NCBI GenBank assembly: GCA_021229015.1
Contig: CM037778.1
Location: forward strand, 88,298,145-88,362,144
Source of the DNA: Solen grandis
Lineage: Eukaryota > Mollusca > Bivalvia > Adapedonta > Solenidae
Direction: 5' to 3'
DNA: 64,000 bases
In this document: positions 1-64,000 of the stretch, piece after piece
How positions within the stretch are numbered: position 1 is the first letter of the stretch
Layout: each line of letters starts with the position of its first letter
Made by a program: the position numbers and the translations under genes
Notes under the pieces: model-generated
Database searches by the model: none
What the model saw: only the letters and a program-made list of their open reading frames with translations
Told to the model about the DNA's origin: nothing

Positions 1-227
1 GTACATCAAATGATTACATGGTATATCTACAGGGGATGTGTACATTAAATGATTACATGGTATATCTACAGTGGATGTGTACATTAAATGATTACATGGT
101 ATATCTACAGGGGATGTGTACATCAAATGATTTCATGGTATATCTACAGGGGATGTGTACATTATATGATTACATGGTATATCTACAGAGGATGTGTACC
201 TTAAGTGATTACATGGTATATCTACAG

Positions 228-243
<16 letters not shown>
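1..243 (+). repeat. 39-bp minisatellite abutting HINT exon
   Basis: About 6.2 tandem copies of a 39-bp unit, each containing tatatctacag followed by gggatgtgtacat. The array probably continues to the left of the window. The unit is 13 codons long without a stop, so the array stays open in the frame of the following HINT exon. Each unit carries a CTACAG that resembles a splice acceptor (AG at 31-32, 70-71, 109-110, 148-149, 187-188 and 226-227). It most likely forms the end of an intron, with the last AG used as acceptor. Confidence 0.9.
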
Positions 244-7864
<7,621 letters not shown>

Positions 7865-8372
7865 GCTCACCACAGGATGGCAGGACCATACAGATACTAG
7901 TGACTGAACGGAGTATACAGTGATTACAGATGAATATTTCATGAGAGAGAAAAGAGCAAGAGAGAAATAGAGAGGGCATTTCTTTTAAAGATTTAGAGAG
8001 AGAGAGAGATAGAAAGCATTTCTTTTAAAGATTTAGAGAGAAAGAGAGAGAGAGCATTTCTTTCAAAGATTTAGAGAGGGAGAGTTAGAGAGAGCAGATT
8101 TATCATTTAGGGAGTCAAAAAGGTGCTAAGTTACACATGCAAGTAAATTTTGTGAACTGTGTAAGAAATTGACATTTCTATAATTATTGAGTTAAAGATT
8201 TATTTTGATTCCTTTTATTATTTATTGAGAACCAGCCAAGATGCTGTCACATATTAAATATTAAAGCATGTCTGTGATGACATACTAATATCCGTGTAAA
8301 TGATCACAATCAAAATGTGAAAGGGAAGCTGTTGACAGTGAGGTACATTTGTCATATTCTTCTAAACTTTTA
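7865..8372 (+). other. HINT 3' UTR region with GA-rich tandem repeat
   Basis: Follows the HINT stop codon. At about 7945-8095 there are three ~45-bp units containing gcatttcttt(t/c)aaagattt and runs of GAGA. ATTAAA motifs near 8253-8265 could serve as weak poly(A) signals. The transcript end is not determined. Confidence 0.5.
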
Positions 8373-9267
8373 AGCTCACCTGAGCACGTAGTGCTCATAT
8401 GAGCTTATAGCATCAATGGCTATCTGGCGTCCGTCTGTCGTCCACAATTATTTCAAATGACATCTCCGAAAACACTGGGCCAAATTTGATGAAAATTACC
8501 TGTGATGTTCCTTGCATGAAGCTCTACCAAAGTTGTTTAAATAGTTCCAGTCCATTGCATATCTGGGTCACAGGAGCTAAAAATAGATTTTTAAAGTGGA
8601 ATCTTTAAAAATCTTCTACTCTAAAAACGCAAGGACTAGAGCTTAGATATTTGGTGTGTGGCATTTTCTTATGAACCATTACCAAGTTTGTTCAATTCAT
8701 GACCCTGGGGTCGAAATTGGCCCGACCCAGGAGTCACTTGATTTTCCATAGACTTATTTAAGAAAAACTAGAAAAATCTTCTTGTCAGAAACCACAAGGC
8801 CTAGAGTTTAGATATTTGGTGTGTAAAACGGCCTAGTAGACCTCAACAAGTTTGCTCAAACCATGGCCCTGAGGGTCAAAATTTGCCGCGCCCCAGGGGT
8901 CACTTGATTTTACATAGACTAAATTCAACACAAAAAATGGAAAAAACTAGAAAAATCTTCTTATCAGAAACCACAAAGCCTAGAGTTTAGAAATTTGGTG
9001 AGTAACATGGCCTAGTGAACATCTACCAGTTTTGATCAAATCATGGCCCTGGGGTCAAAATTGGCTCCGTCCTAGGGGTCACTTGATTTTATATAGACTT
9101 ATTAGAGCAATGAACTACAAAGTTTGAATGGCAGGTACATTTTTTGTGTTGAATTTAGATGATCTTGCTGTACTTCTGTATAGATTATGTATTCACTACG
9201 ACTCGTAATACGATAATTAGCTCTGAGGGCAATGTTTCTCAGGTGAGCGATTCAGGGCCCTCTTGTT
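8373..9267 (+). mobile_element. HINE/pearl-like non-autonomous element, copy C
   Basis: Starts AGCTCACCTGAGCACGTAGT followed by gctcatatgagct (a decayed hairpin). It ends CAGGTGAGCGATTCAGGGCC then CTCTTGTT, with the 3' hairpin shortened. Internal ~165-bp units contain cctagag, agatatttggtgtgt and 'tggggtc'. Confidence 0.8.
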
Positions 9268-9415
9268 ACATGAATTAGTGGAGGCATTCTTACGTGATGT
9301 TAATTAAAATTATGATGTCCGAGAGGCTATAATAAATTTTTTCTCCAAAATCAGTTTTATTTTGATTTTACATCAGGTTTTAAGATTTTTCTTTTACAGT
9401 TATTGAAAAAGAAGT

Positions 9416-10032
9416 TGTTATGCCCCTACCAAAAATGGGGTTGGGTGGGCATACAGATTTGCCTTTGTCCATACATACGTATGTACATACGTCCGTCCGA
9501 AACTTTTTGTGACATGCCTAACTCAGAAAGTATTTGTACTCAGACTTGATATTTTCAGGATATGAACTTGCACACCTGGGTATTTTCATGAACCGCGTTG
9601 AAGTCGAGTTATGGGCCTTTGTTTTTGAAAAATATTGAATTTTATGCTTGTGACACATGCAACTCTGAAAGTATTTGTACTATAGACTTGATACTTTATG
9701 GATATATTATTCAGGACATGAACTTGCACCTGGTATTTTTATCAAACCTTCGTAAAAGTTGAGTTTTATGGGCCTTTGTTTTTGAAAAATATGGAATTTT
9801 ATGCTTGTGACACATGTAACTCTGAAAGTATTTGTACTATAAGGATTGAAATTTCTCGAATATATTACTCAGGACATTAACTAGTACACCTGGGTATTTT
9901 TATGCCCCCCCTCCCCCACCAAAATTTTTTTTATATAGATTTGCCTTTGTCAGTCCATCCATCCCAAAACTGTGACACAGGTACTCCTACATAAAAGCGG
10001 GGGTATTAATCACCTTCAGTGATAGCTCTAGT
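9416..10032 (+). mobile_element. Non-autonomous repeat element with TGCCCC/GGGGT ends
   Basis: Begins ttatgcccctaccaaaaatg then ggg (a C-rich/G-rich hairpin) and ends gggggtattaatcaccttca then gtgatagctctagtt. Inside are about three ~145-bp units with 'gtatttgtact', 'gacttgata' and 'gaacttgcacctg'. A second, nested start occurs near 9900. The same end sequence closes the copy at 34495-35395. Confidence 0.65.
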
Positions 10033-10259
10033 TAACTTTTTTCTTCAGTTAAAGAGACAGAACTCTATAGAGTAAAAGAGTGGACAACCACAGTGGATGC
10101 CACTCACCGCAGTTGAATCCGTAATATATCCTGTCACGTGACAGGTGTATGAAAACTACTACCTACAATTGTATGATATCAGGTGGCAGTGAAGTCACTT
10201 TCTGCAGCAACTCTAGTTCATTTGGAAACTGTTCATTATAATTTAACTGGTTACACTAT

Positions 10260-10493
10260 CCCTTTCCCTCATATATACCCATTTTGATGCCCTCAATAGG
10301 TACCACATAAAGCCTGATCTGCAGAAAACTACAGTTAAACCTTACCAAATTTAATTACAAAATCCTCATTTCCAGACCACTGAGGAGCAGCGAACAGCAT
10401 AAAACCTGATCAGCCTGCGAGTTATTCGCAGGCTGATCAGGTTTTATGCTGTTCGCATAGGTCTTTTCATGGTATCCTCTATGAGGGAAAGGG
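10260..10493. mobile_element. piggyBac-type MITE copy with perfect internal hairpin
   Basis: The terminal repeats CCCTTTCCCTCATA and TATGAGGGAAAGGG match the TTAA-flanked copy at 1442-1634. The flanks here (ctat and ttat) no longer show TTAA. A perfect 31-bp inverted repeat with a 5-nt loop lies at 10390-10456; the corresponding stretch of the other copy is single, so this copy carries an inverted duplication. Confidence 0.8.
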
Positions 10494-13400
10494 TTATTTG
10501 TTTTTTAGAAGAGGAAACAGTAAAGAGAATATACGAATACTGTAACATGGCCTTGGTTGTTTTCTATAGAAAAGTACCAATGTTTAATTTGGATACTGCT
10601 CACTTTTTAGTGGGCGTAGTTTCCACACTCATGCAACAACTGATGAAAAACCATGCAGTTATCTAATTAACCGCACAGTAATGGCGGACACCCAGTTAAA
10701 CAATGGTAGCACAACCTTTAGGTGGTCCTTAGTATCACTTAGTAAGTGGAATCCAAATAAACCCTTTCCTCCACTCTTTTATTTTTCTTAAAGCTTTTTA
10801 AGTTCTTTTCTACATTAAGACAAAAAAATAAATAAAAATGAAGTAGAAATTAGCAGTGTAGCCATACGACATGGTACATAATGTCATTATGACCTATCAC
10901 AAATAGCATATTTTGCCTCGATTCAGAAGAAAAGTGTTTTCCTTTCTTAAATTTTATTCGAAGCAGAAAATGGTGCTCAATACATAGGTATTAATGATGC
11001 TTTTGTCAGATGCACAGAATTTCAAAATAATCAGAGTTTGCTGTCACGAAAAGCACATCACTAGTGATGTTTTCCCAAATGCTTGAAACTGGTATAGTCA
11101 CACTGAACTAGAGACTGAGAATATGGAAGAGAGTCTTTTGATGACAAGTTAACTTGTGATAAGAAAATATTTTCCGCACTGTTGTTCACATCCATGGTCA
11201 AATGCCAGACCTAACAACTTTAAAAGATTATCAGCACCAATTTAGTATGTCTTTTTTCTACTCAAAGGTACATGTTTATCTGTACAGAAGGCATCGAAAT
11301 GTGAGGGTTTGTTTCGAATGAGTAATTTGATTGGTTGAGGGGAATCTTTCATTCACTGATAGGTCATTTTCATGGGGTTTCTCTTTGATACCCAAAGCAC
11401 TAAATTTCTTAATCATCTGCATAAAAAAAATCAGACCGTAGTACTGCCCCCTTCCTACATTTTGGCCATGTTATATATTGCAGTGGCTTCACTCATGATC
11501 TTGCACACTCATGTATAGTGTGCGGGTTAATCAAGCTCATCTCATGAAGCCATGCTATATATTATAAAACCTCTCCATAAACCACATTTAGTTGTACTAA
11601 GATTGTGAGAGTAACTTCCTTTAAACTGTTTTACTGTGTGACATACTTCAGGCCAGCCATTAACAATTACAAATCTAAAAACTGGTTATAAAACAACAAA
11701 ACCAACTATTATTCCGCATATAATTTATTTTAAGTCTATAACATTTTAAGAAATACAAAATTGGAGACCCTGAATGCAGGTTTGATTTATATAACAGTTT
11801 CCCTTTCAAAAGTTTTTTTTTTCTATTTGCCATAAACAAAAACAGGGATCATCCATTACAATATATTTGTTCTAAGATCTTAAATACCCTGAAAAGTAAT
11901 TATTTAAAATAAAAAAAAAGAATATACAAATTTAAAAATAGTAAAACTACTTAAGTGCTATGAAAAACCATATAACACATCTTAAGCATTTCAAAATTTT
12001 GAAAGGAAATTTACAGCATAATACTAAAGTTATATGAAAAAGACAGATCACAGCTATGGGCACATCAAATGATGGAAACATTCCATGCCACACCTGCTTG
12101 ATTTGCCAGGCTTTGTGCTTAAGATATGGACACAACTATTTACACATTGCATATAAAGCTACAGATTAAGCCATGTGTTCTCAAAAATGTTCAAAAGTAT
12201 GACCTTCAATCTCAGACTCAAGATTTAACATGTATCAGACTACAGTCAAAGACCTATTAAACATGAGTACTGAGTCCAAGATTGTAATTACAGTACATAT
12301 TTTGGCTAGGACAGTAAGTTTATAAAAGGGGCAATGGTTGATGGACAGGTCCCACCCCTGGCTAGAGAGACAAGCATTTATTTACATGTCGGAGTGTAAC
12401 AATACACAATGGTACTGTAATATATGCAATTGGCAAACAGCATAAAATTTATTATTTACATAAAATTTATGGAAACAAGGTTATACATGTATATTACTCT
12501 CCTCACAATATAAGAGTGACTGAAGATTGAAGGAAGTTAGGTCTTAGACTATACTGGGTTATGCAAATGAGGCCAAAAAAGTAGCTGAAAATAAACAGAA
12601 AATGCAATTATACACAGCCAATCACAGCACAAGTGATGAGGAGATCCAACTTGAAGAAATCAATACTGCAAACACTACACAGCCACGGGAAAAAAGAACA
12701 AAATTTGAAGTTCCTTAACTTTCTGTGTCAGTAAGTTCTCACACTTCCAAGGCCGTTGTGTAGGAAATATTAACCTCAGCAGGCTAAATACTCAAAATTG
12801 AGTCAATATCTGGGTTACAATAAGTTACAGCTATACTTCTTCTCCAATGCCCCTCCTCTCTTTCTCACACACAAACACACATCAATCACACTTGTAACTA
12901 GTTTCTGTCAAAAATGATAAACAAACATCACAAACCTAGTCAGGTCATGATCAGGATTTCATGTGGTCAAGTGAGGGTGAGGACTAGGATACAGTGCAGA
13001 CACACTTTTGTTTTTACAGATAACACCCATGTAGATCATCCTACAGCAAACAAATTAATATAGTAATAATAATAATAATGAAAAAAAAATATTTTTTTTC
13101 ACTCTTACAATTAAGGACATTGGGTTGCCTCTACCTTGAACAGAAGAGCAGTTTATTCAGTACAAAGAACTCATTACAAAATTATACCCTTAATAATTCG
13201 TTAATAAGTTCTAGAATTCATTAAAACATTATACTCAATTTCCCTGATATAAATATTATCTCAATAAGGTCAAATAAAAGGACTATATTTGGATACGGGT
13301 TCACTGTTTAAACCTACTGTGTTTCATGGATAATTACATTTACTTGATATGCAATAAATCTTCTTTCTAGCATATGCATTTTTTTTACAAGCAAAGTAAG

Positions 13401-13796
13401 TCCAGCTGATAAATCCAACTGTGGAATGTTTCATTCACATGATGACATTTAAAGAAAACAACAACAAATGATCCAGCCAACTAATATGCTATAACATTCA
13501 CAATAAACAACTTGCAGTCACTAAAACAATTTTCTATTCTACGTGATAAACATATTATCATTACAAATACTAGATTGATATTAAACAATTTCTTGACCAG
13601 ATTAAATTCAATATATTATCTTTCAATTACTAATCCTTGACAAGCAATAACTGGTAAGGAAAAGAACACATACGCTAAATTGTTTTGCATCTAGCCACAT
13701 GCATTTGTACACATGTCAATGTTAAGGCATGTTTATATCGTCTTTTCCTTCTCATCTGAACCTGTCTAAATGAATGACATATAAAAACGATTGAGC
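10494..13796 (-). other. Probable 3' UTR and downstream flank of the V-ATPase E gene
   Basis: AT-rich sequence with no repeat family recognised and no convincing ORF. Read on the minus strand it lies directly downstream of the V-ATPase E stop codon. Several minus-strand AATAAA signals occur (TTTATT on the plus strand near 10780, 11725, 12380 and 12450), so I cannot say where the transcript ends. Short microsatellite runs include (aat)n at about 13066-13080. Confidence 0.45.
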
Positions 13797-21399
<7,603 letters not shown>

Positions 21400-21454
21400 C
21401 TTGAGAAGGTAGAAATTGGCAGATAAATTAAAAGAAGTCGCTAATTATGTTGTT

Positions 21455-21530
21455 GAGGTTCCGGAAGTAGTCTTCTTCTCGTGACTTGCAAAAACCGGTG
21501 ACGTAGTAAGCACTTCCGGTATGAATGGAA
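21455..21530 (-). promoter_or_regulatory. Probable V-ATPase E promoter: ETS pair and CRE-like motif
   Basis: Just upstream of the V-ATPase E start (minus strand), CCGGAAGT at 21461-21468 and its inverse ACTTCCGG at 21512-21519 are consensus ETS sites. TGACGTAG at 21499-21506 is close to a CRE/ATF site. No TATA box is obvious. This arrangement is typical of housekeeping promoters, but the transcription start is not established. Confidence 0.5.
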
Positions 21531-23094
21531 CGAAACGGAACTAGAAATAACCTACTCGCTGCAGTAAGTTTGTAAACTGATAGCTTATTATGCTTTGTTG
21601 CCCTTTCAGTGAAGAAAAATGTTCACTTGAATATAAGAATCTGTTAGTTGCTTAAAGTAATTTGATTTTCCTCTTATTAGATTCCCTAAAACTTATCCCC
21701 CCCGCAAAAAAGTAAAAAAATCTCCATTCCCAAAGTTTCAAATCAAAGCACTGAAGTTCTGTGTGTCTCAGCGAAAGAGTGTATTACGAGCTTAAATGAA
21801 ATAAAGAAAGCTTGATGTTTTAGATTTGCATCCTTTAAATTGAGATATGCATATTGATATAAAACTTATAAACTGTAGGCAAGAGAAACAAGGAGGGTAA
21901 ATGTGGCAATGTGCTAAATGTTAGCAGTCCACGTATTGAAACAAATGGTGTGTTCATCTTTCCTTGTAATGACCTTGTTAATGCAAGGTTAAAGCAGGTT
22001 TATAGCATTGTTTATTTGTTTTCGTTTTTTGGCATTGTTTGAAAATTTGATCCACATATATTAAATTCACTTTGATAAACAAAAGAAATCTGACAATCCT
22101 GTTCTCTCATCGCTATCAACGCTTTGATTTGTACTCGGTATCTTATCACAGTCTCTATTTATAGATTGAAGTAATTATGCAAATGTCAGTGGCTCGTTAG
22201 TTAACTTTGGATAGTGGATATATACAGGTCTTGGTCATTTTAAAGTGTAACATATATCTGATGGCGATAGTGTGAAGTGATTATAAGTATGTTACAATGA
22301 TTTATATCGGACTTCAAGCTTTCTACATGGGTTATTGTAACACCATAAAATGACCGAAACCTTTATATTTTTATCCAAAATTGTATACGAGCCACCTTTG
22401 AATCAAAACAAACTATATTCCTCTGCATGGTAAACTGAAAGTTATGCAACATCATAGAGAAATGTGTTTATGCTTTTATGCCACAGACAATTATTTTGAC
22501 CTGTTAATATATTTATTTTTTAAACAAAATTGATAATTCAGCACTTTTATTTAATCTCAGCATACTCTTTGTCGTAAAGATGTGTTAAATCGTTCAATCA
22601 TTTTTACCTAATTGAGAGGTTCTTCGTTTTTCAAAGTCAAGAATCGAATGCTCAGAAAGTAGATATTATAGTTGTGAGTAACTATCACACAGTGACACAC
22701 AACAAAAAACCAAGTCAGCTCTTCCCTTATTAATTAATATTCCTCCAAAAATATTAATGATGTCCATGATGTTGTTTTACTTGGGTACCCATGGGTTAGG
22801 TAGAAACAGGTCTCCCCATAGTCAGTGAAGCTCAAGGGTCAAATTGTTCCAAAATTGTAGAAAGAGCAATATTTCTAGTATTTTGTGGATCTTTTCTATC
22901 TTATTTTAAAGTAGATTCCTGACAATTTATTTTCAAGGGTCAATGAGCACCATTTCTGGAATTTCAAGGGTGTCCACTAAAACCCTGACTCACAAGTCAA
23001 AGGAGAGCCCTGAGAAAATTGCCAGTACCCTGGTACAGAATCATTACCCATTATCCTCATTTTCATATTTTCTTAATAACATAATTATATGGTG
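21531..23094. other. Intergenic region left of the assembly gap
   Basis: AT-rich sequence between the V-ATPase E promoter and the gap. The short open stretch at 22943-23094 has no recognised homology. I saw no repeat family, RNA gene or convincing exon, although an upstream exon of the NLR-like gene could be here or in the gap. Confidence 0.5.
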
Positions 23095-23194
23095 NNNNNN
23101 NNNNNNNNNNNNNNNNNNNNNNNNNNNNNNNNNNNNNNNNNNNNNNNNNNNNNNNNNNNNNNNNNNNNNNNNNNNNNNNNNNNNNNNNNNNNNN
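23095..23194. other. Assembly gap (100 N)
   Basis: Exactly 100 consecutive N, the conventional placeholder for a scaffold join of unknown size. Sequence to its right is the middle of a HINE-like element, so the missing sequence probably includes that element's 5' part. Confidence 0.99.
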
Positions 23195-23605
23195 TTCATT
23201 TTGAATAATACATTTTAAAAAACTAGGTCACCAGGTCAAATCTTAGAAAAACCTTGTGAACACCTTAGAGATTACAGTTTTAGACTAACCTTAATGTAAC
23301 TTGGTCAGAATGTTTGTTTACATCAAATCAATTGGGCAAAAAGGGAAAAAGGTGACCAGGGAAAATTTTAGAAAAATCTTGTGAACACACTTGAGGCCTA
23401 CATTTTTTCCCAGTCTTCATTAAACTTGATATGAATGATGACTGCATGAATTCCCAGTTGAGTGCAAATTCAGGTAGGATCAAAATGTAGGCCACTTAGT
23501 CAAATGTTAGAAAAACACTTTAGATGCCAGATTTTTTGTCATTTTGCCTAACACAGCCATCTTAATCAGGTGAGCGACACAGGGCCATCTTGGCCCTCTT
23601 GTTTT
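23195..23605 (+). mobile_element. HINE/pearl-like element, copy E (3' part, truncated by gap)
   Basis: Contains internal units with 'aggtcaaatcttagaaaaa' and 'aacttggtcagaatgtttgt'. It ends CAGGTGAGCGACACAGGGCC then ATCTTGGCCCTCTTGTT. It lies immediately upstream of the NLR-like exon. Confidence 0.8.
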
Positions 23606-23646
23606 TTTTTTCAGTATTGTATATCTTTTAATAGCTTCATTTGAAC

Positions 23647-26600
23647 ATGTTTAATCTACTTTCAGAACTGAAGAACCATCTGATAGATACCTACATACCT
23701 CAGTTACAGCCAGCCACACTACCAGAGGTTGACAGATTGTATGTACGGCCATGTATGAAAATAGTGACAGATAAAAAAGAGGGCAGTAATGGCAACACTG
23801 ATATAGACGATGATAGTGATAGCGATTCATCCATTGTTTCCGAAATAGAAGATGAAGGTACAAATATTAACAATGTTTTCTACCAAGACGAGACACAGTT
23901 TAGTCGGATCTACATCTCGGGAGATGCAGGGCATGGAAAGACTGCACTGTGTAAAATGCTGGTTATGGCCTGGTGTCAGGAACATTCTGGTAAAAAGATC
24001 AATACGTATATCCCTGGTGATTTCTTGACAGTCATGAAGAAGTTCAACTTTCTATTCTACATCCCTTTAAGGAATATCAGGAAGCAGTGGAGTATCAGTA
24101 AAATTATCATGAAGCTGTATTTTGAGGATCAAAATTTCCTAAATATGTTTATAAAAAATGAGTGTGACAAAAGCTCATGTCTTGTAATATTGGACGGTTT
24201 AGATGAATGGGTGACTCCTATAGACTATGACACTCCCATGCATACAACACATGGCCTGCTGGACCTGAGTCATTTCACAAAATATACAATCCTCACCACC
24301 ACCCGACCGTGGAAGCTAGAAGTATTAAGACTCGGGCCGCTGGAGATGGATAGGCAAGTTCAGCTTAAAGGTATTGATAGGTTGGCATCATATATATATA
24401 TAGAGAACATGGTAGATCTGCTGAATAAGGAGAAAAAGGTCGGGAAGGGCAGTAAAGACTTTGTACAACACTTAAAGGAAAAAAAACTGACTCATTTTAG
24501 GAAAATTCCCATCCTACTAAAACAGTTGATAATGTTGTGGCACCATGATGAGAAAGAAATTACTGGAACGTCACAAGTCCATCTTTACAGTGTTATGATA
24601 AACCATCTGTTGAAGGATGCACGGGAAAGAAATAAAAAGAAGTCATTATCAGAAGGAAATACCCAAGAGTCAGAACTCCCCTTGTGCCTAAAAGAAAAAC
24701 AGTACTGCAAGATTCATAAGAGTCTACTTCTTTTCCTGACACATCTTGCCTTTACATCAGCATTTAAAGAACAACTTGTTTTTGACCATGTAGAAACAGA
24801 ACTTCAAAATTTGACTGGAAGTGACATAAATTCCTGCTTAACAGCAGGTTTGTTGTGCCAGGAAATTTATGCAAGTACTGTTGATGATGAAAAGAAAAAA
24901 CTTTCATTCCTCCACAAAACCTTTCAGGACTTCCTGGCAGCTGTTTACCTGGTCATGAATCCTGAGTCTGCACAGCTGCCCGAAACATGCAACACCTTGG
25001 AGAAAATTCTTGACATGTGTTCTCTGTTTATTTTTGTGAGTGGTATGGACTCCAAAATCATGACATCATTATCACATCAAATATGGAACATCATGATGAA
25101 TGATGAGGAATTGAAGAAATTCATCAATGACGAAGACTACATGAGTCACTTGAAATCAATACAAGACCTGCTATGTAAGTGTGCTAGGGAGGGTAAGGAG
25201 AATGGACAACCATCACCATACTGTCATCTGGAGGCTGTTGTTATTGATGATTATACATTGCGCGGTACTGACTGGGAGACTCTACAACTTTTAATTAGTA
25301 CTAATATGCCACATATAAAATATAGATGTGTAAATATCTCTATAGTTCTAGATAAGTTTCCAGATGACGTCTTCAATTGCCTCGTGATTCTTGTGTCTAA
25401 ATGCCAGCATATGAGTCTAGCCTTAAATTGGAATTTGTCCCAGGACAAGGAAGACCAGTTGTACAAAGCATTGTATGACAACAGGTCACTATCATCACTG
25501 GAACTGAAGAAGTCAATATGTGAACCATTCTGTAGATATTTATACAGTGACAATGTGACCACACTTGATGTATTAACCATCATAGATGTGGAATTCAAAA
25601 GTCATACAGACTGCCAGAGGTTCATGACAGGTGTGGGGAGGGCAACACAGCTGAAGACGCTAATGTTGAACTTAAATGATAATTATGATAGAGAGTTCAA
25701 TGATTTGAAAGAGTTTTATCTTGACCTGTCTCACTGTTCACAGTTACAGAAACTATCTCTACGGATGTGTGGTTTAATTCAGGTTACAGTCAACACAGCG
25801 TTACTCACACATTTTCAGGCATATAAAACATTTTTATGCTTTGTTACACCCCCACATGTCCATGCCAGTATGGAGACGCGAGAGTCGAAGGGTATCAAAG
25901 ATCCACATTCTCTAGATGAGATAGTCAGCATCCTGCCCACTGGTAGAGTGGAAGAGTTTTCCTGCCATCTGGACCTGTCTCACTGTTCACAGCTAAGGAA
26001 TCTTACTGTGGAGGAATGTGCTTTTACTAAGGTTACAATCAACACAACATCACTCACATCGTGTAAGGTCCAAGATACACCTGTATACTTTGTTCCACAC
26101 CCACATAATAACATCAGGATAGATGAACTGAAATTGGAGAAAATCAGAGATTCATGTTATCTGGACAATATTGTCACCATCTTGCCTCACCTGACTCAGT
26201 TATCAGACCTGGTTCTGAAAACCATTATTGGAAAAAAGGAGGGGTGTTCCCATCATCTGGACCTGTCTCATTGTTCACAGCTAAGGAATCTTACTGTAGA
26301 GGACTGTGATATTACTAAGGTTACAATCAACACAACATCACTCAAATTGTGTAAGGTCAAAGGTACACCTGTATACTTTGTTCCACACACACATGCCAAG
26401 ACCTGGCAACTGACACTGGAGTTGAGATATATAAGAGATCTACATTCTCTAGATGAGATAGTCACCATCCAGCCCTACCTGACTCAGTTATCATGCCTGA
26501 TTCTGAACAACATTACTCGAAAAGAGGATGGGTGTTCCTGTCATCTGGACCTGTCTCACTGTTCACAACTATCTAACCTATCTCTAGAGGACTGTAATAT

Positions 26601-29091
26601 TACAAAGGTTACAATCAACACAACATCACTCGAATTGTGTAAGGTCCAAGGTACACCTGTATACTTTGTTCCACACACACATGCCTTGACCTGGCAACTG
26701 ACACTGGAGTTGAAGAATATAAGAGATCCACATTCTCTAGATGAGATAGTCACCATCCTGCCCTACCTGACTCAGTTATCATGCCTGGTTCTGAACAACA
26801 TTACTGGAGGACAGGAGGGGTGTTCCCGTCATCTGGACCTGTCTCAATGTTCACAGCTAATGAAACTAAATCTTAAACACTGTAATTTTACTAAGGTTAC
26901 AATCAACAAAACAACACTCACATTGTGTAAGGTCCAAGATACACCTGTATACTTTGTTCCACACCCACATGTCCAGACCAGGATACGGACACTGGAGTTG
27001 AAGAATATAAGCGATCCACATTCTCTAGATGAGATAGTCACCATCCAGTCCTACCTGACTCAGTTATCATGCCTGATTCTGAACAACATTACTGGAAAAG
27101 AGGATGGGTGTTCCTGTCATCTGGACCTGTCTCACTGTTCACAGCTATCTAACCTATCTCTAGAGGACTGTGATATTACTAAGGTTACAATCAACACAAC
27201 ATCACTCAAATTGTGTAAGGTCCAAGGTACACCTGTATACTTTGTTCCACACACACATGCCTTGACCTGGCAACTGGAACTGGAGTTGAAGAATATAAGC
27301 GATCCACATTCTCTAGATAAGATAGTCACCATCCTGCCCTACCTGACTCAGTTATCATGCCTGGTTCTGAACAACATTACTGTAGGAGAGGAGGGGTGTT
27401 CCCGTCATCTGGACCTGTCTCAATGTTCACAGCTAAAGGAACTAAATCTTAAACACTGTAATTTTACTAAGGTTACAATCAACAAAACATCACTCATATT
27501 GTGTAAGGTCCAAGGTACACCTGTATATTTTGTTCCACACCCACATGACCAGACCAGGATACGGACACTGGAGTTGAAGAATATAAGAGATCCACATTCT
27601 CTAGATGAGATAGTCACCATCCAGCCCTACCTGACTCAGTTATCATGCCTGATTCTGAACAACATTACTGGAAAAGAGGATGGGTGTTCCTGTCATCTGG
27701 ACCTGTCTCACTGTTCACAGCTAAGGAATCTTACTGTAGAGGACTGTGATATTACTAAGGTTACAATCAACAAAACATCACTCACATTGTGTAAGGTCCA
27801 AGGTACACCTGTATACTTTGTCCCACACACACATGCCTTGACCTGGCAACTGACACTGGAGTTGAAGAATATAAGAGATCCACATTCTCTAGATGAGATA
27901 GTCACGATCCTGCCCTATCGGACTCAGTTATCATGCCTGGTTCTGAACAACATAACTGGAGGAGAGGAGGGGTGTTCCCATCATCTGGACCTGTCTCATT
28001 GTTCACAGCTAAGGAATCTTACTGTAGAGGGCTGTGATATTACTAAGGTTACAATCAACAAAACATCACTCACATTGTGTAAGGTCCAAGGTACACCTGT
28101 ATACTTTGTCCCACACACACATGCCTTGACCTGGCAACTGACACTGGAGTTGAAGAATATAAGAGATCCACATTCTCTAGATGAGATAGTCACCATTCTG
28201 CCCTACCTGACTCAGTTATCATGCCTGGTTCTGAACAACATAACTGGAGGAGAGGAGGGGAGTTCCCGTCATCTAGACCTGTCTCAATGTTCACAGCTAA
28301 AGGAACTAAATCTTGAACACTGTAATTTTACTAAGGTTACAATCAACAAAACATCACTCACATTGTGTAAGGTCCAAGGTACACCTGTATTCTTTGTTCC
28401 ACACCCACATGTCAAGACCAGGATACGGACACTGGAGTTGAAGAATATAAGAGATCCACATTCTCTAGATGAGATAGTCACCATCCTGCCTCACCTGACT
28501 CATTTATCACGCCTGGTTCTGAACAACATTACTGGAGGAGGGGATGGGTGTTCCCGTCATCTGGACCTGTCTCACTGTTCACAGCTAAGGTACTTATTTC
28601 TAGAGGACTGTGATAATACTAAGGTTACAATCAACACAACATCACTCACATTGTGTAAGGTCCAAGCTACACCTGTATACTTTGTTCCCCATTCACATGT
28701 CCAGACCAGTATACTGACACTGGTGTTGAAGAATATAAGCGATCCACATTCTCTAGATGAGATAGTCACCATCCTGCCCTACCTGACTCAGTTATCACGC
28801 CTGGTTCTGCATTGTTTAGACTTTGGTGATAGATGTGCTTGTCTGTCTCCGGAATCAAAATATCTGAAAACTGTGAAGTTATATAGGGTTGTTATGACAG
28901 ATAGGGCAATGATCCAGTTTCTTGACTCTGTTCTCAACATTAACCAAAAGGTGGCCTGTGTGGTTGAAGGTAGACTTAATGAAGCAGTTGAGACACTCAT
29001 CAACTCCAGGTTTGTTGTGACAGGGAGAGACTTGGACGGGCTACACTTCCACAGCCAGCCGACAGCTTCCCCAGACAGGAAGTCCTCATAG
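23647..29091 (+). CDS. NACHT-domain NLR-like protein with 96-residue LRR-like repeats
   Basis: A single open stretch of about 1,814 codons from the ATG at 23647 to TAG at 29089-29091 (residues are numbered from the in-frame TTG at 23641). An acidic linker (about residues 50-72) precedes a NACHT ATPase: Walker A GDAGHGKTALCK at 94-105 and Walker B LVILDGLDEW at 181-190. A helical part follows, with FLHKTFQDFLAAVYLV near 423-438, a motif usual in NLRs. From residue 694 to about 1736 there are leucine/cysteine-rich repeats, mostly 96 residues long, and then a ~80-residue unique tail. NLRs sense ligands through the LRR part and assemble through NACHT. The true start is uncertain: CTACTTTCAG ending at 23665 is a good splice acceptor, so an upstream exon with an effector domain may be missing because of the nearby gap. 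No transmembrane segment seen. The specific paralogue is not assigned. Confidence 0.88.
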   Translation: MFNLLSELKNHLIDTYIPQLQPATLPEVDRLYVRPCMKIVTDKKEGSNGNTDIDDDSDSDSSIVSEIEDEGTNINNVFYQDETQFSRIYISGDAGHGKTALCKMLVMAWCQEHSGKKINTYIPGDFLTVMKKFNFLFYIPLRNIRKQWSISKIIMKLYFEDQNFLNMFIKNECDKSSCLVILDGLDEWVTPIDYDTPMHTTHGLLDLSHFTKYTILTTTRPWKLEVLRLGPLEMDRQVQLKGIDRLASYIYIENMVDLLNKEKKVGKGSKDFVQHLKEKKLTHFRKIPILLKQLIMLWHHDEKEITGTSQVHLYSVMINHLLKDARERNKKKSLSEGNTQESELPLCLKEKQYCKIHKSLLLFLTHLAFTSAFKEQLVFDHVETELQNLTGSDINSCLTAGLLCQEIYASTVDDEKKKLSFLHKTFQDFLAAVYLVMNPESAQLPETCNTLEKILDMCSLFIFVSGMDSKIMTSLSHQIWNIMMNDEELKKFINDEDYMSHLKSIQDLLCKCAREGKENGQPSPYCHLEAVVIDDYTLRGTDWETLQLLISTNMPHIKYRCVNISIVLDKFPDDVFNCLVILVSKCQHMSLALNWNLSQDKEDQLYKALYDNRSLSSLELKKSICEPFCRYLYSDNVTTLDVLTIIDVEFKSHTDCQRFMTGVGRATQLKTLMLNLNDNYDREFNDLKEFYLDLSHCSQLQKLSLRMCGLIQVTVNTALLTHFQAYKTFLCFVTPPHVHASMETRESKGIKDPHSLDEIVSILPTGRVEEFSCHLDLSHCSQLRNLTVEECAFTKVTINTTSLTSCKVQDTPVYFVPHPHNNIRIDELKLEKIRDSCYLDNIVTILPHLTQLSDLVLKTIIGKKEGCSHHLDLSHCSQLRNLTVEDCDITKVTINTTSLKLCKVKGTPVYFVPHTHAKTWQLTLELRYIRDLHSLDEIVTIQPYLTQLSCLILNNITRKEDGCSCHLDLSHCSQLSNLSLEDCNITKVTINTTSLELCKVQGTPVYFVPHTHALTWQLTLELKNIRDPHSLDEIVTILPYLTQLSCLVLNNITGGQEGCSRHLDLSQCSQLMKLNLKHCNFTKVTINKTTLTLCKVQDTPVYFVPHPHVQTRIRTLELKNISDPHSLDEIVTIQSYLTQLSCLILNNITGKEDGCSCHLDLSHCSQLSNLSLEDCDITKVTINTTSLKLCKVQGTPVYFVPHTHALTWQLELELKNISDPHSLDKIVTILPYLTQLSCLVLNNITVGEEGCSRHLDLSQCSQLKELNLKHCNFTKVTINKTSLILCKVQGTPVYFVPHPHDQTRIRTLELKNIRDPHSLDEIVTIQPYLTQLSCLILNNITGKEDGCSCHLDLSHCSQLRNLTVEDCDITKVTINKTSLTLCKVQGTPVYFVPHTHALTWQLTLELKNIRDPHSLDEIVTILPYRTQLSCLVLNNITGGEEGCSHHLDLSHCSQLRNLTVEGCDITKVTINKTSLTLCKVQGTPVYFVPHTHALTWQLTLELKNIRDPHSLDEIVTILPYLTQLSCLVLNNITGGEEGSSRHLDLSQCSQLKELNLEHCNFTKVTINKTSLTLCKVQGTPVFFVPHPHVKTRIRTLELKNIRDPHSLDEIVTILPHLTHLSRLVLNNITGGGDGCSRHLDLSHCSQLRYLFLEDCDNTKVTINTTSLTLCKVQATPVYFVPHSHVQTSILTLVLKNISDPHSLDEIVTILPYLTQLSRLVLHCLDFGDRCACLSPESKYLKTVKLYRVVMTDRAMIQFLDSVLNINQKVACVVEGRLNEAVETLINSRFVVTGRDLDGLHFHSQPTASPDRKSS
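25720..28830 (+). repeat. 288-bp tandem repeat array inside the NLR-like exon
   Basis: Starts of the LDLS(H/Q)CSQL motif lie at 25720, 25969, 26257, 26545, 26833, 27121, 27409, 27697, 27985, 28273 and 28561. After the first (249-bp) unit the spacing is exactly 288 bp. Each unit reads LDLSHCSQL, an LRR-like second strand, TKVTIN, LCKVQGTPVYFVPH, LELKNI, DPHSLDEIVTI, LTQLSCLVLNNIT. Two variants alternate: a THALTWQL form (units from 26545, 27121, 27697, 27985) and a PHPHVQTRIR form (26833, 27409, 28273), giving a 576-bp higher-order period over part of the array. Confidence 0.95.
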
Positions 29092-30308
29092 AAGAGACAT
29101 TTTATCTTGTCAACCACACATGAACTTCTACCACTTGTATATTTCTGATGTATGAAAGTGATATTTTTAAGAATAATTCTTTCAAAATTTACATTTTACT
29201 CTTTTAAATTCATGAAACTAAAATTAATGTTTTAAGTTTTTTTTAACTTATTTTTTTTTATTTTTAGGACGGCTTCATGATTTTGAGAAATAAAAAATAG
29301 TCTTATTTTGACAATACATGTATTTTCCCCGAAAAATGGGTATATATTGGAGAAATAAGGATATGTTCAATGTTGAAACATCAAGCTGGTATATTTGTAT
29401 GTATATATTTCATCGGAAAACAATCCTGCATCTCAATCACCTAATTTCCTTTAAAATTAATTTTTGTTTTCAGTTTATTGAATGAAATATAATTTTCTAA
29501 GAAAGTAAATTAATGCAATTATATTAATCTCAACATGCCCATAATGCGTGTATAGTTATATAAATATGTATTGAAAGTGGAAAGATGACAATGTAGATGA
29601 GAATAAAACCATACCAGTCTTAGTGACTTGCATTCTGGATACTGGAATTAGATCATTCATCCATCTGTATGACTGGAGAAACAACTTTGTACTTTATCTC
29701 AAAAACCAGAAGTGGACCAAGCTTAATATTTTTGTTGTTATCAGAACTAATTTTGTATATAATCATCACATTTTGCAGAGATGATTTTTGATATTTATTA
29801 TGTTTAATGTACATACTGAATATCTCTAAAACCACTGGCCGGAAATGGAGGAAATTTCACAGGAGAGACTGTTACTAAGCTTTGTTGTACATATTGTTAG
29901 TAAATTTGTGAAAAATGATTTACCATACAACAATGACAATCTATGTCTGTTTCTATCAAACATTGTGTGTGGGTATTTATCACCTAAAGTGATATCTAAT
30001 ATCTAAATTATGAATATTTTATATGAAGCATCAGAGAAGTTTACCAAACTCTGGGATCATTAATGTGGTGCAGGTTTGATAGACCTTTGTATTCAACGTA
30101 TTGTTTGATCTTTGAATAACAGTGAACATAGTTATGTTGATTAATGTTAATGAAGATAGTTTATGTGTTGATTAATTGTGAATGAACTTGACAGAGCTTC
30201 ATATGTTATATCATGTTGTCATGTGTTGCCTAAGGCAAGCTTTTACATTGTAAGCCAACTCATGTTCCATTATGACATTGTAATATATTTATATGTAAAG
30301 TTAGAAAT
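29092..30308 (+). other. 3' flank of the NLR-like gene
   Basis: AT-rich sequence after the stop codon. Poly(A)-signal candidates AATAAA occur near 29288 and 29603. No coding region, RNA or repeat family recognised. Confidence 0.5.
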
Positions 30309-33300
30309 ATGAAAGTAAGGACAAGGTCATACATTGAAAGTCCAGTTTTAGACAGGCCGGGATGTATGAAAAGTGTGGTGCCATACTCACAACAAATTGT
30401 AAGTTCACTTGAAAATCTTTTTTTCATTATATTGTTGTTGTTGTTTTTTCAAAATTGTTTTAAAACTAATGAAATATTATTTGATACTTGTATATTTATA
30501 TAGAAATGTGACATATTGGTATTATCAAGGCCTTCTCTATAGTGCCTCAGTTAGAATGGAACCACTGCTAGGGTGGTTATGAGAGAATCTTACCCCAGCT
30601 GGGGTTCAAACCATACAACGTTCATGTATCTGAATCATTGTCTACTGTCACAGGACCACCATGACGGAATGTCAGTATAATGATATGGTAAACAATAACA
30701 ACAGAGACCTCCATTTGTTGTAGATGGGGCAATATGTAATAATTATTGAACACTCCAAATTCAAAACTAATTGTTAATTATGCTGATATATTTTGCTGAT
30801 GGATATTGATCAATAGGTAGCCAATTTTGCAAATATCTGTTGTTTATACAGTATTACAGCCTTTATATATTAATTTACATGTTCATTTATATGCTCCTTG
30901 TGTGACGGAACATTATGGGAACATCTGTGGAGAGCTTGTGTGGGGCAGTGTCCATTATATATTTCTCTGTCAAACGTAGCAAGATCATCCACCATCAAAC
31001 CTAGTCACAATGATTAATAGCAGGTCTGATAAATGTGAAGAAAGTCTCACTCAGTTATGAGTTGAATCTGGCGCTTTAATTAACCAAAAGTACAGAATTG
31101 AAAATGTCCCTTTATAACTTGGCATATGTAGATCTATCATCAGCAAACTTGGTCAGAGTGTATATTGTATAGTAAGAAATGAGCCCAATGACCCAGATAG
31201 TACCACAGTTGTGACACTTTAAGTTACAATAATGCACATTAACATATCATTATTGTATGATAATTACCAAACTTTGTAAGAATATCCATTTGTAAACACA
31301 TCAAAGTTTGACAATCAGTGAATACTTAAAAGGAATTTCAGACCTTTTTGGCACCTGAAGCCCTGTCTCTATACAGTGTTCTTATGCACAATGGATATCA
31401 AAGTTTGCTTACTTTCATTTTTAATGTAAAAATGCATACAAACAATATAGTCAAACCTGTCTTAAATGGCCAGTCTAGGTTAAATGCTGCTTAAAGGGGT
31501 CACTGTTTGGGACAGGTTGACTGCTTGCTACAGGTGACCACTAACACAGGCTCTATTGTTTTGTGTTGCAGCAGGTGGTGATGAGGCAGTTTAGTTACCA
31601 TGACTGTGAAGATACTGATAAAAAAGTCAAGGTTAATATCAGGTCATGTGTCACAGCAGGCCAGGGCATCACAGGTCAGGCTGACCTTGTAGTCTTGGCA
31701 GGTATGTGTACAGGCACATTTATACATATGAGTTTCAGAGTTTTCTAGAACAACTGATTTCACCTAGCACCAGTGAATTTCTTGAAACCTTATTCATTAC
31801 CTGTGCTGATAATGATCTATGTATGTGTCGCCACAACGATACTTGCATGATTATAGAAAATCATAAAAGAAACATATTTATGGAAAAAAAAATTGGGGGT
31901 CGGCTTCCTACTTTTTAGATCAACTGAGCACAACGTGCTAAAGGTGAGCTTTTGTGATGGCCCTTCGTCCGGCGTGCGTCGTCAACAATTTGGCTTGTTA
32001 ACACTCTAGATGCCATATTTTAGGCCAATCTTCATGAAACTTGGTTAGAATGTTTGTCTCCATAAAATCTTGGACAAGTTCGAAATTGGGTTATGTGGGG
32101 TCAAAAAGTAGGTGATGAGGTCAAATCTTAGAAAATCCTTGTTAACACACTAGAGGCCACATTTTTGGCCCAATATTCAGGAAACTTGGTCAGAACGTTT
32201 GTCTCCATAAAATCTTGGCAAAGTTCGAATTAGGCAAAGTTCGAATTAGGGTCATGTGGGGTCAAAAAGTAGGTCACGAGGTCAAATCGTATAAAAACCT
32301 TATTAACATACTAAAGGCGACATTTTTGGCCTAATCTTCATGAAACTTGGTTGAAATGTCTGTTTCAATAATATCTCGGACAAGTTTAAATTTGGGCCAT
32401 GTGGGGTCAAAAAGTAGGTCAATATGAAAAATCCAACATATGTTGCGCATTTATAATCAGGTGAGCAATTCAGGGCCATTGTGGCCCTCTTGTTGAGTTA
32501 TCTGCCACTGAAGGTGATACTTTAGCACTTTGAGGCCATATTCAAGGGCAGATAAAACGCCAACCCCCATCTTTTCTTCCATGTTTCCTTTATGATTCTC
32601 TGTAATCATGCAAAGTTTTAAAATATTATATTAGACAGTTTTCCTTCTTTGTCTATATAGAAAATGTAGCAAACTGTAGCAAACGTCCTTAACCTGGTTT
32701 TCCACAGGAAATATAAAGTTATTTGTTTGGAAAAAAATGGTTGGTGGGAGGAGTCAACTTTCTTTGTCCTGACCATAACTTTGTCAAACAATACGATATT
32801 TTAAGATAAATTAGATGTTCAACATGATGAGGTGCAGGCACATGACCCAGATCTGTAGCTCTAAAGCCAAGGTCATGTTTTGAGGTTTAAGGTAAAAAAG
32901 TAGGTCTTGTCCTGGTTCTAACTTCCTTATGAATTGAAGGATTTTAAAATGAATTGCAGCTTCTAAATGATGAAACTGGTCCATGAAAGAGATCCCTAGC
33001 TCAAATGTCATGGTAACACTTTTAGGCTGAAAGCTATAAATGGGAAAAAATTTAAATGTTAAAATTAAAACTTTAAATGATCTTATTCAATTGTTAATAG
33101 GAAGCCACTGTTGCCGAATGGTTTGAATGTCTGCCCAGAAAACAGGAGGACACAGGTACGATACCAGTCTGGCATAAAAATTGTACTGGTAAAGCACCTT
33201 GTATTTGGCGCTCATTTTATAAAAGTCAGTGTTGCCATGTCCCACGGAAAATGCAAGGAAATTGATTTTTTCTCAAGGTCAGGGATATGTCGGGAAATTT

Positions 33301-36115
33301 TGAAATTGTCTATGAAATTTAAAAATACTGGTAATGGCAATTGTCAGGAAAATTTGAAATAAAAAACTGAGATTCAAGGGCTAATATTTAATTAATTCAA
33401 CATCAAAAACTTACGAAAATTAAAGGCAATTACTTAAATGTTCACCATCACGAGACGATTTGTTGCGTGCAATACCCAGATCTGTAGCTCCAAGGACAAG
33501 GTCACACTAAGAGTTCAAGGTCAGAAATGGAGTAAATTTTTGTGTCTTCTCCATAACTCTGACATACCTCGATGCCTTTTTGAATTACAGGCAAAAATGT
33601 TAACCATCATGAAGCAATATGTCATGCAATTCCAGGTCTGTAGCTCCAAGGTCAAGGTCACACTTAGAGTTCAAAGGGTTTGTGTTTTGTGTCCGCTCCA
33701 TATCTTTGTCACTCCTCAACAGATTTTGATTTTTTTTCATAAATGTGCACCCTAATGATATATTGTGTTGTGTACAATACCTGGGTTAATAGCTGAAAGG
33801 TCATGGTCACACTAAGAGGTCATGTGTCATAAGCCCTGATTGTGCATTGATTTGCCCTCCCTCCAGCCGTCCAGAAAATGGGATGCTGTGATAACTTAAA
33901 CCCCATATCATAAGCTGACTCAGTGAAACTTGATATATGAATGCAATTTGGAGATTATGCACGACACTTTGATATTTTTTTACGGTTCAATTATGCATAT
34001 GATTATAGCTTTGTGTATTTCGTACATACATAATGCTGTAGTGACACTGTTAAAAATGTCAGGGAAAAGTCAAAAGAAATGGCAGGAAATTATTCACAAA
34101 ACCATGAATATGCACTTCGGGGGCATATGTCACACCCTGTGACATACCTTGTTCTAAACTGCAAGGCCTAGAGCTTAGATATTTGGTTTGTAGCATTGTC
34201 TAATCGACCTCTACCAAGTTTTTTTCCTATCATGGCTCTGGGGTTAAAAATTGGTCCCACCCTAGGGGTCACTTGCACGTATAGCTATGACCATCAAAAT
34301 TTGGACCACAGATGAGTGATTTCAGGGACATATTGGCTCTCTTGTTTACAAAAAAGCCTTAACAGACAAGCATTGGCCTCTGGATGCGGTGCTCTTGCTT
34401 TTCAAGTTCCTATTTATTTGGAAACGATTGCCTTACAGCAGGTGAACATCTAAAGCAATTTTCTATAAATCACATTAGAAAACAACACAAATGGTTATAC
34501 CCCCAAAAACAAAGTTTTAGAGGGGGTATATAGGAGTCAGTCTGTCGGTTTGTTGGTCTGTTGGTCCGTTGGTTTTTCGGTCTGTCCGTCAATCCCAAAA
34601 ACTTGTGACGAAAACTACTTCTACATTTCCTAACAAATTCGGTACAAATTTTGTATGTGCATTGATAATCAGGTGAAGAGGTGCATGACATATTTCACTT
34701 GAGTTGTCTTAAGGACGGCAGAGTTATTGCCCTGTTCCCATTTTTGAATTATCTCACTTTGCTTAATTCTGTTTTTCTTGTCCGGAACATTACTCAAATA
34801 TTATACATATGTACATGGTATTGACTTGAAACTTAAAATATGGATATACGGCGATTAGGAGAAGTGAAGTGTCCAAGAACTGTAACTCTACCTGGTCCCA
34901 TGTTTTAATTATTTCCCTTTGTTTAATTCCTTTTTACTTGTCCGGAACATAACACGAAATTTATACAAGGTATTGACTTGAATCTTAAAATGTAAACAGA
35001 TGTCGACTAGGAAAAGTGCAGTGTCCAAGAACAACTGTAACTATACCTGGTCCTTTTTTTTATAATTATCTCCCTTTGTTATTTTTCTTTTTTGCTTGTT
35101 CCAAAAAAAAAAACTCCAATATTATGCATGGTATTTTTTTGAAACTTAAAATGTAAACAGATGGCGAATAGGAGAAGTGCAGTGTCTAAGAACTGTAACT
35201 CTACACTTTTAAATTACTTTTCCAAACAACCTAACTGACTGTCTTTCTACTTTAAATACTTTATTACTTATTACTTACTATCATAACCATTATACTATAT
35301 ATACAGGTTCTAATCTATGCTCGACCTGGAGTCTGGCTTCTCCTGTATCAAAGCATTTGGCAGGGGTATTAATCACCTACAGTGATAGTTCTAATTTTCA
35401 GGTATATCCACATTATTGTAGGTGCAATTTTGCTGAAAAAGAAGAAATATTATCTGAGGTAACATAAATCATGAAACAGATAATTTTTCCATTAAAGATA
35501 TATCAATATCATCTGCTTTGTTGGTGCTTTCATACATAGTAACCATACTGACATGGCTCAGTAAATCTGTATAGAGTTGTTGTTTGGTTTCCATATCACC
35601 CAACTGATATGGACATTTTGGCATCCATGCTATATCATGTCAACTTTAAGTGGCTATTACATACCCATTATTACCCAAGTCATTAAAGTGGTATTGGTTT
35701 ATCTTCCTTGCTTGGTGTTCAGCGAATAAGGGAGTTCCAGAAAGGGTCATTGCTGTTTCAGATAACATGACTTGGCATGGTACCATACCACCTTTCTTCA
35801 CTGTGGTATCGCAGCAAGGCAGCACTATATCTGTCTTATGTAGACAATGTCCCAAATGATTGAAATGCTGTTGGTAGGACACTAAAACCAGGCATACTGC
35901 ATGTATATATCATGCCATAGGCAAGTGAAATACTGGGCAATGGTTATATCACAAAATATTTCTAAAATAATACCACTTAAGAACATTTATGTTTTCGGTT
36001 CAAGAAATTTTGTAGGTGGGAATTGAAAATATAGCGAGTGTTGTAAATTAAGTCATATTCATTTTCAGGCATGCAGTTTTACAAAGATGTCTTGAACTTC
36101 AAACTTGAGATGTAA
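30309..36115 (+). CDS. Possible small three-exon gene, product not recognised
   Basis: Three short exons fit together: 30309-30398 (ATG start, donor GTAAGT), 31572-31701 (acceptor TTGCAG, tandem NAGNAG; donor GTATGT) and 36069-36115 (acceptor TTTTCAG, TAA at 36113-36115). The phases are 0 and 1 and join without a stop, giving 88 residues. The first exon reads MKVRTRSYIESPVLDRPGC, the second contains RQFSYHDCEDTDKKVKV and VTAGQGITGQADLVVLAG, and the third ends FKLEM. A clear AATAAA at 37536-37541 could end the transcript. I do not recognise the family. The product has no obvious signal peptide or membrane segment, and coding exons further upstream are possible. The case rests on splice signals and phase only; a non-coding transcript or chance is possible. 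Confidence 0.35.
31917..32494 (+). mobile_element. HINE/pearl-like non-autonomous element, copy F
   Basis: Starts AGATCAACTGAGCACAACGT then GCTAAAGGTGAGCT (decayed hairpin) followed by 'cgtccggcgtgcgtcgtcaa'. It ends TCAGGTGAGCAATTCAGGGC then CATTGTGGCCCTCTTGTT. It has three ~175-bp internal units with 'acttggt(c/t)agaa', 'gtttgtctccataaaatctt' and 'gtggggtcaaaaagtaggt'. Confidence 0.85.
32745..33050. repeat. Internal units of the CAAGCCCGCTTG-type element
   Basis: Two diverged units with 'tgtcctgaccataacttt', 'cacatgacccagatctgtag' and 'ccaaggtcatg', related to the units at 1880-2190. The element ends are not visible. Confidence 0.5.
33105..33240 (+). mobile_element. SINE fragment (5' half)
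   Basis: 'ccactgttgccgaatggttt' and 'gaatgtctgcccag', then 'ggtacgataccag' (degenerate B-box), then 'ttgtactggtaaagcacctt'. It matches the 5' part of the SINE at 3840-4118. Confidence 0.5.
33430..33850. repeat. Second cluster of units of the CAAGCCCGCTTG-type element
   Basis: Repeated units with 'accatca(c/t)gagacgatttg', 'gatctgtagctccaagg', 'caaggtcacact(a/t)agag' and 'ttcaa'. The same family as 32745-33050 and 1880-2190. Confidence 0.5.
34155..34347 (+). mobile_element. HINE/pearl-like element, copy G (3' fragment)
   Basis: Contains one internal unit (ctgcaaggcctagagcttag, 'atatttggtttgtagcat') and a decayed 3' end (GATGAGTGATTTCAGGGACA then TATTGGCTCTCTTGTTT). The 5' end is missing. Confidence 0.65.
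34495..35395 (+). mobile_element. Non-autonomous repeat element with TACCCCC/GGGGGTATA start
   Basis: Begins with the palindrome TATACCCCCAAAAACAAAGT then TTTAGAGGGGGTATA and ends 'caggggtattaatcacctac' then agtgatagttcta, the same ending as 9416-10032. The interior has three ~120-bp units with 'tgtccaagaactgtaactct', 'acctggtccc' and 'ttgacttga'. Confidence 0.65.
35660..35890 (+). mobile_element. SINE fragment, relative of the 3840 family
   Basis: Body segments 'cttgcttggtgttcagcgaa', 'taagggagttccag', 'gacttggcatggtaccatac' and 'caaatgattgaaatgctgtt' match the SINE at 3840-4118 in order. The tRNA-like head is not recognisable. Confidence 0.55.
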
Positions 36116-37535
36116 TATCAGGACACTGCAAACATGCCATGAATGACACAAACAACACTGCCCGGAACAGGTGAGAAGACAGGTGTCTGGTTGACTTGTG
36201 AATTCATCTCTACAGTACCAGGATTCAGTGACTGAACGGGATTCAGTGTCTGTACAAGGACTGCAGTGGAATTTGACACCCTTGATCATGAGTCATCCTT
36301 AGGTTAGCCAGTCACCATGGAAATGTGCAGCTGTGAAATAAGCCCTCTTGATGTTGTCTTCAAAACTTTGCACGCAGAGTGTCTTCTATCACAGATATCA
36401 ACTTATATCATAATGTCTGGATTGACCTTGTTACTGTTATTTTCCTTGACGGCACTCAGTACTATACGAGGCTTGTTTGGAAATTACTGAGACAACTTAG
36501 ATAGAAAAAGATCTTGAAGGAATATAAATTAAAGAATTATATCCCATTACAACCAAACGTTATTACTATCTGTATGCAAAATAACTATTTTTTAATGACT
36601 CCCATATAGTTTCAGTACCTGTTTAAATTACGATTCCCATTCAAATAAAAGCTGTTATGACAGTTGCTTTTTCGCCGTAACTTCAATCTAAACTGACGCC
36701 TTGATTTTGTGTACACAAACTCCTGATAAAGACGTATAGTTTGTGTGTATATATATAGTGAATGATTTTAAACTTAACTAGGGTTAAATCCGTATGGTTC
36801 TGCTATTGTAGCACATAGGCACCGCAGATGTGTTTGTACTGTGCTTCAGGTAACTCAATCTAACCGTGTCTAAATTTCAGTTGTAGTTGTCCTGCCAATA
36901 TTTCGTTATAATCATTCCATTTGCATGATCCATTAGAGATTAAATTTAACTCTTCACATATTTTTTAAATCAACCATGTCTTACATATTTTCCTAACAAG
37001 CCTTGTTTATATATTATATTACTGTTTAGTGTTATTAAGTCATCAGTATATAATACTATGTCCAATTTAAATGGATATTAACTTCTGCTTGTGCATGTGC
37101 ACACTGGTATATAGTCTTGATCGAGACAATATCCAGTTTGTGATCAAATTTTATGGGATTCCTTGAGGGTATTGATTTGTGCTTTGTGTTTGTTGTAAGA
37201 AGTTTTGCATGTGATTGGTAATGTTTTATAAGGAATTAGTAAAAAGATGTTTCTATTTAAGTGATATAGTTAGTGACCTACTTAACGCCAAACTTGTTGG
37301 TCTGGACACTGGACATTATGTCTATGTCTAGTTAACTTTTTATAGTACATGATTTCTTTTGTTATATGATGTGTAGGATAAGTAATGTGTAAGGTATGTA
37401 ACTGTAAGATGAATGTCTTGTTTTTGATTTAGTTAATACAGTAAGTTCAATGAAATGTGAAATGCTGAACTGTGTAGTACTGGTGCTGTTAACAGTTAAT
37501 TAGCTGTAATCACATCCTTTGAACATAAGTTTATC

Positions 37536-37541
37536 AATAAA
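37536..37541 (+). terminator. Poly(A) signal AATAAA
   Basis: A canonical AATAAA followed by a T-rich stretch about 15 bases downstream. It is the best candidate for the 3' end of any transcript that includes the 36069 exon. Confidence 0.45.
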
Positions 37542-37609
37542 GCTGGCCGCATCTTTTTAAACAGGGGTCCTGTGTTTAAGTCCAGCTCAGTCCATTTTGT
37601 GTTGCTTTC

Positions 37610-38011
37610 TTTCTTTATTATTATTATTACTGTTATTATTATTATTATCATTATGATAATCTTAATATGATTTCTTTATCAGAATAAGTAATGAAAAATA
37701 AAAACAGTATACATAAATAAAAAAAGGAAAGTAATTGATAAGGTTATTTTTACTTTAACACAGTGCAACAATAAAGTATTTTATGATTTTTCTTTTGGTT
37801 TGGGGTGTCTCTATTTAAAGGTGTGTTTAGTATTTTTGAAATACTTCTTATTAAATGCCTTTATAAAGCCATTATTTTGCGTTAGTTAATTTATATTTGC
37901 CTCCTTTTAATTTAGATATATATATATATATATTAATGTATTGAATGTTTATGTATTTTTATCTATAAAGATATTGGTTTAGTCAGTAATAAACAGCTGC
38001 CCTTAATTGTT

Positions 38012-38055
<44 letters not shown>
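37610..38055. repeat. Cluster of microsatellites
   Basis: (TTA)n at about 37614-37650, (TA)n near 37916-37934, and an uninterrupted (CA)n of about 19 repeats at 38014-38052. Confidence 0.9.
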
Positions 38056-38056
<1 letters not shown>

Positions 38057-38059
38057 TCT

Positions 38060-39184
38060 GTACATAACACATAATTACTTTTGTCACATGCATAGCATGA
38101 CAGATACATTAGGATATCACTTTGTCATCCTTGTTACCAGCATCTGATTTGTTTGTCCAATCTCAACCTCCAGTAAACATAAACTTAACTTAATTAAACA
38201 TGGGATATAATGTAAATGGTAACTTTCTCAGATGAGTTTGATTTTCAGCAAATCTCATACCCCATCTTGATACTAATGTTGATATAGCACATGCAACTAT
38301 CCAACTTCTACCTGACCAGTTTTGATGAATTCTGAAATGTCATTTATAATTGATAGTAGGTAAAGCTAACATGGCAGTTTGAGAGGTCTTTTAGACTGAT
38401 AAGTTTTGTTGTGGCTATTGAAAATGAATCATGTAAATAAGTTTTATTGTATTATTGACTTCTTTTTTTTCCCTTATATTTCAATCAATATCTACATGTA
38501 GAAAATTAAGCAGGATTACATTTTGTATCATGAAATCAGTTTCTCAAATATGCTATTAATAATTAACAAATCTAAAAGTTTTCTACTGGTACATTAAAAA
38601 TATAGGAGTTACCTCCCTTCCACCAGTCATTCATTTTAAGACTCAATGGTAAGCGGTCCTGATCTCATGACTAATCATTATACATATATGCTATGTTGAA
38701 ATCAAAACCTTTTAACACTTCGACAGCTGTTCAGGATGTTTCAGCAGGTTACCACTGATTCGGCTGCTAAAAGGCAGCTGAGTCTTATATATTACTTTTC
38801 AAATGTCTTGTGTGTACTGCTGTCCTAACAACAACGTTTCTGCTTTTAGAGATCACTGTTGTAGACATTTTACAGCATATTGTCAAAAATAAAAAATACT
38901 CTAACTTAAAATGAAAACTTAAACAAAATTAATTTTCTGTTATCTTTAATTTTTATCAAATCATTGTATTTCTTTTTCTTTTAAGCGTACATTAAGTGTT
39001 GTAAACCCATGGATCTTTACCTAAATACTGGACCAGGCATCCCAATTAACTGATATTCATTTAATAATAAAAATTAAACTGAAACGTGTAGCACTTATAT
39101 ATTTGATCTTTCATACATCATTCAATTGTTATACAAGCTTTTGTTTATTAAAATCTATCATTTAATTCAAAATTAAGATTATGA
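38060..39184. other. Intergenic, AT-rich, no feature seen
   Basis: No ORF, repeat family or RNA gene recognised between the CA repeat and the LINE. Confidence 0.5.
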
Positions 39185-42100
39185 TACATGCGGAGACTCA
39201 ACCCATTACAACAGGGAAGATTAGATTTTTTTCTTATAACCAATAATATGATGACCTATTTAAGGAACTGTGATATTGATATAAGTTATAAATCAGACCA
39301 TTCAATTATATACATGGAAATGTGCTTTTCTTCAGTCAGTCATGGAAAAGGCTTGTGGAAATTCAATAATGCCTTACTACATGATATCAACTATATAAAG
39401 TGCATTAACAAGAAAATTAATGAAATTATACAGCAATATTGTGTACCTGTTTATAATTTTGATAATATTGAACAAATTGATAAAGAGCACATAGAATTTG
39501 TGATAAATGATCAACTATTTTTAGAAACATTATTAATGGAAATCCGTGGAAAAACAATATCTTATTCAAGCTATAAAGCAAAAGAACGAAACAATAAAGA
39601 AAAAGAATTAATTGAAAAAATATTGAAATTAGAAGCAAATTTAACAGCTGAAAATGAAAACAAACTTTTATGTTTACAAAATTTTAATTAAAAAAAAAAA
39701 TAGAGGTTCACTTATAAGATCAAGAGCACGGTGGATTGAACATGGAGAGAAAGTCACTAGTTATTTCTGTAATCTTGAAAAAATATATAATGAAAATAGA
39801 ACATTAACATTTATTGAAAAAGAGGATGGTACAATTATATCTGATAGTAAAAACATTCTGCAAGAAGCTCAATTCTTTTATGAACATTTATATAGTCAGT
39901 CAAACACAAAAGACTCTAATATACAAAAAGAAATGGAAGGATTAGATGCTAGGAAACTAGATAGTGATGAGGCTGAGATGCTAGAGGGTTTTTTAACATA
40001 TAAAGAGGTATCTGATACACTAAAAAGTATGAAAAATGACAAAAGTCCTGGACCTGATGGTTTCAGTTCAAATTTTTTTAAGGTTTTCTGGAAGAAACTT
40101 GGATATTTTGTAGTTAGAGCTTTAAATGATGCTTTTAAATCAAACTCTTTCTCGAGAAATATTAAGATGGGTATCATTACATGCATACCTAAGGATAACA
40201 AGCCAAAGCATTTTTTAAAAAACTTAAGGCCAATAACTCTTTTGAATGTATTATATAAAATTGCATCGGGCACAATCGCTAATAGGTTTAAAAAAGTATT
40301 AAGTTCACTTATATCTACAGATCAAACGGGCTTTATTAAAGGTCGATTCATAGGTGACAACACACGACTGCTGTATGATGTAATGAAATATACTGAAGAT
40401 AATAATATACCAGGATTAGTAATGTTGATTGATTTTGAAAAAGCCTTTGATTCAGTTTCTTTTAAATTCATTGAACAAACCCTAACATTCTTTAATTTTG
40501 GCGATTCTTTTCGGAAATGGATTAGGATGTTTTTATATAATACTGAAACAAGTGTTCAAATAAATGGTTTTTGTCTGAATTCTTTAAAGTAAATAGAGGA
40601 TGCAGGCAAGGAGATCCTATCTCATCATATATCTTTATTCTTTGTGCTGAAATTTTAGCCATTAAGATAAGAAATAGTAAAAATATTAAAGGAATAAAGA
40701 TTGATGGAAATGAATATAAACTTTCACAATTTGCAGACGACACATATTTGTTATTAGATGGTACAGAAAATACTTTAAATTCAGCTTTAGACTTACTTAA
40801 TGAATTTTTTCTGTTGTCTGGATTACGAGCAAATTACGATAAAACAAAAGTAGTTTGGATTGGTTCATTAAAATATAGTGCACATTCAATAAAAACAAGA
40901 TGGAAATTAAATTGGGGAGATACACAATTCAAATTATTAGGATTGCTATTTGATGTTGATTTGTCTAAGATGGAAACTTTAAACTTTAATTCTAAATTGT
41001 TGAGAATTAAAACATACATTAGTAATTGGAAAAAAAGAAAGTTGACCCCAATAGGAAAAATTACTGTTATCAAGGCTCTTTTGCTTCCACTGTTGACACA
41101 TTTGTTTATTAGTTTACCTACACCAAGCACAGACTTCTTTAAGACATTAAATAATATATTATATGATTTCATATGGGATGGAAAAAGTAGAATAAAAAAA
41201 CTGATTCTTACAAAAAAGTATGAAAATGGTGGTTTAAACATGATTGATATTTACAGTTATGAACGTAGTCTCAAAATAAAATGGTTGAGAAAATATTGTA
41301 GTGACAGTCCTAGTAAATGTTATATATTGTTAAGATCTTTGTTTGATATAGACAAACTGTTTAACTTGGGGAAGTTATATTGTGTAAACATTATAGACAA
41401 AATTTCAAATAAATTTTGGATTGATGTTGTCACATCATATATGTACTATATGGACAAAGTGTGTATTGATGATATATACAAATTTTTACATATGCCATTA
41501 TTCTATAATGATTGTTTATTTAATATTAAGAATCATGTCTTTTTACCCAAACTCTATAATCGAGGATTCAGATTCGTTAAAGATTTAATTGATATAAATG
41601 GAAACTTTGTTGATATTGAATACTTAAATAATATTACAGAAACAAAAATAAATTACATGAACTTTTATAGTTTAAAATCTGCTATATTCAACTATGCCAA
41701 GAAAAAGAAAATACAACTTAATAATTTTCCTGTTATTCTGTTTCAGAATCCCCAAAACAATGTGTACATAAATCCTATTATTACTTGTACTGATATGAAC
41801 AAGTATGTTTACAATGAATTGTCAAAAAATACAGAAATTCCTACCAGTAAAATTAAATGGATTGAAAAGTTACATAAATTAGATATAAACTGGGAAGCTA
41901 TTTACACTTACACCTTTAAATGTACCAAAGATACTTACTTACAGTGGTTGCAAACAAGAATAATTCATAGAATACTAGGTACAAATTCCCTTCTTATAAA
42001 ATGAAAATAAAAAGAGATAATGTATGTACTTTTTGTAAAAGTGAGGAAGAGACAATTATCCATCTTTTTTGGGAATGTGAAAAAATAAAACCAATAATAG

Positions 42101-42500
42101 AATATTTGATTGATAAAATAAAAGATTTTGAACCATCAATAAACATTGACAGTTCTTTTGTGATATTAGGATCTGGAGAAACAGACAACAAATATGATTT
42201 AGTGTTTTTACTCATGAAAAAATTTATTTACTTAAGTAAGATGAAAAATGTGATACCAACCATTTATAGCTTTAAACAAGTCTTAAAATTAGAAATAGAG
42301 ATTTTTAAAAGTTCTAAGTACACCGAAGATGCAAGTCTAGGATGGACAATTGTAAGCTCAGTTTTATGTAATCATGTTTAATTGATATAAGTGATTTTAT
42401 ATAACACAGATAAAAAAAATGATAAATGGATTGTCATATAATGTATGGAATATATATCAAAAAGACTTTTTATAAGTTATGCATGGGAATGAATGTTGGA
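39185..42500 (+). mobile_element. 5'-truncated LINE (L1/Tx1-like non-LTR retrotransposon)
   Basis: The sequence starts inside the C-terminal part of an apurinic-like endonuclease (RRLNPLQQGRLDFFLI and then KSDHS), so the promoter and most of the endonuclease are missing, as is usual for truncated target-primed insertions. The coding part ends at 42381. An AT-rich 3' UTR follows; its end is only approximate and no clear poly(A) or target duplication was found. Confidence 0.85.
39188..42381 (+). pseudogene. LINE ORF2: endonuclease C-terminus, reverse transcriptase, Cys-His tail
   Basis: Four open blocks in different frames (39188-39691, about 39690-40590, 40590-42004, 42005-42381) together form one degraded polyprotein. 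In order: the endonuclease end (RLDFFLI, SDHS); the linker RARWIEHGEKVTSYF; the reverse transcriptase with SPGPDGF, LRPITLLN, GFIKGRFIGDNTRLL, motif A LIDFEKAFDSV, RGCRQGDPISSYIF and the catalytic FADD box; and the tail CTFCKSEEETIIHLFWECEK, a CCHC-like motif found at the end of L1/Tx1-type ORF2 proteins. The breaks fall near an A10 run at 39689-39698, near 40585-40592 and near 42000. Catalytic motifs are intact, so it is either a young copy with few lesions or the breaks are homopolymer errors in the assembly. Confidence 0.92.
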
Positions 42501-42850
42501 GGAAGAAAGAATAAGAAGGTTTGTCAAATTTATTTTTAAATGATGCATTTTTATAAAATCGTGTGTCATAAATCATTACAGTTTATGATAATCACATGTA
42601 ATTAATTAAACACACATATTTAATAAGTTTTGATAACCCCCATCAGCTTTTTCCTGTGATTAAAGTCTGTGACATAAATTTAACTAGTTTTTGTTACATT
42701 TGTTTTGGTAGCATTTTACGCTTGACTCAAAGCCAAGCTTGTTTTTTTTTATTCATTTTGTTTAATTCGCATAAAGTTTTAGCAGATTGATAATGAAAAC
42801 CCAAATTTAAGAGTCATGTATTAAAATATGATCAAAATTATCAATAACAA

Positions 42851-44115
42851 ATGTTGAGGTTCTCATACATGCCATATTTTCAGTATGTCTCCCAGGGAGG
42901 TTTTGAAATTTTCACAGGGAGATTTGGGGTCCAGCCAGGGAGATTTTACGACATATATCAAAGAGACGTTATTAATGAAAAAAAAAATAAAGAAAAATAC
43001 ACATTTGATTACCCTTCATTAACAGTTTTTATTATATACTGTGTATTGCATTAATGAAAATACCTTTAAAAATTATATCTAAAAAAATCTAAAAATTTAT
43101 TAATAGATATCTTATTCAAATAGAAACTTAACTTTCCACAAGCACCGTTTCACATTAAATGCAACACTACCTTGTAACAGATCAGAGATCATGCCATTTA
43201 CATCAAACACATTTAAATTGATACAGTATCTTTGATTTATGGAATGATTTCTGATCATATGGTTTTAATTAATGGGGATGAATAAAGATAAAGAGTCAGA
43301 TCATATTTAAAAATATTTTCACCAACTGTCTGTGTTTTCTTTTTTCTAAATTAAATTGCTTTTAGCCAAAATATTATTTGGCTGAAAATATTTATCGTGT
43401 ACGGTATGGTGATACGAAGTGGTTATCCAACTCTTACGATCAGCACATCTCATTATAGTAAATTATTCAGCAGACGATATCCGTTGTTAATCAAATCAGC
43501 GTCGGTTTGAAAATTGCACTTCATTTGCAATTTACCGCTAGCTGAGGTGTACTTTATATGATGTGCCCATATGACGAGTTTTGTTAAGATTTAAATGATT
43601 GGTAAACAGCTGATCTAATTATCATTTATTGTTTACACTTCCAGTAAGTAAGGATTAGCTATTCTCCGGGACCTTTTTCTCCCTGGTAAGATATACTAAA
43701 GCAATCATTTACGTCTTTATTACGATGCACCAAATGCATTTTAACCTTACTCATTCTAGCTTTAGTATTGCCTTGATAGCTGCTAATGACCCGACGATAA
43801 TTGTTTCAAATGATAGACTGGCGAATCTGCTACCTGTCTGAATCGCGCAATTTGATTGGATAAGGACAATCACACATTGCCTGTGGATGTGTACAGCACA
43901 CTGGTCAGAATTAACACATGTTCTTACGTAAGCTTCCTGATGCTGTATTATAGTTTGGTAATAGAATGGATTATACTGAGTTCAAAGGGAAACCGGTTTG
44001 ATTTAAGTCAGACCGGGAGATTTTCACCTCCCGGCGGGAGATCGGGAGACAAGTCGAAATCCCGGGAGATTTAATCTCCCGCCGGGAGATATGGCATGTA
44101 TGAGGTTCTACAACA
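42851..44115. mobile_element. Non-autonomous TIR element, ~1.27 kb
   Basis: The left end atgttgaggttctcatacat then gccatat and the right end, reading on the other strand as atgttgtagaacctcataca then tgccatat, form imperfect terminal inverted repeats of about 28-30 bp. Just inside both ends are clusters of ctcccgggaga-like motifs (left near 42887-42950, right near 44010-44090). No transposase ORF is visible and the superfamily is not assigned. Confidence 0.65.
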
Positions 44116-44712
44116 TCACAGATTTTATATGCAAATTTGGCAAAAATTTCAATATGAAAGCATCTTTGTTACATTTAAAGTTTATTCTATTGCATCTTTT
44201 TTACATTGATTGAAGATCAAATTCTGCGGGGACCTGAGACTTACCTGACATTACACCGTCATTTCGTTTCATCGTGACTAGACTGTATAATGATTGCTTT
44301 AACTTTTTAAAAATGTTTTCTGGCCTTAAATCTACCTGTTCCTATGCATTTCAGTGTAGTTTTATTTGAATTAGATACCAATTAAGTATGTGAAAACTGG
44401 AAATTAATTTGGACCAACTGAAAATCTAGTGATGGAATGAATACCTTAAAAACAGCTATGGCTGTGTTAATCATCTGAAAACAACTAATTTAATTTGTGA
44501 ATTTTGTTCCAAGTATTAAAGTGAATGAGAAGTACAGGTCATACATTTGTTTTGTTTTTTATTTTCTCCCTTTACCCATAACTAGTCTGATTTCAGTTGG
44601 ATCTTGATGCAGTTGTTTGATCTGGGACTTGTCTGCTGTTTGCCATTATGTGAAAAAAAATGTGATACAACGGAATAACTCTTGTGTTTCCTATATATAT
44701 ATAGCCCTCACT

Positions 44713-44983
44713 TCACTTTTTGAAGGGCCGCCGTGGCCGAGCGGTTACAGTCGTGGACTACAAATTTCTCAGCCCCTCACCGCTGTGGGTTCGAATCCCG
44801 GTAGGGACTTCGGATTTTTCATGTGAGGAAGCCTTCCAGCTGGCTTGCGGTAGGTCGGTGGTTCTACCCGGGTACCTCTGTGTACAGGGGGTATTCCTCC
44901 ACTTGTAATTAGCTGGACGTCGCTTTATGATTGAAATACTATCGCAGCGACGGTAAACCCCAATACAACAATCACTTTTTGAA
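44713..44983 (+). mobile_element. Young tRNA-derived SINE with perfect 12-bp target duplication
   Basis: The body runs from 44725 to 44971. The head has an A-box (GTGGCCGAGCGGTTA, like Leu/Ser tRNA) and a B-box (GGTTCGAATCCCG). The tRNA-unrelated body includes 'ggaagccttccagctggctt' and 'ggtcggtggttctacccggg', and the end is 'cgacggtaaaccccaa'. Identical 12-mers TCACTTTTTGAA flank it at 44713-44724 and 44972-44983. The intact duplication shows a recent LINE-mediated insertion. Confidence 0.92.
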
Positions 44984-44989
44984 AGTTTA

Positions 44990-46475
44990 TTAAAATGGGT
45001 GTCATGCTGTAGATCAGTGGCATGATACCACCCTTGTTTGCCTGTATCACTTAGGTATAACATGCTTCACTTCTCGCCAATATGTCCCGGGTTAAATTCC
45101 TGCCCAATATTCAATTGCCCTTAAAAGTCCATTACGTTAGCGATTGTATTCGTTGTATCATAGCGTTTAGTGTGTAAGCTGGGAACCAAATCCTAACAGT
45201 TGTGAGTGTTATGGTTAACTGAACGCAACCCTGGTCTCAAACATGAGAGGGTACAGTGATTGCCCATCCAGACATGATGGTTCTCTCCCACCCTGATATC
45301 GCTGCTAAATTTCATAACTTAGATAAATTGCTACCAGTGATTGAACCTACATCCTCCTTGTACCAAGGGCAGATATACTAGATGGTTCCTAATGATCTTG
45401 GACCTTGGTTCTGTGATACCTACAGACACACTTCATCAAGATGTGTCATCATTAACTTCCCGGTAATTGAATGAAAACAAGTCTATTCATAAAATGTATT
45501 TACATAAATCGGATATTTAATAAAACTAGAGATTCTATTGGTATGCTTGAAAAAGTGTTTTCTATAAGCTATCCTGGAAATATATTTTTAAGCTTTGATT
45601 ATTTGTTGCTGTTGATATGTTGTTTTGCATTTAAAATATGAAAGCCTGTTTCAAACGGACTCTCAGATTAAAGTCAGGTTAACTTGCAAAAAATTTTGAG
45701 AGACAATATTTCCCCCATGTCCTTCCTGAAAAAGAAATATTACCAGTATGTAAAAAAAATCTGGTTAAGATTATAATGTAAATTTTTGATACTGAAATAT
45801 CTGCTGTTTTTGTGTGTTTGTTAGATCAAATTTTCACCAATACATTTACAGTTTGTCCTACTTAATCATCCGATGAAATGCTTGTATTTCGTTCAAAATT
45901 TCAAAAATATTTTGCATAAAGTAAACCATGAGGTTTTGATATAGAGAAAAAATAATTTTATTGTGTCTATGTGATCCAAAAAAAATATGAACAGAGTTAG
46001 TTGTGGCGGTGACTGCTTTACATCATGTTTTGTTAGCTTAAAATATTACTGAACCGTACTTAAAATATCACGTGAAACTTCCAATCAAACGAGAAGCGGT
46101 TCCAAAAATGCAAAGTCAAAGGCAAAGCTGTATGGGGTATGTGACAAACTGTAAATATGTTATTGTTTTTATTTAAAATTTTATGAATTTTGTAAAATTT
46201 GAAATATAAATGATAATTGATACATACATGTGTTTTAATTTTCTTTAAAATAATTTTTTAATCAAATAAAAAGAAAGAATAAATTTGCGCTATCAATTAA
46301 AGATGATGTATATCCTGGCCACACTGCCTTGACTCCACAATATGATGAGTCATGTATTGACTTTGTTTATCAAGCTAAGATGGTACGTGGCATTATACAT
46401 TATCATTATCATCTAGCCCACTCACTTTGTGAAACTGGGGTATAAAACCCAACCAGTCGCTATCCTGCAAAGTAC
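44990..46475. other. Non-coding region, no clear feature
   Basis: AT-rich, with faint SINE-like fragments (for example 'ggcatgataccacccttg' at about 45020). No gene or RNA recognised. Confidence 0.45.
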
Positions 46476-46483
46476 TTCCAAAC

Positions 46484-46649
46484 CACAGGTGTTCGGCACA
46501 AGCACACGTCCAGCCCTAAGCCCAATATGAAAAAATGCTAACTGATGTTCAATACCATAGGAGTAAGGGGTGGTATATATTGAACATCATTTGACTTTTT
46601 TTCATATGGGGCTTAGGGCTGGACGTGTGCTTTGCGTCAAACACCTGTG
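46484..46649. mobile_element. hAT-like palindromic MITE, 166 bp
   Basis: Two arms of about 75 bp are near-perfect inverses of each other: CACAGGTGTT, then cacacgtccagccctaagcc, then atatgaaaaaa and gatgttcaata. The flanking 8-mer TTCCAAAC is identical on both sides (46476-46483 and 46650-46657), matching the 8-bp duplication of hAT transposons. Confidence 0.9.
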
Positions 46650-46659
46650 TTCCAAACCA

Positions 46660-47495
46660 ACACTTGAAATACTAGTGTTTTATTACAATTATCACACAAG
46701 AAAACTGTAAATAAAAACTCAACACATTCCTTCCCAGAAACTGGCAAACATTTTTATGAAAGATAAATATGCATGAAATTCTGTTTATTTCTGCTCCTAA
46801 ATAATTCAAAAAGAATGATCTATATTTTCGCATTGTCTATTTCAGCCACAAACAAATGTGTTAACACTAATGTCCACTATATTAAAATTTTAAAAAAAAA
46901 ACAAAAACATGGATCTTGTTAGTAATTTAAGTAACTATGTCTAGGTCAAAATCAAACAGGTCTGATTGAATAGTTTGTTACAGATATCTGTCAGCTAAGA
47001 AGGTACAAATGATAGACCTACTCCGACTGGCGTTTGTTTTCTTCAAACTGATTAAATATAAACAAAGATCTGATGATAATCAGTCTGGTGAGAGAGGGGA
47101 CTGTACACTGTACAATCACTGAACTTTGCTCAGCAGGAACTTGTGTGTGGTGTCTACAAGAAAATAGTGCTTCGGCTGAATACACATTTAGAGTTTGCCG
47201 GCTATTTCCACCCAATCAGTGAGTCTGAAATTTTAAATTCCTGGTCAATTTAATTTGTTAAGAGTTGGAGATTTTAGCTGCTATGAGTATACGGTAAACT
47301 GCGCATGTCATTATTTTAAATATACATCGCTCTATCCACATGATTTTCCTTAATGGCTGTATCCCTACACAAGTTCTAAAATTAACGTAACGAGAAGCTT
47401 CGGAAATATTTTTATAAAGTGATGATTGCCAGCTCAATCCAAACAGACACTTAAGGGAAGACTTAGATGCTGAAATAATTATTAAGATACAAGGA
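46660..47495. other. Non-coding region, no feature seen
   Basis: AT-rich sequence without recognised ORF, repeat family or RNA. Confidence 0.45.
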
Positions 47496-47499
47496 TTGT

Positions 47500-47690
47500 T
47501 TTTTGTTCATTGGGTTTAACATCCCACTGACAGTATTTCAGAAGCTGTCTATTTGAGACAATTATAGTGCTACCAAACTGTAGTATCACACCGTGGACAT
47601 GTTGCACGATACCACACCCAGTCCTGGCACTCCCCTTATATGCTGAAAACCAAGCAAGTGAGCTATACCAGTACCAATTTTTTGACTGGT
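47500..47690 (-). mobile_element. SINE fragment, relative of the 3840 family
   Basis: Read on the minus strand, 'ttggtactggtatagctcac', 'atataaggggagtgccagg', 'ctgggtgtggtatcgtgcaa' and 'tgggatgttaaacccaatga' match the SINE at 3840-4118, including the tail. Confidence 0.7.
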
Positions 47691-50600
47691 AATTACATAG
47701 ATTTAAATTTATATTACAATCATGAATTAACTTGTAGAACTTGTTTGTTTTGTTGTCTTTGGTATTTCCGGGGTATTCCTAGCCTTGATATTTTTTGCTG
47801 ACAGCGGCTTTACTAAATGATCCCCTTAAGTTAATGTTTATTAAGAGAGAGTTTAGAATTTAAGCTGTCACTTGATACGCTCATATGGGCTTCCTTTCTT
47901 AATAAACACCATTATATAAGGGCCTTGAAATCATATGGGCCTATTAAATATATCCAATTAACAGAGCAATTATATCCCACTGAAAAATTATGAAGTGACT
48001 GATACATCTGAATGCAATATCAAAACTTAACTATTATTTTTAGTAATTCAAGGCAGTTGAAGGATCATCGTGGAGAAGTAAGACATTGTCAGCTCTGGGT
48101 GGCTTTGTGTTATATTCAAAAGTGCAGGTTTCATTCCTTGGTCTCCTGGGAGTCGAACCCAGAACTCTCGATTTCAAAACAAAGAGTTATCCACAAAACC
48201 AATTAAGATAAGAACCTGTCATTTAGTGTAAAAAAAGAAGTCGATGTTGAAGGTACTGACCTAAAATGTTTGAGACATTGGTACTTGTGTGTGGGGCAAT
48301 ATTAACGGTCAAAGTTCTAAGTAAGACTTGTTGCATCAACTTTTGATCCTAAACGTGATTTTATACAAATGTGCATGTATTGCTGTATATGAAGTGGATA
48401 TTCCAGTGTTTTCAGGTGTGTTCAAAATAAAACATTTTTCTATGAAAACAAATTTATTTATAAACAAGATATGCTAACAAAACAAAACATTGCTGACGTA
48501 ATTCAAATATAAGATGGGTATTGAGTAGAGTTTGGTATCCAGATGTCAGGGTTGGGTACCTGGTCCTTTGCTTAGAAGCATGTCATGATTAGCAGAAGTA
48601 TCCATGATAGAAAAAAAGTCAAACGATATCATAGGACTTAAAATTGAAATGATATGGCACCTAGAGTGATTACAATGAAAGCATTGTTTGCACACACAGG
48701 AAAAGCCAAATAAGACCATTAAAAGATGCGGCTCTCGTGTAATTAATCAGGTAAAATCATAAATTTCATTTAGGCCAAGACAGCTGTAAAGGTGTAAAAA
48801 ATATTAATCCACAGTTGAAAATGTGGAAACAGTCAAATGGGTTCAACATATTAATGGTTAAATATACTCAAACTAGTATGTACGTACAACAGAAAAACTT
48901 TGGCACATTGAAAAATTGTATGCATAAAAGTTGGACTTAGAAATGGGCTTTTCTAATGAATATATTGAGGAAAATGTTGTGACTTTCATTTTACTTCAAC
49001 ACGGTAAGAAATATGACTTTATCCCATAGAATGCAACAGTAGACCCAGAACACACTGAAATCATTTAATTAGGATAGTGACTCTCCTATCCACAATGCAT
49101 AATGGAATGTTGTATTTCTGAGCACTGTAATTGTAAGTATCAAAAAGAAAATTGAGTTACCTCCCTTTAATCATAATATCCAACTTTCATCGCATGAGGT
49201 GAAAGGTTAACACAAGAAGCAACAGATAAATATGTATTATTCAGCTGCCAGCTGCCACAATCAAAATATGTGATACAACAAAGACAATAAAGTTACAAAA
49301 TCTTTTTTTATGACAAAATCATGAAATAATAGAAGATCATTAAGAGGATGATCCTTAAATAGAAACTTTGAAAACTGTAAAGTGACGAATTGCATCAAAC
49401 TATAGTTTTAATAAAATTTATAGGGAGAAGATTACTAAAAAATTTTTTTTAATTTTAACAAAATATGTTGAAATAAATTTAAAAACATGATTTTATTTTC
49501 CAAATCTCTGACCAAGAATCATTTTCATTTCCTACATACCAGATCAAAATTGTATTGAATATCAAAATGTTTTGTAGTTTTTCATAAAACAAGATTTAAC
49601 AAACCAGGTAGACATCAGAAAACTGTAATTGTGTGTTGTCTAATTCTAATCTATTTTTCTACTGATCAAAATAATAAGCAGATGATAAGCATAAAAATGT
49701 TTTCAAAATGGACAATAAATGCAGTCATGAATTATTATATCTTGGGGCTTGATCTGAAATGCAGGTATGAGAGTAACAAACATTTAATTTGAGTTACCTC
49801 CCATTAATCACTATCTAAATATACCGGTGTATCAAACATCATATCTACTTGGTTATGAGCAAAATTTCTTTACTCAAATGTTATATTTGAAATTCACGAA
49901 GCATTGTGGAAAAAGAAAGTGATGCATTTTAATTTTGTCTTCAAACTTAACCTGACCAATCTGATTAAACTTCTTTTTACAAATTAATTTGTCCAGAAAA
50001 TCAATCTTTTGATTCAAAACTGCTGCCAAAGTGTTGACATGACAAATATAACTGATATAAACAACTGAATAAAATTTTGTAAAAACAAAATATCAGAATA
50101 AAAATGATAATTTATACCAGTTGGCCACATGCTTATAAACTGACCCCCCCCTCCCCACCCCTCAGTACAGATGTTCATGTCCATACTATATACATGTTAA
50201 CTGTGTTACACCAGTGCTCCAATACAATTGTAAATGATAAAATTAATTTTACTACTGTACGTAAACATATCAATATAAGTTTTCTGACTTTAGAGTTTAG
50301 AGTTTCTGAGTTAACATGACTTTAACTTAGTTTCTATTTTCTAAACAATATCATCAAATATCCCACATACAACATAATTATAAGTGACACAGAAAATTCT
50401 TAACTGTCATGTCCAGAAAGACATTTTAACATGAATTAACATGTACACAAGAAAAGCAATCATATATAAAACAATCACACATGAGCTTTGGTGTGTTTGT
50501 ATCATTCGTAGATTGTGACATTAGGTCACTGATTTAGCGAAAATAGAGGAGTGATTTTATCAATATGATGTTCTTAAGTTGATGATTATATAATTCTGCA
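47691..50600. other. Non-coding region, mostly unique AT-rich sequence
   Basis: No convincing exon. A B-box-like motif reading on the minus strand as GGGTTCGACTCCC near 48145 suggests an old tRNA-derived fragment (about 48120-48200). Otherwise no feature is visible. Confidence 0.4.
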
Positions 50601-51519
50601 CATGTTGTTCTCTCCAGATTTCCTCCAGGACAAGGACGAAGATCCGAGATCGTCTCTGGATTGCTTGGACGGTGCAGGTGTAGAAAAGAGGGAGATAATG
50701 TGTCGTTGATTCATTATCATTCCGAATATTTAAGTTTGTATCCTATGAATGAAACATGAATTAGGCATATTTTGCAATAATATATCAAACAGACATGGAA
50801 AAACTGCAAAGTAAAAAAACAAAAGAATTGACATGTTTTAAATGTATACTTTTTAATTAAATATATATCTGCAGGCAGGGCAATGCACCCAAGCTGGTGC
50901 AGGGATCCAGACATTAATCTACTGAGTCTAAGATTCAGGCTCAAAAATGCCAATATTCAAGGTAATGTTTCAATAACCATTAAATATTTCTGTGGCTGCC
51001 ACTTTATTTCTAGCCTTATTAGAGAAATACCTTCGAGACAATTTAAATATTGCGTTATTGTTAATTCATATAAAACAGTATAGGACATTTTTTTGGAATC
51101 ATATGTCTAAAATTTATACTCTTGAAATTCACTGATATATTCAATGAACTCCTCATGTTATTTAACCAACAAAACTGAGGCACAATACTCCTTACCATGA
51201 TCCGGATATGTTGAACATTTCTTGAGGAACATAGATTTGTTGTATTTCAAACTGAAAAATTAAACAAATAAATAAATTTCTGGAGTTAGACATTTGTTTG
51301 AGACTATACATAATGTGACAGTTTATTAAAAATCTTGTCTTCTGAAATTTGAATTCTGGACTACATATATCAGAGTTTAATTATGTGTCCTGGATTTGTT
51401 TCTGTTCAAAGTTCCATCAACAATATTTCAGTCATTTGTGGACTTTGTTTACATGAGTCTGATGTATTGCTTCACTGGCTGATCACATAGACAAACTAGA
51501 GATTTGTTTACGTAGAGCT

Positions 51520-52215
51520 GACTATATTGTTAAAGCCCTGTACAGAGTTATGGACCTTGTGTGTGACACTTCCTCACATCAATTTCTTTCCATAACTGGA
51601 ATATAAGTAGAGTTATTTTGCTGTCAAGAAATTGTGAAAATGGGAAATAACTCCAAAAATACTGAGGCCAGAGTTATGAACCTTGTGCATGACACTTTCT
51701 CTTATTAATTTCTTTCCAAAAATGAAATCTAATTTCAAAAGCATGAGTTAAACTGGAGTTATCTTAAGGACACGAAATTGTATAAAGTGGAAAAACTCCA
51801 ACAAGAAACATTGGAAATGGATTGTCTACCCACCTTCAAGCTTCAAGGTTTATTATGTTCCAGACAAAACTTAATTGCAAATGAAATTAAACAATGGGCA
51901 ATAACTCCAAAAATATGATTTGCAGAATTAATGTTATCAGGCAATTCTCCTTTGTGAGGACTATTCACTTGAGCAGTTTTAAGGTTACTTGTTTCATAGT
52001 GGATGAAGAATGCTTTCAAAAATATATGAAATTGAACAAATTGAACAAAATGCAGAAACTCCAAAAATAGTATGTGCAGAGCTATGGTTCTTGTGAATGA
52101 CACTTTTCCATCATGAGGTCTATCCACCTGTGCAGTTTCAAGTTAATAGTTTTTATAATTTTGGAGTAATGTTCCAGACGAAATGTGTGACAGACAGACA
52201 ACTCCGACAAAAACT
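51520..52215. repeat. Diverged tandem units of a dispersed repeat
   Basis: Units of roughly 130-170 bp with 'cagagttatg(g/a)accttgtg', 'gacacttt(c/t)', 'tttcaag' and 'gaaataactccaaaaat' occur about four times. The block ends in 'gacagacagacaactccgac', an ending often seen in dispersed non-autonomous repeats. The 5' limit is unclear. Confidence 0.5.
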
Positions 52216-53111
52216 GTATGTGTCCCCCATATAAACAAATGTGGAATACTTGGGGTAAGGCTGACCTTAAAAAATTCTTTGTTTGGAGTTACCCGACCGA
52301 CTCACGAAAATCGCCGCGACTCAACTCTTTTTTGCCTTTCAGGTGTCTGAATTTTTTTTGGCTAGATCAATCGTATTTCTATCCTACAAATGAATTCTTA
52401 ATCTATAGCAGTTGCAAAAAAAGAACTCTTACACAACAGGCAATGTCCAAGTGTACAGCTGCTATAAATCCAAACTCAAACAACCGCTAACACAAAAGTC
52501 TTTTTTGTTTCGATAAGCGGCATCTCAAAGAAGCTGTTCCAGAGTTCAAAAGGAAACCGCACATTGGCTTGTGTCAGTTTCACACCCTTTGAACTTTACT
52601 GAGCACTGCAGTATGTTAATTTCTTCAAGTGTGTATAGTGGATGTCACACAAAATGAAATTGAAATCAGTGGAGGGGGCACAGAGGGGTGCATTTGGTGA
52701 CACTTTTGCAAGGATTCCTTTCAGGATAATTGACAGCTTCTCATCCTATAATTAATACACAGACTTCTACAAATCTACTCATCCTGTTGACACTGCTTTT
52801 CCCCTTTACCTGAATGATATTGCACCTTACTGTGGTTTAATTTATGTGATGATAAGAATATGTGACACCATAGCCCTCTGTTCCCCCAATGCATGTGATA
52901 GATGTTTTGGGATTAAGACTGAAAACAACTTTGGAATGAAATAAGTACACGAAATTGGTAAAAAACACTTAATGATTATTAGGTCTCCCAAACAAACTGA
53001 CTTATTGTTTTTACTTCGTTTCTTCTTCTTTCTCACGCCGGCAACTTCGTATGGGCCACATCTCGGAGACCGCGCGACATATCTTTACAAAACTTCATAT
53101 TATTACAGTCC

Positions 53112-53634
53112 TCAATGTGTATAGTTGACCTCGGGAAGAGGCTTGTTTTCCCAGGCATAGTCTAGACCATTTTTAGACAAGATATTGTCCTTTGGTCCAA
53201 GACGGGAAAATAGCTCATCGTCATTGAGCTTACAGTACCGTGGGAGACAAGATGTGAGGAGTCCTATGAGAGGAAGAAGGCAATTAAGTACACTGAGCTT
53301 CTAGACCTTTGCAGGCAATGAGGTTTGCGTACTTGGCTGTTTCCTGTTGAAGTAGGAGTTAGAGGGTTCTGTTCACAGTCCGTCTGCTGACTGATGACAG
53401 TTTTTGGAACTATTGGCAGAGAAAAAAGGATGGCTATCCAGAGACTGAGCCAAGCGACTAAATGTGTGTCTAGCTGGTTGTGGCTTAGACGTGAGGAGAA
53501 GAGCTGGATGTAATCAACCAACACACAGTGATTTTCAATGTGGGCCCACCCGTCATGTGAGTGTTCATGGATTAAAGGGACAAAACACTCAATGACGGCG
53601 GACTCCATGCTGATGATGTTGGTTGAGGAGCAGT
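53112..53634 (-). pseudogene. Degraded coding segment, family not recognised
   Basis: Minus-strand sequence that looks protein-like in three successive frames: MESAVIECFVPLIHEHSHDG and VDYIQLFSSRLSHNQLDTH (53608 to about 53360), ETAKYANLIACKGLEAQ (53343-53293), and CLPRYCKLNDDELFSRLG with NILSKNGLDYAWENKPLPE (about 53270-53115). The frame changes are too close together for normal introns, so I read it as a decayed gene or mobile-element ORF with frameshifts. CTCCTACTTCAACAG before ETAKYAN is also a plausible splice acceptor. No function is proposed. Confidence 0.35.
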
Positions 53635-53649
53635 TTACACTGTATATCT

Positions 53650-55490
53650 ACACATACAGTATTTTACTAGTTAATATTGAAATTTAAATTAGTGAATGTT
53701 TATTGCTTTGAAAATTATATGAATAATGTTATTTTCTGGGAAAAAGATGTTTTTGTTTTTTGAAACCTCAAAATTGAGATTTTTGCATTAAATCAAAAGG
53801 TTTGGGTATTATGTAAAGATGTGTTGTGAAATATCAAGCTGTATGGAAGAGTATTACAGAAGTTATCATATGACTTTTTCAATTTCTGGACACATACTGA
53901 TACATGTAACACATTGAAAGGGAAAGTTTCTTTAAATTATGAGTTTATATTTTCAATTTTTAGAAGAAATGTTATTTTAATTTTTAATCTTTTTAATCAG
54001 CTATGTGAAATTGAAGAAAAAGACTGAATTCTGATTCTGCAATATCAAATATTATTATTTAAGATAGTAGTTTTGGTATATAATAAGCAATTCTAGCTTT
54101 GTATTGGTAAAAGCTACTCAGGACACTTTAACTTAACAAAACATGTTATGATTGTTACCATATGGCTTTGTATCATTTTGGACATCTATTTAGATTGCAT
54201 TGCAGCTTGCATATAGATGTATATTTTATTTGTCATCGGGTGATAAGAAGTAAGGGCTTTCCTTCATGAGAGGTTAATATGAATTAAGAACTAGAACTTC
54301 CAGTATCTGATATCATATCACCAGACCATTCTTTCCCTTTAGTTCTGATGAAATATCATCTTGTGTGAAGAAAGATATACATTTTAAACATTTACCGATG
54401 ATAACAGAAAATGAATTTCCCCATCTTTTATTATCTTCATTAAATACTTCAAATCATCTGAGGTCCACTCTCCTATATTTGTGCTGAGATGGATTCAGTG
54501 AAATATAATATTGTCTGAGCAAACAGAGGGGACCCTGATCAGTCTTATCTGGGTCTTCTCTATGAGCCAATGTGTCAAAATAAGTTGATATGAGATAAAG
54601 GGTTAAATCCGAAGGTATAAAATCACAAAAAGATTTAGAATTACCCAGTCAGGCCAATCTTTTTTATATTTATCTGATTTCACCTTCTTTTGAATTCTGA
54701 TTAAAGAATTTTCAAAGAATGCTTTGATTTAATTTGAACATTAAAATGGTCTACAGAGGAGTTATTAAAATATCCCAGAAAACATATACATGCATTTATA
54801 TTGTCCTACAAATATTCACAAGAAATCATTGTTTCATTTACATATTTTGAAAACAAAAATGTCTGTAAAAGTTAACAACTGGTACTGATAAATAGAACTA
54901 TTGGTAATACAATGGTGGAAGTGATTTTCAGAAAACGGCACCTTTGACCTAGCGCTGGTAAGCAACGTAAATTTGAATTGTTCTACAGTTTTGTATCCTA
55001 TACCACACAGCTTTACAAATGTATACAATCGGGTAAAGTTCGGGTTCATTTCTGTGATAAAGTTTGCATTATCATCTTCTAATCTTAGCTGCTATTTAAA
55101 CTTTAAAGTCTTTTTGGACTGAATAAAAAAGAATGGGTATCTCAAGGCAAAGTTTAGTTACTTTAATAGATAATGAAACTGCTTGAAATTCTCAGTAATT
55201 GCTTCATTGTGAGTCATTAAACACAACAATTGCATCCCCCCACTCCTCTGAAAAAAAATAACACATGCAAATATCAAATTGAATAATAATGAATGTCCAA
55301 TGACTATTGAAACAGCCAGTGAATGGTGAAGTTTCTGGACAACAGCTGAATTTATAAAATAGGTTGTCTTCAAGCAATGTAAAAATAAGACAATAACTAA
55401 ATATAAAATGATCTATATTTAGCTATTTTTCTATTCTTTCAGATAATTATACTCGGATTATGAACTAATTGTATAAAGTAAAAGAGTTAA
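53650..55490. other. Non-coding AT-rich region
   Basis: No gene seen. A remnant of the piggyBac-type MITE family may lie near 54498-54607, where 'gatatgagataaagggttaa' resembles its right end with a TTAA. Confidence 0.4.
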
Positions 55491-55494
55491 TAAC

Positions 55495-56480
55495 AGAAAT
55501 ATCTATTATCAGATTTTGGGGCATTTATGTATTTTGACCATGCATGAGATGACCTTGAACATGACTGTTAATTGGCCATTGAAATCTGTAATTACACATA
55601 CAGGCTAAAATTAATACAATCCATTTTGTTTTTTTTTATCATTTTAGCCTTACCTGTAACAATTGTCAACAAAAATTTCAGTGATCAGTTGAAACATATA
55701 TTGATATATTGCCGCCATCATGGACAGAATCTATTTGTGAAACCATACATATAGATGCATAATCTGAATAACATTGCATAAAAAAGACTTTTTTAGTTGA
55801 AAAGGTATGCATAAAGCAATATTTCTGTAACAAATGTGATTAATTTCAGCATATAAATGCCTAAAAAGAGATATTAGAGAGAAAATAACAAATATTTGAG
55901 TATTTCATGTGTTTTGACCTTGGAATGACCTTGAACTTGACTTAGAAAGATCAAACATATTTGTAAGTTTTGCATACATGCTAAAATAAAGTAATTTCTT
56001 TCAAACACTTAAGATTGACCTTTATATATGGTATTTATCAATGAAACATCCAATGATCATTGTCATACAGCAATTGAATGGCGGCCATCTTGGATAATGT
56101 GTATGTTGTAAACTACCAAAGTTTATACATAATCTAAACAGAAATATCATACAAAACAGTTTTAAATGAAAAAATTCACACCTAACAATATTTCTATCAC
56201 TAAAAGTAATCCATTTGAGTATAAAACATGCATAAAATGAGAAAAAGTAGGTAGGAGATATCAAATTTTGGAGTATTGTTTGTACTTTGACCCTGAAATG
56301 ACCTTGACCTTGACCTTGAATTTGCTATTGTCGTATATGAATTTGATGTACATTATGGAAGGAGTAATAATCATGCAAATATTTTGAACTACCTCTGTAA
56401 ATAAATCTGTAACAAACAGATAAAATAATTTCATTGAACTTGCGATTTATGGCGGCCATCTTGGCGGCCATCTTGGATTT
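55495..56480. repeat. Three diverged ~380-bp tandem units
   Basis: Each unit begins near 'attttgacc...gaatgaccttgaa' (about 55530, 55915, 56285) and ends near a 'ggcggccatcttgga' motif (about 55712, 56080, 56450). It is a dispersed non-coding repeat; no ORF or terminal repeats defined. Confidence 0.6.
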
Positions 56481-56639
56481 CCGAGTCCGCACTAGGCGTT
56501 GGCAATTTATGCCGGCAGTTTCATATAGTACAGACATTGGCGAACATTTTGGTATATAACATTGCTTGTTCTACTTTTATGGCCACCCCAACTCCCAAAA
56601 CCCACTGATTGTCACCCTACTAGTAGTGGTGCCTCCCAG

Positions 56640-57270
56640 ATTTGTGTAAATGGGGGGTCCCTGGGGGTCAGGCCCCACCTCCTCAAAGATGGCTCTTTGC
56701 ATAAAAAATGAATTTTGGTTAAATATTTCAAAATTTCAACCTTGAATCATTTCTTTCTTTGTTCCCCATAATGAGAAGAATTGCAAAGTACTACTTTGGT
56801 GTCCCATGAGGTCACACAGTGGTCTGGCCCCATCCCTTCAATTTTACTTATGACCTTATATCTCAACAAAAACTGTTCAGATCCCCATCCCTAAACCATA
56901 TATATTCTTGTTCCTCATGATGAGATGGATTAAATGGTACTTCTTTTATGTTCACATGGGTCACCAAGGGGTCAGGCCCCACCCCCTGAATTTCACTCAT
57001 GCCCTTATATCTCAAAAAATGTTCAGATCCCCACCCCTAAACCATATATATTCTTGTTCTTCATGATGATAGGATTGAATGGTACTTCTTTTATGTTCAC
57101 ATGGGTCACCAAAGGGTTGCCCATCCCACTCCTCAGTTTTATTCATAACATTATATCTGAAAAACTATTCTGATCCCCACCCCTAAATCATATATATTCT
57201 TGTATCTTATGATGAGACGGATTGAATGATACTTCTTTCATGTTCGCCGGGGAGGGGTCACAAAGGGTCT
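56640..57270 (+). repeat. ~130-bp tandem repeat, about four units
   Basis: Units contain 'cagatccccacccctaaacc', 'atatatattcttgttc(c/t)tcatga', 'gaatggtacttcttttatgt' and 'tcacatgggtcaccaa'. The same unit occurs on the minus strand at 59080-59221 and 60664-60795. Confidence 0.8.
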
Positions 57271-57971
57271 GGCATTCGTGTTTGATTGTCTAAGGAGAAA
57301 CTTCGTTTGGGAGACTTAGTGACAGTTCATTGTTACAATTATATTATTATTTGTTGAAATTGTGTTTTTTATTTGTCACATAAACACATTTATGAGAGAC
57401 AGCAATATTAGTTTAAAATCCATAGAAGCTTTTACTATGTAGAATTATTCTGAATTAACCATCATGTAAATCATCAATGATACTGCTTGTGATGCAATCT
57501 GGATTTCTTATCCCGTCTTATAAGAGGGTCAAAGCATAAACCCACAGATTAGGGGAGTGAGAAAAGGGTCCCGTCTTATAGACGAATAGTCTTATAGGCG
57601 CGTTTCTATGGTATTTTTTTAATATACCAAGTACTTATTTAATCATGTAATATGTTCACTTTAGTAGAATAAATTTCCATAATTATTGTGTCAGATAAAA
57701 AAAAATTAAAAAAATACCTACCTACATACCCACCTAAAGAAATGTGGGTCGGGTAACTCCAAATAAAGAACTTTTTAAGGTCAGCCTAAAATAATGGGTT
57801 GGTCATGTAACCAGAAACAAACCCTTTTTTACACCTTTGGTACAATACTGCTCAAAGACAGGGGAATTTATTATTTCAACTTCTTGTACTGTGTTGAAAC
57901 CTGGGCCTGGACTTCATCTTTTGTTGTTTTTCTTTTGGTACTTGTCAATGGAGCAGGAGTTGTGACAGAGT

Positions 57972-58546
57972 TCACATTTCCACCAGAAGGTGCTCCACAA
58001 AACCAAATGTCATATTTTCATTTAACACTTTCACAGAATGCTCATCCATATTCTTGTACTTAGGATAGAACACTTTCACTTGTTCTTTCCCATCTTATCC
58101 AAGTTGCTTACATCTCCCCACGTTTTCATTAAAATGTAAAGCAGCGTTAATTGCCTGCACATCTGTCCATGGAAGGAGAAACTGGACATTTCTGGTGCAA
58201 ACTGGTTAAGAAGGCTGTGGAAAGCTTCTAGTGTCGAAGTCTGAAATCAAGTTGAGAGTTCTGATACATCCTTACACAGGCACTTACTCCAGTGTGACTG
58301 CCGCACTTGAATCTTGAAAAAGGAAAATTATTTCAAACTTAATTGTAAAAATTGAAATAAATCAGAAATGTAATGATAGTTAACAAAAAAAGAAGATGCA
58401 TCATTTTTTTTTTTTTTGGTCTTGATGTACCATATTGAAATAATACTGAAATAATCCTAAAAAGCATGATTTGTTTTAATGAGTTAATGTTTGTTTGATT
58501 TTTGCCTTTTGTGAGATTGTGGTTATTATGTTTTTTTTTTGTTTTT

Positions 58547-58578
<32 letters not shown>

Positions 58579-58979
58579 GTGTTTATATTTTTTATCTGTT
58601 GCCATGAAGAACAACCTAAAATCATCCTGATCTTATCTCAAACACATTTAGAATATGTGAGAGGACTTACTAACATACTGTTCTGTACATGAACCTAGGA
58701 GACGGTATCAACATTTATTGTTAGAGAAAATGATACTCAGACGGTGTAAGCCATTCCCTTGGTTCTAGTGGTCCGTGATGACATGGTAAAATTGGAGCTG
58801 TGGTCTGTTATGGATGTCCTGCACATGGTTGACCACTGATGACCATTTGATCTCTACCAGTTCTACACCCTTGGAGGATGCTGCAGACAAGTAGAGGTGG
58901 TTGTTCATACACTTTATCCATCTGCTCACAATGCTGCAGTCCTTCTCTTTGGCTAAGCCTAGCAGTCTCTTTTTGACCA
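57972..58979 (-). pseudogene. Decayed transposase-like protein of an uncharacterised metazoan family
   Basis: Two exon-like blocks on the minus strand. Block 1 (58979 to 58711, acceptor TTTATAG) reads KKRLLGLAKEKDCSIV, WIKCMNNHLYLSAASSKG and NHVQDIH, then after a frame change HHGPLEPREWLTPS. Block 2 (58240 to 57972, acceptor TTGATTTCAG) reads TSTLEAFHSLLNQFAPEM, SFHGQMCR, then after another shift INAALHFNENVGR, an in-frame stop, VKVFYPKYKNMD and TFGFVEHLLVEM. From memory of metazoan proteins, the order NH(W/Y)-HGPL-REWL-LEAFHS-(Q/H)FAP-AALHxNENxGR is that of a widespread, poorly named protein family linked to mobile elements. Stops and shifts make this copy inactive. The superfamily is not assigned. 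Confidence 0.65.
58542..58576 (+). repeat. T15-G20 homopolymer tract
   Basis: Fifteen T followed by twenty G. It could form a G-quadruplex and is a likely site of sequencing or length error. Confidence 0.9.
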
Positions 58980-59079
58980 CTATAAAGATAAACCATAGAA
59001 AAAACAAGTAATAATTGTAACAGTGAACTGTTACTAAGTCTCCCAAACAAAGTTTAAGAAATAACCCAGTCATAAGTAA

Positions 59080-60795
59080 AAGTGAGGGGGTGGGGCCTGA
59101 CCTCTTGGTGGCTCATGTGAACATCAAAAAAGTACCATTCAATCAATCTGATCATGAGGAACAAGAATATATGGTTAATTGGTGGGGATCTGAACAGTTT
59201 TTGAGATATAAGGTCATAAGTACAAGAGGGTCATGATGGCCCTAAATCGCTCACCTGAGATAAATAGCCCTCAATGCCAAACATGCTTTAGAAATAGAGA
59301 TGCTGAGACGTAAACAGTGAAATTTGAGGTTTTCAGAAATTACTTAGAGTGCAAACAAAGCCAAATAAGCCATTTTTATCATTTCAAAAGGGCATAACTC
59401 CTGTCCTAAGGGGCAAATATCAGCCAAAATTCAAAATTTTATGACACTTAAAATTGTCACAAATTTTAGAGATGGTTGGTTAAGAAATAAAATGCTCGAA
59501 GGCAAAGAATGTGAAATATAGCCTTTTTAGCATTGAAAGGGGCATAACCCCTGACATAATGGTCCAATTTTGACTATAGTCAAACTAAGCTGAGATTTTA
59601 TGGTTATAAGCATTGTCATGAAGTTTGAAGGCAATTGCTTAAAAATGAAGATGCTAGAGTCCAAAAAACGTGAAATCTGATTTTTTTCAATATTAAAAGG
59701 GGCATAACTCCTGGCCATATGGTTCAATTTCAGCCATAAATGAACCTATCCGAGATTTTATGGTTATTAACATTGTCATAAAGTTTGAAGGCAATTGCTT
59801 AAAAAATGAAAATTGCTTCAATATTATTTTTTTAGTGATGCTCCACAAAAGGATTATACCTGCCAAATTGAATCAAATCCTATCAAATTTCAAAGGAGAT
59901 GTCCTTTAAAGATTTCAATATATCAATATAAGGCAAATTAGCCCCGCCCCTGGTGGCCATGATTTTTTTACAGATCAAAATGATTTTAGCAGCTTTGGTG
60001 TAGCTGCATCCAAGGATCATCCCTGCCAAATATGATCAAATTCTATACAGCGGTTTTTTAGAAGAGATGTCCTTTAAAGATTTCGCTATATATAATTATA
60101 AAAGGCAAATAAGCCCCGCCCCTGTCGGCCATGTTTTTAGCAGATCCAAATGATTTTAGCATCTTTGGTAAAACTTCACCCAAGGATCACCCCTGCCCAA
60201 TTTGATTCAAATCTGTTCAGCTGTGTCAGAGAAGATGTCGTTTAAAGATTTCACTATATACATATAAGGCAAATTAGCCCCGCCTCTGGCGGCCATTTTT
60301 TTTTTGGCAGATCCAAATAATTTTAGCAACTTTGGTAGAGGGTTACCAAAGGAACATCTGTACCAAAATATTTCAAATTCTGGCCAGTAGTTTTGGAGGA
60401 GATGATTTTTAAAGTTTTCTTTTTTTTTCTCTTTCCGTTGCCATGGCAACCATAGTTCTGCATTGATCAAGTTTATTTTAGCAACTTTTGTAAAGGTTCA
60501 CCCAAGGACCATTCCTGCCAAGTTTAAACAAATTCTGTCCAGTGGTTTCAGGGGGGATGTCATTTAGAGCAAATTGTTGACGACGGACGACGCACGACGC
60601 AGGGCGTCGGACGAAGGGCGATCACAAAAGCTCACTTGAGCACAAAGTGCTCAGGTGAGCTAAAAATTGAGGGGGTGGGGCCTGATCCCTTGGTGACCCA
60701 TGTGAACATCAAAGAAGTACCATTCAATCCAACACATCATGTGGAACAGGAATATATATTGTTTAGGGGTGGGGATCTGAAAATTTTTGGAGATA
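59080..60795 (-). repeat. ~130-bp repeat units split by a HINE insertion
   Basis: Units at 59080-59221 and 60664-60795 both read 'gagggggtggggcctga', 'tgtgaacatcaa', 'aagtaccattcaatc' and 'ggtggggatctga' and are separated by the HINE-like copy H. They are the inverse of the units at 56640-57270. Confidence 0.8.
59222..60661 (-). mobile_element. HINE/pearl-like non-autonomous element, copy H (long, minus strand)
   Basis: On the minus strand it begins AGCTCACCTGAGCACTTTGT then GCTCAAGTGAGCT and 'cgtccgacgccctgcgtcgt', and ends TCAGGTGAGCGATTTAGGGC then CATCATGACCCTCTTGT. The interior has two kinds of tandem units: ~150 bp near the 3' end (plus-strand 'aaggggcataactcctg') and ~145 bp near the 5' end ('caaggatcacccctgcc', 'aagccccgcccctg'). 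No coding capacity. Confidence 0.85.
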
Positions 60796-60942
60796 CGACG
60801 CCGGTAAGACTCTAATTGGAATATACGCTACCCTGTAGTATCATTGCGCCACGGGTTTCTACTGGTCATATTTGCATGAAACTTGATGGCACGCTGTTCC
60901 TATGGTAGCGTATATTCCTAGTTGCATCTTACCGCCGTGGTA
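60794..60942. mobile_element. Mariner-like MITE, ~149 bp, TA-flanked
   Basis: The inverted arms match imperfectly over about 40 bp: left CGACGCCGGTAAGACTCTAA then TTGGAATATACGCTACC; right (reverse) CACGGCGGTAAGATGCAACT then AGGAATATACGCTACC. TA lies at both borders, as for Tc1/mariner-type insertions. Confidence 0.7.
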
Positions 60943-61059
60943 TAGGGTGGGACCTAGGACCTAGGAATTACCAGGAATCCCAGGCCCGGGTCCAGAATTT
61001 TTCAAGTGTGTGTAGGGTGGCTAAAGACATGATTGTGATGTCAGTGCTAGGCGAGTCCG

Positions 61060-61345
61060 GGGGCATCCTAGCTCCCCCGTAAAAAAATGATTCTAGGATG
61101 GCGGATATGCATTCTGAGGGGTATTGAGAAGGGGGGAAGGACATGATAGCTTTTTATAGTTAGAAATATGATTTATTGATTTATATATATTGAAATCTAA
61201 ACCTTGGGCGGGCCTGCCCCCCCCCCCCCCCCCCCCCGGAAAAAAATGATTCTAGGATAACGGAGATGCATTATGAGCGGTATCTTGGGGATATATGGTA
61301 GCTTTTTTATAGTTAGATATAGGATTTATATATTTAATCTAAGCA
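61060..61345. repeat. Two-copy ~165-bp tandem repeat with poly-C run
   Basis: Copies at about 61065-61200 and 61211-61345 share 'aaaaaatgattctaggat', 'cggagatgcatt' or 'cggatatgcatt', 'gagcggtat'-like and 'tagcttttt(t)atagttaga'. An uninterrupted run of 21 C at 61217-61237 lies at the start of the second copy. Confidence 0.75.
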
Positions 61346-62585
61346 TTGGGCTAAGTAGTTTTATTGCATGTGGCCGAAACTTTTACATCAGCGTTTTTTA
61401 TGCTTTTTGTCCGTAAAATCACCTTTAGTGCACCTTATTTTCTTCTTGTTTGACAAAATTCTTGACCCAGGCGGGCAGTTAACCTAACCATCGTTCTTAG
61501 GAAGGACCAGTACTAGGCTCACATCCTCCGTAAAGATTTCGCGCATATAAAAAACATAGATGGTAGCCGGGGCTCGAACTCATATCCCTCTAAACCAATA
61601 TATATAGATCTGTGGGACTTTTTGGCTATTTATAAAAAATAAAATATAAATTGAAAAAAAGAAGTTTAAATATGAAAAAGCATGTGATTGAGAAGGTTAT
61701 TATTTTCTTTTCACAATACAGTATTACACTATATTTTGGGATCTACTAAAGGAACATAAATTTGTTACATTCTATTAAATTTATTAACATTGACATGTCT
61801 GTTATTGTCCATTTGTTGTTTTAAGTATGATTCCTTTCTGTTTGAATACATATTTATGTTCACCTTATAATCTATAAGATAGAGAGAGAGAGGGAGAGAG
61901 CACTGCAGTCATCCATAAAATCGTAAAATATGTGTTAGGATCTTTGTTTTATTTTATTTTTTTTGTCGCATTACGCACTAGTTCAAAAGTGTATATAACA
62001 CTGAGTTTGATTTGATCCTCGTTTATCAATTTTACTATAATATGCAAAATAAATACGACTTAAATTTATACTAATCACAATCAGTGCATTAATTGACATC
62101 TGTGACATGCACGTGCCCCCCCCCCCCCCTGAATCCGGGCTTGGATTACCAGGTTTTTGACACAACAAATCCTGGGAATACCAAGAAATTCCCAGGATTG
62201 TTATAAGATCAGGAAATATTCTGCACGGGATGTCTGTTAATTGCTTGTAACTATTTGTGTAAACTTTGTAAAAGTAATGAATAAATAGTATATAGTACAA
62301 GAGGTTTTATTTATTTAGACTAACTAGGCAGCTTCATAATAAACTGATACCTTAAGAACTTTAATCTGTTAAAGGTGTTAATCCTTAAACATAATCAATG
62401 ATGTTCCACAACTTTAATTGGCACGTGCCGATTATACTGATGACGTTAAATTGGTATTTTGCTTTGCAAGGCACATGCCGTAACCTTACTATCACTAATT
62501 CCTAGAATGAACTACGTTTTTTTTAATTTTTTTTTTTTATCTTTTTTGTTAATGTCATTTTATTATGTTTCATTTTGATAATACG
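61346..62585. other. Non-coding region with short simple repeats
   Basis: (GA)n at about 61880-61902 and C14 at 62116-62129. No gene, RNA or element ends recognised. Confidence 0.5.
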
Positions 62586-62589
62586 ATTA

Positions 62590-62870
62590 CTTTAAATTAA
62601 ATTTTTCAGATGAGATGTTTGTTAATTTACGTTTGAGTAAATTTGCCAACATTCCAATTAAACTTAAGTTATGTTTACTTCAAATTTACTTAACTTAAAT
62701 TTCAAGTAAATTTTTTCACATGGAATGATTGTTAATTTACTTTTAAGTAAATTTGCCAACATTCCAAGTAAACTTATGTTATGTTTACTCCAAATTTACT
62801 TACCTTAAATTCCAAGTAAATTTTTCAGGTGGAATGTTGGCAAATTTAATTTCCAAGTAAATCCCAAATT
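62590..62870. repeat. ~145-bp two-copy AT-rich tandem repeat
   Basis: Repeated blocks of gtaaatttgccaacattcca, 'agtaaactta(a/t)gttatgttta' and ct(t/c)caaatttactta at about 62610-62730 and 62740-62870, with a partial third. Confidence 0.75.
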
Positions 62871-63069
62871 TCGCGCAGTGCAATGTTCAAAGGTACATAT
62901 AGGTACACATGTTGGACACACATGATGCACAGATATACTTATAGAGGTGCACACTTCAATTGGCAAATGATTCACAGACATACTTATAGAGGTACACATG
63001 GACAAATATATTTATACAAAGCATACATAAGAGGTGTCTTAAAATAAAATAAGAACAATTACTGTCACA

Positions 63070-63210
63070 GTTTGATTGTGTGTTTGTTAGGTTAAAATGT
63101 CCCACCGACAGTGTTTCAGTCATTTGGAGACTATGTCTACTTGAGACAGACATAGTGCTGCAGTATCATGCCGTTGACATGTGGTATGATACCACACCCA
63201 GTCACATTAT
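63070..63210 (-). mobile_element. SINE fragment, relative of the 3840 family
   Basis: On the minus strand: 'gtgactgggtgtggtatcat', 'accacatgtcaac', 'gtctccaaatgactgaaaca', then 'ctgtcggtgggacattttaa'. This is the 3' half of the same SINE family. Confidence 0.65.
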
Positions 63211-63410
63211 TTTGTATTTGGGGATATGATAGAAAGATTTGTAAACCAACATACAAATAACTGTAAAGTTACACAGTTGTTTTTATTTGTAACTACACCA
63301 ATATGATGCACACCACTGTCACAACAAATACCATTATATATCTTTGCAACATTACAGACGTCACATATCATGCCAGTGTAGGTTAGACTGTTGCTGGAAT
63401 TAAACTTTAT

Positions 63411-64000
63411 GATATTATCAGCCATACTTGTTATTACGTGATATTATCAGCCATACTTGTTATTACGTGATATTATCAGCTATACTTGTTATTACGTTTA
63501 TGATATTATCAACAATACTTGTTATTACGTGATATTATCAGCCATACTTGTTATTACGTGATATTATCAGCCATACTTGTTATTACGTGATATTATCAAC
63601 CATACTTGTTATTACGTGATATTATCAGTCATACTTGTTATTACGTGATATTATCAGCCATACTAGTTATTACATGATATTATCAGCCATACTTATTATT
63701 ACGTGATATTATCAGCCATACTTGTTATTACGTGATATTATCAGCCATACTTGTCATTACGTGATATTATCAGCCATACTTGTTATTACGTGATATTATC
63801 AGCCATACTTGTTATTACGTGATATTATCAGCCATACTTGTTATTACGTGATATTATTAACCATACTTGTTATTACGTGATATTATCAACCATACTTGTT
63901 ATTACGTGATATTATCAGCCATACTTGTTATTACGTGATATTATCAACCATACTTGTTATTACGTGATATTATCAGCCATACTTGTTATTACGTTTATGA
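63411..64000. repeat. 29-bp minisatellite running off the right edge
   Basis: About 20 tandem copies of a 29-bp unit (gatattatcagccatacttg then ttattacgt) with single-base variants (cagcc, caacc, cagtc). Some units carry a 4-base TTAT insertion, for example near 63497 and at the end, hinting at larger-scale copying. The array is still in progress at the last base. Confidence 0.97.

What the first reader, a model, noticed from the sequence alone, without database searches (positions are those of the whole stretch)
25720..28830. Higher-order 288/576-bp repeat array in an NLR-like receptor
After the first unit the period is exactly 288 bp, and two unit types alternate over part of the array, giving a 576-bp super-period. 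Units starting at 27697 and 27985 differ at only about five residues. This points to recent unequal exchange or gene conversion within the ligand-binding region of a presumed innate receptor. The unit combines LRR-like strands with a conserved CKVQGTPVYFVPH segment that I do not recognise from standard LRR classes.
Basis: partly seen in the sequence, partly recalled or inferred. Interest (0 to 1): 0.8.

Follow-up and report, generated by a model that had tools for sequence, protein, structure and literature searches.

The report
Clam NLR with shuffled LRR cassettes
A gene, probably from a clam, for a likely immune sensor carries ten near-identical 96-amino-acid cassettes in a row, which appear to be copied and swapped while the residues on their presumed binding face change under selection.

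Summary
One exon (23666-29091, +) encodes a NACHT domain, a divergent 83-residue unit and ten 96-residue units in 288-bp register. The A/B alternation is real but local. The array is one of a dispersed family: 46 places by hand count.

The interpretation needs correcting. CKVQGTPVYFVPH is no extra element: the unit is best read as four leucine-rich repeats (20+22+27+27 residues), and that segment is the second. Two Mercenaria NACHT proteins carry the unit once before the same C-cap, so the array is most simply an intragenic amplification.

New result: among 32 closest unit pairs (134 units, 25 loci), the 20 exposed codons of the four LxxLxLxx strands show 117.2 non-synonymous and 5.8 synonymous changes (ratio of rates 4.6, p 7e-6); core (0.48) and remaining codons (0.77) do not exceed 1. 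A frozen mask on four new loci agrees. Internal units tend to cluster by gene, final units by position.

Best reading: an NLR whose LRR sensor diversifies by cassette turnover plus positive selection, as in fungal NACHT-WD40 receptors. Binding, N-terminal domain and copy-number variation are untested.

The parts
23666..29091 (+). 3' exon with stop codon, about 1808 codons: NACHT region, LRR cassette array, C-cap
   Evidence: Open frame 23635-29091; acceptor CAG at 23663-23665 followed by AACTGAAG, conserved in L011 and in changed form in L018, L022, L024, L026. Exon start is inferred; no transcript seen.
23905..24381 (+). NACHT domain
   Evidence: PF05729 E 3.9e-11, residues 89-247 of the frame from 23641
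23920..23943 (+). Walker A (GDAGHGKT)
   Evidence: Position; motif name recalled
24178..24210 (+). Walker B region (CLVILDGLDEW)
   Evidence: Position; motif name recalled
24907..24942 (+). NLR winged-helix-like motif (FLHKTFQDFLAA)
   Evidence: Position; lies in the stretch (residues 366-443) weakly matching NLRP3 structures, E 0.0066; motif name recalled
25717..25965 (+). Unit 0, divergent 83-residue first unit
   Evidence: shorter first units matched also in L009, L011, L012, L014, L016, L019
25966..28845 (+). Units 1-10, ten 96-residue four-LRR cassettes, start 25966 + 288k
26542..27693 (+). Units 3-6: duplicated A-B dimer (576 bp)
   Evidence: 3/5 96.5%, 4/6 96.9% DNA identity
27694..28269 (+). 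Units 7 and 8: single-unit duplication, 97.2% identical
28810..29088 (+). C-terminal cap, present once in paralogs and in two or more bivalve relatives
   Evidence: 75-97% DNA identity in all 20 paralog stretches but L022 (28791-29091); relatives
25628..26707 (+). Tract nearly identical to a paralog on contig C13 (0-1 mismatch per 72 bases)
   Evidence: L009 6464-7543
23095..23194 (.). 100-N run upstream of the exon

Best explanation
This is the 3' exon of a bivalve NLR (NACHT-LRR protein) whose C-terminal sensor is a solenoid of 96-residue cassettes, each of four leucine-rich repeats: two short (20 and 22 residues) and two longer (27 and 27 residues). Shown by computation: cassette anatomy, spread over the genome, one-cassette relatives, and an excess of amino-acid changes confined to the exposed strand residues. 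Inferred: cassettes are gained, lost and exchanged by unequal crossing-over and gene conversion inside one exon, so that any whole number keeps frame and solenoid; substitutions on the concave face change what is bound; binding relieves autoinhibition of the NACHT ATPase, which oligomerises and triggers an N-terminal effector not seen here. The most likely ligands are fast-evolving microbial or other non-self molecules.
For: NACHT domain. Four LxxLxLxx frames at 10, 30, 52, 79. Positive selection at exposed codons: 27 pairs, dN/dS 3.18, core 0.42, rest 0.75, no other rotation of the mask reaches the count; frozen-mask holdout, 8 pairs, exposed dN over all-codon dS 5.0 (bootstrap 2.7-10.4), again no other rotation; pooled 32 pairs, p 7e-6, single-change codons 84 N and 2 S. 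The NACHT-to-array block has pooled pN/pS 0.72 in five closest gene pairs. Turnover: nearest unit in the same locus for 67 of 118 internal but 1 of 16 final units; 15 of 16 final units nearest to another gene's final unit. Near-identical tract of about 1.1 kb between contigs C2 and C13. One unit plus cap in Mercenaria P0007 and P0002. LRR fold matches.
Against: Both models are of low confidence (pLDDT 55.7 and 59.4); Foldseek with the three-unit model finds nothing at E <= 0.001. No Pfam LRR model passes, while a pentapeptide model passes on the whole protein. All-codon dN/dS in the first set is 1.23 with bootstrap 0.96-1.79. In the holdout, exposed N against exposed S alone is not significant (p 0.31) and the core ratio is 1.02. 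The window's own three closest pairs carry few changes (exposed 8 N, 0 S). One NACHT-region pair (L012/L014) also exceeds 1 (2.22). No N-terminal effector domain was found. No expression, binding or population data.
Confidence: 0.72

Rival explanations
1. Neutral concerted evolution: the array is homogenised by exchange and its remaining variation is relaxed drift, without selection for new binding.
For: Exchange is evident; all-codon dN/dS is near 1 (1.23, bootstrap 0.96-1.79).
Against: Relaxation cannot raise non-synonymous above synonymous rates at 20 positions set by the LRR motif while core codons stay below 1 in the main set (0.42; 0.48 pooled). Synonymous changes are not raised at exposed codons in the pooled set (pS 0.016 against 0.022 overall), which speaks against local hypermutation.
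Confidence: 0.12
2. Real protein array, but a different job: self or allorecognition, or an intracellular scaffold, rather than pathogen sensing.
For: [quoted passage not shown] Nothing here names a ligand.
Against: No positive evidence; NACHT expansions in pearl oyster are discussed as immune by their authors (passages of PMC9646362), also without a functional test there.
Confidence: 0.2
3. Assembly artefact: unit number or order is wrong in the assembly.
For: A paralog's array (L009) contains a 100-N gap, and 100-N runs occur in L011, L022, L028 and 0.5 kb upstream of this exon. Several paralogs are broken over frames.
Against: No N in this array, one open frame of about 1808 codons, and the same cassette anatomy in 24 other loci. 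A 2.9-kb array is shorter than typical long reads (recalled; read type unknown).
Confidence: 0.08
4. The first third of the unit is a pentapeptide-like beta-helix rather than LRR, so the unit is a hybrid fold.
For: PF00805 passes its cut-off on the whole protein (24.5 against 20.2 bits, no stretch alone) and PF13599 recurs below its cut-off in all four proteins scanned. Hydrophobic residues recur every 5-10 positions from 10 to 35.
Against: Structure matches listed are LRR proteins, not pentapeptide proteins, and hypervariable sites form LxxLxLxx strands at 10-17 and 30-37 while the frame at 20-28 is conserved. The models are weak, so this is not excluded.
Confidence: 0.15

Closest known systems
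Fungal NWD/HNWD receptors with high internal repeat conservation (Podospora; passages of PMC4986451 and PMC12222747)
   Same: NACHT receptor; tandem repeats highly alike within a gene; clustering by gene with some exchange between paralogs; positive selection at a few fixed positions per repeat
   Different: WD40 (also ANK, TPR) repeats instead of LRRs, and no LRR was found in fungal NLRs; repeat-number polymorphism shown there, untested here; internal protein identity there about 85% or more, here 81% over units 2-9
Bivalve NACHT families: Mercenaria, Ruditapes and Dreissena proteins, Corbicula (passages of PMC8298618), pearl oyster (passages of PMC9646362)
   Same: Homologous NACHT region (23-32% identity); two Mercenaria proteins have the unit once plus the cap
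   Different: No series of this cassette seen in the 14 relatives retrieved; N-terminal DUF4559 found there in 7 of 14 by the precomputed domains, not found here
Zebrafish NLR-B30.2 family (passages of PMC4852459)
   Same: Large dispersed NACHT-LRR family shaped by gene conversion and positive selection; one LRR type occurs once and hardly varies while others vary in number; one group has extensively duplicated C-terminal LRRs
   Different: There selection is seen in the B30.2 domain and the authors think the LRRs unlikely to recognise ligands specifically
Plant NLR LRR domains (recalled; papers only seen as listing)
   Same: Diversifying selection on the x residues of xxLxLxx
   Different: NB-ARC rather than NACHT; LRRs usually diverged within a gene (recalled)
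LRR super-motifs: STT of TLR7 family and small proteoglycans (passages of PMC1899181); nested 'IRREKO' LRR (passages of PMC2946307)
   Same: Short and long LRRs combined in a higher-order unit; nested 10-residue period
   Different: Here two short plus two longer repeats, 96 residues, near-identical copies; IRREKO is described almost only from bacteria

Membership tests
NLR (NACHT-LRR receptor) | NACHT domain | tested here: met
   PF05729, 43.5 bits, cut-off 26.7
NLR (NACHT-LRR receptor) | C-terminal LRR solenoid | tested here: met
   Motif frames and substitution pattern; structure matches from low-confidence models. Against: no Pfam LRR model passes
NLR (NACHT-LRR receptor) | N-terminal effector or adaptor domain | tested here: inconclusive
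   None found by Pfam in 14041-23640 + strand or by tblastn with relatives' N-termini; a 100-N run lies upstream and earlier exons are unknown
NLR (NACHT-LRR receptor) | Ligand-induced oligomerisation and immune signalling | not testable with these tools
   Needs experiment
High-internal-conservation NLR (fungal HNWD-like regime) | Over 85% identity between repeats over at least 100 residues | tested here: not met
   Units 2-9 mean protein identity 81.1%; single pairs reach 91.7-95.8%
High-internal-conservation NLR (fungal HNWD-like regime) | Concerted evolution within and between genes | tested here: met
   68 of 134 nearest units in the same locus, shuffled mean 6.4; tract shared between contigs
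High-internal-conservation NLR (fungal HNWD-like regime) | Positive selection at presumed binding positions | tested here: met
High-internal-conservation NLR (fungal HNWD-like regime) | Repeat-number polymorphism among individuals | not testable with these tools
   One assembly only; unit number differs between paralogs
Leucine-rich repeat | LxxLxLxx segments spaced 20-30 residues | tested here: met
   Frames at 10, 30, 52, 79; spacing 20, 22, 27, 27
IRREKO LRR class | 21-residue repeat with nested 10- and 11-residue units and LDL | tested here: inconclusive
   Nested 10-residue frames at 10, 20, 30, but no run of 21-residue repeats was found or sought
Pentapeptide repeats | Pfam match on its own stretch | tested here: not met
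   0 stretches pass alone; whole-protein score of PF00805 passes and fails for three units; PF13599 fails in both
DUF4559-NACHT bivalve proteins | N-terminal DUF4559 | tested here: inconclusive
   Not found near the exon; the genome-wide search did not complete

The most novel reading that the evidence does not exclude
An animal NLR family that builds its LRR sensor from exchangeable four-LRR cassettes within one exon, amplified from a single ancestral cassette, with unit number and order varying between individuals and the concave face under strong diversifying selection: a germline cassette-shuffling recognition system, convergent with fungal HNWD receptors and recalling lamprey variable lymphocyte receptors in logic (the last comparison from memory).
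Probability: 0.5. Interest if true: 0.78.

Novelty: new variant of a known kind. Interest (0 to 1): 0.62.

Why it matters
How bivalves, which lack lymphocyte receptors, diversify intracellular recognition is open. This family makes one answer testable: in-frame cassette exchange plus selection on defined residues. It names 20 positions per cassette to genotype or mutate. The regime is documented for fungal NACHT receptors with other repeat types. The papers listed by my nine searches include none whose title or abstract start describes it for an animal NACHT-LRR protein; several lists were capped (15 of 88, 12 of 20, 10 of 112) and the library lacks most subscription journals, so this is not proof that it is unpublished.

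Tried and rejected
Alternation as a whole-array super-period: not supported by permutation. DUF4559 N-terminus beside the exon: not found by tblastn in the window or L009-L028 (E 0.01) or with L029-L036 added (E 1; only rows at E 0.039 or worse, the P0006 rows set aside because that query still held its NACHT region). Pfam scan of the + strand 14041-23640 and of 9 kb more upstream of L011 and L014: nothing credible, one DUF3584 row below its cut-off. Protein database searches with the array: none at E <= 0.001 among 7989 and 7994 scored candidates; this does not show absence, since candidates must share exact 5-residue words. PDB sequence search with a three-unit profile: one row, a peptidase at E 0.2. 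Pfam rows for LSM, Peptidase_M48, Flavoprotein and others are taken as chance from summed repeats: no stretch passes alone, although LSM and Peptidase_M48 exceed their whole-protein cut-offs in L014. Telomere: 10 kb ending 339 bases before the contig end hold one TTAGGG and one CCCTAA, so no telomeric array was seen there. Region dN/dS stopped with a script error after four pairs and was redone with another region definition. Rows dropped: 63 of 163 unit hits in the first set (partial, gapped or with a stop); 34 of 41 unit hits were kept in the holdout (41 is my count of the listed rows). The 24 paralog stretches were chosen because they matched, so that they hold the unit is no test. A unit phylogeny was planned but not run; nearest-neighbour counts stand in for it.

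Full report
CHECK. TRF finds 25959-28809, period 288, 9.9 copies, 0% indels. The array lies in one open frame, 23635-29091. A splice acceptor (CAG before AACTGAAG) shared with L011 and, in changed form, with L018, L022, L024 and L026 suggests that the exon starts at 23666. The units are one of 83 residues at 25717 and ten of 96 from 25966. The alternation reflects a duplicated dimer (units 3-4 and 5-6), and units 7 and 8 are a single-unit duplication. Over units 2-9 it is not significant (5132 of 40320 orders), over units 3-7, chosen afterwards, 2 of 120 orders reach it. Type boundaries also fall inside units: unit 2 has a type-A first half and a type-B second half.

WHAT IT IS. Before the array lies a NACHT domain. 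Fourteen relatives of residues 1-690 were found: six named as Mercenaria, one Ruditapes, four Dreissena, three unnamed. Seven of the 14 carry DUF4559 by precomputed domains; I rescanned six and found it in four. The window is therefore most likely from a bivalve (inference; the genome has 1.32 Gb in 811 contigs). Two array units gave 204 matches with 150 of 543 candidates scored, so a lower bound; the listed rows make 46 separate places by my hand count, on 18 large contigs plus C497. I fetched 24 of these besides the window, chosen because they matched. Where four or more full-length units lie in one frame, they are spaced by 96 residues, or by 191 where a unit was left out; single units of 95 occur. 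Frames hold up to 13 unit matches (L032). Several arrays are more homogeneous than this one, so the finding is a sample of a family, not a singular locus. Some paralogs are split over frames (for example L012, L018, L021, L022), by decay or by assembly error.

SELECTION. I took mutual-nearest unit pairs as contrasts and counted changes by the Nei-Gojobori method. First set, 27 pairs (two identical) from 100 units: 20 exposed codons have 103.2 N and 7.8 S changes (dN/dS 3.18), 16 core codons 0.42, 60 other codons 0.75, all codons 1.23 (bootstrap 0.96-1.79); no other rotation of the exposed mask along the unit reaches the count. Using all-codon dS, the exposed ratio is 3.07 within loci (13 pairs), 3.19 between loci (14) and 3.33 without the window (21). 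The three pairs wholly inside the window are few: exposed 8 N and 0 S, all codons 20 N and 7 S. Because I had seen per-codon counts before fixing the mask, I froze it and tested four new loci: 34 units, 8 pairs, exposed dN over all-codon dS 5.0 (2.7-10.4), no other rotation reaching the count, core 1.02, rest 0.96; exposed N against exposed S alone gives p 0.31. Pooled, 32 pairs from 134 units: exposed 117.2 N and 5.8 S (p 7e-6), core ratio 0.48, rest 0.77, all codons 1.37 (p 0.044); codons with one changed base are 84 N and 2 S at exposed sites. The NACHT-to-array block has pooled pN/pS 0.72 in five closest gene pairs and median dN/dS 0.46 over 91 pairs of 14 genes; one pair, L012/L014, stands at 2.22.

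TURNOVER. The nearest unit lies in the same locus for 68 of 134 units, against a mean of 6.4 and a maximum of 20 in 1000 label shuffles: 67 of 118 internal but 1 of 16 final units. Fifteen of 16 final units are nearest to another gene's final unit. So the middle of the array turns over while its end stays in place. A second gene copy in L009 (contig C13) shares units 1 and 2 at 99.3% and 100%, its other compared units lying at 93-95%. From window 25628 to 26707 it differs at 0-1 base per 72, while five of the six 72-base pieces just before differ at 2-9 and one at 24, probably at the single gap that BLAST reports. That suggests recent exchange between contigs, with the caution that a 100-N gap sits in that paralog's array.

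ORIGIN. A profile of final unit plus cap matches once, along its unit and into the cap, in Mercenaria P0007 (E 2.4e-15) and P0002 (E 7.6e-10). P0001 and P0009 have two partial matches each, near the unit's end and the cap; other relatives match weakly or in part, and the printed alignments were cut after the first ones. The unit profile alone reaches at best E 2.4e-5 in the 14 relatives. The simplest history is one cassette plus cap, amplified in this lineage. Dreissena P0013 shows another repeat series by eye.

COMPARISON. Fungal NWD receptors show highly alike repeats, concerted evolution and positive selection at four positions of each WD repeat; no LRR was found in fungal NLRs (passages of PMC4986451; of PMC12222747). 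Measured by the 85% threshold of that work, units 2-9 fall short (81.1% protein identity), so I claim a similar regime, not membership. In zebrafish NLRs the B30.2 domain is under positive selection and the LRRs are called not particularly variable, though one group has extensively duplicated C-terminal LRRs (passages of PMC4852459). Pearl oyster and Corbicula have large NACHT families (passages of PMC9646362 and PMC8298618).

VERDICT. The array is real and more telling than described: an LRR cassette array under diversifying selection in a large, probably bivalve, NLR family; a new variant of a known kind. Function, ligand, N-terminal domain and population variation remain inference.

Noticed in passing
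window 39185-42378 (+): Open frames that by eye look like a LINE-type retroelement with reverse transcriptase, split over overlapping frames.
   Followed up: no
window 1-362 (+): A 39-bp tandem repeat (6.2 copies, 1-240) runs in frame into a stretch that by eye resembles a HINT/HIT-family exon (name recalled).
   Followed up: no
window 63410-63994: 29-bp tandem repeat, 20 copies, at the window's right end, near the end of contig C2.
   Followed up: no
window 20224-20707, 23218-23437, 31994-32433: A dispersed repeat with 145- or 161-bp spacing lies on both sides of the gene and also in L015, L019, L027 and other paralog stretches.
   Followed up: partly
L009 7640-7739; also L011, L022, L028: 100-N runs in or near paralogous loci; the one in L009 interrupts an array, so unit counts there are unsafe.
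   Followed up: yes
P0013 (Dreissena), C-terminal part: A different repeat series of roughly 45-50 residues, by eye: possibly an independent amplification in a related NACHT protein.
   Followed up: no
L012 and L014, NACHT-to-array block: dN/dS 2.22 between these two paralogs, unlike the other four closest pairs (0.53-0.90).
   Followed up: no
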